Below are positions 1 through 64,000 of a stretch of DNA of 64,000 nucleotides, one piece after another (within the stretch, counting starts at the first letter, position 1; each line of letters starts with the position of its first letter). The position numbers were made by a program, and so were the translations under genes. The stretch spans positions 1 through 64,000 of the forward strand of contig WLPT01000006.1 in the NCBI GenBank assembly GCA_009698675.1, in the 5' to 3' direction. Source of the DNA: Actinomycetota bacterium (GTDB lineage: Bacteria; Actinomycetota; Actinomycetes; Nanopelagicales; Nanopelagicaceae). Below the pieces are notes generated by a model, which ran no database searches, had not been told where the DNA came from, and was given only the letters and a program-made list of their open reading frames with translations.

Positions 1-2
1 CA

Positions 3-257
3 TATATCATTCGCGATATCTGCCAAGAAATTTGTTCAAATGCCATCAGACATGCAGGTGCAAGTGCAATTGAAATCAATATTTTTGCAAATGATAGAGA
101 AGTAACCATCTCAATGGTTGATGGTGGTGATCCACAAGTTGGAAATTCAGAGTTTGGGATTGGAACAGAATTTCTCAGCACGTGCAGTATTGATTGGAGA
201 TATCTTCGAACGGCAGACTCTAGGAACCTGCTCGAGATAGTTATACCTACGGGGTGA
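3..257 (+). CDS. Sensor histidine kinase, C-terminal ATPase part (5' end outside window)
   Basis: Frame 3 is open from the window edge to a TGA at 255-257 and gives 84 residues; it is not in the ORF track because its start lies upstream. The visible part matches the HATPase_c domain of NarL/DegS-type kinases: an N-box-like CSNAIRHAGAS, a G1-like VDGGDP and a G2-like GIGTEF, then a short tail. Such kinases phosphorylate a LuxR-type response regulator, which would be expected upstream or nearby. The signal it senses cannot be judged because the sensor region is missing. Confidence 0.75.
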   Translation, partial: YIIRDICQEICSNAIRHAGASAIEINIFANDREVTISMVDGGDPQVGNSEFGIGTEFLSTCSIDWRYLRTADSRNLLEIVIPTG

Positions 258-268
258 TTTAGAACGAG

Positions 269-341
269 TGTCCCCGGCGGGAGTTGAACCTGCGACCTAC
301 CGCTTAGGAGGCGGTTGCTCTATCCACTGAGCTACGGGGGC
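269..341 (-). tRNA. tRNA-Arg (anticodon CCT), copy 1, imperfect acceptor stem
   Basis: Read on the minus strand, the 73-nt cloverleaf has TAGCTCAGTGGATAGAGC for the D arm, anticodon loop CTCCTAA (anticodon CCT) in a GC-rich stem, and GGTTCAACTCC for the T arm. The acceptor arms are GCCCCCG and CGGGGAC, which leaves a C-A mismatch at pair 2-71. Bases 277-335 are identical to 1519-1577 in the second copy. Either copy could decode AGG codons, but the mismatch makes this one the weaker candidate. Confidence 0.85.
277..335. repeat. 59-bp direct repeat (tRNA-Arg body), partner at 1519-1577
   Basis: The stretch from GCGGGAGTTGAACC to the end of the D arm recurs without change at 1519-1577. The flanking acceptor-stem bases differ between the copies. 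The two repeats are in the same orientation and enclose a single protein gene, the arrangement left by integration at, or recombination between, tRNA genes. Confidence 0.85.
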
Positions 342-435
342 CCACTGCACTTCACATGGCGAGTGTGTCTATTCCTATTTCTTCATACATCTCGAAAACC
401 CTTGCTTTTAAAGACTTCTAAAAGTACTTTCACCT

Positions 436-1509
436 ATGCGATTTCGAAATTTGATGAACTTATCTACCTTGGAAAAAGCATGCACTATAGCTTTCGCTGT
501 GATGCTGTTGCTGACTCAAATGTCCTTCTCGCAAGCGGCAAATGTTCATAATGGAAGTTGCCCATCTCTCGGAAAAACAGCAACTATCGGCGGAGTTAAG
601 TTCATTTGTATGAAGTCCGGCAAGAAGCAAATCTGGAGCAAGGCGCCGTCGACTCCATCGATGTCGGTTATAGATCAGAAACTTGAATCTATATCTGACA
701 CAATAAAAATAAAAATGAAATCCGCGACTTCTGCAGTAGATCTCTCTCTGAACGTAGATCCCAAACTTACTAATTCACAATGGAGTAAGGATTCGATTGC
801 GAGCATACCTAGCGCCCTTAAGCTGCTTTCGGCTCTTGGCGTAAAGCCCGTCAATCAAATGAAGGTTTATATTTCGTGGGGTGGTGGCTTTAAAAATCAA
901 TTCACACCTACATACTGTCAATCTCCATCTGGTGGCGGTCTTTGTGGGCAAACCGGAATTATTTTTGCAGATTTAAAGTGGTTCGCAGATAACTGGGGTT
1001 ATGGCGGTGTTGAGGCTCCCTATAAGTGGGAGATGGATGATTTTTCGATTAAAGCAAATTTGCCACACGAGATCGGGCACTACGGACAGGAAGAGTCTGC
1101 AGCCGGAGTTGGTAATACAGATTATTGGAAGTACGACCCAGGCTGGTTGCGCGAAGGTGTTGCAGAGTATTTCAAATTACTTTCAAGTGCATATGATAGA
1201 AATGTCTCTTACAAGAAACTGCATGATATGTATTTGAAAAATAGTGGCTCACAGAGATGTGCTAAGTACTCACTTCTGGATATGTCTTCAGATAATTTCA
1301 ATTCCGACGGATGTGAATATTCAAAGGGATTGTATGCAGCTGAACTCCTAGTTTCTAAAACTGGACGTGTGGAATCAATTTTTGATATGGAGAGAACAAT
1401 TGGAACAGATACCGCATCGATCTTTAAGAAAACATATGGATTCTCACTTGAAAGCTTTTGCAAGGAGGTAGACGCATATTTCGTTCAAATCACAGCCAAC
1501 CAAAAGTAA
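436..1509 (+). CDS. Exported HEXXH-type (gluzincin-like) putative metallopeptidase
   Basis: 357 residues. A hydrophobic segment (about residues 15-34) ending near FSQA-A suggests a Sec signal peptide. Next comes a short two-cysteine module (NGSCPSLGK ... FICMKSGKKQIW) that resembles the start of the protein at 5462. HEIGH at residues 211-215 followed by WLREGVAEYF (Glu about residue 240) fits the zinc-binding HEXXH plus downstream Glu of the peptidase MA / gluzincin clan. Protease activity is inferred from the motif alone and the substrate is unknown. No clear ribosome site precedes the ATG; an alternative start is the Met at codon 7. The gene sits alone between two tRNA-Arg copies. Confidence 0.7.
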   Translation: MRFRNLMNLSTLEKACTIAFAVMLLLTQMSFSQAANVHNGSCPSLGKTATIGGVKFICMKSGKKQIWSKAPSTPSMSVIDQKLESISDTIKIKMKSATSAVDLSLNVDPKLTNSQWSKDSIASIPSALKLLSALGVKPVNQMKVYISWGGGFKNQFTPTYCQSPSGGGLCGQTGIIFADLKWFADNWGYGGVEAPYKWEMDDFSIKANLPHEIGHYGQEESAAGVGNTDYWKYDPGWLREGVAEYFKLLSSAYDRNVSYKKLHDMYLKNSGSQRCAKYSLLDMSSDNFNSDGCEYSKGLYAAELLVSKTGRVESIFDMERTIGTDTASIFKKTYGFSLESFCKEVDAYFVQITANQK

Positions 1510-1510
1510 G

Positions 1511-1583
1511 TGTCCTAGGCGGGAGTTGAACCTGCGACCTACCGCTTAGGAGGCGGTTGCTCTATCCACTGAGCTACTAGGAC
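1511..1583 (-). tRNA. tRNA-Arg (anticodon CCT), copy 2
   Basis: A 73-nt cloverleaf on the minus strand with perfectly paired acceptor arms GTCCTAG and CTAGGAC, the same D, anticodon and T arms as copy 1, and discriminator A. The anticodon loop CTCCTAA gives CCT. Because all stems pair, this is the copy more likely to be functional. It starts 2 nt after the stop of the HEXXH gene on the other strand. Confidence 0.93.
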
Positions 1584-1679
1584 TTATAGATATCAGGGGC
1601 AATCTTGTCATGAATTATTGGGAGGGCTAGACTCAATATTCAATAGAAAAGGATGTTATTTCCTCATGAAGGGCCAACA

Positions 1680-2906
1680 ATGAAGGCGCTAGTTATAGGC
1701 GCGGGCGGAGTTGGCAGCGCTATTGTCAATATCGCATCGCGAAAGAGTTTTATCACTTCCATGGTCGTTGCGGATCGCGTTTTGGCGCGAGCTGAAGCAT
1801 CGGTAAATCGCATTAAGGATGCAAGGTTTTCAGCCGCCGAAGTTAACGCCGCCGAACTTGAAGATCTGCGTGCACTTATCCGAAAAGTGAAACCCGATGT
1901 AGTCGTCAACGCTGTAGACCCACGATTTGTGATGCCAATCTTCTTGGCCTGCGAGATTGAGAATACCAACTACATCGATATGGCGATGTCACTCTCTCGC
2001 CCACATGCGCACTATCCCAACTCAGAAACTGGAGTGAAGTTGGGTGACGAACAGTTTGCACGTGACTGGAACTGGAAGGAGCGCGATATCTACGCGCTTG
2101 TCGGAATGGGAATTGAACCGGGGATGAGCGATGTTTTCGCTCGCTATGCATCCGACTATCTCTTTAGTCGACTTGATTCAATAACAATTATGGATGGATC
2201 TAACTTGACCGTTGAGGGATATGAGTTCGCGCCATCATTTTCAATTTGGACAACTATTGAAGAGTGTCTCAATCCCCCAATCGTTTGGGAAGATGGCCGT
2301 GGGTGGTTTACTACTGAACCTTTTAGCGAGATTGAAACCTTTGATTTCCCCGAGGGAATTGGCCCTGTCGAGTGCGTGAACGTAGAGCATGAAGAGGTGA
2401 TTTTAATTCCTCAGAAAGTTGATGCTAAAAAAGTTAACTTCAAATACGGCCTTGGAGCCCAATTCATTACAACGTTAAAAACTATTCATATGCTCGGTTT
2501 GGATCGAAAAGATCACGTTGATGTCCAAGGAATCTCGGTATCGCCGCGAGATTTACTTGCAGCATCTCTTCCAGATCCAGCGACTTTGGGCTCGCGCATG
2601 AAAGGTAAAACCTGTGCAGGCGCGCTCGTTAAGGGATTAAATAAAGAGGGCAAGCCATACGCTTGCTACATGTACAACGTCGTCGATAACGAATGGTCTA
2701 TGGCCGAGTATGGGGATCAGGCAGTTGTTTGGCAGACAGCCGTTAATCCGGTGATCGCTATGGAGTTAATTCATAATGGTATTTGGAAGCCAGAAGGTGT
2801 GGCTGGTCCAGAGTGGTTTGATGCAAAGCCCTTCCTGGATTCACTCGAGTCATACGGCACAGAGTGGAAGATTCGCGATGAAGATACTGCAGGGATTCTT
2901 GCTTAA
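1680..2906 (+). CDS. Saccharopine dehydrogenase family oxidoreductase
   Basis: About 408 residues from the ATG at 1680. I prefer this to 1653 because GAAGGG lies about 7 nt upstream and the Rossmann start MKALVIGAGGVGSA then sits at the N-terminus, as in the family. GAGGVGS is the NAD(P)-binding loop and the fold continues as in LYS9-like and carboxynorspermidine-dehydrogenase-like proteins. The exact substrate cannot be told from sequence; polyamine or lysine-type imino acids are possible. The stop is directly followed by the GMC gene, so the two are probably cotranscribed and coupled. Confidence 0.8.
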   Translation: MKALVIGAGGVGSAIVNIASRKSFITSMVVADRVLARAEASVNRIKDARFSAAEVNAAELEDLRALIRKVKPDVVVNAVDPRFVMPIFLACEIENTNYIDMAMSLSRPHAHYPNSETGVKLGDEQFARDWNWKERDIYALVGMGIEPGMSDVFARYASDYLFSRLDSITIMDGSNLTVEGYEFAPSFSIWTTIEECLNPPIVWEDGRGWFTTEPFSEIETFDFPEGIGPVECVNVEHEEVILIPQKVDAKKVNFKYGLGAQFITTLKTIHMLGLDRKDHVDVQGISVSPRDLLAASLPDPATLGSRMKGKTCAGALVKGLNKEGKPYACYMYNVVDNEWSMAEYGDQAVVWQTAVNPVIAMELIHNGIWKPEGVAGPEWFDAKPFLDSLESYGTEWKIRDEDTAGILA

Positions 2907-4577
2907 ATGAAGAAGAGTTTCGATGTTGTCGTAATCGGATCTGGTTTTGGAGGTTCCGTTTCCGCGCTGCGCCTTCGTGAGAAGGGGTACAGCGTCGCGG
3001 TCTTAGAGGCTGGACGCCGCTTTAAGGATAAGGATTTTCCAAAGACTTCGTGGCGACTTCGAAAGTTTCTCTTTGCGCCTGCAATTGGATGTTATGGAAT
3101 TCAACGGATTCACGTTCTACCCGATGTACTGATTTTGGCCGGAGCCGGTGTTGGCGGTGGATCACTTGTTTATGCTAATACTCTCTATCAACCAGGCGAT
3201 GAGTACTTTAAGGATGCACAGTGGGCATCGATCACGGATTGGAAATCAGAGTTAACACCTTGGTATGACCAAGCTCGGCGCATGTTAGGTGTTATTGAGA
3301 ATCCATATTTTTCACCAAGTGATCAAGCGATGAAAGATGTCGCAGAAGAGATGGGTGTCGGACATACATTCACGATGGCGCCAGTAGGAATCTACTTTGG
3401 TGAAGGCAAAGGGGTTAGCTCAGCCGATCCATTCTTTGGTGGAGTTGGGCCAGATCGAAGCGGTTGTCAGCAGTGTGGCGCCTGCATGACGGGCTGTAAG
3501 TTCAACGCTAAAAACACTCTGCCAAAGAACTACTTGGGGCTAGCTGAATCAGCTGGGGCTATGGTTTTTCCAATGACTACGGTTAAATCATTTGCACAAA
3601 ACAGTGACGGCACTTGGGATATTTTTGCGGTTAGAACAGATGATCCCTTTGCAACGTCGATCAAGTTCAAGGCAGATCAAGTTATTCTCGCGGCGGGAAC
3701 TTACAACACACAAAAACTTCTCCATAAGATGAAGTTAAAATCCCTGCCTAAACTCTCCAATCATCTCGGTCAGTTATCGCGAACCAATAGCGAAGCATTA
3801 ACTGGAGCGATGATGCCTACTACTGAAATTGATTTCAGTACCGGAAGTGCCATTACATCCTCGTTTTACCCTGATGAACACACGCATATTGAGCCCGTTA
3901 GATACGGCAAAGGCAGCAACTTCATGGGTCTCATGCAGACCATCATGACCGATGGTTATGACTCAAAGGGGCGCAGGAGACATTGGCTCAAGCAGTTCTT
4001 AGCTAATCCATCTCTGCTTGGAAAGATTTTGAATGTACGTCAGTGGAGTCAACGCACAGTCATTGCGCTAACTATGCAAAATGTAGATTCGTCGGTAACG
4101 GTTAGTGGAAAACGTGGGTTGTTTGGCTGGCATTTAACATCAAAGAATGATCCTCTAAAACCAAATGCCACATATATTCCAGCAGCTAATGAGGTTGTAC
4201 GGCGCATCGCAGATAAACACAACGGCATTGCGGGCGGACATGTCGGCGATCTCATCGATGCTCCATTTACCGCTCACTTTGTAGGCGGTTGCGTAATCGG
4301 TGAAAATGCCGATCACGGAGTGATTGATCCCTACCACCGTGTTTACAACTATCCGACACTACATGTCGTAGATGGTTCAACAATTACTGCAAACCTTGGA
4401 GTTAATCCATCGCTGACTATTACCGCCCAGGCTGAACGCGCATTATCTATGTGGCCAAATAAAGGGCAGGAAGATGTGCGACCAATCCAAGGTCAGGCCT
4501 ACAAACGTGTATCACCTATCTCACCGAACGAACCATTTGTACCAAAAGGTGCAATTGGTGAGCTAAAACTTTCTTAG
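2907..4577 (+). CDS. FAD-dependent GMC oxidoreductase with four-cysteine motif (cholesterol-oxidase-like)
   Basis: 556 residues. The N-terminal VVIGSGFGGSVSALRL is the FAD-binding dinucleotide fold. CQQCGACMTGC (Cys 187, 190, 193, 197) is a ferredoxin-like cluster motif seen in a subgroup of actinobacterial GMC proteins and not in classical secreted cholesterol oxidases. The C-terminal HFVGGCVIG and HVVDGSTITANLGVNPSLT blocks carry the usual GMC active-site region. There is no signal peptide, so it is probably cytoplasmic or membrane-associated. It starts right after the saccharopine-like gene and is followed 8 bp later by an SDR. A sterol or alcohol substrate is only a family-level guess. 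Confidence 0.82.
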   Translation: MKKSFDVVVIGSGFGGSVSALRLREKGYSVAVLEAGRRFKDKDFPKTSWRLRKFLFAPAIGCYGIQRIHVLPDVLILAGAGVGGGSLVYANTLYQPGDEYFKDAQWASITDWKSELTPWYDQARRMLGVIENPYFSPSDQAMKDVAEEMGVGHTFTMAPVGIYFGEGKGVSSADPFFGGVGPDRSGCQQCGACMTGCKFNAKNTLPKNYLGLAESAGAMVFPMTTVKSFAQNSDGTWDIFAVRTDDPFATSIKFKADQVILAAGTYNTQKLLHKMKLKSLPKLSNHLGQLSRTNSEALTGAMMPTTEIDFSTGSAITSSFYPDEHTHIEPVRYGKGSNFMGLMQTIMTDGYDSKGRRRHWLKQFLANPSLLGKILNVRQWSQRTVIALTMQNVDSSVTVSGKRGLFGWHLTSKNDPLKPNATYIPAANEVVRRIADKHNGIAGGHVGDLIDAPFTAHFVGGCVIGENADHGVIDPYHRVYNYPTLHVVDGSTITANLGVNPSLTITAQAERALSMWPNKGQEDVRPIQGQAYKRVSPISPNEPFVPKGAIGELKLS

Positions 4578-4585
4578 GAGATCAG

Positions 4586-5353
4586 ATGAGATCGTGGGCA
4601 TTAGTTACTGGCGCAACGGCTGGAATCGGTGAGAGCTTCACTCGCTTATTAGCTTCCAACAATTACAACATCGTTCTAGTTGCACGTGATTTGCCTCGTC
4701 TACACGAACGCGCCGCAGGGTTGCAGGCGACGTATGGCGTAGAAACCGTTGTTCTTCAAGCCGATCTCTCAACGCATATCGGATCAACTCTCGTTGAAAA
4801 CTACCTATCCGAGCATGAAATTGATGTGTTGATTAATAATGCAGGTTTTGGGATCAATAAGGCTTTCACCGCAAGTGCACTTGATGCCGAACAAAACCTT
4901 CTAGACGTTCTAGTTCGCACCCCGATGAGGCTCATGCACGTTGTACTCCCTGGGATGAAAGCAAGGGATAAGGGAATAATCATCAACGTCTCATCGGTAG
5001 CAGGCTTTATAGCTGGCGGAACTTACAGCGCATCAAAGTCTTATCTCACGGTCCTATCTGAATCGCTCAATACCGAACTCAGCGGCACAAAGATTAAAGT
5101 GAGTGCTCTTTGCCCGGGCTTCACTCGCACCGAGTTTCATCAGAGGGGGCGGATGTCGATGAAGGGGCTCCCTGGCTTTATGTGGCTCAACGCCGATGCC
5201 CTTGTTGCCACAGCTTGGCAAGATGCCCTCAAAGGAAGGGCGATCTCAATCCCGGGATGGCAGTATCAGCTATTAACTTTTGTTATGCGATGGGCTCCTC
5301 GGCCAATGGTTCGCAGAATCGGAATGAATGTCCGCGTAAAGCAACGACGCTAA
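4586..5353 (+). CDS. Short-chain dehydrogenase/reductase (SDR)
   Basis: 255 residues with all classical SDR marks: cofactor loop TGATAGIGES near the N-terminus, LINNAGFG, the catalytic serine in INVSSVAGF, and the YSASKSYL Tyr-Lys pair. GGAG lies just before the ATG, supporting this start. It is the third gene of a tight three-gene set with the saccharopine-like and GMC enzymes, so it probably acts on the same or a linked carbonyl/alcohol substrate; that link is inference from position. Confidence 0.85.
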   Translation: MRSWALVTGATAGIGESFTRLLASNNYNIVLVARDLPRLHERAAGLQATYGVETVVLQADLSTHIGSTLVENYLSEHEIDVLINNAGFGINKAFTASALDAEQNLLDVLVRTPMRLMHVVLPGMKARDKGIIINVSSVAGFIAGGTYSASKSYLTVLSESLNTELSGTKIKVSALCPGFTRTEFHQRGRMSMKGLPGFMWLNADALVATAWQDALKGRAISIPGWQYQLLTFVMRWAPRPMVRRIGMNVRVKQRR

Positions 5354-5461
5354 TAGATCGTATTAAACTCACAGCGAATTCTTTGCTTATCTGCCGCACA
5401 ATCAAGGGTTTTTAAAGGGGTATTGGCTAAGATTGCACCATATTCAATGGAGGTTCATCAC

Positions 5462-6070
5462 ATGCGTAAACTCGCTTCAGTAAGCGTTGCAATCGTCGTC
5501 GCCGCAGGCGTCATGATCGCAACACCGGCAACGGCTGCAACTAAGATTTCAAATGGAGTTACTTGCACGAAATCTGGCGCCTCGACAACTGTGAGTGGCA
5601 GTAAATATAAGTGTGCCAAGAATCCATTAACGACAAGTGCAAAGTTAACCTGGTTATCTATTGACTGTATCAACTCTGCCAACGCATATTTGAAAGCGCA
5701 GAAAGACTCCGCCGCAATTTCGGCCAATCTCACGGCACAAATTCCAGTGATTGATATTGGAATTGCCAATGAAAACGTCAACAAGACGGAGATCCAAACT
5801 AAACTTGATGAGGCAAATCTACGACTTGCTGCTGCGAAAACTAAGTTAGCTGCCGCGATTACCGATGCAGATAAGCGAATATTAACTACTGCTATCAGCT
5901 CTTGGACTTCGGCAGTACGTGCATATACAAGCAAGCTCAATAGCATCGCATTGAGTATTCGTAAGCTTGAGTCTGCTAAGGCGACTGCAACTACTCAGCC
6001 AGTTCAGTTAAAGGCAGATGTCGCAGATACAAAGGCAAATGCGCAATTAATCTGCACTAAAGGCTTATAA
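5462..6070 (+). CDS. Secreted coiled-coil protein of unknown function
   Basis: 202 residues from the ATG at 5462, which has GGAGG at the right spacing; the longer ORF from 5423 would bury the signal peptide. MRKLASVSVAIVVAAGVMIATPATA is a clear Sec signal peptide. A short module with paired cysteines (TCTKSGAS ... YKCAKN) resembles the N-terminal module of the HEXXH protein at 436. The rest is Ala/Lys-rich and probably helical or coiled-coil, with two further cysteines (DCIN near the middle and LICTKGL at the C-terminus). I do not recognise a catalytic domain. A strong hairpin follows the stop. Confidence 0.75.
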   Translation: MRKLASVSVAIVVAAGVMIATPATAATKISNGVTCTKSGASTTVSGSKYKCAKNPLTTSAKLTWLSIDCINSANAYLKAQKDSAAISANLTAQIPVIDIGIANENVNKTEIQTKLDEANLRLAAAKTKLAAAITDADKRILTTAISSWTSAVRAYTSKLNSIALSIRKLESAKATATTQPVQLKADVADTKANAQLICTKGL

Positions 6071-6092
6071 AACTCTTCACAATTAAGGCACG

Positions 6093-6124
6093 GCCCCGTT
6101 ACTGAAATTAGTAGCGGGGCTTTC
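6093..6124 (+). terminator. Rho-independent terminator after the secreted coiled-coil gene
   Basis: GCCCCGTTAC and GTAGCGGGGC form a 10-bp stem with one G-T pair around an 8-nt loop, followed by TTT. It lies 22 nt past the stop of the upstream gene and before the GGDEF gene. Confidence 0.8.
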
Positions 6125-6163
6125 CCTATTCTTAAGTAAATAACCGATACCTACCGTGAGTTA

Positions 6164-7531
6164 ATGCCTACGGCTCTACTTCGAAGATTAGCTCCACTCC
6201 TCCTTGCGATTCATATCATGCTTAACTTCTTTCCCTCCATCAAAGGGCAGTGGAGTGAGCTCTATCTATATAACGCTCTTCCTCTATGTGCGATTGCAGT
6301 AATACTCACTGCGCCGCGCGTTAATGATCGCGTTGCACGTCCACTCACCGCCGTTGCGATTGCGCTCTGGTGGGCCGGCTCTTTGATATCGAGCATCTCT
6401 TCCTACTACCAAGTGAATCTACCTACTCAACTTCTCTCCAATATCGCTTATCTGCTTTTCTATCCCTTTGCGATTCTGGGATTGCCGCGATTGATAGCAA
6501 CTAGCCGAAAGTTCACACTTCTTGAGATTTTCGATGCATCGATTATCGGCTTGGGGTTGAGCACTCTAGGTACAACCCTGCTGTTGAAGCCTGTTTTGCC
6601 GCACTTTGGTGGCGAACTCACTCAAACATTCTTTGCGATCGTTTACCCCATTGCCGATTTGATATTGATTTCGCTCACATTAGCAACCGTTGCTGCACAG
6701 GGATCTTCCAAACGCGCCGTTGGCCTAGCGATCGGAATCTTAGTTTTCCTCTGTACAGATTTTCTATACCTTGGCATGCATTTGAAAGGTACCTACTCTT
6801 TTGGATCTCTCATTGACGATGGTTGGCTACTGGGTCTACTAATAATTGCATTGAGTACATGGCAAGAGAGCGTTGATGCATTAGAGGAACGACCGGTGAG
6901 CCCTGTCTTAATTACAATTTCAGTTTTTTTGAGTGCAACAATCCTGGCTTTGATTGCACTACGACCGGGATATTTTCCAACTTTTGTTCTATTGCCTGCC
7001 GTGGTTACTCTGATGTTGGCCTTTATACGGATGACCCTTGCGCTCAAAGCGGCAAGAAATATTGGATATGAACGTATTTTGGCTCGCACCGATGATTTAA
7101 CAAGTCTTCCTAATCGCCGTACATTGATTTCTGAGATAGAGAGCTTTGTCAGCAAAGACGGCTCACTCCTTCTCTTAGATCTCGATGGCTTCAAACCGGT
7201 TAATGATGAACACGGACATGCCACTGGCGACAAGGTCCTACAACAGGTTGCGCTACGTTTTAACCGCGCACTTCCCCATGGTGCACTTCTGGCCCGCCTT
7301 GGTGGCGATGAGTTTGGAGTTCTTTATGAAGGCAGTTATGAATCTGCCATGGATTTAGCGCTAGCTTTACGTGCAACTCTTAGCTATCCATTTCTTATCG
7401 ATAATGAGCAGATTCAAATCGGTGTCAGTATCGGCGTTGCTGCCAACAATGGAACACAGGATTTACTGCGCCGAGCCGATGAGGCGATGTATCGTGCTAA
7501 GCGCGAGGGTCTTGGGGTTTGTCGGCTTTAA
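6164..7531 (+). CDS. Membrane-bound GGDEF diguanylate cyclase
   Basis: 455 residues. The first 290 or so contain about eight to ten hydrophobic segments (an undefined membrane sensor), followed by a GGDEF domain with RTDDLTSLPNRR and LARLGGDEFGV. The intact GGDEF signature predicts synthesis of c-di-GMP from GTP. The RxxD inhibitory site normally five residues before GGDEF is absent, so product feedback may be lacking. No EAL partner is visible. The 3' end overlaps the convergent photolyase gene by 35 bp. Confidence 0.87.
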   Translation: MPTALLRRLAPLLLAIHIMLNFFPSIKGQWSELYLYNALPLCAIAVILTAPRVNDRVARPLTAVAIALWWAGSLISSISSYYQVNLPTQLLSNIAYLLFYPFAILGLPRLIATSRKFTLLEIFDASIIGLGLSTLGTTLLLKPVLPHFGGELTQTFFAIVYPIADLILISLTLATVAAQGSSKRAVGLAIGILVFLCTDFLYLGMHLKGTYSFGSLIDDGWLLGLLIIALSTWQESVDALEERPVSPVLITISVFLSATILALIALRPGYFPTFVLLPAVVTLMLAFIRMTLALKAARNIGYERILARTDDLTSLPNRRTLISEIESFVSKDGSLLLLDLDGFKPVNDEHGHATGDKVLQQVALRFNRALPHGALLARLGGDEFGVLYEGSYESAMDLALALRATLSYPFLIDNEQIQIGVSIGVAANNGTQDLLRRADEAMYRAKREGLGVCRL

Positions 7532-8867
7532 TCTCATGCAGTCGCGCCAAAGACTCAAGGCGTTCAGTCGCGTGGTCAACTATCGGCTGGCTATATCCAT
7601 GGGTATAGCCATCTGGATGCAGCCAGGGTTCATGAATTGTACCGGCCGATAAGTGCGCTAACTCTGGAACATACTTTCGAGTATAGGCTCCGTCGGCGTC
7701 AAAGCGTTTGCCCTGTTCGATCGGGTTAAAGACTCGGTAATACGGTGATGCATCGGTGCCGCTTCCCGCAGTCCACTGCCAACCATGGGCATTGGATGCA
7801 ACATCAAAATCAACAAGATGCTCCATAAAGAAATCGGCACCTAGCTGCCACTCAAGGTGTAAATCTTTAACCAGAAATGATGCAACGACCATACGAGTTC
7901 GATTATGCATCCACCCCTCTTGAACAATTTGGCGCATTGCAGCATCGACAAATGGATAGCCTGTTTTTCCAGACTTCCACGCCTCAAATTTTTCACCAGG
8001 TGCGTCATAACGCATCTGGGCAAAGCGCGGTGCGTAGTACTCCTTCTCGGTGTGCGGATTGTTAAAGAGCACATCGGCATAGAACTCGCGCCAAGCAATC
8101 TCTTTTCTAAAAGTGTCGTGGTCTTTATCCTCGCCAAGTTCGGCCAAGAGCGTGCGGGGGTGAATCTCGCCCCACTTTAAATGCGCACTAAGTTTGCTCG
8201 TGCCATCGATTCCAGCGAGATTTCGACCCTCGTTGTAGTTATTTAATCCATTTTTTTGAAAGATTTTCCAGCGAGCTAAGGCCGCTTTTTCACCGGCTGG
8301 TGTGATTGATAGGCCTTGCGGTAATTTCCAGTCGGGAAAATTTCGATCAGTGTCTTTGGGAGTAATTGCATTAATAGTTTTAGGCTTTGCCGCCGGCTTT
8401 CGCCAACCATGCACACGCCAAGCGCGGTAGAAGGGCGTGTAAACCTTGTACGGTGTGGCATCACTGGCTTTTACAACGCGCCCTGGCGCAACTGCATATG
8501 GACTTCCAGTACGAACTAAGGGAATTCCTGCAGCTTCAACCCGTTCATCGCGTCTGGCACCGTAAGGCTCATACTCGGTTGAGATATGAACCGATGTTGC
8601 GCCATAACGAAGCATTAACTCCTGTAGGACCTCGACCTGCTCGCCGACCATTACATGCAGTTTGTTATTCAGGGATTCATCTAAGGCCCGCAGCGAGGCA
8701 GCTAAATATGCCAAACGTTTACTTCCGCTGTGCTGTATTAGTTTTGAATCGAGTATGAAGAGGGCGATAATCTCATCACTTGTCTGAATCGCCTCCAGCA
8801 GTGCCGGGTGGTCGCTGATTCGAAGATCTCGACGAAACCAGATGATGTTTCGTTTAGGCAAAGGCAT
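7497..8867 (-). CDS. phrB: Deoxyribodipyrimidine photolyase
   Basis: 456 residues of the cryptochrome/photolyase family. The N-terminal IIWFRRDLRISDHPAL starts the antenna-binding alpha/beta domain; the C-terminal FAD domain carries GYPFVDAAMRQ, GWMHNRTRMV and NAHGWQWTAG, typical of class I CPD photolyases. It uses blue light to split cyclobutane pyrimidine dimers. The start codon is 17 bp from the divergent esterase start and no ribosome site is obvious, so the promoter must be very compact or the mRNA leaderless. Confidence 0.93.
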   Translation of the reverse strand: MPLPKRNIIWFRRDLRISDHPALLEAIQTSDEIIALFILDSKLIQHSGSKRLAYLAASLRALDESLNNKLHVMVGEQVEVLQELMLRYGATSVHISTEYEPYGARRDERVEAAGIPLVRTGSPYAVAPGRVVKASDATPYKVYTPFYRAWRVHGWRKPAAKPKTINAITPKDTDRNFPDWKLPQGLSITPAGEKAALARWKIFQKNGLNNYNEGRNLAGIDGTSKLSAHLKWGEIHPRTLLAELGEDKDHDTFRKEIAWREFYADVLFNNPHTEKEYYAPRFAQMRYDAPGEKFEAWKSGKTGYPFVDAAMRQIVQEGWMHNRTRMVVASFLVKDLHLEWQLGADFFMEHLVDFDVASNAHGWQWTAGSGTDASPYYRVFNPIEQGKRFDADGAYTRKYVPELAHLSAGTIHEPWLHPDGYTHGYSQPIVDHATERLESLARLHEIKADKPQDPRA

Positions 8868-8884
8868 GGGTAGATTTAACCATT

Positions 8885-9709
8885 ATGAAAGAGATTAAGC
8901 GCTTCCAAATCCGTGGCGTCCCAGGCGATGTCAAGCGCGTTGATTTCGGTGGCCGAATCGTTGATTATTGGCTACCTAAAGCCCCGGCTGAGCAACTATT
9001 AATCGCACATGACGGGCAAAATGTTTTCGATGGCCGCACTTCAACACACCACGGTCAGACGTGGAAGATGGCGCAGTCGGCGCTGCGAGTTAGCCAGTAT
9101 TTGGCAATATCGCCCCCAGCGATCATCGCCGTATGGCATAGCCAAACAAAAGAGAATCCATGGGGTCGCGGAAAAGATTTACTCCCCGCACGTTACTTTC
9201 GCGAGGGTGTTCCAGTGCACAAGGATTTTGTAGATATCCTAGATCTCGACCAACTCAACGGTGATCAATATCTTTCAACTATCTTTAATCAGATCGTGCC
9301 GGCAATTTCACCTAATATTTCACCGAAAAATACCGCGATGATCGGTTCGAGTATGGGCGCACTAGCAACCCTCTACGCCTTAGCCGAACACTCAGAGCGA
9401 TTTACAACTGCGCTGGCACTATCTCCACACTGGCCATTTGGTGGAGTTGAGTTAGTGGAGAAAACTATTAATTCACTGCCGGCTCCGGGAAGTTTTAAAG
9501 TTTGGATGAGCCATGGCACTAAAGGCTTAGATCGCCAGTATGCACCCTTCCAACAGATTGCCGATCGCTTGATGCGAGAGCGGGGCTATCAACACCATGA
9601 TTTCATCAGCAAGCTCTATAACCGAAGCGGTCACAATGAACGCTCGTGGGCGAAATACTTAGATCAGCCGATGCGCTTTTGGTTAGATTCAACGACCCAT
9701 ACGCTCTGA
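8885..9709 (+). CDS. Alpha/beta-hydrolase, putative esterase family
   Basis: 274 residues. The region AMIGSSMGALATLYAL holds the nucleophile elbow GSSMG, and LLIAHDGQNVFDG fits the N-terminal core of the putative esterase family (PF00756, related to Fes and antigen 85). A C-terminal SGHNERSW could supply the catalytic His. There is no signal peptide. Its 3' end overlaps the convergent GH13 gene by 46 bp. The substrate is unknown; the neighbourhood suggests carbohydrate esters, but this is weak. Confidence 0.75.
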   Translation: MKEIKRFQIRGVPGDVKRVDFGGRIVDYWLPKAPAEQLLIAHDGQNVFDGRTSTHHGQTWKMAQSALRVSQYLAISPPAIIAVWHSQTKENPWGRGKDLLPARYFREGVPVHKDFVDILDLDQLNGDQYLSTIFNQIVPAISPNISPKNTAMIGSSMGALATLYALAEHSERFTTALALSPHWPFGGVELVEKTINSLPAPGSFKVWMSHGTKGLDRQYAPFQQIADRLMRERGYQHHDFISKLYNRSGHNERSWAKYLDQPMRFWLDSTTHTL

Positions 9710-11508
9710 GTTGCGCCTTTGCAGTTGATCGATATTTTTGAACCTTTGGCGCTCGCTCCATATAAGGTTTCCTTAACGCGATATCCGTATGCTGCAAGAT
9801 CAATCCTCGTTTTTACTCCCTTTCGGCAGATAAAAACAAGCAGGGATTCTTTTTTAGATTCGCGCAGATAGACAATGTAATCGTCTTCAACTGCCACCCA
9901 CCGTAAACCACCATGAATAAGCGAATCACGATTCCTGCGTAGGTTTACTAGTTTTTTAACCTCGCCGAGAAATTCATGATCCCACTCTGATCTATTCTCC
10001 CAATTGATCGTTCTCCGAGAATCTTCGCCCCACGCCCCTTCGAGGCCAATCTCATCACCTGCAAAAATCGAAGGAACACCGGGATAAGTAAGCATCATCG
10101 CCATTGCAGAAAGGTGAAGCGCTTTGTCTGCAAGGACGACCGTGCGCATACGTGCAGTGTCATGGGAATCAAGTAAGACCATGCTTGCAACTAATGATCG
10201 CCATGGAATTGCCGAGTTGAATTGCATCATGCTCTCCACTAACTGGCGCCCATTTATTTTTGGCATTTGGAAAGGTAGACCCTGAAAGCCTCCGCCAATT
10301 GTTGAGTTTTTGTTCACCCAGTTCCATACCGGGCGCATAAATCCTTGATAATTCATCGCGCCATGCCACCCTAAACCATTTAAATCACTGGCTACAAAAT
10401 CACCATTCTCTGCAACGAGCCACGCATCGGGCTTTACCTCATCCATCGCTTTACGAATACCGTGCATAACCTCATCATGTAGATCATCGGCTCCAAGGCG
10501 ACCAGTCATGTTCCCAACATCTATTCGCCAACCTGCCATGCCAAATTTAGGTGATAACCATTTCTTAACAATCGAATCTTTACCTGCATACATTGCATTA
10601 CGAAGAGCCTGCGAATTAAAGTTCAGTTTGGGGAGCGAGGCTAAATCCCACCACCCGACATAACCATGCTTGACTGATTTATCCCAATAAAAGTAGCCGC
10701 GCTCCTTTGATTTCTTATCTGCGATTGCTGTAGCTAGCCATGAATGGCCTGCCCCACAGTGGTTCGATGTTAAATCACCAAGTAAGCGGATTTTACGTTT
10801 AGAGGCAGCTGCCACCAAACTGAACAGCGCTTTGTTGCCTCCAAGAATTGGATCAACTTCATCAAAACTGCTTGCGTCGTAGCGATGGTTGGAGCGTGCA
10901 GGGAAAAACGGAGTGAAATAGATTCCATTTACACCTAGCTCGCTCACATAATCTAAGTGTTGTTCGACGCCCATTAAATCTCCACCGTAAAGCTCGCGCC
11001 CTGTGTACTTGCTGCGTCCACTAGGCGGTTCATTCCAGTCTCGCGGATATGCCCAGTCGGGGGTTTCATGCTTCTGGCCAGATTTAGCGAATCGGTCAGG
11101 AAATATTTGGTAGAAAACCGAGGACTTTATCCATTCAGGATAGGACGGTAGCGCGACTATTTGAAAATCATTATTGGAGTGGACATCATAATCAAAGACT
11201 CCTGCGGCATTTAGCCACTCATATTTTCCATCATCAACAAAGACAAAGCGATAACTTGTAGAGAGATTCTTTATTGATACTTTTGCAGACCACCAGCTCT
11301 CTACTTCACCTTTGTGTGCTTGCTTCAAATCAAAGCTACGTGGTTCACCATCGTGATACAAGCGTACAAATGCCCTTGCGAATGTATATGTATTTGGAAT
11401 GCGCACTTTGAGCGTTACATTCTCGCCGATTGAAGGCGCTTCATTGCTGACATAAAGCTCACTGCCATCATGATGTGGGAATAGTGAATTTTTCACTGTT
11501 GATTTCAT
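9664..11508 (-). CDS. GH13 alpha-glucosidase/cyclomaltodextrinase-like enzyme (intracellular)
   Basis: About 614 residues. I place the start at the third codon of the track ORF because AAGGGAG lies 6 nt before that ATG. An N-terminal beta-sandwich domain (about 1-115) precedes the GH13 barrel beginning SSVFYQIFPDRF. Catalytic motifs are visible: GWRIDVGN (nucleophile Asp), WLVAENGD (acid/base Glu) and LLDSHDTAR (stabilising Asp). The absence of a signal peptide and the N-terminal domain fit cytosolic neopullulanase or maltodextrin-degrading enzymes. It overlaps the exported amylase by about 41 bp and closes the maltodextrin operon. Confidence 0.87.
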   Translation of the reverse strand: MKSTVKNSLFPHHDGSELYVSNEAPSIGENVTLKVRIPNTYTFARAFVRLYHDGEPRSFDLKQAHKGEVESWWSAKVSIKNLSTSYRFVFVDDGKYEWLNAAGVFDYDVHSNNDFQIVALPSYPEWIKSSVFYQIFPDRFAKSGQKHETPDWAYPRDWNEPPSGRSKYTGRELYGGDLMGVEQHLDYVSELGVNGIYFTPFFPARSNHRYDASSFDEVDPILGGNKALFSLVAAASKRKIRLLGDLTSNHCGAGHSWLATAIADKKSKERGYFYWDKSVKHGYVGWWDLASLPKLNFNSQALRNAMYAGKDSIVKKWLSPKFGMAGWRIDVGNMTGRLGADDLHDEVMHGIRKAMDEVKPDAWLVAENGDFVASDLNGLGWHGAMNYQGFMRPVWNWVNKNSTIGGGFQGLPFQMPKINGRQLVESMMQFNSAIPWRSLVASMVLLDSHDTARMRTVVLADKALHLSAMAMMLTYPGVPSIFAGDEIGLEGAWGEDSRRTINWENRSEWDHEFLGEVKKLVNLRRNRDSLIHGGLRWVAVEDDYIVYLRESKKESLLVFICRKGVKTRIDLAAYGYRVKETLYGASAKGSKISINCKGATQSVWVVESNQKRIG

Positions 11509-13426
11509 AGACATCTCCCTTCGAATTCGTAGCTACTGCCTTAATCTCGATACTTGGCCCAGAATTCTCTTGTGGATTAAGGAAGAGCTTATAAGGTGCA
11601 CTCGTATCGACACCCTGTGAGACCCACTGGGCGGTGCTTGGGGATTTCACAAAAAACTCAACTGATAGAAGATCTTGAGAAGTCAATTGTGATGTTGCCT
11701 GGAAGTAGCCTGTCATATCATCCACTGTCACCGAAATCTTTCCAGTTTTTACTTTCACTGTGTCGATGAGATTGTTTGCTTTGAACACCACGGTTGAGAG
11801 CGCTGGAACCGAGAATTTCAATGTAGTTCCAACGCTTCGATAGGCGCTCTCTCCCATAAGCATTCGCCAACCTCCAGTAGAAGTTGCGGTGTTGACTGCG
11901 ATGCTTACGGGCTTGATTCCGTTATTAAATGCTACGACGTATTCTCGGTTTTCGGCCGGGTCTTTCTTGGAAACGACAAAGACCGATCCCTTTGCTAATC
12001 GAGTTTGCATGGTCGCATTCGCCAGAGCTGGATTTGTTTTTCGCAGAGCGCCCAGCATGGTTAGGTACTTCGTCAGCGGATTTGTTTTTGCAAGGGTAAA
12101 AGAGTTGCCTTTGCCTACAGGCTTTCCACCTACACGGAGCTCATTTTTCCAGAATGGAATCTGCGTTGCAAACATATCTTGACGTGCCATTTGGTCATTT
12201 CCGCCATTAGTTCCAGTCATTCCTACTTCATCACCGTAGTAAACAGTTGGAATTCCTCTTGAAAAGTACATTAGAGCGTGCGCAAGTTTATCGCGGGCCA
12301 ATAACTCTGAAGGGGTTTGTATCTTCATCGTATTGAGGATGAAGCCGACGCGCCCCATATCGTGATTTCCTAAGAATGTAACGAGGTTACCCGCGCTCGA
12401 TGTTGGGCTCGTGTAATAGTCATCGGTAAGAAAGAAATTACCCAGGCTAGCTGCATCGCTTATTCCCGAGGCGAAATCAGTGACATTCGTTTGAAAAGGA
12501 AAATCAAGGACGGATTGAATTTTGTTCTCGCGAACATAGGTCATGAGGCCAAAGGCAGTAGGGTTTGTAACCTCACCAAAGATTGTGAAGTTAGAGATTC
12601 CAGCTTTCTTTGCTTTTTGCAGGATCAATGGCTGCCAGTTCTTAAAGAACTCAGTATCAACATGTTTTGCAGTATCCACCCGAAAACCTGAGAAACCGTA
12701 GTTCTTTATCCACTGTCCATAAACATCTGCCCAACCGTTATACACCACTGGTTTTTCAGTAGCTAAGTCATCAAGCCCATAAAAATCGCCAAGCGTTGTG
12801 CAATCACCATCTCCCCAACATTTGCCCATGTCACCAACATTATGATAATTATTTACATCATTGAGCCAACTTGGATTTTTGAGTTTGGCCCAGTTGCTTG
12901 GAATATAGGCTTGAGTTCCGTTGTACTGAATGATATCGGCGGTATGGTTTGTAACGATATCTAAAATCAATTTCAATTTAAGCTTTTTAGCACAGGCCGA
13001 AAAGGCGACTAGATCTGCATTTGTCCCCAAATGTGGATCCACGTTGAGAAAATCAACTCCCCAATATCCGTGGTAGCCCGCCGACACAACAGTAGGGGTT
13101 GCCTGTCGAACTAATGGAGTCACCCAGACTGCAGTAAAGCCCATCGCCTTTATCCGAGCTAAACCCTCATCACCAGCTGCGCATGTACCCGTTAAGCCTT
13201 TGAGATCTCCACCGTGATAGAAGGCGGTATCAGTTGGATCAAAGCCAGCGATTTTATCGTTTGCTGTGTTGCCATCTTTATAGCGATCGGGCATTACAAA
13301 ATAAATCAAATCATTAGTGAGTCCGACATGAGCACTCACTGAAGGAGTTGGTGCGGCAAATGAGAGAGTTGTCGCGCAGAGAAAGAGAGCGATTAGTAAA
13401 GCCAGCGCTGACTTTCTTTTTATCAT
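11468..13426 (-). CDS. Exported GH13 alpha-amylase
   Basis: 652 residues. MIKRKSALALLIALFLCATTLSFA is a Sec signal peptide; its internal Cys is not in a good lipobox. The GH13 barrel shows GFRVDTAKHVD (nucleophile Asp), FTIFGEVTNP (acid/base Glu) and FLGNHDMGR (third Asp). About 100 C-terminal residues form an extra beta-rich domain. It would cut starch or glycogen outside the cell into maltodextrins for the adjacent ABC transporter. Its start overlaps the MalG stop as ATGA, so translation is coupled. Confidence 0.9.
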   Translation of the reverse strand: MIKRKSALALLIALFLCATTLSFAAPTPSVSAHVGLTNDLIYFVMPDRYKDGNTANDKIAGFDPTDTAFYHGGDLKGLTGTCAAGDEGLARIKAMGFTAVWVTPLVRQATPTVVSAGYHGYWGVDFLNVDPHLGTNADLVAFSACAKKLKLKLILDIVTNHTADIIQYNGTQAYIPSNWAKLKNPSWLNDVNNYHNVGDMGKCWGDGDCTTLGDFYGLDDLATEKPVVYNGWADVYGQWIKNYGFSGFRVDTAKHVDTEFFKNWQPLILQKAKKAGISNFTIFGEVTNPTAFGLMTYVRENKIQSVLDFPFQTNVTDFASGISDAASLGNFFLTDDYYTSPTSSAGNLVTFLGNHDMGRVGFILNTMKIQTPSELLARDKLAHALMYFSRGIPTVYYGDEVGMTGTNGGNDQMARQDMFATQIPFWKNELRVGGKPVGKGNSFTLAKTNPLTKYLTMLGALRKTNPALANATMQTRLAKGSVFVVSKKDPAENREYVVAFNNGIKPVSIAVNTATSTGGWRMLMGESAYRSVGTTLKFSVPALSTVVFKANNLIDTVKVKTGKISVTVDDMTGYFQATSQLTSQDLLSVEFFVKSPSTAQWVSQGVDTSAPYKLFLNPQENSGPSIEIKAVATNSKGDVYEINSEKFTIPTS

Positions 13427-14274
13427 CCCTTAACAGATCCAGCAGTTAGGCCATTTACGATGAAGCGCTGAAGCGATAGGAAGATAATGACGATCGGGAT
13501 AGAGGCCAAGATCGATCCAGCGGCGAAAGGTCCCCAGTTAGAGGCATACTGCCCACCGATAAACTGTTGAAGTCCTACAGCAATAGTTCTTCCATTCATC
13601 TCAACAAGGAATAACCTGGCCAAAATAAACTCATTAAACGTTCCGATGAAACTTAAGAGGCAGACCACCGCTAAGACTGGCGTTGCTAGTGGAAGGAAGA
13701 TTAGCCAGTAGGTCTGGACCGGGCTTGCACCATCGATCTTGGCCGCTTCATCTAGTTCAACTGGAATCGAGTCCACGAAGCCCTTCAATAGCCAGATGTT
13801 GACTCCCATTGAGCCGCCCAGATAGACAAGAATCAAACCGCCTTGACTGCCTAAACCGATGTTAGGCGCGAAGGTATAGACCCGCTCCATGATGACGTAA
13901 ACCGCTGAGATTGCTAAGACTGCGGGAAACATTTGTACTAAAAGTAAGAGTCGAATTCCAAGTTTCTTGCCTTTGAACTTCAAGCGGCTGAATGCAAAAG
14001 CTGATGCTGCACCAATAAATACCGAACTAAGCGCGACCGTTGATGCGATGACAAGTGAGTTCTTAAACCAGAGTACATAAGGCGTTTTTGGTGAATGGAA
14101 TAGAAAGCGAAAGTTATCCAAGGAAACCTCATGGGGAATGAAGGATCCAACTTGCAAACTTCCGCTTGTTTTAAGGGAGGAGAGAATGACCAAATAGAGT
14201 GGGAAAAGTGAAAAAAGGCAGGTAGCGATTGCAATGCTATGTCGCCAGAGATTCTCTCTCACCCATTTGTTCAT
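13423..14274 (-). CDS. malG: Maltodextrin-type ABC transporter permease (MalG-like)
   Basis: 283 residues with six hydrophobic helices and the EAA loop VELDEAAKIDGASPVQTYW, which contacts the ATPase. It pairs with the MalF-like permease encoded immediately upstream (ATGA overlap). Clustering with a MalE-type binding protein and two GH13 enzymes points to maltose/maltodextrin. No ATPase gene is present in the cluster; such systems often share an MsmK-type ATPase encoded elsewhere. Confidence 0.9.
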   Translation of the reverse strand: MNKWVRENLWRHSIAIATCLFSLFPLYLVILSSLKTSGSLQVGSFIPHEVSLDNFRFLFHSPKTPYVLWFKNSLVIASTVALSSVFIGAASAFAFSRLKFKGKKLGIRLLLLVQMFPAVLAISAVYVIMERVYTFAPNIGLGSQGGLILVYLGGSMGVNIWLLKGFVDSIPVELDEAAKIDGASPVQTYWLIFLPLATPVLAVVCLLSFIGTFNEFILARLFLVEMNGRTIAVGLQQFIGGQYASNWGPFAAGSILASIPIVIIFLSLQRFIVNGLTAGSVKG

Positions 14275-15809
14275 CCGAAACTCTCCATTACCTTAGATCG
14301 GCGCAAGCCGTACATTGAAATCGAAGCGACAATTAGGAAAATAATTACGGAAATTGCGCTGGCCAAACCAAAGTCTTGGAAGTTAGTACCGAAGGCGATC
14401 TTGTATGTGTAGCTAATCAAAATATCGGTGGCACCTGCAATCTCTCCGTTAAGAGTCTGCGTTGGACCGCCGCCCGTTAGCAGATAGATTAAATTGAAGT
14501 TGTTAAAATTGAAAGCGAAAGAGGCGATAAGAAGCGGCGAAAGAATCTGTAAAAGGAGAGGGAGAGTGATTTTCCTAAATACCTGGCGAGGGTTGGCGCC
14601 ATCAATAGCGGCAGCTTCCAATAGTTCGTTTGGAATTGCCTGCAAAGATCCAGAGCAGATGAGGTAGAAATATGGAAAGCCAAGCCAAAGGTTAACAAGT
14701 AAGACAATTGATCTGGCAAGGCTGGGATTCTGTAGCCAGTGAATATTGGTATGCAAGATGCTATTTACCGCTCCAAAGTCAGAGTCAAACATGCCTGCCC
14801 AAATCAAGATACTCATAACACTCGGCATCGCATAGGGAAGAATTAGAATGGAGCGATAGATTCTTCGCCCTCTTATTGGGCGATTAAGTGACATGGCTAG
14901 AATTAATCCAAGAGCAAAAGTGCTCAGTACCGAGAATAAAGCGAAGAAGAAGGTCCAGAGAAAGACTCTAATTAATGGGGTTCTAACTTTTTGATCGGTT
15001 ACGAGCCTGCTGTAGTTTTCAAACCAGATTGGTGCACGCCAGCCAGGACTTAGCAAAACAGTTGGATCGCCAACTTTGGCAAAGTTTCCACGGTGGTTAT
15101 CTACATAGGTCGCACCTGTAAATATATTGGTCAATACGCCGGTCTTAGCCGAGTACGTCAACTCCTGCCTAAAAACACCTCCGGCGTTCTGACTTTCAAT
15201 GGCAATGTAATAGTCGCCCTCATATTTATATCTGATCTTTGAATAGGCATCGTTTGCTGCAAGTGCATCGGCAGACATCGCATTGAAATTTGGAGCCTTT
15301 ATCGCCACGCCATATTCATTGAAAGTCGCAGAGGCTGCAGGCACATCGACTCTCTGCGTTGGAGTTGAAACAAAATACTTATTGTTAGCTATATCTGAAA
15401 CTAGAATTGCAAATTCATTCGATGAGTTGCGTCCCACCGTAATATCAAAGGTGGTTCCTTGGGCATCAGGTTGCGCACCGAGACTAATCACCTGTTCAAG
15501 AGCTGTTGCTTTATCGATGTAATTTCCAGTCTGGTATTTAAATCCAGACATTTGCACCGTAAAGAATATTGGCGCAATTACAAAAGCTATAAAAAAGAGA
15601 ATTCCTGGCAAGAAGAATTTAAATGGAACTGAAATGCTCGTCAGATAGACAATATTTAGCGCAAGGGCGGCGACCAAAATAAAGCCGCCAATTACATACT
15701 GCTTTTGCGCGAAGGCACTCTCCGTCAAAAGTGCCAAAATAGCGGTGGTGAAGCCAAGAAAGACTATCTTGGCAATTAGGGCAAATTTACCCCGCATCAA
15801 TCCACTCAC
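14271..15809 (-). CDS. malF: Maltodextrin-type ABC transporter permease (MalF-like, with large periplasmic-type insert)
   Basis: 512 residues. Three hydrophobic N-terminal segments are followed by a roughly 150-residue soluble stretch (about residues 95-255) before the core permease helices, as in MalF with its P2 loop. The EAA loop reads LLEAAAIDGANPRQVFRK. The unusual length and the insert support a maltose-type rather than generic sugar permease. It lies downstream of MalE and a perfect hairpin, so it is probably expressed at a lower level than MalE. Confidence 0.9.
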   Translation of the reverse strand: MSGLMRGKFALIAKIVFLGFTTAILALLTESAFAQKQYVIGGFILVAALALNIVYLTSISVPFKFFLPGILFFIAFVIAPIFFTVQMSGFKYQTGNYIDKATALEQVISLGAQPDAQGTTFDITVGRNSSNEFAILVSDIANNKYFVSTPTQRVDVPAASATFNEYGVAIKAPNFNAMSADALAANDAYSKIRYKYEGDYYIAIESQNAGGVFRQELTYSAKTGVLTNIFTGATYVDNHRGNFAKVGDPTVLLSPGWRAPIWFENYSRLVTDQKVRTPLIRVFLWTFFFALFSVLSTFALGLILAMSLNRPIRGRRIYRSILILPYAMPSVMSILIWAGMFDSDFGAVNSILHTNIHWLQNPSLARSIVLLVNLWLGFPYFYLICSGSLQAIPNELLEAAAIDGANPRQVFRKITLPLLLQILSPLLIASFAFNFNNFNLIYLLTGGGPTQTLNGEIAGATDILISYTYKIAFGTNFQDFGLASAISVIIFLIVASISMYGLRRSKVMESFG

Positions 15810-15853
15810 GTCTATATACCGTTCTCTCTCATATATAACACTGACTAATGAAA

Positions 15854-15894
15854 TAGGTGACGTGGGTGAGAATTTGACTCACCCACGTCACCTA
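15854..15894 (-). terminator. Perfect 17-bp hairpin between malE and malF
   Basis: TAGGTGACGTGGGTGAG and CTCACCCACGTCACCTA pair perfectly around a 7-nt loop (17-bp stem). There is no U-run directly after it on the minus strand, so it looks more like an intra-operon stability or partial-termination element than a full terminator. Such hairpins let the binding protein be made in excess of the permeases. Confidence 0.75.
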
Positions 15895-15928
15895 CTATTC
15901 ACAAACTACTGACGTTAAGCAATCCCTT

Positions 15929-17191
15929 TTATAGGAGTGATTGTGCGGCAGTTACATTTGCTCGCCAAATTGCGGCGAGCTTGCGTGCCTCAACAGTGGC
16001 ATCTTTTCCATTGATCAAGGTCTGTGTCCAGTAATCACTACTTGAATCCCAGTAGTTTGATCCGCCAGCCTTGTTATCCAAGATGGCTCCAATCTGTGGA
16101 ATTCCAGCCTGTGATGCTGCCACTCCGAAGCCCTTTTGAGCATCGCTGACAGTTGGATCTGCCTGAGCGCCCTTAGCTGCAGGTGGTCGTCCTTCGATCT
16201 TCTCGTAGGCAACCTGTCCGGCCGTTGATGCGAAGAAGTTAACTAGAAGTGACTTCGCTCCAACTGCTACGCCGTGCTTGTCGGCAAAAGAGGTAAGGAA
16301 AGCTCCGCTTACGCTACCAAACATGTGGCCATAGCCACCCTTGACGCTTGGAACTGGCTGCAAGTTCATTGCAAATCCCTTGTCAACATAGGTCTTCCAC
16401 TCCCAGTTACCGATGATGGAGTAAGGAACTTTGCCTGAGTAGAAATCATCATTACATGTTGTATTTGATGAGGCCCAGAAACCATTGCTCTTGCCGGTAG
16501 CTGGATCGATTAAATACTTCTTCATGTTAGTTCCGAATGTAGTTGGGTTGAATCCACGAGCAGTATCAACCTTGCCACGGCCCGTCATTAAGTATGGATC
16601 GGCACCTAGGGCTGAGAAGACTGAAAGTGCTCCCCATGACATTCCGCCACCAGTTACGCAGAGACCATTCTTAAGGCTCAACTTAGTTTTGTTTGCCTTA
16701 TAGAAATCAACCATGTCACCAAATGACTTTGGAGCAGTGGTTACAAGCTTGGTGTTATAAATCATTCCTACGTTGTTGATGTCAAGAGGAACTCCATAAA
16801 GCTTTCCTGCATATGTAAGATCATAAAGTTGGCTTGATGTAAACTGAGCCTTCTGTGATGCAGTCAATGTAACTGGAGCAAGCTTTCCGCTCTTTGCAGA
16901 AGCTACTACCCAGTCATTTCCACCAACGAAAATATCTGGACCGGTTGTACCGGTTGCCTTATCAAGTGCTGCACCCAAAGCTGAATAGCTTGAGAAAGTT
17001 ACGATCTTGATGGTGTAACCGGGAACCCAGTCACCCTTTGCTGCGATTACCTTAGTTAAGTTTGGCCCACGAGTTTCATCTGCCCACACTACGATTTCTG
17101 TGGTTGCACTTGCTGTTGGTACAACAAGTGTTGAAACTGCGAGCGCGGCTGCTGCTATTACGCCAGCAAAACCAAAACGCTTTGAAATCAT
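15929..17191 (-). CDS. malE: Maltodextrin-type extracellular solute-binding protein (MalE-like)
   Basis: About 420 residues from the ATG at 17191, which has GGAGG 6 nt upstream; the ORF-track start is 10 codons too long. MISKRFGFAGVIAAAALAVSTL...ASA is a Sec signal peptide. The mature part (TEIVVWADETRGPNL...) is a family 1 binding protein of the MalE type. There is no cysteine after the signal, so it is not a lipoprotein, which is odd for a monoderm actinobacterium. First gene of the malEFG-amylase operon. Confidence 0.88.
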   Translation of the reverse strand: MISKRFGFAGVIAAAALAVSTLVVPTASATTEIVVWADETRGPNLTKVIAAKGDWVPGYTIKIVTFSSYSALGAALDKATGTTGPDIFVGGNDWVVASAKSGKLAPVTLTASQKAQFTSSQLYDLTYAGKLYGVPLDINNVGMIYNTKLVTTAPKSFGDMVDFYKANKTKLSLKNGLCVTGGGMSWGALSVFSALGADPYLMTGRGKVDTARGFNPTTFGTNMKKYLIDPATGKSNGFWASSNTTCNDDFYSGKVPYSIIGNWEWKTYVDKGFAMNLQPVPSVKGGYGHMFGSVSGAFLTSFADKHGVAVGAKSLLVNFFASTAGQVAYEKIEGRPPAAKGAQADPTVSDAQKGFGVAASQAGIPQIGAILDNKAGGSNYWDSSSDYWTQTLINGKDATVEARKLAAIWRANVTAAQSLL

Positions 17192-17334
17192 GAATATCCT
17201 CCATGGATGGATTACACGCACACGAGGGTATGCGTTAGTAAGGCCATTTCACACGCCCAGAGGGAGGGAAGCAAATCAAAAGGCTGCTTTTAGCACTCAA
17301 ATCTGCCTGATTTACTAGATTGTTATAAAGGCCC

Positions 17335-17351
17335 GCCCTTGCATAAAGGGC
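17335..17351 (-). terminator. Possible weak terminator after citrate synthase
   Basis: GCCCTT and AAGGGC form a 6-bp stem around a 5-nt loop, about 10 nt past the citrate synthase stop. Only a short T-run follows on the minus strand, so this is tentative. The rest of 17192-17361 holds the leader of malE; I see no clear operator. Confidence 0.35.
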
Positions 17352-17361
17352 TTGCAGTCCT

Positions 17362-18477
17362 TTACTTGTGGAGCTGTTCGACCGTTGAATCCCAGCCGGT
17401 GACCGACTCGGCGGCGCGAGGTGCCTTGCCAATGTATCTAGCCGAAGGGCGAATTAAGCGACCTGTGCGCTTTTGCTCAAGAATATGCGCAGACCAACCC
17501 GCGGTACGTGCAGCGGTAAACATCGACGTAAATAGATGCGACGGAACCTCTGCAAAATCCAAGATAATCGCTGCCCAGAACTCAACATTTGTTTCAAGAA
17601 CGCGATCTGGTTGACGCTCGCGTAGCTCTTTCAATGCAGCTTGCTCTAGCGCTTCAGCAACTGCATAGCGCGGAGCATTTAATTCTTTTGCAGTACGGCG
17701 AAGTGTACGTGCGCGTGGATCTTCGGCACGATAAACACGGTGACCAAATCCCATCAAGCGCTCTTTGCGATCGAGCAAACCTTTTACATATGCAGTTGCA
17801 TCTCCAGATTTTTCAACTTCGTCGATCATATGCAAGACACGTGATGGCGCACCTCCATGAAGTGGACCAGACATCGCACCAATTGCACCAGAAAGAGCTG
17901 CTGCAACATCGGCGCCCGTTGATGCAATCACGCGAGCGGTAAATGTTGAGGCGTTCATTCCATGTTCGGCGGCAGATACAAAATAGGCATCGATTGCACG
18001 CACGTGAAGTGGATCTGGCTCTCCGCGCCAACGGATCATCATGCGCTCTACAACGGTATGTGCCTTATCGATTTCCGACTCTGGAACTGGTGGTGCGGTT
18101 ACTCCACGAGCAGCTTGTGACAAATATGAAAGAACCATTACTGATGCGCGTGCAAGATTGCTACGCGCTTCGGCATCATCAATATCTAGAAGCGGCTTAA
18201 ATCCCCAAGCCGGTGCCAGCATTGAAATTGCTGCTTGAACATCGACGCGAACATCGCCTGAATGGACCGGCAATGGAAATTTCTCTGCATTTGGAAGTCC
18301 TGGATTGAACTCATCATCGACTAGTAAGCCCCATACATTTCCAAAAGAAACGCGACCGACCAACTCATCGATATCAACGCCACGATAGCGAAGCGCACTT
18401 CCCTCTTTATCGGGCTCGGCGATCTCAGATTCAAAAGCAATGACACCTTCAAGACCAGGCTTAAAATCTTCAGACAC
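17362..18477 (-). CDS. Citrate synthase
   Basis: 371 residues, the short actinobacterial type. Active-site blocks are visible: SGPLHGGAPSRVL (His), GFGHRVYRAEDPRA (His, Arg) and VLETNVEFWAAIIL (region of the catalytic Asp/Glu). It condenses acetyl-CoA with oxaloacetate in the TCA cycle; a 2-methylcitrate synthase role cannot be excluded by sequence alone. Single gene, divergent from pdxH. Confidence 0.9.
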   Translation of the reverse strand: MSEDFKPGLEGVIAFESEIAEPDKEGSALRYRGVDIDELVGRVSFGNVWGLLVDDEFNPGLPNAEKFPLPVHSGDVRVDVQAAISMLAPAWGFKPLLDIDDAEARSNLARASVMVLSYLSQAARGVTAPPVPESEIDKAHTVVERMMIRWRGEPDPLHVRAIDAYFVSAAEHGMNASTFTARVIASTGADVAAALSGAIGAMSGPLHGGAPSRVLHMIDEVEKSGDATAYVKGLLDRKERLMGFGHRVYRAEDPRARTLRRTAKELNAPRYAVAEALEQAALKELRERQPDRVLETNVEFWAAIILDFAEVPSHLFTSMFTAARTAGWSAHILEQKRTGRLIRPSARYIGKAPRAAESVTGWDSTVEQLHK

Positions 18478-18592
18478 TGTGAGCTCCTTTTATGGGTTTA
18501 ACACTGCCCTAATTCTGCACCTAGCCAAGGGGTGCTCGCGACCATTGCACTAAGGGGATGCACTCTTGGAGAAAGTGAGGTTCGATACACCT

Positions 18593-19258
18593 ATGAGTAA
18601 TCAGAGTTTTAATCGGGATGAAATCAGAGCGATGCGCCTTTCATATGGCCAGGCCGGGATTGGCGAGTTAGATGCCGACCCATTTGTAAGCTTTGCCGAT
18701 TGGTTGCGCCAAGCTCATGAGAACCCAATTATCGTCGAGGCAAATGCAATGGTGCTCTCGACCGTTGACTCTGAATTGAACATGAGCACACGTTCGGTTT
18801 TGCTGAAAGATATTTCGCAAGGCGGCTTTACGTTTTTTACCAACTACTCATCTCGCAAAGCCCATTCGATTGATGTGAATCCACAGGTAAGTGTTTTGTT
18901 TCCTTGGTATGCAATGGAGCGGCAGGTTTCAATTAGTGGATTGGCGCATAAAGTCAGTAGGGAAGAGTCACAGAGTTACTTTGCAACACGTCCTTGGGCA
19001 TCTCAAATTGGAGCATGGGCAAGTCATCAATCTGCTCCTTTGGCATCTCGCGCCGAGCTCGATCAGAGGTTTGATGGTGCAGCCGAGAAGTGGCCAGCGG
19101 GCAGTGTTGTTCCATGTCCTGCCCATTGGGGCGGATTTCGTATTACACCGCTCTCAATTGAATTCTGGCAGGGACGATACTCACGAATGCATGATCGAGT
19201 TCGCTATGAGCGCGATAACTCCACCTCTGATTGGGTGATAGGTCGCTACTACCCGTAA
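18593..19258 (+). CDS. pdxH: Pyridoxamine 5'-phosphate oxidase
   Basis: About 221 residues. I prefer the ATG at 18593 to the TTG at 18566, since MSNQSFNRDEIRAMRLSYGQ is a typical PdxH N-terminus. FMN-site blocks such as STRSVLLKDISQGGFTFFTNY and the C-terminal FRITPLSIEFWQGRYSRMHDR are diagnostic. It makes pyridoxal phosphate, the cofactor of SerC next door and of the several PLP enzymes in this window. Confidence 0.93.
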   Translation: MSNQSFNRDEIRAMRLSYGQAGIGELDADPFVSFADWLRQAHENPIIVEANAMVLSTVDSELNMSTRSVLLKDISQGGFTFFTNYSSRKAHSIDVNPQVSVLFPWYAMERQVSISGLAHKVSREESQSYFATRPWASQIGAWASHQSAPLASRAELDQRFDGAAEKWPAGSVVPCPAHWGGFRITPLSIEFWQGRYSRMHDRVRYERDNSTSDWVIGRYYP

Positions 19259-20386
<1,128 letters not shown>

Positions 20387-20389
20387 TTC

Positions 20390-21544
20390 ATGCCAAAGAG
20401 TTTTCGTCGCAACCGAACGTTCTGGGTTGTTGCCATACAGACTGCGATAGTTAACTTCTATCTCGGTGGTTTTGGGTCGGCACAATCTCTCTTGCGTGCC
20501 GATCAAGGAACTTCGTTAACAGTTGCAGGACTCCACGGCACAGCAATGGGAGTGGCAGCAATCCTTGCTGGTTATGCCAACCCGCATATCGCCCATCGTT
20601 TCGGGCGCGTACGTGCGGGCTGGATTGGACTCACGATTTTTTCTGCCGGTCTAACTCTCTTTGTTGTCTCACCACCTGTGTTTTTGACTTTACCAGCTAC
20701 ATTTATTACCGGCGTAGGAACTTCAATTGTCATTAATACAATGTTGACTTCACTGTCCCATCACTATGGCAAAGCTGCAGAGGTCGCAATTCCGCAAGCC
20801 AATGCAATCTCTTCAGTTGGCTTTGTTTCAGGAACCGCGCTCATCGGCACTATCGCAATCTTCTTTCCCCACTTATGGCGTGTTGGACTGTTGCTAGCTT
20901 TGCCCGTTGCAATCGCCGTATTTGTTTTCGGTCGCAATAAAGATGTTGATGAACATGTCCCAGATATTGAAGGACCGCAGGGCGGAAAGCTCTCTGGAGT
21001 TTTCTGGATCTCCTGGATCGGTTTTGTTGCGTGCATTTCGAGTGAGTTTGCCGTTTCTTTCTGGGCTGCAGCTCTACTGAAAGAGCGCGTTGGTTCAACC
21101 GCAGCGATTTCAACGGTAGCTATCGTTGCCCTCGGAACTGGCATGGCAATTGGCCGTTGGTACACGGCAGTTGTTTTGAAGAGCTTTAAATTGGATACAC
21201 AACTTCTGACAGTGATTGCAGTTCAATTCTTAGGCTTTGCCGCTTTTTGGCTTTCTCACTCAATGCTCATCAGCTTAATCTCGTTATTTATTATCGGTGT
21301 GGGTGTCTCGATTCAGTTTGCCCTTGCCTCAATTCGACTGATCGCCTTTAGTGACGGGCGTCCCGATCTTGCAATCGGGCGAACTTCATTGGGTGCTGGT
21401 ATCGCTATCGCTGCCGCGCCATTCCTTCTAGGCGTGCTTGGTGATAGTTTTGGAATATCTCGTGCATATATTATGGTGCCGATTTTAATTCTAATTGCCT
21501 TTGCTATTGTAAAATTCGTTCCATCGCACGCTATGAAAAGTTGA
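20390..21544 (+). CDS. MFS transporter
   Basis: 384 residues with about 12 hydrophobic helices. A loop with HRFGRVRAGW follows helix 2, as in the major facilitator superfamily. It begins 3 bp after serC, suggesting cotranscription, but nothing in the sequence identifies the substrate; efflux of an amino acid or drug would fit the fold. Confidence 0.82.
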   Translation: MPKSFRRNRTFWVVAIQTAIVNFYLGGFGSAQSLLRADQGTSLTVAGLHGTAMGVAAILAGYANPHIAHRFGRVRAGWIGLTIFSAGLTLFVVSPPVFLTLPATFITGVGTSIVINTMLTSLSHHYGKAAEVAIPQANAISSVGFVSGTALIGTIAIFFPHLWRVGLLLALPVAIAVFVFGRNKDVDEHVPDIEGPQGGKLSGVFWISWIGFVACISSEFAVSFWAAALLKERVGSTAAISTVAIVALGTGMAIGRWYTAVVLKSFKLDTQLLTVIAVQFLGFAAFWLSHSMLISLISLFIIGVGVSIQFALASIRLIAFSDGRPDLAIGRTSLGAGIAIAAAPFLLGVLGDSFGISRAYIMVPILILIAFAIVKFVPSHAMKS

Positions 21545-21548
21545 GGCT

Positions 21549-21629
21549 ATGAACTACAAAACGCGCAGAACTATCACGTTGATAGCACTTTTTGGATTAG
21601 TTATTCTGATTGCCCTGAGCGGGCTTTAG
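21549..21629 (+). CDS. Possible 26-aa membrane peptide
   Basis: ATG at 21549 with GAGG just upstream encodes MNYKTRRTITLIALFGLVILIALSGL, a basic N-terminus plus one hydrophobic helix. It begins 4 nt after the MFS stop and overlaps the 3' end of the convergent MFS gene by 33 bp. It is too short for the ORF track. The one-helix pattern and position support translation, but chance cannot be excluded. Confidence 0.4.
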   Translation: MNYKTRRTITLIALFGLVILIALSGL

Positions 21630-22871
21630 GACTGCATTCACACTTACATCGACAGGAACTTCAAGTCGATGGCGGTATTTAAGCCAAATAATTAACGTCG
21701 CGAACAACGTAATAGATCCACATCCGGCGATAGTTGCGCGGATGCCGATGATCTCCGAGAGTACCCCGATTAAAGGTGAGCCAACGGGAGTTCCTCCCAT
21801 GAAGATAAATAGGTAGATCCCCATGACGCGTCCGCGAATAACTGGGTCGGTGTTTACCTGCACGATTGAGTTCGCCATAATCATCGTTGTTAAGGCGGAA
21901 ACTCCGCAGATAGGTAGAAAGAGAGCGTAAGCCGTGTAATTAGGCATTCCTGAAAGGATTATGACGGCGGTCGAAAAAATCGCTCCAGCTAAAATAACAA
22001 AGCGGGTTTGCCGGAAGCGCTCTAACCGAGCCGAAGCGATAGCACCCGAGAATGATCCGATTGCAACGTAAGTGCCTAATAAACCAAACGAAGCAGGACC
22101 CTTACCGAACTCCTTTGTAGCCATCAGAGCGTTGAAGACTTGAAAATTTAAACCAAAGGTTCCAAGGAAGAAAACCATGAGCATGACCACATAAATATCT
22201 GGTCGTTTTAGCGTATAGCGCAGGCCCTCTCTAACACTGGTCTTACTCGGTGAACGCTCTTGATGGAAAAACTCTTGCTCTCTTAAATTGAGCATTGCAA
22301 TGATTGCAAATATGTATGAAAAACCATTAACTAGAAACGATGGCCCAGTTCCAAAGGCTGCGACAAGCCCACCTGAGATAGCGGGCCCAATTAAGCGGCC
22401 AGCGTTAAAATTAGCTGAATTAAGGCTCACAGCATTTGGTAAATCATCATTGCCCACGATCTCAGCGGCAAATGCCTGCCGAACTGGAGCATCGATCGCA
22501 GTTGATATTCCGAGGACTCCTGCAAGTGCAAAGACGTGCCATAAAGCGATGTGATGCGACATCACTAACGTTCCCAAAGTGATTGCAGCAAACGCTCCGA
22601 GAATGTTGGTAGCGATGAGAAGTTTACGTTTATCGAAGCGATCGGCCAAAGCCCCACCATGAAGTGAAAAGAATAAGACAGGTGTGAATTGAATCGCCGT
22701 TACAAGTCCTAAGTAGGTGCCGCTGTGTGTAAGTTCCAGAACAAGCCAATCCTGTGCAACTCGTTGAGCCCAACTACCAACATTTGAAATTGTGGTCGCA
22801 GGAAAGAGAATTCGGTAATTTCGGTGACGAAATGAACGCCAATTACCATCGGCTTTTATGGAGATTCGCAT
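21597..22871 (-). CDS. MFS transporter (EntS/enterobactin-exporter-like branch)
   Basis: 424 residues with 12 predicted helices. FRHRNYRILFPATTISNVGSW and ALADRFDKRKLL match the MFS_3/EntS-type exporters common in Actinobacteria. Substrate unknown. The start codon is only 12 bp from the divergent DUF2530 gene, so the promoters overlap the two coding ends. Confidence 0.83.
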   Translation of the reverse strand: MRISIKADGNWRSFRHRNYRILFPATTISNVGSWAQRVAQDWLVLELTHSGTYLGLVTAIQFTPVLFFSLHGGALADRFDKRKLLIATNILGAFAAITLGTLVMSHHIALWHVFALAGVLGISTAIDAPVRQAFAAEIVGNDDLPNAVSLNSANFNAGRLIGPAISGGLVAAFGTGPSFLVNGFSYIFAIIAMLNLREQEFFHQERSPSKTSVREGLRYTLKRPDIYVVMLMVFFLGTFGLNFQVFNALMATKEFGKGPASFGLLGTYVAIGSFSGAIASARLERFRQTRFVILAGAIFSTAVIILSGMPNYTAYALFLPICGVSALTTMIMANSIVQVNTDPVIRGRVMGIYLFIFMGGTPVGSPLIGVLSEIIGIRATIAGCGSITLFATLIIWLKYRHRLEVPVDVSVNAVLKPAQGNQNN

Positions 22872-22883
22872 TACTCTTCTCTC

Positions 22884-23072
22884 ATGGAATCAAATATACG
22901 TTCAGTCGTAACACTAGTAGCAATTGGAACGATCTGCTGGTTAGTCGCTGGCGTAGTTGCACTTGCCATGAATGCCGACGCAAAGATTATTTGGACGTGC
23001 ATCTTTGGAGCTATTTTTGGTGTGCTTGGAATTCGATACTCAATTCGTCGCGCACGACGTAGTGGTATTTAA
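22884..23072 (+). CDS. DUF2530 small membrane protein
   Basis: 62 residues with two hydrophobic helices (about 8-30 and 33-50) and a basic RRARR tail. The pattern GTICWLVAGVVAL ... IWTCIFGAIFGVLGIRYS matches the actinobacterial family DUF2530, whose function is not known. It is convergent with the cold-shock gene (4-bp overlap), a neighbour in other actinobacteria as far as I recall. Confidence 0.75.
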   Translation: MESNIRSVVTLVAIGTICWLVAGVVALAMNADAKIIWTCIFGAIFGVLGIRYSIRRARRSGI

Positions 23073-23452
23073 GCCTCTAGTTGTGAGGCAATTCCGCGCA
23101 GAACTCGACCCAAACGCTCGGCCTCAGGTCCTGCTGGGTGACGTCCGTGACGTAGCCCATTTCCAACTCGATCTAAAATCTTAATTGTGTCCTCAATCAT
23201 TGCAGCTAAATCATCTGGATTAACTCGAGAGTTTTCAGCTAGCGATGGAGGCGCATCGACGATATGAACTGACATCGCCTGAGGTCCTTTGCGACTATCG
23301 GCGACACTGAACTCCAGTTTGGTTCCAGGCTTCACGGTTGTGATGCCTTCAGGAAGAGATGAAGCAGCTAGATAAACATCTTCGCCCTCATCGTTTGCGA
23401 TAAAGCCAAAACCTTTTTCTAATGAGAACCATTTAACGCGGCCTGTAGGCAT
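23069..23452 (-). CDS. Cold-shock domain protein with C-terminal extension
   Basis: 127 residues. Residues 1-66 are a cold-shock domain with the RNA-binding motif KGFGFI and start MPTGRVKWFSLEKG. A second half (about 67-127) is a helical tail typical of the longer actinobacterial form, not of the 67-aa CspA. It probably binds single-stranded RNA or DNA. It lies downstream of DUF3027, as commonly seen in this phylum. Confidence 0.87.
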   Translation of the reverse strand: MPTGRVKWFSLEKGFGFIANDEGEDVYLAASSLPEGITTVKPGTKLEFSVADSRKGPQAMSVHIVDAPPSLAENSRVNPDDLAAMIEDTIKILDRVGNGLRHGRHPAGPEAERLGRVLRGIASQLEA

Positions 23453-23511
23453 GGGGATGACTCCTTAAGGTTTTTAAAGTTCATGTGTAGCCGCCGGTTG
23501 CGGTCAGGTGA

Positions 23512-24246
23512 TTAGTTTAACAGAGGTGCTGCGAAGGTCGCTTCAGAGTGCGCACCGCAGCCATGATCGACCGAAACTACGCGTGCATCTTCTGGTGAAA
23601 TCGCATTCGCACACACGCCGAAAGTTGAGCGTAGTGAGCCGGCAATTTGAATGAAGAAACCGCATGAATGACATGGCTTGGGAGCAGATTCGGCCATTGG
23701 GGATTTTGGACCACGATCTCCTTCATACCAACGCTTGGCAGCCTGATCGCGACCTTCGATAGACATCACGCGCGCACGACCGAAACCAAGCTCTATCGCC
23801 ATCGCAGTATCTAAATCTTCATCGGCAGGTAGTGCTTCTGCACCTGTTACTAAACGTGTGTCATCTAGTGAACTTGGAACGATGTCACCAACGCCGACGT
23901 CGCCAGGCTGAATACGATCGCGATATGGAATCCAGTCTGGAGCGATAAGAGCATCTGGGCCTGGAAGAACTACTACATCGCAAATTGTTGGCTGCGCATC
24001 GGCATCAACTTTTGCAACGGTAACGCACCAGCGCCAACCTTTATATCCTGCTAACTTGGCTTCAAATAAATATGTAGCAACACGATCTTCATCATCGAAC
24101 TCAACTGAAACAAAACTTCCTATCTCAGATGCGCCGTGAAGTTCATCGATTATTGCATTTCGGGCAAGGTCAGATGCATCAAATGGATTTTCTCCACTCG
24201 ATCTCTCTTCTTTAGATGCTCTCTTGAGGAGCGACTTCTTTGCCAT
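23512..24246 (-). CDS. DUF3027 family protein
   Basis: 244 residues. The core YKGWRWCVTVAKVD ... VLPGPDALIAPDWIPYRDRI is characteristic of DUF3027, an actinobacterial family of unknown role. A C-terminal CHSCGFF and two further cysteines (GVCAN, HGCGAH) could bind a metal. It is cytoplasmic and sits between groEL and the cold-shock gene on the same strand. Confidence 0.83.
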   Translation of the reverse strand: MAKKSLLKRASKEERSSGENPFDASDLARNAIIDELHGASEIGSFVSVEFDDEDRVATYLFEAKLAGYKGWRWCVTVAKVDADAQPTICDVVVLPGPDALIAPDWIPYRDRIQPGDVGVGDIVPSSLDDTRLVTGAEALPADEDLDTAMAIELGFGRARVMSIEGRDQAAKRWYEGDRGPKSPMAESAPKPCHSCGFFIQIAGSLRSTFGVCANAISPEDARVVSVDHGCGAHSEATFAAPLLN

Positions 24247-24260
24247 GAGATAAGGATAAA

Positions 24261-24301
24261 GCAGAACGCCGCCCCCCTGTTAATCGGGAGCGGCGTTCTG
24301 C
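24261..24301 (-). terminator. Rho-independent terminator of groEL
   Basis: GCAGAACGCCGC and GCGGCGTTCTGC form a 12-bp perfect stem, with further GC pairs toward the loop. It lies 15 nt past the groEL stop and directly before the DUF3027 start, separating the two transcripts. Confidence 0.85.
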
Positions 24302-24315
24302 ACTACGACTGGGCT

Positions 24316-25944
<1,629 letters not shown>

Positions 25945-25973
25945 TCACTTTCCTTGTAATTTAAGTGGGGGCT

Positions 25974-26000
25974 TTATCACTCGCACCCCGAGAGTGCTAA
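25974..26000 (-). promoter_or_regulatory. CIRCE operator (HrcA site) upstream of groEL
   Basis: On the minus strand TTAGCACTC, a 9-nt spacer, then GAGTGATAA. This matches the CIRCE consensus TTAGCACTC-N9-GAGTGCTAA with one change. It ends about 38 nt before the groEL start. HrcA repressor binding here would be relieved by heat shock. Confidence 0.92.
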
Positions 26001-26046
26001 CGCCAAATCTACGGGAGGTACTCCAAGGACGCAAAACGAGATGGGG

Positions 26047-26310
26047 TTAGCGGGCGATACGGGTCGACATGCGGGCCTCGCGCAGGCGGCGAAGGCGTTT
26101 TACCAGCATTGGGGCGGCCATTAGGGCATCGTCCCGGTCGATCAAATCATTGAGGAGTTGGTAGTAACGGGCTGCGGTTAGGTCAAAGAGCTCTTTAATC
26201 GCACTCTCTTTTGCTCCTGCATATCGCCACCAGCTGCCCTCAAAATCAAGGATGCGGCTCTCTAAATCACTTAACCCGCTCTTTAGTGTTGGCTCTTCTT
26301 GTGCAGACAT
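26047..26310 (-). CDS. DUF3263 family protein
   Basis: 87 residues. [42 protein letters not shown] is the DUF3263 signature, an actinobacterial family of small helical proteins resembling a helix-turn-helix. The function is unknown; DNA binding is possible. It stands alone upstream of groEL on the same strand. Confidence 0.8.
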
Positions 26311-26349
26311 GATGGCAATCGTATCGGGGCATGCGTAAAAGTGTGGGAT

Positions 26350-27696
26350 TTACAGCCTGCTTAAAATCAACTCTATGTCGCTGACTTTTGTCCAAGGATT
26401 AACAATTGCAAATCTGAGTATCGCTTGACCATGGTGAGATGAGGGAGGAATAAATCCTACTTGATCGGCGAGTAATAAATCAGACCACTCTTGATAATCC
26501 TTTGCCACCCAACCTTTTCGAGTAAAGGCCACAATCGAAAGTTCTGGTTCACAGATAAGTTCAAGATTTGGATGCAATCGAACTAGTTCAGCGGCGGCTT
26601 GTGCAACTGAAATCGTGTGCTCCATTGCATCGGTATACGCATCGGTTCCATAAGCTGCTAGTGAAAACCAAAATGGCAGACCACGCGTGCGACGGGTTAA
26701 TTGAATTGCGTAATCTGAAGGCGACCATGCTCCATCTTTTAACGTATCTAAATACGATGCGTGCTGTGAATGAACTGCTCGTGCAAGTTCGGGCTCACGA
26801 TAGATAAGTGCGCAGGCATCATATGGCGCAAATAGCCACTTATGAGGGTCGACGATAAATGAATCTGCAGATTCGATTCCATCAAAATGCGAGCGCACTG
26901 ACGGTGCACATAAAGCTGCGAGCCCATAGGCACCATCGACATGAAACCAAATATCACGATCGTGTGCAGCGGTGCTAAGCCCCTTTAGATCATCGATGAT
27001 TCCTAAGTTGGTAGTTCCAGAAGTGGCGACAACTACAAAAACTCGTGTGGAAGTTGTCGCATGAAGTTCATCAATTGCTAAGGCAACGGCCTGGCCCATT
27101 AACTTCCCATTAGCGGCAACTGGCACTTTAAGTACGTCGACATCCATGACATTTGCGGCGGTAACAATCGAGGAGTGCGCCTCTTGGCTACACGCAATAA
27201 CCCAACGCGTTGTATCGGGATACTTTTTACGGGCCTGTGCTCGGGCCACAACTAAAGCCGAGAGATTTCCAATAGTGCCGCCTTGAACAAAGACTCCACC
27301 TGCACTTTGTGGCATTCCAGCTATATCCGAAAGCCAGCGCAGCGCTTGGTTTTCGGCAAAGACTGCGCCGGCGCCCTCTTGCCATGAGCCGCCATATAGT
27401 GCGCTGGCACCCACAACTAAATCAAAAAGGTTTGCATACTCACTCGGCGCCGATGGAATAAATGCCAAGTTGCGTGGGTGGTCGGTTGAAATACATGCCT
27501 TAGCTAAAACGCTTGTGAAGACTTCTAACGCTTGTTTTCCACCTAAACCACGTGCAGTAATCGTATTTCCAACTTCGCTGTATAGATCTTGCGCACTTCG
27601 TGGTCCATCCAGTGGTGGATCATTTTTTAATCGGTCGAGACTGTACGCCAAGACCTCTTGGGCAAGGGCCTCAACTTCGGCCGTGAACTCATGCAT
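26350..27696 (-). CDS. PLP-dependent group II amino acid decarboxylase
   Basis: About 448 residues from the ATG at 27696, which has AAAGG upstream; the track ORF adds 30 residues read through the neighbour. Group II motifs are present: WFHVDGAYG (PLP Asp) and VDPHKWLFAPYD (PLP Lys). The family includes glutamate, aromatic amino acid and diaminobutyrate decarboxylases; the sequence alone does not settle the substrate. It overlaps the end of the upstream DUF2867 gene by 8 bp. Confidence 0.83.
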   Translation of the reverse strand: MHEFTAEVEALAQEVLAYSLDRLKNDPPLDGPRSAQDLYSEVGNTITARGLGGKQALEVFTSVLAKACISTDHPRNLAFIPSAPSEYANLFDLVVGASALYGGSWQEGAGAVFAENQALRWLSDIAGMPQSAGGVFVQGGTIGNLSALVVARAQARKKYPDTTRWVIACSQEAHSSIVTAANVMDVDVLKVPVAANGKLMGQAVALAIDELHATTSTRVFVVVATSGTTNLGIIDDLKGLSTAAHDRDIWFHVDGAYGLAALCAPSVRSHFDGIESADSFIVDPHKWLFAPYDACALIYREPELARAVHSQHASYLDTLKDGAWSPSDYAIQLTRRTRGLPFWFSLAAYGTDAYTDAMEHTISVAQAAAELVRLHPNLELICEPELSIVAFTRKGWVAKDYQEWSDLLLADQVGFIPPSSHHGQAILRFAIVNPWTKVSDIELILSRL

Positions 27697-29158
27697 CTTT
27701 GCCCGCCCTTTTAATAATATTTCGAAGCATAGTTGGGAAAACAAATAGATGGAATGGAGAAACGGCATACCAATAAAGCTGCCCACCTAAGCCACGCGGA
27801 TTGAATGTTGCCTCTTGAACAATTTTTGTCTTTCCATCTTCTGACGTGACTGTGAACTCCAGCCATGCTTTACCAGGCAAAACCATCTCGGCATAAAGTT
27901 TTAATCTGTGGCCTTGCTCTAACTCTTCAACTCTCCAAAAATCTAAACTCTCTCCCACGCGTAAATAATCTGGATCACGACGTCCACGACGCAGACCCAC
28001 GCCACCTACGAATCGATCTAAAACTCCACGACCCCACCAGAGAAAATCAGAGCCAAACCAACCATGCTCTCCACCGATGCCTTCAATCTGTCGCCAGATT
28101 TTCTCAACGCTAAGAGGTGTTGTGGCCTCTCTGCGATCACGTAAAACCGCTTCACCCGCCCACGATGGATCACCTTGAGCTTTCTGCCAAGGCGCCGTTG
28201 GAGAGGTTGCATCCGACCATCGGGTTTCAACTCGGCGATCGGTAATTGTAGATAGCGCCAAATTAATTGCAGTTGCAACGTCGGTTAAACCCTCTGGTGG
28301 TGGTGCAATCACAGCATCAATACTCTTTGCTGGATCTGCAACGACTTCACTTATGAGTGAACCAACAAGGGGTCTGGCAAGTGCGGTAGGTACTGGTGTT
28401 ACTAAACCAATCCATAAACTAGAAAGACCCGGCGTTAAAACTGGGACCTTAATAATCCAACGCTTTTTCAGCCCTGATAGCTTTGCAAACTTTTGCATCA
28501 TCTCGGCATAGGTCAGTACTTCAGGTCCACCGATATCAAAGACTCTGCCAACGGGTGTGGCTATTCTTGCGGCGCCAGATAAGTAATAGAGGACATCGCG
28601 GATCGCTATTGGATGAGTCCGATTCATTACCCATTTAGGTGTAGTCATTATTGGAAGCCGGTGCGTTAAATGTCGCAACATTTCAAAGCTAGCCGAACCA
28701 GAGCCGATAATAATTCCAGCCCTTAACTCCATGACTGGTACTGATGTACTGGCTAACTCCGCACCTGTGCGAGCGCGCGAGGCTAAGTGCTTACTAATAT
28801 TTATATCGTTTGCAATTCCGCCCAAATAGACAATCTGTGATGCTCCAGCGGCCTCTGCAGCTTGCGCAAAATTGCGCGCCATCTCGGCCTCAATCTCATG
28901 AAAGTTAGGTCCTAAATTAATAGAGTGAAGTAAGTAATAAGCGGTATGGACTCCTGCTAACGCCGCATCCAAATCTCCTCGATTATCGGCACTGCCTTCA
29001 CTAATCTCAACATCTGATGCCCAAGGCTGCCCCTTTACCTTATTGCGATCGCGCACGAGAATTCGGACATCGAATTTTTCATCAACTAAGGTGCGAACTA
29101 ACCGGCCGCCTACGTAGCCTGATGCTCCTGTTACTAAAATCTTTCGTGGTGCGTTCAT
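27689..29158 (-). CDS. NAD(P)-binding epimerase-like protein fused to DUF2867
   Basis: 489 residues. Residues 1-290 are an atypical SDR/NmrA-like Rossmann domain (ILVTGASGYVGGRLVRTL, AYYLLHSI). Residues 300-485 match DUF2867, a START/SRPBCC-like region. The fused form is common in Actinobacteria and plants' relatives; its substrate is not established. The divergent alpha/beta-hydrolase starts 37 bp away. Confidence 0.82.
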   Translation of the reverse strand: MNAPRKILVTGASGYVGGRLVRTLVDEKFDVRILVRDRNKVKGQPWASDVEISEGSADNRGDLDAALAGVHTAYYLLHSINLGPNFHEIEAEMARNFAQAAEAAGASQIVYLGGIANDINISKHLASRARTGAELASTSVPVMELRAGIIIGSGSASFEMLRHLTHRLPIMTTPKWVMNRTHPIAIRDVLYYLSGAARIATPVGRVFDIGGPEVLTYAEMMQKFAKLSGLKKRWIIKVPVLTPGLSSLWIGLVTPVPTALARPLVGSLISEVVADPAKSIDAVIAPPPEGLTDVATAINLALSTITDRRVETRWSDATSPTAPWQKAQGDPSWAGEAVLRDRREATTPLSVEKIWRQIEGIGGEHGWFGSDFLWWGRGVLDRFVGGVGLRRGRRDPDYLRVGESLDFWRVEELEQGHRLKLYAEMVLPGKAWLEFTVTSEDGKTKIVQEATFNPRGLGGQLYWYAVSPFHLFVFPTMLRNIIKRAGKDA

Positions 29159-29195
29159 ATCTGAGAGCCTAACTTAGGCACGCTACTCTTGCGCA

Positions 29196-29972
29196 ATGCC
29201 AGAGTATGTAAACCTGCAGGGCCATAACCTCTATTCCTATGAGTGGGATAACGATGGTGAGGCCCTTGTTCTGCTACATGGCGGATTGAGCAAGACCTCA
29301 AGTTGGGACTACATCATGGTCCCGCCGCTTGAAGATGATTTCCATGTATTTGCATATGATCGCACCGCACATGGCTTTTCAGGGGATCAAGTTGGAAGTC
29401 TGCACTTTGATTTTCAAACTCGAGAAGCTATCGCATATCTAGAGGATGTAGTTAAAGAGCCGGCGCATTTAATCGGCTGGAGCGATGGCGGAATTATCGC
29501 GCTGATGGTTGCGATGCAACGCCCTGACCTGGTGAAATCAATCGTAGCCATCGGCGCTAACTATCATTTTAGTGGGGTTATGCAAGATTTCGGTGATGTT
29601 GTAATTTCACCGGAGGATCAAGCTGAGTACAACTTAATCTCTCCGGATGCTCCCTCTACTCTGCTTGAAAAATCTATTCGGATGCATGCAATCTGGAAAA
29701 GTGAACCTACGATGACTTTGCAAGAGATTGCAGAAATTCAATGCCCTGTGTTAGTTCTAGCTGGCGATGATGATGTCATTGATCATGCACACTCTGTTGC
29801 ACTCTATGAAGCGTTGCCACTTGGACAGTTAGCGATTATTCCAGGTACTTCACACCTTGTTGTAAAAGAAAAACCTGATTTAATGAATGCAGTAATTCTT
29901 CAGTTCTTAGAGGATTTAAGCTACCCAATAACGCGAATGCCGGTGCGTAGAACTAGCAATCCACCGGAGTAA
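29196..29972 (+). CDS. Alpha/beta-hydrolase
   Basis: 258 residues. The oxyanion region LVLLHGGLSKTSSWD, nucleophile elbow LIGWSDGGIIAL (Ser) and C-terminal PGTSHLVV (His) form a standard triad. No signal peptide. Esters or lactones are likely substrates but none can be named. It is convergent with the carbonic anhydrase (about 20-bp overlap). Confidence 0.83.
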   Translation: MPEYVNLQGHNLYSYEWDNDGEALVLLHGGLSKTSSWDYIMVPPLEDDFHVFAYDRTAHGFSGDQVGSLHFDFQTREAIAYLEDVVKEPAHLIGWSDGGIIALMVAMQRPDLVKSIVAIGANYHFSGVMQDFGDVVISPEDQAEYNLISPDAPSTLLEKSIRMHAIWKSEPTMTLQEIAEIQCPVLVLAGDDDVIDHAHSVALYEALPLGQLAIIPGTSHLVVKEKPDLMNAVILQFLEDLSYPITRMPVRRTSNPPE

Positions 29973-30465
29973 TTTTTCCATTCGCAACATCATAAATTGC
30001 ACCGCCAACTACTACCCCATCATTTAATAATGGATAGGCTCGCACACGATTAACATCGATTTTTAGCGCCTTAGTTTGATCTGACACAGTTCGAAACTCG
30101 AGGCTGCGAGTATCAACGCCGTGCTCTTGTTGTATTAAGGCGTGAATGTCGGCCTCTTCACCCATCGCCATGCGGCAGTTCGTATGCGGCATAATTAAAA
30201 TTCTTTTTACGCCAAGCAGATATGTTGCAAGAACTAATGTTCGTAAAACATCCTCGGTTACTCGAGCGCCGGCATTACGTAAAATCTTGGCATCACCCGA
30301 TCGCATTCCGACTACCGATAAGGGATTTATCCGTGAATCCATACATGTGACGATTGCAAGACCTTGTTGGGCAACGCCAGTTAGTTCTGAGTATTTAAAA
30401 CTCTTTATGTACTCAGCATTTGCCGCCAATGCATCGGCAAACTCTTCATGTGGAAAGTTAGGCAT
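29953..30465 (-). CDS. Beta-class carbonic anhydrase
   Basis: About 170 residues from the ATG at 30465, chosen because AAGGGG lies 5-6 nt upstream; the track ORF begins five codons earlier. Zinc ligands are visible: Cys in VTCMDSRI and His-Cys in MPHTNCRM. It interconverts CO2 and bicarbonate, supplying carboxylases. The short length matches the small beta class of Actinobacteria. Confidence 0.9.
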   Translation of the reverse strand: MPNFPHEEFADALAANAEYIKSFKYSELTGVAQQGLAIVTCMDSRINPLSVVGMRSGDAKILRNAGARVTEDVLRTLVLATYLLGVKRILIMPHTNCRMAMGEEADIHALIQQEHGVDTRSLEFRTVSDQTKALKIDVNRVRAYPLLNDGVVVGGAIYDVANGKITPVDC

Positions 30466-30491
30466 GGGCTTCCCCTTCAACTAAAACTACG

Positions 30492-30563
30492 AGCCCCCCG
30501 TCAGGATTGAACTGACGACCTGCGCATTACAAGTGCGCTGCTCTACCACTGAGCTAGAGAGGC
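30492..30563 (-). tRNA. tRNA-Thr (anticodon TGT)
   Basis: A 72-nt cloverleaf on the minus strand. Acceptor GCCTCTC pairs with GGGGGGC with two G-T wobbles, the D arm is TAGCTCAGTGGTAGAGC, and the anticodon loop CTTGTAA gives TGT. The T arm is GTCGTCAGTTCAATCCTGAC. Confidence 0.92.
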
Positions 30564-30669
30564 CTACGTGCGAACACGTATCGATCTTTCGACCAGCGGT
30601 AATTATGGCAGTGAGTTGCAAAAACTTGAAATCGAGATGCTTAGCCAAGGCAGAGAGTAGGTTGGGGCC

Positions 30670-31587
30670 GTGAGATTAGGCGTATTGGATGTGGGATCTA
30701 ACACGATCCACCTGCAAGTAATGGATGCTCATACGGGAGCCCGACCATCGCCGACCACCAATTATAAAGTCGAACTTAGGCTGACTCAATATCTCAATAA
30801 GTCAGGGACGATTTCGGCCGAAGGCATCAAACTGCTCCACGAAGCAATTGCCGCCGCCGTGGCGCATGCTCAAGAAAATAACACTGATGAGATTTTAGCT
30901 TTTGCAACATCTGCCGTTAGAGATGCTAAAAATGGCCCAAGCATTATCCAGGAGATTAATGAGCGCCATGAAATTGATTTACAGATTCTTACTGGCGATG
31001 AAGAGGCCCGCATGACATTTCTTGCAGTGCGGCGTTGGTTTGGGTGGTCTGCCGGAAAATTACTGATGCTCGACATTGGTGGAGGTTCATTGGAGATCGC
31101 ATCTGGAATAGATGAGGGGCCGGAGGCAACTCTTTCTTTACCTTTGGGCGCTGCCAGGCTAACTCGAGATTTTTTGAGCGGTGATCCTTACAATTCAAAG
31201 GATGTGAAATTCTTACAGAGCTATGTTGTTAACAACCTTGAGGAAAAACTGCCAGCAATTCTGCGCTCACACGATGCGAATCACTTTGTAGCTACCAGTA
31301 AAACATTTCGAACTTTAGCTCGACTCTCTGGACACTGGTTTAATGACAATCCAAAGTATTTAGATGTTGCCAACCTCCAAGCAATGACCTCGAAACTTGC
31401 AGGTATGAGCGACAAAGCAAGGGCTGAGCTGCCAGGTGTTTCCCCAAGCCGAGCCCAACAAATCGTCGCTGGTGCAATTGTTGCCCACTCTGTAATGGAT
31501 GTCTTAGATATCGATCGTGTTGAAATCTGTCCATGGGCATTACGTGAGGGTGTTGTATTACGACGCCTTGATTGGCTGCAGAGTTAA
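30670..31587 (+). CDS. ppx: Exopolyphosphatase / GppA family phosphatase
   Basis: 305 residues from a GTG start. The N-terminal LGVLDVGSNTIHLQV and LMLDIGGGSLEIASG are the ATP-fold phosphate loops of the Ppx/GppA family. The short (about 300-aa) form lacks the C-terminal HD domain of E. coli Ppx, as is usual in Actinobacteria. It hydrolyses polyphosphate or pppGpp and lies close to ppk, which makes the polymer. Confidence 0.9.
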   Translation: MRLGVLDVGSNTIHLQVMDAHTGARPSPTTNYKVELRLTQYLNKSGTISAEGIKLLHEAIAAAVAHAQENNTDEILAFATSAVRDAKNGPSIIQEINERHEIDLQILTGDEEARMTFLAVRRWFGWSAGKLLMLDIGGGSLEIASGIDEGPEATLSLPLGAARLTRDFLSGDPYNSKDVKFLQSYVVNNLEEKLPAILRSHDANHFVATSKTFRTLARLSGHWFNDNPKYLDVANLQAMTSKLAGMSDKARAELPGVSPSRAQQIVAGAIVAHSVMDVLDIDRVEICPWALREGVVLRRLDWLQS

Positions 31588-31588
31588 T

Positions 31589-32488
31589 CTAGGTATTTGG
31601 TGCACTAACCCAGTCAACTGCAATGATTTCACCATCGCGGTGGTGAAGCACCCAAGCCTCTGCCGGCTTTAAATCTAAACCCAACTCTTTAAAGCTCTTC
31701 TTGCCAATAAGTTTCTTTAATAACTTCGGAAGTATCGGGTTATGACTACAAATAATTGCACCCTGGCCTCTATTCATGAGGTCCTGTGCGTAATCCAGTG
31801 CCGCCTCTTTATCTTTTGCAAATCTATACTCACTCAAATCCGTTGAGAAAATTGGATGCATATTCAAAGAACGCGCCATTGGTTCGATAGTTTCTATACA
31901 ACGCATTGCATCAGAGGAGTGAATAACCTCGATGGCAAATGGTAAGTACGTTGATAAAAGACGTTTCGCCTGAATCTGACCTACGTTAGCTAACGGGCGA
32001 TCCCCATCATCGCCATCCCAGTCTTCACGCTTGACCGCCTTAGCGTGGCGAAGCAGAACTAAAGGCGTAGTCCCAGTTCCAAACTCAGAAAAGAAATCAA
32101 CGATAGATCGATCATCATCTAACGTTAATTTTTTACGCGCATCTGAAGTAGAGAGCCACAAAATCTGATCGACTTCCTGGGGATTTGGCTTTCCAGTGGC
32201 TTCACCAACTGCTTGTGCAGACCAGTATTTAACTAGCTTGGTAACCCCATCAACAATATATGTCGCGTGGCCAATTTCAGGTCCAAAGACTGCTGAGTAA
32301 CCTGTCTCTTCCATGACCTCGCGATGTGCGCAACCAATCATGGTCTCGTTAGGGTCTAGCTTGCCTTTAGGTAGCGACCAATCGTCGTAACGAGGTCGAT
32401 GTATTAAGGCGATCTCTACCTTCTTGTTCTCACCAATACGCCACAAAACAGCTCCCGCTGCATAAATAACTGGGTTTTCAGTGCTCAT
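31589..32488 (-). CDS. mutT1: Nudix hydrolase with histidine phosphatase domain (MutT1-like)
   Basis: 299 residues in two domains. The Nudix box GKLDPNETMIGCAHREVMEETG is at about 40-62, and a SixA/phosphoglycerate-mutase-like domain starts VLLRHAKAV at about 150. This fusion is the mycobacterial MutT1 type, which removes 8-oxo-dGTP and diadenosine polyphosphates. It follows ppk by 3 bp, the same pairing as in mycobacteria. Confidence 0.9.
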   Translation of the reverse strand: MSTENPVIYAAGAVLWRIGENKKVEIALIHRPRYDDWSLPKGKLDPNETMIGCAHREVMEETGYSAVFGPEIGHATYIVDGVTKLVKYWSAQAVGEATGKPNPQEVDQILWLSTSDARKKLTLDDDRSIVDFFSEFGTGTTPLVLLRHAKAVKREDWDGDDGDRPLANVGQIQAKRLLSTYLPFAIEVIHSSDAMRCIETIEPMARSLNMHPIFSTDLSEYRFAKDKEAALDYAQDLMNRGQGAIICSHNPILPKLLKKLIGKKSFKELGLDLKPAEAWVLHHRDGEIIAVDWVSAPNT

Positions 32489-32491
32489 CGC

Positions 32492-34549
32492 CTACCTGCC
32501 CTTTGCATAATGCTTAATCATTGTTGCATGGACATCACGAAGCGGTTTGCCCTGATCATCGCAGTTCTTTCGAAGCCATTCGGTACCGTTTAACTGCCAG
32601 CTCGAAGTTTCATCAGATAGACCTAAATCTAAAATAGCTTGCAATCTTTGGTGATGCTCTTTCCTGTCAACGCGAACTAAACTCTCAACTCGACGATCTA
32701 AATTGCGGCCCATTAAATCTGCACTGCCAATCCAATATTGACTGTCCCCACCATTGATGAAATGAAAGATGCGTGAATGCTCCAAAAAGCGACCTAAAAC
32801 TGACTTAACTGTAATATTTTCTGAAACTCCTGGAATCCCAGGCTGAACAGCACAAATACCACGAATTAAAAGTTCTACTTTTACACCGGCAGTAGATGCT
32901 TCATACATTTTGGCAACAAAGCTCTCGTCTAAAATTGAGTTGAGTTTAAATTGAATACCGGCGGGTTTACCGGCTTTTGCATTCTCGATTTCACGATCAA
33001 TGCGCTCGATGATTCCAGAGCGTAGAGTTCTAGGTGCAACAAGTAATCGTGAATATGTTGATTGCGGTGCAAAACCAGAGAGCTGATTAAAGAGTTTAGT
33101 TAAATCCTCAGTGAGCTCGATATCGGTGCTGAGGATACCTAAGTCCTCATACATGCGTGCCGTCTTTGGATTGTAATTTCCCGTTCCAATATGACAGTAA
33201 CGTCGCAGGCCCTGCTGTTCGTCACGAATTACAAGGGAGAGTTTTGCATGAGTTTTCAAGCCCATTAATCCATAGACAACGTGCACGCCAGCGGCCTCTA
33301 GTTTTCTCGCCCAACGTACATTTGCCTGTTCATCAAATCGAGCACGAATCTCTATTACCGCTAATACCTGTTTACCTGCTTCAGCCGCTTCGATGAGCGC
33401 TTCGATGATGGGTGAGTCGCCAGAGGTCCTATAGAGCGTCTGCTTTATGGCAAGTACATGCGGGTCTTGAGCGGCACTTTGCAAGAAGTGAACTACCGAT
33501 GAAGTGAAGGATTCATAGGGGTGGTGGAGCAGAATCTCGCCTTGGCGAATTGCGGCAAAAAATAGGTCAGTGTCCTCTGCATCTACCTCTGATAAGGCAT
33601 GTGCGGTTCGAGATCTAAAAACCTCATACTTTAAATCTGGGAATCCAAGATCTGCAATCTTGTTAAGGGCAGTTAAGTCTAAGGGCGAGGGTGCATGGAG
33701 AATATTCTCTTCATCTATTCCAAGTTCGTTAGCTAAGCGTTCAACTAATCGAGAATCTACGCCACTCTCAATTTCAAGACGTACCGGCGGACCAAAGCGA
33801 CGTCGTGCTAACTCGGCTTCAAGGGAGAGTAAAATATCCTCCGACTCTTCCTCATCTAATTCAATATCCTGGTTACGCGTGACACGAAATGTGTAGTGAT
33901 CTTCAATAACCATTCCAGGAAAAAGCTCATGTAGGTTGATCGCAATCAGCTCTTCGATTGGGATGAATCGAGTTGAGCCGCTCTTTGCAGTTGCGATGAA
34001 ACGTGGCAGGATTTCAGGAACTTTAACGCGAGCGAAAAACTCTTCATGAGTTAGTGGATTCTTAACAATCACAGCTAGATTTAACGACAACCCTGAGATG
34101 TATGGGAATGGGTGCGAAGGATCAACAGCAAGTGGAGTTAGAACTGGAAATATACGATCGTGAAATAATTTATCAACGTAGCTGCGCTCAGTTTCATCCA
34201 GATTATCCCAGTGTAAGAATTCAACTCCGTGCGCTTTAAGTTTGGGCACAATATCTTCGTGTAAAGTTTTAGATTGCCTTTCGATTAAATCTTTGGTGCG
34301 CAGTGAGATCTCCCTCATCAAAGCTTTTGGTGATATTCCAGCGACATTGGCAGCTGTAATCTCGTTTTCAATCTTGCTCATCAAGGTCGCTACTCGCACC
34401 ATAAAAAACTCATCGAGATTTGATGAGAAAATCGCTAAAAATCGGACGCGCTCCAGTAATGGAATCGTTGGGTCTTCGGCCAGCTCTAAAACCCGCTGAT
34501 CGAAGGAGAGCCAACTGAGCTCTCGGTCCGTCACATTCTCGAACTTCAT
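32492..34549 (-). CDS. ppk: Polyphosphate kinase 1
   Basis: About 685 residues. I choose the ATG at 34549 because GGAG sits 9 nt before it; the GTG at 34564 lacks a site. The protein starts with the Ppk1 N-domain (FENVTDRELSWLSFDQRVLELA). Phosphorylated His motifs appear in GLKTHAKLSLV and FLEHSRIFHF. It builds polyphosphate from ATP. Operon with mutT1. Confidence 0.95.
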   Translation of the reverse strand: MKFENVTDRELSWLSFDQRVLELAEDPTIPLLERVRFLAIFSSNLDEFFMVRVATLMSKIENEITAANVAGISPKALMREISLRTKDLIERQSKTLHEDIVPKLKAHGVEFLHWDNLDETERSYVDKLFHDRIFPVLTPLAVDPSHPFPYISGLSLNLAVIVKNPLTHEEFFARVKVPEILPRFIATAKSGSTRFIPIEELIAINLHELFPGMVIEDHYTFRVTRNQDIELDEEESEDILLSLEAELARRRFGPPVRLEIESGVDSRLVERLANELGIDEENILHAPSPLDLTALNKIADLGFPDLKYEVFRSRTAHALSEVDAEDTDLFFAAIRQGEILLHHPYESFTSSVVHFLQSAAQDPHVLAIKQTLYRTSGDSPIIEALIEAAEAGKQVLAVIEIRARFDEQANVRWARKLEAAGVHVVYGLMGLKTHAKLSLVIRDEQQGLRRYCHIGTGNYNPKTARMYEDLGILSTDIELTEDLTKLFNQLSGFAPQSTYSRLLVAPRTLRSGIIERIDREIENAKAGKPAGIQFKLNSILDESFVAKMYEASTAGVKVELLIRGICAVQPGIPGVSENITVKSVLGRFLEHSRIFHFINGGDSQYWIGSADLMGRNLDRRVESLVRVDRKEHHQRLQAILDLGLSDETSSWQLNGTEWLRKNCDDQGKPLRDVHATMIKHYAKGR

Positions 34550-34657
34550 TTTTTGATTCTCCACGTTTAGGGTGAACTGCAGGTGTCTAGGATATGGACA
34601 AACCGTAAACCACCAAAAATTTCACGCCATCTGCGCTCAAGTGGCAGACTAAAGCCC

Positions 34658-37600
34658 GTGATCACAAACTATTGGATGAGCCCGGAAACCACCTCCGTAA
34701 ATCGCTTGCCCATGCTCAATATTGAACATATTGAGAAAATCTCCCTTGACGGTATTTGGCGCTTTCAGCTGCTGCATAGCCCTTTGGCCTCCCTTGGTAA
34801 AAAATGGTCCTCTATTCCAGTTCCGGGTTTATGGACAATGCAGCCTGAGAGCGAAGTTTTTTTCGATAAGCCTATTTATACAAATGTTCAAATGCCCTTT
34901 CAAGAGCAGCCGCCAATGGTCCCAGCAGAAAATCCTCACGGTGTGTACGAACGTGATTTTGAACTTCCTGAAAGCTGGATAGACAAACGCGTAGTTTTAA
35001 GACTCGGCGGTTACGAATCGGTGGCGCTTATTTATATCAATGGCGTAGAAGTTGGGCTCACTAAAGATTCACGCTTGGCAGCTGAATTCGACGTAACACA
35101 ATTCGTACGTCGCGGATCCAACGTCCTACGAATCGATGTTACTAAATGGTCAGATGCGACTTTCATTGAGGATCAAGATCAATGGTGGCATGGTGGTATC
35201 ACACGTTCAGTAATGCTTTTTGCAACAAATAAGGTTTATATTGAACGGTTCTACACCACCGCTGGCTTAGAAAAGGATTGCACAACGGGATCTTTAGATA
35301 TTCGATCACAGATCGCATCCATCGAAAACCTTTCTACTCATGGCTACACATTGTCTGTGGGGATTGAAGAGCTCCCTAATGTTAAATCCTCGAAGATGTC
35401 TCAAACAATTGCGAATTTCACCGCGCCAATATGGACCGATTACAACGAAGAGTTGCGCAGCGCTAGTAATGATTACTTTCATGGAGCCTATTGGCAGGGC
35501 AATATGCCCGAAGCGACCCGCGCCGCAATAGAGAGAACTGAGCCACCTCCGGCTGGGTTAGTCCACTTTAAAGCTACTATTCCAGGCGTAAAAGCCTGGT
35601 CGGCCGAAGAGCCCAACCTCTACACATTACAGATTGAGTTACGCGATCCCGCCGGTCATATTATCGAAGTTTCATCGCAACGAATCGGTTTTAAATCAGT
35701 TGTTATTAGTGGGCGTGAATTATTGGTCAATGGTAAAGCGGTAATATTCTATGGAATTAATCGACATGATTTTAATCGCTTCACTGGGCGTGTACTAACT
35801 CGCGAGGATATGCGAGAAGATCTGCTCGAACTTAAACGCTGGAACTTTAATGCCGTGCGCACGTCGCACTATCCCAATGACGCCGCATTTCTAGATCTTT
35901 GCGATGAACTTGGTTTTTATGTAATTGGTGAGGCCAATATTGAATCACACGCCTTTATCGCATCTATCTGTAATGACCCAAAATACTTGACTGCCTTTGT
36001 GGACCGTGTTGGAAGAATGATTCAACGCGATATTCACCACCCTGCCGTTGTTATGTGGTCGCTTGGAAATGAATCGGGTGCTGGAACAAATCATGAGGCG
36101 GCCGCTGCATATGCGCGCAGCTTTGACCCTTCACGGCCCTTGCACTACGAGGGTGGAATACGTGGAAACTGGATGGGTAGTCACTCCCTTACCGATGTGA
36201 TCTGCCCGATGTATCCATCGATCAATGCGATTAAGGAGTATGCGGCATCAAAGGAGGCTGATCGGCCATTAATTATGTGCGAGTACTCCCATGCGATGGG
36301 TAACTCCAACGGAACTTTGGCTGAGTATTGGGAGACGATTGAATCTACGCCCGGCTTACAGGGCGGTTTTATTTGGGAGTTCTGGGATCACGGGCCGGTA
36401 CAGACGATGCCCGATGGCACTACTCGTAATGCATATGGTGGTGATTACGGCGAAGTTAAACATGATGGAAATTTTTGCTGCGATGGAATGGTTTTCCCAG
36501 ATCGCACCGCAAAGCCTGCCATGCATGAGTTTAAAGCCATCGCCGCACCTGCCAATATATCTTCCGTAAAAGCCTCTGCAGGCAATTTTAAGATCTTCAA
36601 CAAATTATTTTTTAGAGATTTAAGTGAGTATGAAGTTCACTGGGCAATTACTCGTGATGGAATTATTGGTGATAGTGGAAAGATCAAGCTCCCAAAAGTG
36701 GGCCCACGTAAAACGATTGGTTTCAAAGTTACTTCACCTCTACTGACCAAACCAGATGGATTCGGTGAGCGCTTCATTACCTTTACTATTGTTCGAATTT
36801 CTAGCACTGCCTGGTCACCTTCAAAGAGTGAAGTTGGCTGGAATCAGTTACCACTTCCTTCGCGAACTTTAACTCTTGCCGCCTCCGATCCATCTGCAAC
36901 TTTTAGTCAGATAGTTGACGAGAATGGGCAGATTGTTCTGCCTTACGGTGTAATCGCTCCAGTTTTAACATTATGGCGCGCGCCTACAGATAACGATCGC
37001 ATTGGACACATCGCTACTAAATGGAACCGATGGGGCTTACGTGAAATGGATCGTACGGCCTGCACTGTCTCTGAAACGCAATCTCGTATTACTGTTACAA
37101 ATACTTGGCAGACTGGTGCAGGTTTTACTATTAAGCAGGTGCAAGTCATTACACCCGTTGCCGATGGTTTTAAAGTAAAAGAAAGTATCGCACTCCCAAA
37201 AGATTTAGACGATGTTGCCAGGGTAGGTATTAACTTTGAACTCGATGGATCTCTGTCAGATTTAACCTGGTTTGGAAGTGGGCCTCATGAGACTTATCCT
37301 GATCGAAAGATTGCACGCGTGCACCGTTACGTTTCAACGGTTGCGGCACAGTATGTTCCTTATGTGCGTCCACAGGAAAATGGTGGCCATAGCCTTGTGC
37401 GCTGGTTTGAGCTCACAAACGCTAACGGGCATGGAGTTCGTATCCAACTAAATAGACCCCATCAGGTCTCAGTCACACCAAACCGTGCAATCGATTTAGC
37501 GGATGCAACTCATGATGTTGAGGTCAAGGCCTGCGGTAATACTGTCGTAAACATTGATGCTCTACACCGCGGAGTTGGAACCGCTTCATGTGGCCCGGAT

Positions 37601-37672
37601 ACTCTCAATACATACATTATTAAACCTGGAATTCATACATTTGAATGGGCAGTTACTTCACTCACAAACTAA
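34658..37672 (+). CDS. lacZ: GH2 beta-galactosidase
   Basis: About 1004 residues. I prefer a GTG at 34658, since NYWMSPETTSVNRLP aligns with the start of other LacZ proteins; the extra 25 residues of the track ORF (from 34583) are basic and unlike the family. GH2 landmarks: GINRHDFN, acid/base Glu in WSLGNESGAG, nucleophile Glu in IMCEYSHAMGNSNG, and a C-terminal beta-galactosidase small-chain domain. No signal peptide, so it acts on imported beta-galactosides. There is no transporter next to it. It is divergent from ppk. Confidence 0.93.
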   Translation: MITNYWMSPETTSVNRLPMLNIEHIEKISLDGIWRFQLLHSPLASLGKKWSSIPVPGLWTMQPESEVFFDKPIYTNVQMPFQEQPPMVPAENPHGVYERDFELPESWIDKRVVLRLGGYESVALIYINGVEVGLTKDSRLAAEFDVTQFVRRGSNVLRIDVTKWSDATFIEDQDQWWHGGITRSVMLFATNKVYIERFYTTAGLEKDCTTGSLDIRSQIASIENLSTHGYTLSVGIEELPNVKSSKMSQTIANFTAPIWTDYNEELRSASNDYFHGAYWQGNMPEATRAAIERTEPPPAGLVHFKATIPGVKAWSAEEPNLYTLQIELRDPAGHIIEVSSQRIGFKSVVISGRELLVNGKAVIFYGINRHDFNRFTGRVLTREDMREDLLELKRWNFNAVRTSHYPNDAAFLDLCDELGFYVIGEANIESHAFIASICNDPKYLTAFVDRVGRMIQRDIHHPAVVMWSLGNESGAGTNHEAAAAYARSFDPSRPLHYEGGIRGNWMGSHSLTDVICPMYPSINAIKEYAASKEADRPLIMCEYSHAMGNSNGTLAEYWETIESTPGLQGGFIWEFWDHGPVQTMPDGTTRNAYGGDYGEVKHDGNFCCDGMVFPDRTAKPAMHEFKAIAAPANISSVKASAGNFKIFNKLFFRDLSEYEVHWAITRDGIIGDSGKIKLPKVGPRKTIGFKVTSPLLTKPDGFGERFITFTIVRISSTAWSPSKSEVGWNQLPLPSRTLTLAASDPSATFSQIVDENGQIVLPYGVIAPVLTLWRAPTDNDRIGHIATKWNRWGLREMDRTACTVSETQSRITVTNTWQTGAGFTIKQVQVITPVADGFKVKESIALPKDLDDVARVGINFELDGSLSDLTWFGSGPHETYPDRKIARVHRYVSTVAAQYVPYVRPQENGGHSLVRWFELTNANGHGVRIQLNRPHQVSVTPNRAIDLADATHDVEVKACGNTVVNIDALHRGVGTASCGPDTLNTYIIKPGIHTFEWAVTSLTN

Positions 37673-38457
37673 TCTAGATGTGAGAGCGGCCAATGTATGG
37701 CCACAGGATATTTACAGCTGCGGCCATCTCCCGATGATTTACCCCGTGCGCGCCGCCACATCCATGGCAGAGCAAAAGCTATAAACCAGATCGTTGTGAC
37801 CGCCACACGTAAAAACCTATTGGGCGGATTCCTCGGTGGAAGTGGATCTCGCCAGTGCACATCAAATGGAAGTTCTATCAATTCAAGCACCGCTTCAGCT
37901 ACGCGAGAATGCCCCATTACATTTAAATGCAGGCGATCAAATGCTAAGAATCTGCGATCACTAAATGCAACCTCTTCATTTGCATCTGCGATTATTGCGC
38001 CAACTTCCATTCCAACATCACGCACATTTCGGTTGAATTCACTAAAGCGTTGCTCCCAAATTTTTGCTGAGCGCCCAGTATTTCCCGTTTTTTCTAAAAC
38101 AGTAAATAGAATTATCGTCGCACCCGATGCAGATAGGCGTCGTACCGCATCGGCATATAGAGGCAAAACAAGCTCTGATTTGTATCCTGGGCGAATAACA
38201 TCGTTGGCGCCGGCGTGAAAGGAGATAAGCGTTTGTGGACCAGTCACTTGCGCAATAGCCGCTTCGATCTGCTCATCAACTACTTGTGCCACTAATTTCC
38301 CACGAATGGCTAAGTTGGCATAGGTAAAATCTGGATGGAACTTAGCCATCACATCGGCGACGCGATCTGCCCATCCTCGGTATTGTCCATATTTCTTTTC
38401 ATCACACATACCCTCGGTATATGAGTCCCCAAGGGCGATAAAACGCTGATAAATCAA
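37669..38457 (-). CDS. SGNH/GDSL hydrolase
   Basis: 262 residues. Block I FIALGDSYTEG carries the Ser, block III HAGANDV the Asn, and DRLHLNVMGH the Asp and His. This is a GDSL esterase/lipase fold. A hydrophobic and basic C-terminal stretch (WFIAFALPWMWRRARG) may hold it at the membrane. The substrate is unknown. It is convergent with lacZ (4-bp overlap). Confidence 0.85.
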   Translation of the reverse strand: MIYQRFIALGDSYTEGMCDEKKYGQYRGWADRVADVMAKFHPDFTYANLAIRGKLVAQVVDEQIEAAIAQVTGPQTLISFHAGANDVIRPGYKSELVLPLYADAVRRLSASGATIILFTVLEKTGNTGRSAKIWEQRFSEFNRNVRDVGMEVGAIIADANEEVAFSDRRFLAFDRLHLNVMGHSRVAEAVLELIELPFDVHWRDPLPPRNPPNRFLRVAVTTIWFIAFALPWMWRRARGKSSGDGRSCKYPVAIHWPLSHLD

Positions 38458-38461
38458 GGCA

Positions 38462-39463
38462 TTATCCCTTACGGCGGGCCTGATCTACAAAGAAAAGTGC
38501 GATTGCGGTTGCGACACTGGCATTGAGCGATTCTGTCGTTGCGCTAATTGGAATTGAGATTACGAGATCACATTTCTCACGAGTAAGGCGAGCTAAACCT
38601 TTTCCTTCACTACCGACAACAATCATGATCGCCTCGGATGCAATCTTCATCGTACTGATTAACTCTTCTGATTCTCCGTCAAGGCCAACAACAAAGAGGC
38701 CCTCTTTCTTGGCAGCATCAATAGTTCGTGCAAGGTTGGTTACTTGTGCAATGGGCAATCGTGCCGCTGCACCTGCAGAGGACTTCCATGCCGAAGCGGT
38801 CATAGATGCCGCACGACGCTCGGTCATGATTACTCCCGCTGCACCAAATGCTGCTGCACTTCTAATAATTGCTCCTAAGTTGCGTGGATCTGTAACTCCA
38901 TCGAGTGCAACAACAAGGGCTGGATATTTGGCGCGCTGCATAATCTCTTCAAAACTTGAGTATTGGAATGGCTTAATTGCAAGAATAATTCCCTGGCTAT
39001 TTGGTGAGATGCCTTCAACTTCAGCGCGGTGAGCCTCGCGAATTGGAAGACCAAGGTGCAGTGCTAACTTCAATGATTCGGCAACGCGATCGTCAACTTC
39101 GATGCTGCGTGCAACTAATAGTTCAGTGGCAGGAACGCTCTCGCGTAGAGCTTCAAGAACGGCATTACGACCAGCGACAATCTCACCGCGTGGACGATCT
39201 CCGCGTGGTGCGCGGGCCGGCCTAATCTCTTTGCCATCACTTCTACCGGCAGTTACTTTTCCGGCGCCTCGAGTTGTGGTTTTACTCGAGCTCTTTTTCG
39301 CAACGGCCTTCTTGCGCTTTGCAGCTGCATGGTAAGGACGATCTTCAGCCTTAGGCGTAGGTCCTTTTCCAGTAAGACGCTTCTTATTTTTTCCACCAGT
39401 GCCGGTAGATGGACCTTTTTTTGAGGCACGGATAGCGCCCTTGCGGGATGAATTTCCGGCCAT
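38462..39463 (-). CDS. rlmB: 23S rRNA 2'-O-methyltransferase (SpoU/TrmH family, RlmB)
   Basis: About 333 residues; the ATG at 39463 (MAGNSSRKG) is preferred over the track start inside cysS. A lysine-rich N-terminal tail (about 1-85) precedes the substrate-binding and SpoU knot domains. SAM-site motifs are VVGSEGKGLARLT and ISATTESLNASVATAIALF. It modifies G2251 in 23S rRNA (family knowledge). Order rlmB-cysS-ispF is conserved in Actinobacteria. Confidence 0.9.
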   Translation of the reverse strand: MAGNSSRKGAIRASKKGPSTGTGGKNKKRLTGKGPTPKAEDRPYHAAAKRKKAVAKKSSSKTTTRGAGKVTAGRSDGKEIRPARAPRGDRPRGEIVAGRNAVLEALRESVPATELLVARSIEVDDRVAESLKLALHLGLPIREAHRAEVEGISPNSQGIILAIKPFQYSSFEEIMQRAKYPALVVALDGVTDPRNLGAIIRSAAAFGAAGVIMTERRAASMTASAWKSSAGAAARLPIAQVTNLARTIDAAKKEGLFVVGLDGESEELISTMKIASEAIMIVVGSEGKGLARLTREKCDLVISIPISATTESLNASVATAIALFFVDQARRKG

Positions 39464-39465
39464 CG

Positions 39466-40863
39466 TTAACTCTTTTCCATAATCGACCAACGTGGCCCTT
39501 GTGCAGTGTCTTCAATTGTAATTCCTAAAGCAAGGAGCCCATCACGGATGGCATCAGATGCAGCGAAATCCTTGCGTTCGCGCGCCGATGTTCGCTCTTT
39601 AAGCGCCAACGCGATGACTCCATCCATCGCTTGGCTCAAATCTGCTGACCTGAAATCAGTAAAGTTCTTATCGAATGGATCACAGCCCAAAATCTCTAAA
39701 GCTCCACGAATTTCATTGGCATTTTTCGAGATCTCAGAAACATCATTATCGGTAATTGCTTGATTTCCAAGGCGCAGGTTCTCTGAAATAGTTGCAAGCC
39801 CTACTGGAACTGCTAAGTCATCATCCATTGCAGCAGCAAAAGAAGTGCTTACTTCGCACTTTGGTAATGAGCCAGTGATTTCAGCTGCACGTTTTAGAAA
39901 GTTTTCAACTCTTCGAAATGCAACGGCCGATTCTTCCAGCGCGGTCTGTGAGTACTCAAGCATTGAACGGTAGTGAGCACTTCCTAAATACCAGCGCAGT
40001 TCGATTCCGCGAACATTTTGCAAGATAACTTCTACCAGAAGTGAGTTGCCTAGTGACTTACTCATCTTCTCGCCTGACTGTGTAACCCAGGCATTGTGTA
40101 ACCATCGCTTTGCAAAACCATATCCCGCAGCTTCGGATTGTGCGATTTCATTTTCATGGTGAGGGAAAATTAAATCTAATCCGCCTCCATGAATATCAAA
40201 ACTCTCGCCAAGATATGTATGTGCCATTGCAGAGCACTCTAAGTGCCAACCAGGTCGACCATCGCCCCACGGTGTTGGCCATGATGGCTCACCTGGCTTT
40301 GCCGCTTTCCATAGTGCAAAGTCACGAGGATCGCGCTTGATTGAACTAGCTGCGTCAACGTCGGTCGCGGGCATTAAATCATCGATGCGTTGACCTGAAA
40401 GTGTTAAGTAGCGATGTAATTTACGGACCTCTAAATAGACATCGCCGTTGCCTGGAGCATAGGCCGAACCATTATCAATAAGAATCTGCATGAGTTCGAT
40501 CATCTGCGTAATGTGGCCAGTAGCTCGTGGCTCATACGTTGGCGGCAAGACGTTTAATGCAGCGAAAGCGGCAGTAAATTCACGCTCATACTTCATGGCA
40601 AGCGCCCACCATGGAGTTTTTTCCTGTGCAGCTTTCTGCAATATTTTGTCGTCGATATCGGTGACGTTACGGATTAAAGTGACATCGTAACCACTCATAT
40701 TTAACCAACGCCGCAAAATATCGAAGTTAACTGCGCTACGAATGTGGCCAATATGTGGAGCAGCTTGTACGGTAGCACCACATACATAGATTGAAACTTC
40801 ACCCTTTTTTATTGGAGTGAATGGGCCAACTTCACGAGTGGCCGTATCGTAGAGATTTAACAT
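39466..40863 (-). CDS. cysS: Cysteinyl-tRNA synthetase
   Basis: 465 residues. The class I signatures are PHIGHIRSAVNFD (HIGH) and SGEKMSKSLGNSL (KMSKS), and zinc-site Cys in YVCGATVQ. It is full length and so a true CysS; the MshC paralogue of mycothiol synthesis is shorter. It abuts ispF with no gap. Confidence 0.95.
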   Translation of the reverse strand: MLNLYDTATREVGPFTPIKKGEVSIYVCGATVQAAPHIGHIRSAVNFDILRRWLNMSGYDVTLIRNVTDIDDKILQKAAQEKTPWWALAMKYEREFTAAFAALNVLPPTYEPRATGHITQMIELMQILIDNGSAYAPGNGDVYLEVRKLHRYLTLSGQRIDDLMPATDVDAASSIKRDPRDFALWKAAKPGEPSWPTPWGDGRPGWHLECSAMAHTYLGESFDIHGGGLDLIFPHHENEIAQSEAAGYGFAKRWLHNAWVTQSGEKMSKSLGNSLLVEVILQNVRGIELRWYLGSAHYRSMLEYSQTALEESAVAFRRVENFLKRAAEITGSLPKCEVSTSFAAAMDDDLAVPVGLATISENLRLGNQAITDNDVSEISKNANEIRGALEILGCDPFDKNFTDFRSADLSQAMDGVIALALKERTSARERKDFAASDAIRDGLLALGITIEDTAQGPRWSIMEKS

Positions 40864-41340
40864 CTATGGCACCTGCACAAGTGCATTAGCGATTACAAAT
40901 ACGCCTTCACCGCGACCAGTAAAGCCCATCGCATCAGATGTCGTTGCTGCAACAGAAACTGGTGCACCAAGTGCCTGGCTTAAAACCTCTTGGGCTTCGG
41001 CTCTACGTGGTGTAATTCTTGGTTCATTGCCAATAATCTGTAGAGCTACGTTGTTGATTACAAATCCTTTTTTAGTAACGAGCTCTTTCACATGTGCAAG
41101 CATTGCAACTCCAGTTACGCCGGCCCATTCAGGACGATCAACGCCAAAGAGTTCACCGATGTCACCAAGTTGGCATGCAGATAACACTGCATCACATATT
41201 GCGTGCACCGCTGCATCACCATCGGAGTGTGCGACTAATCCATTAACATCTGGCCACTCAAGTCCGGCCAAGAAACATGGACCGGTTACGCCATACTTAT
41301 GCGCATCGACACCGATTCCAGTTCGGATTTTAGAGCTCAA
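40864..41340 (-). CDS. ispF: 2-C-methyl-D-erythritol 2,4-cyclodiphosphate synthase
   Basis: 158 residues from a TTG start that overlaps the HPr stop. The signature GIGVDAHKYG and LVAHSDGDAAVHAICDAVLSA holds the zinc ligands. It closes the cyclodiphosphate ring in the MEP isoprenoid pathway. In other actinobacteria ispD lies immediately upstream; here HPr does, and ispD lies about 11 kb away. Confidence 0.95.
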   Translation of the reverse strand: MSSKIRTGIGVDAHKYGVTGPCFLAGLEWPDVNGLVAHSDGDAAVHAICDAVLSACQLGDIGELFGVDRPEWAGVTGVAMLAHVKELVTKKGFVINNVALQIIGNEPRITPRRAEAQEVLSQALGAPVSVAATTSDAMGFTGRGEGVFVIANALVQVP

Positions 41341-41612
41341 TGATCAACGCTCTCTACGATCATCTGAAGATTGGCAAGAGTTTCACTCTCGGTTGCGCCC
41401 TCAACCTGTACAACGACTTGATCTCCGCACTTAACTCCAAGGGTCATAACTCTCAAAACGCTCGCTCCATCGACTGGAGTGGATACAACTCCATCTACGA
41501 CTTTAGAGAGTCGGACCGTGCAACCCGATGATTTGGCACTTGAAGCAAAGAGGGCGGCAGGTCGAGCGTGAAGACCTACGGCCGAGGCAACTGTTGAGCG
41601 GAATTCAATCAT
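41337..41612 (-). CDS. ptsH: PTS phosphocarrier protein HPr
   Basis: 91 residues. The active-site His15 lies in SAVGLHARPAALFA, and GASVLRVMTLGV corresponds to the Ser46 regulatory region. It carries phosphate from Enzyme I (44734) to the sugar-specific EIIA. It overlaps ispF by 4 bp and faces the E1-alpha gene, so it marks one edge of the inserted block. Confidence 0.93.
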   Translation of the reverse strand: MIEFRSTVASAVGLHARPAALFASSAKSSGCTVRLSKVVDGVVSTPVDGASVLRVMTLGVKCGDQVVVQVEGATESETLANLQMIVESVDH

Positions 41613-41694
41613 GGGCGATAGCGTAATGCGTAGAGTGAGTAGTGTTTAATAGGAACATCCATTCAACCCCGTGCACATATGTGAAAGTCGGACT

Positions 41695-42696
41695 ATGACT
41701 ACTGCGCCGCTCCTAATTGGACATCCGCTCGCCTCCAAAGAACATGCTCGTCATGCTCTGCTCTATATGTGCCGAATTAGAAAATTTGAAGAGGCCGTGG
41801 AGGATTTATTCGGACGCGGGATGATGCATGGAACGATGCACTTATCTATTGGTCAGGAAGCATCGCCAACTGGAATGTGTATGGCGCTCAATCTCACTGA
41901 CCAGATTACGTCGACGCACCGCGGTCATGGACATTGCATCGCTAAGGGCGCTGATTTAACGCGCATGATCGCCGAACTTCTTGGTAAAGAGATTGGATAC
42001 TGCGGCGGTCGAGGCGGAAGTATGCATATTGCCGATGTTGATACAGGAAATTTAGGAGCTAACGGTGTTGTAGGTGGCGGAATTCCAATTGCCGCTGGTG
42101 CAGCTCTTGCCTCAAAGATGATGAAGAGCGGGAAAGTAGTTGTCTCGTTTTTCGGAGATGGTGCCATGAATGAAGGTGCTTTCCACGAGGCGGCGAACTT
42201 GGCGGCAATCTGGAAACTACCGATGATTTTATTCTGCGAAAATAATAAATATGGAATGAGCTCCTCGACTGAAAAGGCATTTGCAATCGATAATTTGAAG
42301 GATCGCGCTCTTGGATATGGAATTCCATCGGTCAATGTTGATGGTAACGATGTTGTGGCTGTCTATGAGCAAGCTCAAATCGCCGCTGACCGTGCCCGAA
42401 ATGGTGAAGGCCCAACTTTAATTGTCGCCGAAACATATCGCTGGAAGGGCCACTCACGCTCTGATAAGAATTTATACCGCACAAAAGAGGAGATTGAAGA
42501 GTGGAGACTCTTAGATCCAATCCCTAAGTTTGTCGAGAAAATTCTTGAGTCAAAGCTAATGGAGCAGAGCGAAATCGATGCCATCCAAGCCGAAGCCCAG
42601 GATCAAGTAATTGCCGCAGTAAACGAGGCAGTGAAAGCCAAATCTGCTGAACCCTCCGGCTTATTAGCTGCAGTTTTTAAGGAGATCAGCGCATGA
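41695..42696 (+). CDS. Thiamine-diphosphate dehydrogenase E1 alpha subunit (pyruvate/acetoin type)
   Basis: About 333 residues from the ATG at 41695 (the track ORF begins at an upstream GTG). It shows the TPP motif [19 protein letters not shown] with NNKYGMSSS after it, and [11 protein letters not shown]. This is the alpha subunit of a heterotetrameric 2-oxo-acid or acetoin dehydrogenase. It is coupled to E1 beta by a 4-bp overlap. The oxidised substrate is not known; position in a sugar-alcohol cassette suggests a ketose-derived or acetoin-like compound. Confidence 0.87.
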
Positions 42697-43691
42697 GCGA
42701 TCGCATGTTGACCATGGCTGAAGCCGTCCGCGAAGCGATGAGTATCGCCTTCGATGAACGTCCCGAGGTATTCCTGCTCGGAGAAGACGTAGGAATTTAT
42801 GGTGGAGCCTTCGGTGTCTCTGCAGATATGTACCATCGTTATGGTGCCGAACGAGTACTTGATACACCGATCGCCGAACTCGGCATTGTTGGTGCAGCTG
42901 TAGGCGCAGCCCTTGCTGGAATGCGCCCAATCGTTGAAATTCAATTCTCTGACTTCACTGCACAGGCGATGGATCAAATTGCAAATCAAGCCGCCAAGAT
43001 TCACTTCATGCTAGGTGGTGCGCTACATGTCCCTATGGTTTTACGTACACCGCAAGGCTCAGGTACCGGCGCTGCCGCTCAGCACTCACAAAATCTTGAG
43101 CCGTGGTTTGCAAGTGTGCCAGGATTAAAAGTTGTTGTGCCATCTAACCCGGCCGATGCTAAAGGTCTACTTCTCTCTGCCATCGATGATCCCAATCCAG
43201 TTATTTTCTTAGAGCACAAACTGCTCTATAAGATTCCTGGTCGCGATAGCGTTCCAGTGGGCTCAGGACGTATTCCACTAGGCGTTGCTAAAGTCGTTCG
43301 CGAAGGAAAAGATTTAACAATTGTTGCAACGGGAATTATGGTCAACAAATCCTGGGAGGTCTGTGAAAAACTTGCAGCCGAAGGTATCTCAATTACATTA
43401 ATCGATCCGCGTACAATCTCTCCGCTAGATATGCAGCCTGTATATGAGTCCGTTGAAAAAACCGGACGTCTACTAGTTGTACAAGAAGGCCCATCACACG
43501 CAGGCTTCATCAATGAAGTAATTGCGCAAATGGCTGGAAGCTCCTCTTTTGGCTCATTAATCGCACCGATTAAGCGCCTAGCGGGGATGAATATCCCTAT
43601 CCCATATGCTCCACAACTTGAAAAAGCTGCGGTACCTCAAATTGAAGATATCGAAATCGCCGCACGAGACATAGTAAAGAACTGGCGATGA
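42693..43691 (+). CDS. Thiamine-diphosphate dehydrogenase E1 beta subunit (pyruvate/acetoin type)
   Basis: 332 residues. TPP-contacting [15 protein letters not shown] and the transketolase-like Pyr domain, [20 protein letters not shown] and [16 protein letters not shown], then a C-terminal domain with [10 protein letters not shown], are typical. It forms the alpha2-beta2 E1 with the gene before it and overlaps the E2 gene by 4 bp. Like its partner it cannot be assigned between pyruvate, branched-chain and acetoin substrates from sequence. Confidence 0.88.
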
Positions 43692-44707
43692 GTTTTAAAT
43701 ATCCGGTAGTCATGCCGAAGATGAGCATGACAATGGAAACTGGAGAGCTCATCGGCTATCACGTTAAAGCTGGAGACAGCGTTAAGACTGGTGATGTCTT
43801 ATTTGAGGTAATGACCGACAAGATCGACATGGAAGTTGAGGCGCCCGCCGATGGAGTTATTGAATCTTTAGTGGCCGAACCTGGTGCCGTTATTGATATT
43901 GGTAAACCCGTATTAATAATGTTGACCGAAACCCAGATTATGGCCTTTGATTTTTCAGGCGATGAGGCGCCAGTTGTAGCTCAACCAGTTGCACTCGCTG
44001 TCGTTGAAGCGCCCGTTCCTGCACCAGCGGTGGTGCTCAACAATGACGTAAAGGCCGTACCAAAGGCGCGCGTTGAAGCGGCTAAGCGTGGAATAGATCT
44101 GCGCACAATTCAACCAACTGGACCAGATCGAACCATCATGATGGCCGACATTAACTCGGCTCAGGCCGATCCGGCAGTGCGTAAACGTCAGGCGGCCAAT
44201 AAAGCCCTCATCGCTAAAGGCATTGCGATGGGCCGAGAGATCCCGCAGAGCTCATTTAGTCGTAGCGTTTCAACTAACTTCGATCATGCCAGGCTTATAA
44301 GTTCATGGGCGCGCATTTTGCGCTCACGTCCAGATTTATCAATTCGCCCTCAAGTCGGCGTTGCAGTGATTATCGAGTCAAAATATGGAAGCGCGCTACC
44401 GGTTTTTAAAGATCCTGATTTGATGTCACTTGCTGATCTAACTTCGCTTATTTCATCGACAAGTAGCGCCGCAGTCAATGGCAAGGTCCCTCTGGAGATG
44501 CTCTCTGGTGCAACGACCACGATCTTTGATTTAACGAGCTACTCAATGAACGCGGCGACACCATTGCTTTTTCCTAACCAAATCACTTCCGTGACGGTTG
44601 GATATGAATCCGCCACTACAAGAAATATTTCGCTAACTATTGATTTGCGATACTGCGACTTTTATGATGGCGCACAACTCTTAGATGCCCTGGCCGCTTC
44701 CCTCTAG
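43688..44707 (+). CDS. Dihydrolipoyl acyltransferase (E2)-like protein lacking the catalytic His
   Basis: 339 residues: lipoyl domain (1-77, lipoyl Lys45 in MTDKIDME), subunit-binding domain (about 110-152, [19 protein letters not shown]) and a shortened acyltransferase-like domain (about 165-339). The family motif DHRxxDG is replaced by [10 protein letters not shown] near residue 319: the catalytic His is Leu and three residues are inserted. Swinging-arm transfer is therefore intact but acyl transfer to CoA is doubtful. No E3 gene is near. Follows E1 beta with a 4-bp overlap. Confidence 0.83.
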
Positions 44708-44733
44708 GAAGCAGATAACGTAAGGATCAATTC

Positions 44734-46428
44734 GTGATTACTCTTACTGGCATACCTGCGAGTTCAGGTGCGGCCATTGGTCCATTTTTTCTTTTAACTA
44801 CCGATATTCCAGTTGCATCGTCGGCACCATCTCAACTTGGCGCCGAGCAAGAGGGCGCACATTTAAATCAAGCGCTTGCATCAGTTGGGCGAGATTTACA
44901 ATCACGGGCTGAGAGAACTGAGGGTGAACTTCACGAAATCTTGGTTGCGATCGCAGAGATTGCTACCGATCCTGCAATTGCTGAAGAGGCGATTTCATTT
45001 ATTGAAAAAGGTCACACCGCAAGTTATGCCATTACGAAAGCGACAGAGGTTTTCCAAGATTTATTAGCCGCCTCTGGTGGATATTTAGCCGAGCGCGTCA
45101 GTGATGTGATGAATATTCGCGATCGTGTGTTGTGTGAAATTGCAGGCACTGGCTATCCAGAAATTCCGCATTTTGACCGACCTGTAATTCTTATTGCTCA
45201 AGATTTATCACCGGCAGATACTGCAGATTTAGAGACTCACATGATTCTTGCGATTGTCACTGCCGGGGGTGGACCGACTAGCCACACGGCCATCATCGCG
45301 TGCTCGAATGGAATTGCCGCCGTGGTTGCCTGTGCTGGTGTTGTAGAGCTTGCAAGGAGCTTGCCTGATGCGGTTATTGCCGTAGATGCGACAGTTGGCT
45401 CGGTTACTTTCAATCCCTCAATCGAGTTAAGCGGTGAGATTGAGGCGATAATCGCGAAAATTAAGCTCCGTAAATCAAGAGTCGTCACTAGAACAGATGG
45501 TGCATATACAACCACTGATGGTGTGAAGATTCCGATCTATGCAAATATCGGGCGAATTGAAGATACCCCGGCAGCGGTAACGGCTGGCGCCGATGGTGTT
45601 GGATTATTACGAACTGAACTCTTGTACTTAGATCGCAATGATGCACCTACACTTCAAGAGCAGACGGCAATTTATGCCGAGATTTTTAAATCCTTTAACG
45701 GACAGAAAGTTGTAATCCGTACTTTGGATGCTGGGGCAGATAAGCCAATGGCTTTTATTAACTTTGACCAGGAGCCAAATCCAGCTTTAGGCGTGCGCGG
45801 CTACCGCACAATTGATCAACATGAGAATCTATTGCGTACTCAGCTTGAGGCAATCGCTGCAGCAGCAAAGAGTTGCAGCGCTGAAATTTGGGTAATGGCT
45901 CCCATGATTACTCTGCCTAGTGAAGCTGCACGTTTTGTTTCAATAGCGCATGAGTATGGTTTAGAAAAAGTTGGAATTATGATCGAGGTTCCTGCCGCAA
46001 TTTTTCATATCGATGAATTAACAAAGATTTGTGATTTTGTCTCGATTGGAACTAATGATTTAGGTCAGTACTTGCATGCTGCAGATCGTGAATCGGCACC
46101 ACTTGCCGCCTTTAATGATCCTTGGCAACCGGCACTTCTCCGAGCAATAAAAATAATTGCCGACGCTGGAATAAAGAATAATTGTCCAGTTGGAGTCTGC
46201 GGAGAGGCGGCATCAGATGCGGCTTTAGCATCCGTACTCATCGGTAGCGGTATTACGTCACTTTCATGCGGTGTCACAACGCTTTCAGATGTGGCAGCTG
46301 CGATTAGCGCGCAAAGCTTGCACACGCTCAAAACCGCTGCTGCCGCAGCCTTAAATGCATCAGATGCCAATACCGCAAAGCAGGCAGCGCGATCGGCAAT
46401 GCCTGATTTAGTCGAACTAGGGTTATAA
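44734..46428 (+). CDS. ptsI: PTS Enzyme I (phosphoenolpyruvate-protein phosphotransferase)
   Basis: 564 residues from a GTG start. The N-terminal ITLTGIPASSGAAIGP, active-site His184 in GGGPTSHTAII, PEP-site GLLRTELLYL, and C-terminal GVCGEAASD (catalytic Cys) are all present. It phosphorylates HPr using PEP. It lies 26 bp after the E2-like gene and 99 bp before the SorC-type regulator, within the sugar-alcohol cassette, so the general PTS proteins may be dedicated to this one system. Confidence 0.93.
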   Translation: MITLTGIPASSGAAIGPFFLLTTDIPVASSAPSQLGAEQEGAHLNQALASVGRDLQSRAERTEGELHEILVAIAEIATDPAIAEEAISFIEKGHTASYAITKATEVFQDLLAASGGYLAERVSDVMNIRDRVLCEIAGTGYPEIPHFDRPVILIAQDLSPADTADLETHMILAIVTAGGGPTSHTAIIACSNGIAAVVACAGVVELARSLPDAVIAVDATVGSVTFNPSIELSGEIEAIIAKIKLRKSRVVTRTDGAYTTTDGVKIPIYANIGRIEDTPAAVTAGADGVGLLRTELLYLDRNDAPTLQEQTAIYAEIFKSFNGQKVVIRTLDAGADKPMAFINFDQEPNPALGVRGYRTIDQHENLLRTQLEAIAAAAKSCSAEIWVMAPMITLPSEAARFVSIAHEYGLEKVGIMIEVPAAIFHIDELTKICDFVSIGTNDLGQYLHAADRESAPLAAFNDPWQPALLRAIKIIADAGIKNNCPVGVCGEAASDAALASVLIGSGITSLSCGVTTLSDVAAAISAQSLHTLKTAAAAALNASDANTAKQAARSAMPDLVELGL

Positions 46429-46462
46429 GTAAATAGTTTATTTTGTTACAAAGATTTTCACG

Positions 46463-46502
46463 GATGTGCTTGATTTACATCTAATACTAGCGCCACACTA
46501 GT
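46463..46502 (+). promoter_or_regulatory. Candidate operator region upstream of the SorC-type regulator
   Basis: Two short inverted repeats lie side by side: GATGT-N9-ACATC (46463-46481) and ACTAG-N7-CTAGT (46486-46502), 26 bp before the regulator start. Their place between ptsI and the regulator makes autoregulation likely, but neither has been matched to a known SorC site. Confidence 0.45.
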
Positions 46503-46527
46503 CCAAACGTGCACCTACTGAACGGAT

Positions 46528-47502
46528 GTGACTATAGTGAAACAGCGCGAGACGGAGTTAATCCTTCGCGCGGCCCGCATGTACTACGAGGCCCATTTTT
46601 CACAGGACCAAGTTGCAGCAGAGCTACATACTTCCCGTTCAAATATTTCGCGGATGCTCACAGATGCTAAGCGGCTGGGTTTCGTTGAGATCCGAGTTGT
46701 TAGCCCCGCTCATCATCACGAAGCGCTTTCAGCCCAGCTCTCATCACTACTTAAAATTAATGATGTTCAAGTCATCGTTACAACATCAAATGATTTAACG
46801 CTCAACACCATCGGGCGAGCTGCAGCAAATGCTCTACTTTCCGGACTTCGCGATAATCAAACCATTGCTATCTCGTGGGGGCGTGGACTTGAAGCAACGG
46901 TAGTAAACACGCACTCTCAGAGCTTCTCTGGTTTGAAAGTCACCCAACTTATGGGTTCACTCTCATCGGTTTCAACTTCGGTAAGTGCTGAAGAGGTTGG
47001 TCGCAACTTAGCTAAAAACCTCAATGCGCAGTTTGTTCCATTTTTAGCACCGGTCGTTGTTAGCAATAGTAAAGTCCGCGACTCACTATTAGAGGAAGAG
47101 AGCATCTCAAAGACTCTCCAACTTGCACGTGGCGCACATGTAGCGTTAGTAGGCATCGGCTCGGTCGGTTCCTCATCAAGTGAAATGGTTTTTAGTGAGT
47201 TTAAAACCTCCAAGAGCGAGCGTGAGGCGTTGAGTCAAGATTATGCTGGAGATATCGCTGCACGTTTCTACAAGCGTGATGGTTCCTCCTTATCTTCTAA
47301 GTTAGATAACCGAGTCATTGGGCTTACGTTGGATGAGATCCGTGCAATCCCTCGTGTCATCGGTGTAGCAGTTGGAGCTGAAAAAGTTCTCGGAGTGGTC
47401 GGGGCGGCACGTTCGGGTTTAATCGATACATTAATACTTGACTTAGCGTGTGCTAATTCAATTGTGAAATCACTCCAACCATTGGCGGTAAAAAGCGCAT
47501 GA
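46528..47502 (+). CDS. SorC/DeoR-type sugar-binding transcriptional regulator
   Basis: 324 residues. An N-terminal helix-turn-helix (AARMYYEAHFSQDQVAAELHTS) is joined to a SorC-family sugar-phosphate-binding domain (about 60-320; ISWGRGLEATV, GVAVGAEKVLGVVGAARSG). Such proteins activate or repress sugar-alcohol operons depending on a phosphorylated sugar. It overlaps gutM by 4 bp and so heads the PTS operon. Start GTG at 46528; another GTG nine bases on is possible. Confidence 0.87.
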   Translation: MTIVKQRETELILRAARMYYEAHFSQDQVAAELHTSRSNISRMLTDAKRLGFVEIRVVSPAHHHEALSAQLSSLLKINDVQVIVTTSNDLTLNTIGRAAANALLSGLRDNQTIAISWGRGLEATVVNTHSQSFSGLKVTQLMGSLSSVSTSVSAEEVGRNLAKNLNAQFVPFLAPVVVSNSKVRDSLLEEESISKTLQLARGAHVALVGIGSVGSSSSEMVFSEFKTSKSEREALSQDYAGDIAARFYKRDGSSLSSKLDNRVIGLTLDEIRAIPRVIGVAVGAEKVLGVVGAARSGLIDTLILDLACANSIVKSLQPLAVKSA

Positions 47503-47900
47503 CGAATCTCGGCAAGATCTTCATTCTTATCGGAATTATGTGGCTTTTCCAGCTGTGGTTTGCATACAAGCAGGCGATGTTTTTCCAAAAGGATATCGGT
47601 GGCCTTCGCAAAGAGGGCACTATGGCTATAGGTCTAGGTGGACGGCGTTACCGCGGTGGACGTGCATTTGTGGCGTTAGCGTGCGATGAGAGCGGAATCG
47701 TAAAGCGAGGAATGGTCCTTAAGGGATTCACTATCTTCGCGCGTTCTAAGCCGCTCGATACATATACAGGATTCTCCATCGAGGAGATCGCTTCGGGAAA
47801 CCGAGTAGTTCAAAGTGAGAAGAAGAAGGTGCAAGAGGCGGCTCAATCGTCGGCTCAGCACATTCTCGAACACTTTGAGCGGATCAAGTCGGGAGAATAA
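47499..47900 (+). CDS. gutM: GutM/SrlM family glucitol operon regulatory protein
   Basis: 133 residues. One N-terminal membrane helix (IFILIGIMWLFQLWFAY) and a body GLGGRRYRGGRAFVALACDESG match the GutM family, encoded next to glucitol-type PTS genes. In E. coli it is an accessory activator of the operon. It lies between the regulator and EIIC, supporting a sugar-alcohol substrate. Confidence 0.83.
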   Translation: MTNLGKIFILIGIMWLFQLWFAYKQAMFFQKDIGGLRKEGTMAIGLGGRRYRGGRAFVALACDESGIVKRGMVLKGFTIFARSKPLDTYTGFSIEEIASGNRVVQSEKKKVQEAAQSSAQHILEHFERIKSGE

Positions 47901-47945
47901 TGATCGGAACTCCGTACGGGTCGATCATTGAACGGTTATATAACC
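47899..47945 (+). promoter_or_regulatory. Nested inverted repeats upstream of EIIC
   Basis: AATGATCG and CGATCATT (47899-47906 and 47922-47929) flank an 8-bp palindrome CCGTACGG (47912-47919), and a 12-bp perfect palindrome GGTTATATAACC follows at 47934-47945. They fill the 67-bp gap before EIIC, just ahead of GGAGGT. Operator or mRNA structure is likely; which one cannot be told by eye. Confidence 0.5.
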
Positions 47946-47967
47946 AAAAAACACTAGGAGGTGTGCA

Positions 47968-48561
47968 TTGAACCTACAGTCACTGATTTTGTTATCAGCT
48001 GATGTAACAGTGGATAAGCAAACGGGCTTTCTCGGCGCGTTAGCAACCGCTGCTGAAGACTTTATTAAAGTCTTCAACAAGGGTGGATCAGTTCTTCTCT
48101 CACTTATGGGCGGAATTCTTCCAACACTGATTGTTCTTCTTACAGCAGTAAATGCTCTCGTTCGTCTAATCGGCGCAGAGCGAATTGAGAACCTAGGAAA
48201 GGCAGCTGCTCGACCTGGACTTCAATGGTATCCAGTTCGCTACATCATCCTTCCCTTCGTTGCAGTTTTCGTTCTAACAAACCCAATGGCGTACACAATG
48301 GGTCGCTTTTTACCAGAACGCTTCAAGCCTGCGTTCTATGACTCAGCGGTCTCATTTGTTCACCCAATCTTGGGTATTTTCCCACACGCTAACCCAGGTG
48401 AGCTCTTCGTATACGTAGGCATTGCAACTGGTATCCAGCAACTCGGTTTTGGTCTTGGAGACCTAGCTGTTCGCTACTTGCTTGTTGGTCTTGTCGTCAT
48501 ATTCATTCGTGGAATCGTTACTGAAGCGATTACTGCACGAATGATGAAGAAGGGAGCATAA
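47968..48561 (+). CDS. srlA: Glucitol-type PTS permease EIIC (SrlA-like)
   Basis: 197 residues from a TTG preceded by GGAGG. Several hydrophobic helices and motifs GGILPTLIVLLTAVNALVRLIGAERIENL, TNPMAYTMGRFLPERFKP and HPILGIFPHANPGELFVYVGIA are those of SrlA/GutA EIIC2. It forms the membrane channel with the next gene. The natural substrate may be sorbitol or another polyol. Confidence 0.9.
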   Translation: MNLQSLILLSADVTVDKQTGFLGALATAAEDFIKVFNKGGSVLLSLMGGILPTLIVLLTAVNALVRLIGAERIENLGKAAARPGLQWYPVRYIILPFVAVFVLTNPMAYTMGRFLPERFKPAFYDSAVSFVHPILGIFPHANPGELFVYVGIATGIQQLGFGLGDLAVRYLLVGLVVIFIRGIVTEAITARMMKKGA

Positions 48562-48563
48562 CC

Positions 48564-49109
48564 GTGGGTGCATTTAATAGTCTCATCGTAAAGATTGGCC
48601 GAGGCGTTGGTGGAGTAGTTGGTACTCTCTATCAGGCTGGACGTGATTCTGTTGACACAGTAATCCGTAACGTCATTCCATTCATGGCTTTCATCTCATT
48701 CATTATCGGTTTAATTTTGACAACCGGTATTGGTGACTGGATTGCAAAGGGACTTAAGGGATCAGCTTCAACGCTTCCAGGTCTTTTGTTAATCTCAGTA
48801 GTCTGTGCAATTCCACTTATCTCTCCACTGCTTGGACCAGGAGCGGTAATCGCACAGATCGTTGGAACTCTTCTTGGCGTTGAAATTGGTAAGGGAAATA
48901 TTCCTGCCCAATACTCATTGCCAGCGTTGTTTGCTATCAACCCACAGGTTGGTTGCGACTTCATCCCTGTAGGCCTTGCTCTCGGTGAAGCCGAGCCTGA
49001 GACTGTAGAGATTGGTGTTCCAGCGGTGCTCATTAGCCGTCTGTTCACTGGCCCTCTATCAGTTGTCATCGCTTACTTCGCTAGCTTCGGTCTATACACA
49101 AGCAAGTAA
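48564..49109 (+). CDS. srlE: Glucitol-type PTS permease, C-terminal EIIBC membrane half (SrlE-like)
   Basis: 181 residues that match only the membrane half of E. coli SrlE (SLLISPLL-like LISPLLGPGAVIAQIVGTLLG, LPALFAINPQVGCDFIPVGLALGEAE). The B domain is a separate gene at 49198. It starts 2 bp after EIIC. The reversed and split arrangement differs from the single srlE gene of enteric bacteria. Confidence 0.87.
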   Translation: MGAFNSLIVKIGRGVGGVVGTLYQAGRDSVDTVIRNVIPFMAFISFIIGLILTTGIGDWIAKGLKGSASTLPGLLLISVVCAIPLISPLLGPGAVIAQIVGTLLGVEIGKGNIPAQYSLPALFAINPQVGCDFIPVGLALGEAEPETVEIGVPAVLISRLFTGPLSVVIAYFASFGLYTSK

Positions 49110-49120
49110 TGAAGTAACTG

Positions 49121-49160
49121 TTAAACCCCAAGGTGTGAAAATTCGCACCTTGGGGTTTAA
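49121..49160 (+). terminator. Perfect 15-bp hairpin between EIIBC-C and EIIB genes
   Basis: TTAAACCCCAAGGTG and CACCTTGGGGTTTAA pair over 15 bp around a 10-nt loop, with only a short AT-rich tail. It lies inside the PTS operon after the membrane subunits and before EIIB, EIIA and the dehydrogenase. A partial terminator or stabilising mRNA end is likely. Confidence 0.75.
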
Positions 49161-49197
49161 TTACTAGTAATGATTAATTAAACAAAAGGGGAAGATC

Positions 49198-49569
49198 ATG
49201 GCAAGTTATAAGACAGTAGTTGTATCTGCAGGCAAAGGTGGCTGGGGTGGGCCTTTAACAATTACTCCAACTGAGGATCGCCCTTATATTTATTCAGTCA
49301 CTGGTGGAGGAATCCATCCCATCGCCGCACGCATCGCTGAACTAACCGGTGGAATTCCATTCGATGGTTTTAAGAGCAGCGTCCCCTTCGACAAGATTGC
49401 AGTCGCAGTTATCGACTGCGGTGGAACCGCTCGTGTCGGTGTCTATCCAATGAAGAAAGTTCTAACCGTTGATATTCATGCAACAAGCCCCGCTGGACCA
49501 CTAGCGATGTTTATTACTGCCGAGCTCTTTGTCTCCGGCGTAAAAGCTGACAACATTGTAGAAAAGTAA
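49198..49569 (+). CDS. Glucitol-type PTS EIIB subunit
   Basis: 123 residues equivalent to the N-terminal domain of SrlE. Motifs GKGGWGGPLTI and AVIDCGGTARVGVYP hold the phosphorylated Cys (Cys74). It takes phosphate from EIIA and passes it to the polyol during transport. An AAAGGGGAAG ribosome site precedes the ATG. EIIA follows directly. Confidence 0.9.
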   Translation: MASYKTVVVSAGKGGWGGPLTITPTEDRPYIYSVTGGGIHPIAARIAELTGGIPFDGFKSSVPFDKIAVAVIDCGGTARVGVYPMKKVLTVDIHATSPAGPLAMFITAELFVSGVKADNIVEK

Positions 49570-49941
49570 ATGTCGGAAGTTGTTTACTCATCGACAGTTA
49601 CGGCTGTCGGCGAGTTAGTTCCTGAATTTGCTGAACAGGGCGTATTAGTCTGGTTCGGCGAGAACGCGCCGATTGAGCTGCATGAGTTCTCGATTATTCA
49701 TAGGCCTGAACTCGCGCTACGGGCGCCAGAAGTTGGCGACATTATCAAGATTAATGAAACTACTTTTAATGTACTCGCTGTCGGCTCCGTGTCCAGCGAA
49801 AACCTTTTAAATCTCGGCCATTTAGATCTTAAAGCCAACGGGTTGAATGAACCTGAAATGCCTGGAGATGTGAATGTGGAAGCAGTGCCGCTTCCAACTG
49901 TAAAAATCGGAGATCGCTTTACTGTGATCTCACAACCTTAA
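49570..49941 (+). CDS. srlB: Glucitol-type PTS EIIA subunit (SrlB-like)
   Basis: 123 residues matching the PTSIIA_gutA family: APIELHEFSIIH (phospho-His region), GDIIKINETTFNVLAVGSVSSENLLNLGHLDL and a conserved ending. It receives phosphate from HPr and passes it to EIIB. It abuts the EIIB gene. Confidence 0.9.
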   Translation: MSEVVYSSTVTAVGELVPEFAEQGVLVWFGENAPIELHEFSIIHRPELALRAPEVGDIIKINETTFNVLAVGSVSSENLLNLGHLDLKANGLNEPEMPGDVNVEAVPLPTVKIGDRFTVISQP

Positions 49942-49955
49942 GAAAAGAGCTTTCC

Positions 49956-51248
49956 GTGTCATATTCAACTCGTTTAGCAGATCACGCCAAGAAACAGGGC
50001 CGCAATACGCGTATCGCCCTCGTAGGTGCAGGACAGATGGGACGTGGTTTTGGTAACCAATTAGGTCACATGACTGGGATCTCCCTTTCAGTTGTCATCG
50101 ATATTGATCCAGCCCGCATCCAAACTGTTTATTCAGATCTTGGAATAAGTGATGTTGTTATTAGCGATGATTTAAAGGTTTTATCAGATGCAATTTTGGC
50201 GGGCAAGCACACAGGCACAAGTAATTCAGAGTTAGTATCAAAACTTCCAGTCGATGTAGTAGTCGAGGCAACAGGTGTTCCAGATATTGGAGCACGGGTT
50301 ACTCACTCATCACTCTTAGCAAAAAAGCACGTCGCGGTTTTAAATGTTGAAATGGATGTAACTATTGGGCCACTTCTGCACCATATTGCAGTAGAAAACG
50401 GCGTGGTCTACGCCGTTTGTCATGGGGATGAACCAGTTGAAGCCAAAGTTCTCGTTGACTATGCACGGGATTTAAACTTTGAAATCGTTGCCGCTGGAAA
50501 GGGCAAGAACAATCCCTTTGAACCTTTGAGTAACCCTGACTCTGTCAAAGAGGTCGCTGCAAAAAAGAAGATGAATCCTAAGATGCTCTGTTCATTTACA
50601 GATGGATCGAAGACGATGACTGAGATGGTTGCACTTGCTAATACAACTGGCCTTCAACTCTCAAAGCGAGGCATGTATGGACCGGCAGCTACTGTAAAGA
50701 CTTTGCAGGATGTCTTTGCGTTGCAGGCCGATGGTGGAGTACTAGATCACCCAGGCGTTGTTGATTACTGCACTGGAGATGTTGCGCCAGGTGTATTCGT
50801 AGTTGTCCGACACAACGACCCTTACATCGCACATGAGATGAGCTATTTATCGATGGGTCCTGGCCCTTACTTCACGCTATATCGCCCCTTTCACTTAGCT
50901 TCAGTCGAAGCTCCAATTACGGTCTACCGTGCGATTTTGGATAATGAGTCATCATTGTTTGCACCGCACTTAAACGCCGAAGTTGTCTGCATGACAAAGA
51001 AAGTTCTTGCAATCGGCGATGTGATTGATGGAATTGGTGGCTATACAGTTAGAGGTTATGCCGATAATGCACTCGATGCCAAGTCAGATAACTTAGTACC
51101 AATCGGATTAATCGCTGGTGCAAAGATTATTAAGGCAATCGGTGTAGGAGAGCTTCTTACCTATGATCATGTAGAACTAAAATCTGATTCCTTGATTGTT
51201 GCCTTGCGCAAACAGCAGGATGAGATGGGACTTACTTACGCTTCCTAA
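49956..51248 (+). CDS. NAD(P)-binding oxidoreductase with C-terminal SAF domain (COG4091-like)
   Basis: 430 residues from a GTG start. The N-terminal Rossmann loop is IALVGAGQMGRGFGNQ; the middle has EATGVPDIGA and the C-terminus a SAF-like region (LAIGDVIDGIGGYTVRG...AGAKIIKA). It fits COG4091, annotated as predicted homoserine dehydrogenase with SAF domain. Here it takes the place of the SrlD dehydrogenase in a glucitol-type operon, so oxidation of the imported polyol phosphate is a reasonable guess. Not proven. Confidence 0.78.
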   Translation: MSYSTRLADHAKKQGRNTRIALVGAGQMGRGFGNQLGHMTGISLSVVIDIDPARIQTVYSDLGISDVVISDDLKVLSDAILAGKHTGTSNSELVSKLPVDVVVEATGVPDIGARVTHSSLLAKKHVAVLNVEMDVTIGPLLHHIAVENGVVYAVCHGDEPVEAKVLVDYARDLNFEIVAAGKGKNNPFEPLSNPDSVKEVAAKKKMNPKMLCSFTDGSKTMTEMVALANTTGLQLSKRGMYGPAATVKTLQDVFALQADGGVLDHPGVVDYCTGDVAPGVFVVVRHNDPYIAHEMSYLSMGPGPYFTLYRPFHLASVEAPITVYRAILDNESSLFAPHLNAEVVCMTKKVLAIGDVIDGIGGYTVRGYADNALDAKSDNLVPIGLIAGAKIIKAIGVGELLTYDHVELKSDSLIVALRKQQDEMGLTYAS

Positions 51249-51496
51249 TCTTCATCTTTCGTAAGGCCTAGCTCTTTCATCATCGCGCGTTGGCGTTTTG
51301 TTAATGGATCTTTAGCTTTCTCTTTTCGCACCGCTTTTGTATCGGGGCGAAGTTCGGGGTGCAGGCCTAGTTGGCGGCGCAGCTCCTCCTGAGCGGGCGT
51401 AAACATCTTCGAGTCACGCTCGCGTCGAGCATGGTGCTTGGCGATGATTTCTGCCGCCTCATCGATGGGCGCCTTCTTTTTACGTCGACCGAGCAT
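51245..51496 (-). CDS. Small charged protein of unknown function
   Basis: About 83 residues from the ATG at 51496 (MLGRRKKKAPIDEAAE); the six codons before it in the track are unlikely. It is very rich in Lys, Arg and Glu with a helical look, and its 3' end overlaps the dehydrogenase gene by 4 bp on the other strand. I do not recognise a family. It is divergent from ispD with 26 bp between starts. Confidence 0.6.
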   Translation of the reverse strand: MLGRRKKKAPIDEAAEIIAKHHARRERDSKMFTPAQEELRRQLGLHPELRPDTKAVRKEKAKDPLTKRQRAMMKELGLTKDED

Positions 51497-51522
51497 GCAG
51501 GAATCATGACACAATTACAGGT

Positions 51523-52224
51523 ATGAAAGCGCAGATTAAAGCCGCACTCGTCGTGTTGGCGGCAGGATCTGGTCAGCGCTTTGGCCATTCAACCAACAAG
51601 GTCTGGCTCCCAATAAGTGGCCGACGCATTATTTCGCGATCTTTGATGAACGCGTCAAAAAGCTTTCCTCATGGGCGAACGGTTTTAGTAATCAACCCAG
51701 ATGACGAGGAGCTAGCTCGCGCAACTATCGAACGCGAAGTTCGTCATCTCAATGTTGAAATCGTCTACGGGGGTGCAACTCGGCACGAATCTGAGTTTCA
51801 TGCACTTGAGTATTTAGCGAGTGCAATTGAGGCCGGTGAGATTGACGTTGTACTCATTCATGATGGTGCGCGACCTTTGGCAACCCCCGCACTCTTTGCG
51901 CAGATTGCCGAAGCGGCCCATCGTCACGGAGGTGCAATTCCTACAATCGCCGTCGAGCAACGTGAGATGGATACTGCGCATAGGGATAGAGTTGTTCGAG
52001 TACAGACTCCGCAGGGATTTCATGCGCGCCAATTGTTAGAGGCATACCGTAAGGCCTCAATTGATGGCTTTACTGGAACCGATACGGCGGCCTGTATGGA
52101 GAAGTATTTTCCAGATGTTAAGACGATGGCAATCACTGCAGATGTTTCAAATGTAAAGATTACCTATCCGCAGGATTTGGCCATCGCTGAACATGTATTA
52201 GCTAGAAGGGGGTACAAGGATTGA
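51523..52224 (+). CDS. ispD: 2-C-methyl-D-erythritol 4-phosphate cytidylyltransferase (or ribitol-5-P cytidylyltransferase-like)
   Basis: 233 residues. The CTP-binding loop VVLAAGSGQRFGHSTNKVWL, HDGARPL, RVQTPQGFHARQL and SNVKITYPQDLAIAEHVL are present as in IspD. The stretch around the IspD DT-x-K/VDR segment is replaced by AVEQREMDTAHRDR. It probably performs IspD chemistry; the related TarI (ribitol-5-phosphate) is the main alternative, notable given the polyol PTS next door. It sits inside the inserted block on the plus strand, not in its usual place beside carD. Confidence 0.78.
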   Translation: MKAQIKAALVVLAAGSGQRFGHSTNKVWLPISGRRIISRSLMNASKSFPHGRTVLVINPDDEELARATIEREVRHLNVEIVYGGATRHESEFHALEYLASAIEAGEIDVVLIHDGARPLATPALFAQIAEAAHRHGGAIPTIAVEQREMDTAHRDRVVRVQTPQGFHARQLLEAYRKASIDGFTGTDTAACMEKYFPDVKTMAITADVSNVKITYPQDLAIAEHVLARRGYKD

Positions 52225-52532
52225 GTAAGGAAATTATTGAAGCATCGCTCAACTGCCCCCACTGCAGAAAAGAGACGGTACACCAGTTGGTGTATGCCGG
52301 TCGACTCTTAGTTTCAACTACCTGCACTGATTGCAATAGTCGAGTAGAGCACGAGAGCAATGACTTATGGGATCACTACATCAAAGATTTAGAACATCGA
52401 ATAGCTACTAAACCTTTTCGCTTATGGAAACGTTTTTGGCGAGCACCAAAATCGCTCCTGTGGAATCTTCCTAAATCCACCTTTGGAAAGCCCATTAAGA
52501 TGCTCAAGGAGTATCGCAACCTTAAAAAGTAG
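52221..52532 (+). CDS. Zinc-ribbon protein of unknown function
   Basis: 103 residues from a TTG that overlaps the ispD stop. CPHC at residues 12-15 and CTDC some 20 residues later form a zinc ribbon; a basic C-terminal half (LWKRFWRAPKSLL...) follows. It resembles small zinc-ribbon proteins annotated as bh protein in Actinobacteria, of unknown role. Tight coupling with ispD suggests cotranscription. Confidence 0.7.
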   Translation: MSKEIIEASLNCPHCRKETVHQLVYAGRLLVSTTCTDCNSRVEHESNDLWDHYIKDLEHRIATKPFRLWKRFWRAPKSLLWNLPKSTFGKPIKMLKEYRNLKK

Positions 52533-53154
52533 CCACGCTTTGCTGCCAGTGGATAAAAGACTCCATCAGTGCAATCTCTGACTCAGAGTTAACGCGCAGA
52601 CTTTCAGGATCGGCATCAACGAGAGCGGTTTTTGCCTCTCTCTTAAGCGGCACAAACCATGTTGAATCAGTGGAGTCACAATCAATAGCGCTAAAACGAA
52701 TCATCTCAGGCGTAGATATGCGCATCATGCTTGTTCGATCGACCGAGCGCTCAATGAATTGACTCCCATTGACTATCTTTAGTGACTCAGTAAATACCGC
52801 CGCTGGACGTACAGCGTCGACATCTCCAACAAGGGCACCGAGTGTGCGGTGGAACTGTGTGGTGCGCGTTAAAGGTCGTAACGCATCGTGAATTGCGATT
52901 ATTTCGCAAGGGGTTGAATCTGCGATTGCACGAGCTAGCCATTGAGGTGAATTAGGGTCGCACTCAAGGATTGGACATCCGAATCCTTGGACACTCGCAG
53001 GATCGCTTGTGGCGATTGCAATTGTCGCATCTACTCCGGTTTCAACAGTGAACGCTCTGGCAACGGCCATAGATGCGTGAAGAATTGAATGCTTATCTAG
53101 TTGAGAAAACGAGATAGGCGAGGTGACTGCAACAACGACTTTAAGAGTTGTCAC
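52522..53154 (-). CDS. Degenerate IspD-like protein at the carD locus
   Basis: 210 residues from a GTG 3 bp after carD. The position is that of ispD in other actinobacteria, and AIHDALRPLTR, a VFTESLKIV loop, SVDRTSMMRISTPEM and LRVNSESEIALME line up with IspD. The N-terminal CTP-binding loop LAAGxGxR...K is absent (VAVTSPISFSQLDKH instead). It is the likely ancestral copy that lost nucleotide binding, or a partner subunit for the second IspD. Its 3' end overlaps the zinc-ribbon gene by 11 bp. Confidence 0.72.
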   Translation of the reverse strand: MTTLKVVVAVTSPISFSQLDKHSILHASMAVARAFTVETGVDATIAIATSDPASVQGFGCPILECDPNSPQWLARAIADSTPCEIIAIHDALRPLTRTTQFHRTLGALVGDVDAVRPAAVFTESLKIVNGSQFIERSVDRTSMMRISTPEMIRFSAIDCDSTDSTWFVPLKREAKTALVDADPESLRVNSESEIALMESFIHWQQSVATF

Positions 53155-53157
53155 GAA

Positions 53158-53640
53158 TTAAGAGGCAAGAACCTCGTCAAGGATGGTTGCAGCCTTCTCT
53201 TCATCAGTGCGCTCAGCAAGAGCGAGCTCTGAGATTAGAATCTGCTTCGCCTTGGCGAGCATGCGCTTTTCACCAGCTGAAAGTCCTCGATCTAAGTCGC
53301 GGCGATAGAGATCGCGCACAACCTCAGCAACCTTAATAACATCGCCAGAGGCTAGCTTCTCAAGGTTGGCCTTATATCGGCGGGACCAGTTAGTTGGCTC
53401 TTCGGTATATGGCTGACGTAGGACATTAAATACACGATCTAGACCGGCAGAATCGACAACATCGCGCACGCCTACAAGGTCTACATTCTCTGCCGGGACT
53501 CGAACAGTTAAGTCACCTTGAGCGATTTTCAACACTAGATAGGTCTTTTCTTCACCTTTGATCACGCGCATCTCAATTGCTTCGATGAGAGCTGCTCCGT
53601 GATGGGGATAAACAACGGTTTCGCCGACCTTAAATGTCAT
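53158..53640 (-). CDS. carD: CarD family transcriptional regulator
   Basis: 160 residues from the ATG at 53640; eight upstream codons in the track are excluded because [20 protein letters not shown] is the standard CarD start. The Tudor-like RNA-polymerase-interacting domain (1-60) and the helical DNA-binding domain ([28 protein letters not shown]) are present. It stabilises the open promoter complex, especially at rRNA promoters, and is essential in mycobacteria. Confidence 0.94.
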
Positions 53641-53756
53641 GTGTTGCCCTTCGATAGAGGACAATTGTACCAGCGATTAGGTAGCCAGTCACCCTGCCAT
53701 ATTTAGCGTAAAACCAGCGTATTTCACTGGTTATTTCATGTGAGAGAATACCTCTC

Positions 53757-54233
53757 ATGCGCCGCATCACTATTTCACTAATGACGTTAACTCTTGCACT
53801 CTCACTAACTGCATGTGGGGCTGGCTTACACGCCTCTACTCGTGAAGTTAAGCAAGTGACCGATGGTGTTGAGGGCTCTATAACAACTAATGGGAACTCC
53901 ATCAAGCTTCTCAATATTCTCGTTGTGCAAACCGCGGGTGGGACTGGCGTTCTTGTCGGGACGGTTATTAATACTCTTGCGACCGAAGATGCCCTTCTTG
54001 GAGTTTCAATTAATGGTGCAATCGCTACATTGACCGGAACAAACTCTTTGCCACAGAACGCACCTATTTATTTTGAGGGCGATCGTGCAAATGCAAAGGC
54101 AACTGCCCCGGCCCTTAACTTACCGGCTGGATCCCACGTTCAAGTAACTATGTTTTTTGCACATGCCGGTGCCATCAACGTTTTAGCAATCATTCGTGAC
54201 CAGCGTGATACTTACGCTGGTATTACTGCTTAG
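53757..54233 (+). CDS. Lipoprotein, LpqE-like
   Basis: 158 residues. MRRITISLMTLTLALSLTACGAG is a lipoprotein signal with a lipobox LTAC. The mature part is a small beta-sandwich rich in Gly, Val and Thr. It is divergent from carD, exactly as lpqE is in mycobacteria, which is the main ground for the name. The function of the family is unclear; metal-chaperone-like folds have been suggested. Confidence 0.72.
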   Translation: MRRITISLMTLTLALSLTACGAGLHASTREVKQVTDGVEGSITTNGNSIKLLNILVVQTAGGTGVLVGTVINTLATEDALLGVSINGAIATLTGTNSLPQNAPIYFEGDRANAKATAPALNLPAGSHVQVTMFFAHAGAINVLAIIRDQRDTYAGITA

Positions 54234-54234
54234 T

Positions 54235-54978
54235 TTATTTTTTGCCTTGATTGGCAACTGCAGCTATTGCATCTTTTGCCGCTGCAGGATCTAAATACTC
54301 GCCGCCGTTAACCACTGGTATTAAATCTGAGTTGAGTTTGTAGAGCAGAGGAATTCCAGTTGGAATATTAAGCCCGGCAATATCGGCATCACCAATTCCA
54401 TCAAGGTGCTTTACTAATGCACGAATTGAATTGCCATGCGCGGTTACCAGAACGCGTTTCCCGCCCTTGAGATCGGGAACGATTGCTTCATGCCAATATG
54501 GCAACATGCGGTCGATGACATCGCTGAGACATTCAGTTTTTGGCACGACGATATCGCCGTAGCGAGGATCTGCGCTCTGAGAAAACTCATCGGAGTCATC
54601 AATTGGCGGTGGTGGAACATCAAATGAACGTCGCCAGAGTTTGAACTGTTCCTCGCCGTATTGAGCCAAAGTAGCTGCTTTATCTTTACCTTGAAGTGCG
54701 CCGTAATGACGCTCATTCAGGCGCCACGAGCGATGTACTGGGATCCAGTCACGCTCACATGCATCGAGGGCTAGTTGTGATGTATGTATTGCACGGCGAA
54801 GCATCGATGTGTGAAGTACATCCGGCAAAAGAGCGCTTTCAGTAAGGAGCGCACCTGCGCGGCGTGCCTCACCTTCACCTTTTGAACTTAGCCGTACATC
54901 GACCCAGCCGGTAAATAGATTCTTGGCATTCCACTCGGACTCACCATGACGTAGGAGGATTAATTCAAAGTTACTCAT
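54235..54978 (-). CDS. gpmA: 2,3-bisphosphoglycerate-dependent phosphoglycerate mutase
   Basis: 247 residues. Catalytic His in [26 protein letters not shown] and [13 protein letters not shown] are typical of dPGM. It interconverts 3- and 2-phosphoglycerate in glycolysis. Third gene of mshA-ybjN-gpmA, the same set as in mycobacteria. Confidence 0.95.
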
Positions 54979-54987
54979 GGCTACATC

Positions 54988-55473
54988 CTAAACCAGATGT
55001 TTAAAAGCATCTAAATTAGCCAGTGACTCTCCACGAGAAACCCGCCAAGCCCACTCACGACGTATGGCATTGGCAAAACCTAGTTCCAACAATGGGTTAA
55101 AGGATGAGTCAGAGATCTGAAGAACTGCACCAACTAAGCGATCAATTTCTCTATCTGATACTGCAACAAGTGGCAAACGTCCCACTAGGAAGATGTCTCC
55201 GACGTCGTTGGTTGCAAATGAAATCCCATAGAGAGAAGCATTCTTTGTTAAACACCAGGCATGGACAGCGGCTGCATTATCATCGGGTTTGCGAATGACG
55301 AAGGCGTTAATGCTCAAGGTGTAATCCCCAACAATAAGTGCACAATGCGTCTGCAGCTTCTTTTCTCCAGGCAAAGTTACAAGAAAGGTATTGTCGTCGG
55401 CCTTCTCATACTCTAAATCATGCGAATCAAAGAACTCTTCAATGATTATTCGTGGATCTACTGCCGCCATCAC
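54988..55473 (-). CDS. YbjN domain protein
   Basis: 161 residues of the YbjN family (type III secretion chaperone-like fold) with no catalytic motif. It overlaps mshA by 4 bp and precedes gpmA by 9 bp. The same order occurs around mshA in mycobacteria, which supports a real but unknown cellular role. Confidence 0.8.
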   Translation of the reverse strand: MMAAVDPRIIIEEFFDSHDLEYEKADDNTFLVTLPGEKKLQTHCALIVGDYTLSINAFVIRKPDDNAAAVHAWCLTKNASLYGISFATNDVGDIFLVGRLPLVAVSDREIDRLVGAVLQISDSSFNPLLELGFANAIRREWAWRVSRGESLANLDAFKHLV

Positions 55474-56726
55474 TGGCCTGCTATTTTTGCCGTTGCATTA
55501 TTTTGAGTTATAACTTCATCGTAAATATCTAAGGTTTCACGTGCAGTTGCATCCCAACCAAAGTGAGATGCATGTTCAATCGCACCCATCGAGAGCAAGA
55601 CTCGTCGTTGCGGCTCCTGAAGTAGGCGTGCAATAACCGAAGACCAAGCCTTTGGATCATGGCCATCAACTAAAACGCCAGAGATTCCATCGGCGACAGC
55701 CGTGCGCAGGCCGCCAACGGCCGTTGCAATTACAGGCGTGCCACAAGCTTGCGCTTCAAGGGCTACCAAGCCAAAGCTCTCGGAATAACTTGGGACTGCA
55801 ACTAAATCTGCGGCGCGATACCAATGTACTAAATCTGCTCGAGGAACAGGTGGTGCAAAATGAACTACATCATCGATGCCCAGCCACGTTGCTAACTCTT
55901 TTAAACGCTCAACCTCTTCAGTATTGGCACCTGAGGCGCCGCCGATAATATTGACTATCAACTTAGGACGCATGTGTGGTGAGTGTTTTACAAGCTCTGC
56001 CGCCGCACGAATTAATACCTCTGGACCTTTGTGCGGTTGGATACGGCCGACGAAAGTTACAACAAAGCGGTCGCTAGGAGTTCCAATATGTTCGCGGGCC
56101 GCTTTGCGCCCAAATCCGGGTGTGAATGTGTAGAGATCTACGCCGGGGTTAACAACATGGACCGTGTCGGGACAGGCATCGTAAAGGGAGACCAGACTGG
56201 CCGCCTCTGCATCGGTGTTGGCAATCAAAGCTTGAGCTGCAGCTGCGACTTGGGTTTCACCTTGCACTCGAATCATTGGCTCCGGAGTTTCGCCCTCTGC
56301 CAAATTCAGATTCTTCACTCTCGCCATTGTGTGCATCGTATGAACCAACGGTATGCCTAACTGCGCAGCTACAGGCATCGCAACTTTTCCTGAAATCCAG
56401 TAATGCGAATGGATGGCATCATAGTTTTCATCTTTGATAATGCGCATGAACTCTTTAGATAAACCTACGATGTGGACGGGCAGTTGCTCTTTAGTTAAAT
56501 TTCCATGTCCGCACTCAAAATACCGAACGCGAACACCTTTAGAGATTTCAATAATGTCGGGCGATTTATTTTCTGTACGTCGCGTGAAGATATCAACCTC
56601 AACACCCATAGCCGCCATGCGCTGTGCCGATTCGAGTACATAAATGTTCATGCCACCAGCATCGCCAATACCTGGTTGATCCAGAGGCGATGTATGCACC
56701 ATTAATGTTGCAATGCGGCCATTCAT
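55470..56726 (-). CDS. mshA: D-inositol-3-phosphate glycosyltransferase MshA
   Basis: 418 residues, GT4 family. The N-terminal HTSPLDQPGIGDAGGMNIYVLE and the C-terminal VPSYSESFGLVALEAQACGTPVIA (donor-site Glu) match MshA. It joins GlcNAc from UDP-GlcNAc to inositol-3-phosphate, the first step of mycothiol synthesis. With the MshD-like gene at 61379, it shows this organism uses the mycothiol pathway. Confidence 0.93.
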   Translation of the reverse strand: MNGRIATLMVHTSPLDQPGIGDAGGMNIYVLESAQRMAAMGVEVDIFTRRTENKSPDIIEISKGVRVRYFECGHGNLTKEQLPVHIVGLSKEFMRIIKDENYDAIHSHYWISGKVAMPVAAQLGIPLVHTMHTMARVKNLNLAEGETPEPMIRVQGETQVAAAAQALIANTDAEAASLVSLYDACPDTVHVVNPGVDLYTFTPGFGRKAAREHIGTPSDRFVVTFVGRIQPHKGPEVLIRAAAELVKHSPHMRPKLIVNIIGGASGANTEEVERLKELATWLGIDDVVHFAPPVPRADLVHWYRAADLVAVPSYSESFGLVALEAQACGTPVIATAVGGLRTAVADGISGVLVDGHDPKAWSSVIARLLQEPQRRVLLSMGAIEHASHFGWDATARETLDIYDEVITQNNATAKIAGQ

Positions 56727-56745
56727 TACTCAAGGGTACGACTAG

Positions 56746-57672
56746 TTAGAAGGTTGCGCGAACGGAGCCGACAATTTGCGCGCCGCCATAGACCTGTTCC
56801 AACTCATCATCGGCATCTATGCCCAGTAATTTCAACCCCGCCACCGTTAAAGGTAAGCGTGGACGCATACCACCATCATTGACCTTGTAGGCAAAGCTGC
56901 GTCCATCAGGTACAGATGCAACCATGATCGACTCCGCACCACTTTTCATAAATACGCCAGGAAACCTCTTCATAAACAAAGATGTCATCCGCTCAGGTCC
57001 GGCAACCATCTCTGGGAATGCTCGACAGGCTTCAACGACGCTTTGATGCACAGGGTCAGTTGAAATTGTTAATGCACGAATGGCTCGCGCTAAGCCAAGT
57101 AAAGAGATCAAAAATAGTGGTGCGCCGCAACCATCAATAGCGATGTGCGAAATCTTCTCACCGGAAAGGCTCTCAAGCTCGCGCTTGAAAGCTACCTGCA
57201 CTGGATGATCTATATCCAAATAATTACTGATCGGCCAAGCATTTGTTGTGCAACCCATAAGCATTCCAGCGTGCTTACCGCTGCAGTTCATAGCAAGGCG
57301 AGTTGGTTGCGCAGTTGCAATGGCCGCCTTTTCATCGAGTGGTTTGCCCTTTACGTTTTGAAGTGCGCTCTCATCTAAGCCAGCTAAGGCCAAGATTTCT
57401 AGCGCTCCGTCTTGATGCATGGCAAGGCCCGAGTGAGATGCGCACGTTAATGCTAATAGCCGTGGCTCTAATACAACGCCACTTCGAACCATCGCTGCTG
57501 CCAAAATTGATTTATAGGATGAGCGCGGATAGATGAGCTGTGTTGGATCTCCTTTTTGAAAAAGGATAGATCCATCGCTATCTAAGGCAACAAAGTGGCC
57601 AACATGGCTCGACTCAACAACATCATTCCTAATAAGTTCGGCAAGAACTTCGCCAACTGCTAATGGAATCAA
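56746..57672 (-). CDS. L-asparaginase II family protein
   Basis: 308 residues matching Asparaginase_II (Rhizobium etli type): SSYKSILAAAMV near the N-terminus, CASHSGLAMHQ, and NCSGKHAGMLMGC, which carry the conserved Ser, Lys and Cys residues. It hydrolyses asparagine to aspartate and ammonia. It abuts the nitrobindin gene with no gap and is the last gene of the long minus-strand operon. Confidence 0.88.
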   Translation of the reverse strand: MIPLAVGEVLAELIRNDVVESSHVGHFVALDSDGSILFQKGDPTQLIYPRSSYKSILAAAMVRSGVVLEPRLLALTCASHSGLAMHQDGALEILALAGLDESALQNVKGKPLDEKAAIATAQPTRLAMNCSGKHAGMLMGCTTNAWPISNYLDIDHPVQVAFKRELESLSGEKISHIAIDGCGAPLFLISLLGLARAIRALTISTDPVHQSVVEACRAFPEMVAGPERMTSLFMKRFPGVFMKSGAESIMVASVPDGRSFAYKVNDGGMRPRLPLTVAGLKLLGIDADDELEQVYGGAQIVGSVRATF

Positions 57673-58173
57673 TTACTCACTCTGACGTTCGAGGGAGGAC
57701 CAAATATGTGACTGCAACTCTTGCGTTGGCGTCTCCATGTCATATGCAAAGAAAAGTTCGCCGGCAACAAGACCATATAGACGAACTCCACCAGTTACAA
57801 TTTTTGCCGTTGGTGTGGAGTATGGCTGATCAAGAACTAGCTGGATCTTTGGCCCGTCGAAGTGCCCCACCCAACCCTCAGTGATTCCAGTGTTATGTGC
57901 AAGAACCACCTCTAAAATATTATTAGGTTTCGGGCGCCAGAAACCAGTTTCAGAACCACCGGGGCGCAGAATTTCGCCCTCTTTATCCAAGATCCATGAA
58001 CGCGAGTAGTAGTTTAAAAAAGGACGTCCATCGTGATTAAAGACAACTTCTTGCGCAAACTCAAAGGGTTCGACATTGGGATACTCACCACGGCCTTTGC
58101 CACGCCAGGTTCCAACCATCCAAGCAAGTGGATTGAGATCTGCATGTAAACCTTCTGGAATTGTAAAAACCAT
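57673..58173 (-). CDS. Nitrobindin-like heme/fatty-acid-binding-fold protein
   Basis: 166 residues. LAWMVGTWRGKGRGEYP carries the GxWxGxG heme-pocket motif of bacterial nitrobindins, and a C-terminal His (LQSHIWSSLER) could be the proximal ligand. It is a ten-stranded barrel family binding ferric heme and nitrogen oxides. Its ATG follows the stop of the upstream 42-aa gene directly. Confidence 0.83.
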   Translation of the reverse strand: MVFTIPEGLHADLNPLAWMVGTWRGKGRGEYPNVEPFEFAQEVVFNHDGRPFLNYYSRSWILDKEGEILRPGGSETGFWRPKPNNILEVVLAHNTGITEGWVGHFDGPKIQLVLDQPYSTPTAKIVTGGVRLYGLVAGELFFAYDMETPTQELQSHIWSSLERQSE

Positions 58174-58302
58174 TTATGGGCGTCCTCTGAATCTAGGTGC
58201 ACGACGTGCCTGTGATTGGCGACCGCGAAATGCATAGAAAATGAGCGCGATACCAAAGACAATAGCTACTAAGCCAAGGATCACAGAGGTAAAGAGCTCC
58301 AT
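58174..58302 (-). CDS. 42-aa single-helix membrane protein
   Basis: Not in the ORF track. The ATG at 58302 gives MELFTSVILGLVAIVFGIAL..., one hydrophobic helix followed by a basic tail (RGRQSQARRAPRFRGRP). The TAA at 58174-58176 is directly followed by the nitrobindin ATG. It fills the gap between YgfZ and nitrobindin exactly, and the helix-plus-basic-tail pattern is typical of small membrane proteins. Function unknown. Confidence 0.72.
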   Translation of the reverse strand: MELFTSVILGLVAIVFGIALIFYAFRGRQSQARRAPRFRGRP

Positions 58303-58320
58303 GTGCAGAGCCTACCGTGC

Positions 58321-59220
58321 TTAAACTATTGCTTGTTGCGAAGCTGGAACTCCATCGACAGTTAGTGTGGCATCCATCGGTGTATTTCGCTTTATTACCG
58401 CGAGTGCAATGGTGCCGAGTTCATGATGGCGGGCCACGGTTCCAAGAAATCCAACAACAACCCCATCGTTTTCAACCTTAACTCCTTTGGCGGGGAAGGC
58501 GACATCGCTACCATCTAAATGCAACATCACTAAGCGCCTCGGTGGGTTACCTAAATTAAAAATCTTGGCAACGGTCTCTTGACCTCTATAACAACCTTTG
58601 TTCATATGGACTGCGCTATTTAAGACGCCAATCTCATTAGGAATCGATTTGTGATCGGTTTCAAAACCGATTCGTGGCCGCCCAGCTGCGACGCGTTCGG
58701 CATCTAAAGCCCACATACCAACTTGTGCTGCAACGGAGTTAAAAGTTGCACTCATCTGCACTAACTCGCTGCGAGGCAGTAATGCATATGGGCCCCCGAT
58801 ATCGGTGGTTATTCCTGGAGCGCGCAGTACTGCGAACTCAGCTGTCGCATCCCGTACATCTACTCGGAGCATGAACTTCATCTTGTTTAAATATGTAAGT
58901 AGGGTTTGGCTATAACCGGGATCGATGACAATCCAAGTCGTCGCACCGTCATCAACCAAATTAAATTGATACTCAATATGGCCTTGCGGGTCCAAAATCA
59001 TCGCCGACTTCCATAGGCCAACGGCTAAATCACTTAAGAACTGCGTGGTTAAATCATGTAACCATTTCAAACGATCCTCTCCGCTCACCGCGACAACGCT
59101 TAAATGTGAGAGGTCGGCCCACGCAGTGCCTGCCTCTAAGGCGCGCTGCTCTTTGACAGGCTCACCAAAATGCCAGATCGCCCCTTTATCTACACCCTCT
59201 TCAACAACTACTGCGCTCAT
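58321..59220 (-). CDS. ygfZ: Folate-binding YgfZ/GcvT-like protein
   Basis: 299 residues. The diagnostic motif KGCYRGQETVAKI, with its conserved Cys, lies at about 200-212. The GcvT-like fold binds tetrahydrofolate and helps maintain iron-sulfur enzymes. It overlaps the Fur-family gene by 4 bp. Confidence 0.9.
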   Translation of the reverse strand: MSAVVVEEGVDKGAIWHFGEPVKEQRALEAGTAWADLSHLSVVAVSGEDRLKWLHDLTTQFLSDLAVGLWKSAMILDPQGHIEYQFNLVDDGATTWIVIDPGYSQTLLTYLNKMKFMLRVDVRDATAEFAVLRAPGITTDIGGPYALLPRSELVQMSATFNSVAAQVGMWALDAERVAAGRPRIGFETDHKSIPNEIGVLNSAVHMNKGCYRGQETVAKIFNLGNPPRRLVMLHLDGSDVAFPAKGVKVENDGVVVGFLGTVARHHELGTIALAVIKRNTPMDATLTVDGVPASQQAIV

Positions 59221-59621
59221 TGGCAGGCGGTACAGGTTCCGTAGACAGCAAAGTGGGTTACATCTGTCTTGAATCCATAATCATCGGCAAGGGAGTTTAC
59301 GAAGTTAGCTGCAACTTCAATCGAGGCATCTCCAATGGATCCACACTTTCCGCAGACTAGATGTAAATGCGTTAACTCTTCAGCTGCATGATATGTCGCA
59401 CCACCATGGCCTAGATGCGTGTGAACAACAAGGCCCACATTTTCTAATGTCTCAAGGTTTCGGTAGACAGTGGAGAGATTAATTCCTGGATGTGCCAGAC
59501 GAACTTTCTCTGCAATCTCTTCAGGGGTTGAATGCCCCAGTTCACGGACGGCCGATAAAACAAGCTCACGTTGAGGGGTAAGGCGTAGCCCCTTTTCGTG
59601 CAGTTCGTGCTTATTAGCCAT
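59217..59621 (-). CDS. Fur family metalloregulator
   Basis: 134 residues. A winged helix (LTPQRELVLSAV ... INLSTVYRNLETLENVGLV) precedes a dimerisation domain with CGKC and CTAC pairs for structural zinc and the HLHLVC sensory region. Fur, Zur and PerR cannot be separated by eye. Overlaps DUF4395 by 8 bp. Its place in the operon with YgfZ suggests metal or redox control. Confidence 0.88.
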   Translation of the reverse strand: MANKHELHEKGLRLTPQRELVLSAVRELGHSTPEEIAEKVRLAHPGINLSTVYRNLETLENVGLVVHTHLGHGGATYHAAEELTHLHLVCGKCGSIGDASIEVAANFVNSLADDYGFKTDVTHFAVYGTCTACQ

Positions 59622-60063
59622 GTGAGAATCTTACGCGAAGAAGTAGCAAATAGAGTTCACAGCCTAAGCAGAAGTTAAAAGCTGCATTTAAAAACGCTGC
59701 CGCTAGGGCAAAACTCACTGCAATAGTGAAAATTGGTGCGATACCAGTGAGCGCACCCGCAACCCCAGTAATAGCAAAGAGTAGTCCAACGCTTTGGGCA
59801 AACTGTGGTGGGCGAATATCTTCAACAATCGCCTTGCCTTTGAGTCGAGGTTTAATAATCTTTCGAAAAATAAAGGCGTACGGAGTGAACTGTGGGCCTT
59901 TAGTAGAACCAATTAGAAAGACAACTGCTTGTGCACCTAAAATCCAAATATTTGAAGTAACGAGAGTAACTGCTAACACAATCGTAGTGAGAGCCGCCGA
60001 AAAACGTGGACCTCTTGCATCAATTGAAACTGCGGCTATTTTTTCTGCTAGAACTTGAGTCAT
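59614..60063 (-). CDS. DUF4395 membrane protein
   Basis: 149 residues with about four hydrophobic helices. RGPRFSAALTTIVLAVTL and FNFCLGCELYLLLLR (two cysteines) match DUF4395, an actinobacterial family often beside thioredoxin or sulfurtransferase genes. It starts after AAAGGA and a leader hairpin. Probably linked to sulfur or redox metabolism, from context only. Confidence 0.83.
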   Translation of the reverse strand: MTQVLAEKIAAVSIDARGPRFSAALTTIVLAVTLVTSNIWILGAQAVVFLIGSTKGPQFTPYAFIFRKIIKPRLKGKAIVEDIRPPQFAQSVGLLFAITGVAGALTGIAPIFTIAVSFALAAAFLNAAFNFCLGCELYLLLLRVRFSHG

Positions 60064-60089
60064 TAGATATTCCTTTGGTCGTTGAGTGG

Positions 60090-60116
60090 GTAATTGTTTT
60101 TAACTACAACAATTAC
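60090..60116 (-). promoter_or_regulatory. Leader-mRNA hairpin between leader peptide and DUF4395
   Basis: GTAATTGTT and AACAATTAC are perfect inverted repeats (9-bp stem, 9-nt loop). On the minus-strand mRNA the hairpin begins within the leader-peptide stop region and ends about 26 nt before the DUF4395 start. Ribosome stalling on the leader would alter this structure, as in translational attenuators. Confidence 0.65.
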
Positions 60117-60190
60117 ATTCGACACAAAGAGCCAGCAAGGCGACCGAAATCAATTACTCGGCGCTTGGTGAAATTACTGGCTAAAGACAT
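60113..60190 (-). CDS. 25-aa putative cysteine-type leader peptide
   Basis: Not in the ORF track. It encodes MSLASNFTKRRVIDFGRLAGSLCRM. The pattern of RR, xID, R, Ser and a near-terminal Cys-Arg resembles the actinobacterial leader peptides found before sulfur-metabolism genes (form like RRHIDLLRVSSALC). It stops just before a perfect hairpin and the DUF4395 gene. The start is about 7 nt past a TAAGAT sequence, so the mRNA may be leaderless. A cysteine-sensing attenuator is inferred. Confidence 0.6.
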   Translation of the reverse strand: MSLASNFTKRRVIDFGRLAGSLCRM

Positions 60191-60234
60191 AGTAGGAATC
60201 TTAAACAGGGATAGTTTTTAAAGCCAGTTGCAAA

Positions 60235-60645
60235 CTATTGGCGAATAGCCGCCAGCGCGGTCATAACTTGTTCTCGCTTTGGTGCGCCAACGGCGCGGCC
60301 CACTTCACGTCCACTGGGGTCGAGAATTAGCGTCGTTGGCGTACTCAAGATATTTAATTTCCGGACTAGATCCAACTGCGCTTCGGCATCGACTTCAACA
60401 TGGGTAACATCGTGCATATCTGTGACGATATTTTCAAGCAGAGCTCGCGTAGCCCGACATGGGGTACAAAATGCCGATGAGAACTGCACCAGCGTTGCGC
60501 GTGATCCCAGCGCGCCGCCAATCATTGATTGGCTTATAAGAGATGGCCCGTATTTAGCTTTCACTGTGCCGCGCGAGCGCCGATACCAAAGGCCATATCC
60601 GCTGGCTAGGCCCAGGACAATGGCGAGTGGAAGCAATGTTTTCAC
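60235..60645 (-). CDS. Membrane-anchored thioredoxin-like protein
   Basis: About 136 residues. I prefer the GTG at 60645 (MKTLLPLAIVLGLASGYGLWYRRSRG); the track start at 60663 is a TTG sharing its first base with the divergent regulator. One N-terminal helix anchors a thioredoxin domain with redox motif FCTPCRA and cis-Pro in STPTTLI. It lies upstream of DUF4395, matching the thiX-Rv0817c-glnR-mshD neighbourhood of mycobacteria. Confidence 0.83.
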   Translation of the reverse strand: MKTLLPLAIVLGLASGYGLWYRRSRGTVKAKYGPSLISQSMIGGALGSRATLVQFSSAFCTPCRATRALLENIVTDMHDVTHVEVDAEAQLDLVRKLNILSTPTTLILDPSGREVGRAVGAPKREQVMTALAAIRQ

Positions 60646-60662
60646 GAGGGTAGTCTGTACCA

Positions 60663-61376
60663 ATGGCCAGAGTGTTGCTACTTACAAACACTCAATTGGC
60701 GAGCGCTGAAGTTCTACCCGCATTGGCCTTGCTTGCGCATAACGTTCGCATCTTGCCCGCTGAGGCCAGCATCCTCGTTGATGTTCCTGAAGTAGATCTC
60801 ATCCTGGTCGATGCACGCCGCGACTTACCCTCTGCAAAATCCCTAGCACGTCTATTAACAACTACTGGGCTTGGCTGCCCGATTATTGTTATTGCAACTG
60901 AGGGTGGACTGTCGGCAGTAAGTGCCGATTGGGGAATCGATGATGTCATGCTCGATACATCTGGGCCTGCTGAAGTCGATGCAAGAATTCGAATCGCAGT
61001 TGGAAAGCATCACGCAGTCATGGCGCTAAGTGATCCTCACTCAGGTGAAATTCGCACAGGAGATGTCGTCATTGATGAATCAACGTACACCGCTCGACTT
61101 AAGGGAAATGTTTTAGATTTAACATTTAAAGAGTTTGAGCTCTTGAAGTACTTAGCCCAACATCCTGGCCGTGTCTTTACTCGCGCCCAACTTTTGCAGG
61201 AGATTTGGGGCTATGACTACTTTGGAGGAACGCGCACGGTCGATGTGCATATTCGTCGATTACGTTCAAAGTTAGGTCCAGAGTTTGAGGCGATAATCGG
61301 AACCGTTCGCAATGTTGGCTATCGCTTCACAATGCCAACTGGTGGCAAAGAGAGCGCCATTAACGAGCGTGTCTAA
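60663..61376 (+). CDS. glnR: OmpR-type response regulator, GlnR-like
   Basis: 237 residues. The receiver half (about 1-120) lacks the usual pair of acidic residues near the N-terminus but keeps Asp in [13 protein letters not shown], as in GlnR. The C-terminal winged helix ([53 protein letters not shown]) binds DNA. GlnR controls nitrogen genes in actinomycetes without a dedicated kinase. It is followed 2 bp later by the MshD-like gene, as in mycobacteria. Confidence 0.83.
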
Positions 61377-61378
61377 AC

Positions 61379-61852
61379 ATGCGCCATATTTTAAAAATAC
61401 ATCGCGCGCTTCAAGGTCGCATTCCAGATACTGATCACGGTTTCACAATTGAAAGCTTTGATCCGCTAATTCATAAGCAGGTATGGCTAGATCTCAACAA
61501 TAAGATCTTTATCAACCACCCAGATCAAGGTAACTGGGTGATGCAAGATTTAGAGAATCGCATGGCTGAACCCTGGTTTGATGCCGCTGGATTTTTTCTA
61601 GCGATTGAGAGCGGTTCATTGGTCGGAATGTGTTGGACCAAGATTCATCACGATCTAGTCAACCAAGCCCCTGTTGGTGAGTTATATGTCGTTGGTGTCG
61701 ATCCCGAATTTATGGGCCATGGCATTGGTCGCGCCGTATCTATCGCCGCGATGAACTACTTGTTTGCCCAAGGCATTAGAGATGCGATGTTGTATGTCGA
61801 TGCCGATAATGAAAAGGGCCTAAAACTCTACGAGAGCTTAGGGTTTAATTAA
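61379..61852 (+). CDS. mshD: Mycothiol synthase-like single GNAT domain (half-size MshD)
   Basis: 157 residues. INHPDQGNWVMQDLENRMAEPWFD, FLAIESGSLVGMCWTKIH, ELYVVGVDPEFMGHGIGRA (acetyl-CoA loop) and LYVDADNEKGLKLYESLGF match the C-terminal acetyltransferase of MshD. Full-length MshD is about 300 residues with two GNAT domains; the N-terminal domain and the last dozen residues are missing here. It would acetylate cysteinyl-GlcN-inositol. Its 3' end overlaps the convergent aminotransferase gene. Confidence 0.78.
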   Translation: MRHILKIHRALQGRIPDTDHGFTIESFDPLIHKQVWLDLNNKIFINHPDQGNWVMQDLENRMAEPWFDAAGFFLAIESGSLVGMCWTKIHHDLVNQAPVGELYVVGVDPEFMGHGIGRAVSIAAMNYLFAQGIRDAMLYVDADNEKGLKLYESLGFN

Positions 61853-63043
61853 ATCTCTCAGCCCAGCAACAAGGCGATCGACATCCTCACGGGTTGAATA
61901 AGGTGCAATACCAGCCCGCAGCGCTCCAGCATCACCTAGGCCAAGCTTTCGCGAGACCTCAAGGGCATAGAAATTATTTGCTGGAAGATTCACTTTCTTG
62001 CCAGCCATCGCGCTATAAATCGCGGCATTGTCATGGCCGGCAAAGGAGAAGTAGATCGTCGGTGTGCGGTCTTTGGCATGGCCATAGAGAGTTACACCTG
62101 GAAGCGTTTTTATCGAACTCTCCATGTATGCAAAGAGCTCCTCTTCGTAGGCCTCGAGTGCCTTCATTGAGTTAACAATTTTTTCACGTCTTGTTACACC
62201 GGCGCCTGGGGCCATTGCTGCAATAAAGTTAACTGCGGCATTACAACCAGCCATAATTTCATAGGGAAGGGTTCCGAACTCAAATTTCTCTGGCACATTA
62301 CTGGTCGATGGTAGGAGCTTGTCGTTATTGAGCGAGTTAAGAAGTGCCGGTGATGCCGCTAACGCCGCGCAGTGTGGGCCCATTAACTTATAGAACGAGA
62401 AACCAAAGAAATCGGCACCAATATCTCTGGCACTTATCGCCGTATGTGCAGTCAAGTGCACACCGTCGACATAGAAAAGCGCACCGGTCTTATGAACGGC
62501 CGTCGCGATAGCTTTGAGATCAGGACGCGTTCCGATGGTATTTCCGGCGCCAGTGATTGCGACTAACTTAGTCTTTGCAGATAAAACCGCTTCAACTGCG
62601 GCAACGGTTAACTCTGATGTTTCAACATCAAATTCGGCCCACCTCACAGTTGCGCCTACGGCTTCGGCGGCTTGAACCCAGGGGCGGATATTTGAATCGT
62701 GATCCAATCGCGAAACAACGATCTCATCTCCGGGCTTCCAACTCTTGGCAAGCGTTCGAGAAAAGTCATATGTGAGTTGAGTCCAGGAACGTCCATATAC
62801 AACTCCACCTGGATCTACATCAATTAAATCACCAACGGCTTTGCGGAACTCATTAACAATCTCGTCGGCATTCTTTTCAGATTCAGTCAAGGTGTTTCGA
62901 TTAGAGATTGGTTTGGTAATCGCATCAGCTATCGCTGCACCAACAACATCCGGAACTTGACTACCTCCGGGGCCATCAAAAAAAGCTAAGCCCGAGGCAA
63001 GGGAGGGAAAGTGGGCGCGTATGGCGTTAACGTCGTAAGTCAT
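61838..63043 (-). CDS. Cysteine-desulfurase-like class V aminotransferase
   Basis: 401 residues. FFDGPGGSQVP begins the fold, LDHDSNIRPW and FYVDGVHLTAHTAI hold the PLP Asp region, and GFSFYKLMGPHCA the PLP Lys. It belongs to the SufS/CsdA-like group that lacks a clear catalytic Cys loop, annotated as cysteine desulfurase-like. The true substrate is uncertain. Confidence 0.82.
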   Translation of the reverse strand: MTYDVNAIRAHFPSLASGLAFFDGPGGSQVPDVVGAAIADAITKPISNRNTLTESEKNADEIVNEFRKAVGDLIDVDPGGVVYGRSWTQLTYDFSRTLAKSWKPGDEIVVSRLDHDSNIRPWVQAAEAVGATVRWAEFDVETSELTVAAVEAVLSAKTKLVAITGAGNTIGTRPDLKAIATAVHKTGALFYVDGVHLTAHTAISARDIGADFFGFSFYKLMGPHCAALAASPALLNSLNNDKLLPSTSNVPEKFEFGTLPYEIMAGCNAAVNFIAAMAPGAGVTRREKIVNSMKALEAYEEELFAYMESSIKTLPGVTLYGHAKDRTPTIYFSFAGHDNAAIYSAMAGKKVNLPANNFYALEVSRKLGLGDAGALRAGIAPYSTREDVDRLVAGLRDLIKP

Positions 63044-63056
63044 ACGGGGCAGGCTA

Positions 63057-64000
63057 TCACTGCGTTAGTTCGGCGCACATAGCTCGAAAGGCTTTTGTAT
63101 GTGCATCGACATCGGCCGCAGTCGTATCAGGGCACATCAGCGCCATGTTATGAAAAGGGGTGATCAAAAAACCATCGTTGAGCATGCGCAGGTGAATGTA
63201 CTGCTCTAACTCAAAATCTCCCGCATCGTTGGCATCGGCACCAGTGATTGGCGCACTCGTTGCAAACATATATTCACCACGGGCACCTAAACGGTTACAC
63301 GTCCACGGTAAACCAAACTCTTTAATCGAGGCGTCGACGCCATCTGACCAACGCGTGCCAAGCTCAATCATGCGATCGAAGTTTTCTTGTGTAAGAACCT
63401 GCGAGAGTGTTGCACGCATCGATGCAAGTGAAAGCGCGTTACCGGCCAGCGTTCCACCGATTCCACCAGTGTCAATGATCTCTAACTCGACCATCTTCTT
63501 AATCGAATCGGCAATCTCCTGAGTCATTCCAAAAGTTCCCGTTGGAATTCCCCCAGCGATAGCTTTTCCGATGGTTAAGAAATCGGGCTTTAATCCGAGA
63601 TCAGCGGTCATTCCGCCAGGGCCAACTGAGATTGTATGTGTCTCATCGATAATTAAAATTGTTCCATATTTCTTAGCAAGGCTTTGTACTGCATCTAAAT
63701 AACCTGCCTGCGGCAAGACGATTCCAACGTTAGTCATCGCAGGCTCCATTAAAATAGCTGCAACATCACCATGAGCTAAAGCCTTTTCCATTCCTGCGAT
63801 ATCGTTAAATTCAACGACTCGTGTTGTGACATCGAGTGCAACAGGTGCTCCGATGTTTCCTTCGCGAGCAACGGTATCCCCGTGTGAATCTAACGTTGCA
63901 AAGGTTTCATCCACCGAGCCGTGATAACAACGATCGATGACAACGATCTTTGATCGACCAGTGATCATGCGTGAATAACGGATTACATGGCGGTTGGCAT
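63057..64000 (-). CDS. Class III PLP aminotransferase / glutamate-1-semialdehyde aminomutase-like (5' part outside window)
   Basis: The frame stays open upstream of the track's Met to the window edge (NRHVIRYSRMITGRSKIVV), so the N-terminus is missing. Visible parts: LILIDETHTISVGPGGM (PLP Asp), FLTIGKAIAGGIPTGTFG (PLP Lys) and GTLAGNALSLASMRATL. It groups with class III aminotransferases near HemL; being next to another PLP enzyme suggests a catabolic role, not heme synthesis. Confidence 0.82.
   Translation of the reverse strand, partial: ANRHVIRYSRMITGRSKIVVIDRCYHGSVDETFATLDSHGDTVAREGNIGAPVALDVTTRVVEFNDIAGMEKALAHGDVAAILMEPAMTNVGIVLPQAGYLDAVQSLAKKYGTILIIDETHTISVGPGGMTADLGLKPDFLTIGKAIAGGIPTGTFGMTQEIADSIKKMVELEIIDTGGIGGTLAGNALSLASMRATLSQVLTQENFDRMIELGTRWSDGVDASIKEFGLPWTCNRLGARGEYMFATSAPITGADANDAGDFELEQYIHLRMLNDGFLITPFHNMALMCPDTTAADVDAHTKAFRAMCAELTQ

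Follow-up and report, generated by a model that had tools for sequence, protein, structure and literature searches.

Two IspD homologues with reciprocal active-site losses and a probable heterodimer in Nanopelagicaceae

Genes at the locus

The window analysed here, a stretch of 64,000 nucleotides from a bacterium of the family Nanopelagicaceae (contig WLPT01000006.1), carries two divergent homologues of IspD on opposite strands, termed IspD2 (plus strand) and IspD1 (minus strand). Both open reading frames are present where the earlier note on this DNA had placed them, and the genes that bear directly on them are as follows:

40864..41340, minus strand: IspF (TIGR00151, 155 bits), standing alone here; relatives that lack the pair have it fused to IspD
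51523..52224, plus strand: IspD2, an IspD homologue with an intact CTP site and K213 side, β-arm mostly gone
52221..52532, plus strand: small CxxC zinc-ribbon-like protein of 103 residues
52522..53154, minus strand: IspD1, a predicted IspD-fold partner adjoining carD; CTP loop gone, β-arm (ESLK, VDR) present
53158..53664, minus strand: CarD (PF21095, 128 bits), marker of the ancestral ispD site

That the carD side is the ancestral site of ispD, as had been proposed, is borne out by relatives with a single IspD, which show the gene order carD-ispDF-cysS-rlmB (L045/L046). In the window, a plus-strand block of about 11 kb lies between ispF and IspD1.

IspD2 matched PF01128 over approximately its full length (139 bits, columns 3-220), whereas IspD1 matched it at columns 87-166 only (34.5 bits). 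Scores with TIGR00453 were 159.8 bits for IspD2 and 40.2 bits for IspD1. Both genes thus fall under the curated cut-off of this model (181.3 bits), and annotation can miss an essential step.

Residues were numbered after E. coli IspD (MG1655 sequence) and compared by column alignment. IspD2 of the window has G16, G18, R20, K27, R85, S88, D106, R109, T165 and K213, and shares with canonical IspD the CTP loop and the HDxARP, QTPQ and NxKIT motifs. It lacks D139, T140 and K142, and its arm is about nine residues shorter. IspD1 has E139, S140, K142 and R157, in keeping with the DTxK and VDR segments of the IspD β-arm, and it shares with IspD the carD neighbourhood and the context of the MEP pathway. 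At the CTP-side columns it carries T16, P18, S85 and W88, while the columns of R20 and K27 lie inside a deletion that halves the CTP loop. The residue alignment therefore agrees with the earlier description of one copy that kept the CTP side and lost most of its substrate arm, and of another that kept the arm segment and lost the CTP loop. The one departure is an arginine aligned at position 157 in IspD2 of the window, which recurs in one other of 54 IspD2 sequences, so that this position is not conserved in IspD2.

Reciprocal losses, constraint and distribution

The residue census covered 37 canonical IspD sequences together with 54 each of IspD2 and IspD1, the latter two groups drawn from several actinobacterial families. 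All canonical sequences have G16, G18, R20, K27, R85, S88, T/S140 and R157, and K142 is present in 34 of the 37. Among the IspD2 sequences, R85, S88, D106, R109, T165 and K213 are found in 54/54, and G16, R20 and K27 in 53/54, the remaining sequence being cut by a contig end. T140 and K142 occur in none of them. R157 is found in two, the window's copy being one. The IspD1 sequences have T/S140, K142, R157 and P166 without exception (54/54), K27 in no case and R20 in three. Segment lengths show the same split as the residues, with a median arm of 22 residues in IspD2 versus 31 and a median CTP loop of 8 residues in IspD1 versus 16. The three groups did not overlap. Looking for the features of a complete one-chain IspD, we found the CTP loop in IspD2 only and T140, K142 and R157 together only on IspD1. 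Each partner keeps what the other has lost, and because the split recurs in 54 + 54 sequences, it does not reflect chance or a sequencing artefact.

Both genes are under purifying selection. Pairwise NG86 estimates, which are rough owing to dS saturation, gave a median dN/dS of 0.13 for IspD1 (range 0.06-0.23, 16 pairs) and of 0.066 for IspD2 (18 pairs), such that both copies are constrained in relatives, a point that the earlier note had proposed to check. The extracted ORFs of both genes contain no internal stops. IspD1 evolves fast, with a mean column identity of 39%. Judging by AlphaFold models, both proteins are of the IspD fold: the IspD1 model (pLDDT 95.3) has two long strands in the arm region and IspD 2xwm as its best PDB match in Foldseek, and the IspD2 model (pLDDT 88.9) has shorter strands in this region and IspD 5ddt as its best match. 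In the tree, IspD2 formed one clade (SH-aLRT 99). For IspD1, one common origin is compatible with the data but not established (AU p 0.6), and long branches leave its placement unsure.

A search of the order recovered IspD1 in 39 of 296 genomes at scores of at least 194 bits, the next match being at 81 bits, and IspD2 adjoins it in convergent orientation in all 39. The pair adjoins carD in g1, g5, g7, g8 and g17, whereas in g4 its neighbour is tgt or the zwf region; given these different sites, it has moved as a unit. No IspD1 outside the family was found among 397 Actinomycetota at E <= 1e-22, a cut-off that proved too strict. More divergent IspD1 partners beyond the family came to light when the DXR-II alignment was used for scanning, and pairs of this type are present in Klenkia, Modestobacter, Nocardioides, Kineosporia, Nocardia, Mycolicibacterium and other Nanopelagicales. 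The two genes also occur together at most other actinomycete loci that were read, the less certain cases being L182 and loci of Nitriliruptorales. In the latter (L204, L205 and L210), an armless IspD2-like gene is present with no recognised IspD1 in reach. At L205 (L205:6493-7434), an ORF beside ispF has a weak arm-like stretch (ADALKR...LARDG) and may be a further degenerate partner, although this is only suggestive. The relatives examined were mostly MAGs. One of these (G274, 6% contamination) has two IspD1 loci, C29 and C130, probably from two strains.

Of 61 family genomes sampled, 11 had the pair without a further complete IspD. A single IspD of about 164-223 bits, in many cases fused to IspF, is present in most of the remaining genomes; a few that are incomplete have no IspD or a fragment only. 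No third complete ispD was detected in the window's genome or in ten relatives, among them G051, assembled as a single contig, and G003, which is 100% complete. The C7 match in the window's genome, considered as a third ispD, was taken as GlmU (N-terminal match, 475-residue frame). Outside the family, the genomes of seven isolates (Klenkia, Modestobacter, Nocardioides and Mycolicibacterium) showed no IspD besides the pair, and DXS and DXR-I are present in all six of these that were tested. Nocardia and Kineosporia carry an additional IspD besides the pair.

A probable heterodimer

The earlier note had called a heterodimer conceivable and had named two observations that would speak against it, namely a third complete ispD elsewhere in the genome and a deleted or broken carD-side copy in relatives. 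The first was found in none of the 11 family pair genomes and seven isolates, the second in none of the ORFs extracted from pair genomes, and the heterodimer has become the best-supported reading. We consider it very probable that IspD1 and IspD2 associate as an obligate heterodimer with one composite active site.

We take T140 and R157 to belong to the site of the neighbouring chain, as assigned in the E. coli structure. For the β-arm as a whole this has been stated in the literature, which describes the arm as both the dimer hook and the MEP site, and the dimer interface as the active site (PMC11770629, PMC11796317). Thr140 of IspD hydrogen-bonds the methylerythritol moiety. In the proposed heterodimer, IspD2 would give the CTP-binding loop together with K213 and the remaining residues of the CTP side, and IspD1 would give the β-arm (T/S140, K142, R157), which would reach into the active site of its partner and hold MEP as the substrate. 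A dimer of IspD2 only would be without arm residues and a dimer of IspD1 only without a CTP site, each protein presumably being inactive alone, and the mixed dimer would have one complete site. It would work with this one site instead of two because the nucleotide site of IspD1 is dead and the IspD2 arm, which would serve only that dead site, is shortened.

The two halves of the active site would thus lie on two paralogous chains, whereas in known IspD they are contributed by one homodimeric chain. Trans-complementing pseudoenzyme pairs offer a parallel: in trypanosomatid deoxyhypusine synthase, one paralogue without catalytic activity supplies what its partner's active site needs to be complete; that enzyme is unrelated, and here both members have lost complementary halves. 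Nothing relevant on a heterodimeric IspD appeared in the literature searched. As a target of drugs and herbicides, the essential IspD has been studied extensively and is described as a homodimer; a two-gene IspD with a single composite site would, if true, be a new architecture and a natural instance of duplicated subunits with reciprocal losses. It is directly testable in culturable Klenkia and Nocardioides, which carry the pair.

Some observations count against the heterodimer. The fast evolution of IspD1 also fits a less constrained role, and the armless gene of Nitriliruptorales without a recognised partner as well as the extra IspD of Nocardia and Kineosporia are further such observations. 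IspD1 might instead be a pseudoenzyme that binds either MEP or IspD2 and regulates flux, with IspD2 acting as a homodimer with an unusual MEP site. Such a role would suit an intact arm next to a dead nucleotide site, and the genes with which the pair is associated may increase cellular MEP. However, IspD1 keeps the residues missing from IspD2 across the set, which a regulator need not show, and we regard this explanation as unlikely.

The earlier note had also envisaged that IspD2 replaced IspD, leaving IspD1 as a decaying remnant of the ancestral gene. The location of IspD1 at the ancestral carD site in several genera and the loss of its catalytic residues are consistent with decay, as are a few scans with one stop within the matched stretch, a stop that is not seen in the extracted ORFs. 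Decay nevertheless clashes with arm residues that are invariant in 54/54 sequences, with a dN/dS around 0.13 and with the joint relocation of the pair away from carD in g4, and an armless IspD2 would not be a complete IspD by itself, which makes this account very improbable. Least credible is the suggestion of a TarI-like role for IspD2, with a PTS providing the polyol phosphate that it uses and with IspD1 as a separate protein: a sorbitol-type PTS does lie in the same cluster and IspD2 shares superfamily, fold and CTP loop with TarI, but its similarity to the ribitol-5-phosphate cytidylyltransferase model is weak (NF001183, 71 bits, versus 160 bits with the NCBIfam ispD model), 14 genomes have DXR-II, IspD2 and IspD1 loci without the PTS, and if the pair is discounted, genomes in which the MEP pathway is otherwise present would be left without any IspD (27 of 29 have IspH).

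DXR-II, the PTS/E1/E2 cluster and methylerythritol

The plus-strand genes that precede IspD2, which the earlier note had left out, encode DXR-II and a PTS/E1/E2 cluster:

41671..42696, plus strand: E1 alpha of a 2-oxoacid/acetoin-dehydrogenase-type complex (PF00676, 288 bits)
42693..43691, plus strand: E1 beta of the same complex (NF006667, 349 bits)
43688..44707, plus strand: E2-like lipoyl protein, acyltransferase His lost (PF00364, 61 bits; PF00198, 29 bits; motif [10 protein letters not shown])
44734..46428, plus strand: PTS enzyme I (TIGR01417, 365 bits)
46528..47502, plus strand: SorC/DeoR-type sugar-binding regulator (PF04198, 190 bits)
47499..47900, plus strand: GutM-like protein (PF06923, 73 bits)
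47968..48561, plus strand: SrlA, sorbitol-type PTS IIC (NF049923, 223 bits)
48564..49109, plus strand: SrlE, C-terminal part (NF049924, 281.8 bits, positions 157-330)
49198..49569, plus strand: SrlE, N-terminal part (PF03612, 168 bits)
49570..49941, plus strand: SrlB/GutA, sorbitol-type PTS IIA (TIGR00849, 97.5 bits)
49956..51248, plus strand: DXR-II (DRL; PF21135, 207 bits), adjoining IspD2

The last of these is predicted to be a type II DXP reductoisomerase, with the DLO1 and DLO2 clades as possible alternative placements. It matched Brucella DXR-II (3upy) at 293 bits. Its K182, K184, T220 and R310, invariant in 13 sequences, correspond to K191, K193, T229 and R320 in Brucella numbering, and it differs from the Brucella protein at H250 (Y) and V351 (N). 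H250 is present in all but four known DXR-II members (PMC3847144). Within the order, DXR-I was found in one of the 39 pair genomes, and DXR-II replaces it in the other 38. Among family genomes tested, those without the pair have DXR-I (13/13) and not DXR-II (0/13), and those with the pair have DXR-II (11/11). In G249, the sole pair genome with DXR-I (98% complete), IspH was not found.

We divided the pair genomes into type A (n=25), with the sorbitol-type PTS, PTS enzyme I, the regulator, E1 alpha, E1 beta and E2, and type B (n=14), without those genes. Nineteen type A genomes have the PTS on the contig, five, whose contigs are cut, were assigned by their zinc-ribbon gene, and in one the PTS subunits are deleted; for two type B genomes the assignment relied only on the absence of the zinc-ribbon gene. 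DXS was not found in any of the 13 type A genomes outside g4, six of which are at least 92% complete, and was found in 9 of the 12 type A genomes of g4 and in all 14 of type B. The 13-versus-14 contrast (Fisher 5e-8) is not a clean test, as the genomes are related and were grouped after the data had been seen. DXS is also missing from the window's genome, but at 78% assembly completeness this proves little alone.

The combination of PTS, DXR-II and E1/E2 recurs in Aquiluna, Klenkia, Micropruina, Tissierella, Halanaerobium and others. The cluster of PTS, SorC regulator, GutM, DXR-II and E1/E2 (L168-L213) extends across Actinomycetota and some Bacillota, with or without IspD2. In Aquiluna it occurs with a normal IspDF.

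The sorbitol PTS of Salmonella carries 2-C-methyl-D-erythritol, as cited from Testa, Cornish and Poulter (2004) in PMC3994034 and PMC12323621. Homologues of SrlA, SrlE, SrlB and GutM are present in the window operon, where the putative methylerythritol PTS differs in its linkage to DXR-II, E1/E2 and IspD2. This transport activity, the recurrence of the cluster and the pattern of DXS absence led us to propose that methylerythritol is imported and used. That such import feeds the pathway may be the case, and is a separate claim, less certain than the heterodimer. The sorbitol-type PTS would import and phosphorylate 2-C-methyl-D-erythritol to MEP, part of which the IspD1-IspD2 heterodimer would route to isoprenoids. 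DXR-II, running in reverse, would convert the rest to DXP, and E1/E2 would cleave DXP, as acetoin dehydrogenase does acetoin, to acetyl-CoA and glyceraldehyde 3-phosphate. Full-cluster lineages outside g4, probably including that of the window, would have lost DXS and come to depend on external methylerythritol, for which plants, algae or isoprene-derived aerosol are possible sources. Taken jointly, a split IspD within a methylerythritol-use system, with PTS import, reverse DXR-II, E1/E2 cleavage, DXS loss and external dependence, is a tentative reading that we hold to be possible rather than probable.

A weak point of the proposed methylerythritol use is the loss of the catalytic acyltransferase His from E2 in Nanopelagicaceae clusters, the residue being kept (DHRxxDG or DHRxxEG) in Klenkia, Micropruina and Halanaerobium. 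We also considered E1 alpha/beta as a replacement for DXS, a possible role that leaves the PTS unexplained. The cluster provides a concrete hypothesis for isoprenoid synthesis without DXS in some freshwater actinobacteria, and methylerythritol as a nutrient of these organisms is a link absent from the literature searched.

Three further features of these loci were observed. The DXS of the g4 genomes G003, G043, G284, G290, G291 and G293 is missing about 40 residues between model positions 184-192 and 230. Type A clusters have the zinc-ribbon-like gene 3' of IspD2, as do Klenkia, Kineosporia, Nocardia and Mycolicibacterium, and type B lacks it. A minus-strand ORF of 89 residues between DXR-II and IspD2 (51245-51514) gave no family match and is conserved in most type A loci.

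Follow-up and report, generated by a model that had tools for sequence, protein, structure and literature searches.

How can a single cysteine codon suffice in a regulatory leader where relatives use several, and does an invariant leader peptide itself do the sensing? Both questions are raised by a short open reading frame (ORF) in a stretch of 64,000 nucleotides from a member of the Nanopelagicaceae (contig WLPT01000006.1; here called the window), for which the original prediction proposed a cysteine-responsive attenuator: a cysteine-type leader peptide, a hairpin at its stop codon, and a good ribosome site before an operon with Fur and YgfZ. Coordinates are window positions, and all leader and operon features lie on the minus strand. 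A need for reduced sulfur has been reported for Nanopelagicales (PMC7527133). A conserved switch built on a cysteine codon and placed ahead of DUF4395-Nur-YgfZ, thiosulfate-uptake-like, and cysK-cysE-like operons would offer a testable sulfur circuit in these hard-to-culture bacteria.

The leader ORF (60113..60190) lies before the DUF4395 operon and encodes MSLASNFTKRRVIDFGRLAGSLCRM, 25 codons followed by a stop. Using a search seeded from DUF4395 matches in relatives, we found an ORF of the same type upstream of DUF4395 in most loci of the same, Planktophila-like genus and of the class, and a peptide profile matched 45 of 81 genus genomes and 99 of 118 class genomes, with one match in the window's own genome. 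In an alignment of 29 leaders, R10, R11, D14, R17, and C23 are invariant (motif RR..D..R.....C), an invariance that is not fully unbiased because these leaders were chosen by motif pattern. At V12 and G16, the residue stays unchanged across 23 genus leaders that use all four codons. The 25-residue leader gene is real and conserved at the amino-acid level with varying synonymous codons, a check on which the original prediction had staked itself beforehand. The Cys codon expected near the end of the ORF is UGU (60122..60124), which encodes C23 of the 25 codons and is found in 23/23 genus leaders. It is the only one in the window leader; genus leaders have one or two, and most Cys codons of the class form of the peptide, DLCRV..CLC, are lost in the genus. 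The cysteine-type pattern thus stands as a conserved ORF type of sulfur genes, but the peptide holds one Cys codon rather than a run.

Downstream lie genes for a DUF4395 protein (59614..60063; PF14340, E 5.9e-41), a Fur-family regulator (59217..59621; PF01475), a YgfZ/CAF17-like Fe-S protein (58321..59220; TIGR03317, above cut-off), a 42-aa ORF, a nitrobindin-like protein (THAP4_heme-bd; 57673..58173; PF08768, E 1.9e-45), and asparaginase II. Their tight packing in this order on one strand suggests a single operon of six genes, with DUF4395 as the first regulated gene. The regulator announced as Fur does belong to that family and is more precisely a Nur ortholog, its best solved relative being 3EYY (E 4.9e-43). 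Among named organisms, Candidatus Planktophila and other Nanopelagicales have the DUF4395 proteins closest to that of the window (74% identity to L195), which most likely belongs to this group. Some records titled Bifidobacterium breve or Streptomyces griseus (L181, L183, L189, L200, L205, L220, L239) have DUF4395 loci that look Nanopelagicales-like, and these titles seem to be misassigned MAG names. Elsewhere in the window (61379-61852), a 157-aa MshD-like acetyltransferase covers the mycothiol synthase model (294 positions) only in its C-terminal half.

The link to sulfur is borne out by relatives, in which conserved short ORFs of the same leader type, with Cys codon(s) near their end, precede sulfur-related operons. 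In L112 and L114, the order is leader, DUF4395, rhodanese, DUF1416, and a Nur-length gene; in the window, rhodanese and DUF1416 are absent between DUF4395 and Nur. By sequence reading rather than by profile, a second leader, MFxTKRRVIDYCRxxSTSC, stands before a rhodanese that appears to be exported, together with a YeeE/YedE-like transporter (L090-L103, L108, L116), and leaders also occur before cysK-cysE-like genes in L110 and L165. In some copies of the second family, a 5' UTR that includes a ribosome site replaces the leaderless start, and the leader before the cysK-cysE-like genes at L165:1729-1806 carries the altered motif MKSIINWLFTRNRVVDFCLSTSCSC.

Transcription is predicted to begin at the leader itself. 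The window has the -10 element TAAGAT (60198..60203) 7 nt ahead of the leader start codon. Among genus leaders, 31/31 have a TANNNT hexamer whose end falls 6-7 nt upstream of the start codon, compared with 18% in shuffles (here and below, relatives share descent, so that counts of leaders are not independent events). This spacing predicts leaderless leader transcripts in the genus. A transcription start downstream of the leader had been named as a refutation; the conserved -10 element sits before the leader, not after it.

The hairpin that first drew attention, P3 (60090..60116), is an exact 9-9-9 inverted repeat, GTAATTGTT-N9-AACAATTAC at 60116..60090 (stem GUAAUUGUU-N9-AACAAUUAC), and this motif occurs at a single place in the whole genome assembly (1.31 Mb, 78% complete). 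Its perfect pairing and its position are as described, but its 5' arm starts one base before the stop TAA (60115-60113), so that the stop codon lies inside the arm and not before it. Folded alone, P3 reaches -6.7 kcal/mol (z -3.7, 0/200 shuffles), and a stem of at least 9 bp at the stop codon appeared in 0/3000 shuffles of the window spacer. Its conservation holds among near relatives, where 24/31 same-genus leaders have a stem of at least 7 bp at the stop codon (1.1% of shuffles), but not further out, with P3 in only 8/32 held-out leaders. The arms differ between clades while pairing is kept (GTAATTGTT, TTAATTGTT, TTAGTTT, ACTAAAACT). P3 is the apical, clade-limited tip of a larger fold, confined to near relatives. 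A masking of the ribosome site by P3 itself was considered and dropped, since the hairpin stops 13 nt upstream of that site and many relatives lack it.

The larger fold (z -4.44, 0/200 shuffles for the window leader RNA) places P1 and P1a inside the ORF, P2 between the Ser-Leu-Cys-Arg codons and the Shine-Dalgarno region, and P3 within P2. P1 pairs AGCCAGUAA (60174..60182) with UUGCUGGCU (60130..60138), P1a (60140..60164) is a hairpin made by the codons for RRVIDFGR, and 80.6% of the cells of P1 and P1a are paired across 31 leaders, compared with 27-41% for slid controls. P2 joins CUUUG-U-GUCG (60120..60129), which contains the Cys codon, to CGACCAAAG (60073..60081), which overlaps the DUF4395 Shine-Dalgarno sequence. 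The native P2 duplex has -9.4 kcal/mol, compared with -7.6 +/- 0.43 after swapping between clades and -6.5 +/- 0.43 after shuffling (0/300 in each case). Synonymous recoding, which used window codon usage for all leaders, weakens P2 (mean rank 0.09 in 31 leaders and 0.11 in 32 held-out ones, 0.5 expected), and recoding of the full leader gives mean z values of -2.8 and -2.1 in the same two sets. P2 is therefore the general element, covarying between clades and with codons selected for its pairing. The attenuator layout of the original prediction is supported with this exchange, P2 taking the general role that the noticed hairpin does not have, and the P2 fold, covariation, and recoding together point in our models to a structure that would couple ribosome position to downstream expression.

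Several results bound this fold. RNAalifold on the whole-genus alignment recovered P1a alone because spacer lengths vary, which is why we tested P2 and P3 one sequence at a time. P2 does not reach the Shine-Dalgarno sequence in some clades, where it pairs with the bases immediately upstream. The same fold was not found in the rhodanese/transporter leaders (recoding z +0.2), and class-level leaders have weak ORF structure (z -0.9); in several of the latter, it is the bases CCTGA at the stop codon that match the Shine-Dalgarno TCAGG, as seen by eye and in some folds. Rfam, searched at gathering and permissive thresholds, gave nothing at the leader, with no covariance-model match at E<=1 in 59900-60300.

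What, then, would the fold do? No U-tract follows P3 on either strand, as the intrinsic terminator of a trp-type attenuator would have, and this absence and the position of P2 lead us to favor control of translation initiation over termination; control is more likely translational than transcriptional. We consider it likely that the leader acts as a translational attenuator: a ribosome delayed at the Cys codon would free the start of the next gene. Transcription would start at the leader ATG, giving a leaderless 5' end from which the 25-codon ORF would be translated. As long as no ribosome is slow, the RNA would fold into P1/P1a, P2, and P3, and P2, probably aided by P3 bringing its strands together, would pair the Ser-Leu-Cys-Arg codons with the DUF4395 Shine-Dalgarno sequence and keep the gene off. 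When charged Cys-tRNA is scarce, the ribosome would wait with the Cys codon in its A site and cover the P2 5' strand, the Shine-Dalgarno sequence would be exposed, and DUF4395 would be translated, followed through coupling by nur, ygfZ, and the genes behind, so that control may reach all six genes. Cysteine is the probable signal, given the Cys codon, the gene neighborhood, and the mycobacterial precedent. The ribosome site is as good as first described, AAAGGAA (60070..60076) standing 6 nt before the DUF4395 ATG (60063). Its modelled openness in the window is 0.28 in free RNA, 0.51 with a ribosome at Cys23, and 0.58 with one at the stop codon; the stop-codon and Cys23 positions open the site to a similar degree, so that regulation would depend on dwell time. 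Lower Shine-Dalgarno openness than in recoded leaders was not found genus-wide (mean rank 0.44). Two further points count against a translational attenuator: the leader is absent in several relatives, and one Cys codon makes a weak hungry-codon sensor.

That weakness speaks for nascent-chain arrest, in which the peptide RR..D..R.....C would stall its own ribosome at or near Cys23, perhaps with cysteine or another sulfur metabolite sensed in the exit tunnel, and act on the same downstream RNA switch. Five residues are invariant in genus and class even as most class-form Cys codons were lost in the genus; however, the RR and GR codons also form P1a, making their conservation partly a matter of RNA, and extra Cys codons recur in many leaders. 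We regard this reading as rather unlikely. Transcriptional attenuation, whether through a Rho site laid bare in an untranslated leader or through RNA polymerase pausing at P3, appears distinctly improbable, as no U-tract is present and the covariation of P2 and its codon selection point to the ribosome site. A C-rich, G-poor stretch after P3 would suit Rho but is short; Rho has been proposed for terminator-less cys leaders (Seliverstov 2005, PMC1262725), and Rho-linked upstream ORFs have been reported in M. tuberculosis. Finally, a perfect 9-bp dyad near a regulator gene could be a DNA operator with the ORF incidental, a reading to which we give hardly any credence and which we rejected for the hairpin: from clade to clade the arms vary freely in sequence yet stay paired, and the ORF is conserved at the amino-acid level.

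The translational attenuator that we prefer has precedents. In mycobacterial cysteine leaders, a structure at the downstream ribosome site is reportedly opened by a stalled ribosome, and the present leader would share such a structure. Leaderless cysteine short ORFs exert cysteine-responsive translational control in M. smegmatis (Canestrari et al. 2020, PMID 32181921, as cited in PMC13236596, PMC9031893, and PMC9094748). As far as these accounts go, in both systems a leaderless short ORF containing cysteine codons stands ahead of genes related to sulfur, the leaderless start being predicted here from the -10 spacing; unlike that type, the present leader has one Cys codon and no contiguous run, keeps a full, strong peptide motif, encodes P1/P1a in the same ORF, carries a stop-codon hairpin, and has DUF4395 as first gene ahead of Nur-YgfZ. 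The candidate cys leader peptides of Mycobacterium, Propionibacterium, and Bifidobacterium (Seliverstov et al. 2005, PMC1262725) are likewise short ORFs that carry Cys codons close to the stop and lack an obvious terminator, but they have Cys runs where this leader has a single Cys, and no conserved hairpin was found there, whereas paired elements are conserved here. By analogy, the leader may work like the mycobacterial cysteine attenuators and belong to the broad actinobacterial cysteine leader peptides; because the polycysteine run is absent, we set it apart from the Canestrari type as a streamlined variant.

Upstream of the leader, a Nur-type box at fixed promoter spacing suggests a second regulatory layer. 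The window copy, TCGCCA-ATAGT-TTGCAA (60228..60244), was placed by hand and has two mismatches to TTGCRA-N5-TYGCAA. Its 3' end lies 37 nt upstream of the leader ATG; this spacing is 36-37 nt in nearly all genus leaders, and the box is exact in the relative L024. In 13 leader-less relatives, the box and -10 element directly precede the DUF4395 ATG, and DUF4395 is the predicted leaderless first gene (L009, L016, L019-L021, L023, L024, L026, L027, L029, L031, L032, L034). On the DUF4395 tree, presence of the leader changes 9 times, 7 of these forced by well-supported branches, a count that is approximate because 2 of the 18 leader-less rows are cut or divergent contigs; this distribution fits repeated loss.

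Further candidate boxes precede CbiM-like and NixA/HoxN-like transporters as well as metY- and cysK-like genes (names by reading). The box stands just upstream of the -35 region at sulfur leaders, a typical activator position, and close to the ATG at metal transporters. The Nur box of Streptomyces coelicolor is TTGCAA-N5-TTGCAA (PMC3919588), and that system shares with ours the Fur-family protein closest to 3EYY, the box sequence (predicted here as tTGCaa-N5-ttGCAA, with two mismatches in the window copy), the occurrence of boxes upstream of nickel/cobalt transporter-like genes, and Ni-SOD, found in 9/9 genomes tested; here, in contrast, predicted boxes also precede sulfur genes, just upstream of the -35 position. 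A tentative reading, unlikely as a whole, is that in streamlined freshwater actinobacteria a polycysteine sensor became a single-codon, peptide-assisted arrest sensor whose ORF would encode both an arrest peptide and an RNA switch and which, under the Nur-type box, would bring nickel and sulfur signals together on a single leaderless mRNA. Few regulators are expected to remain in streamlined genomes. Boxes before nickel/cobalt transporter-like and sulfur genes were seen in L160-L172 and in G040, G168, G014, G052, G103, and G015, and in L162 and L170 a long, structured-looking 5' region, possibly a SAM-type riboswitch, precedes metY.
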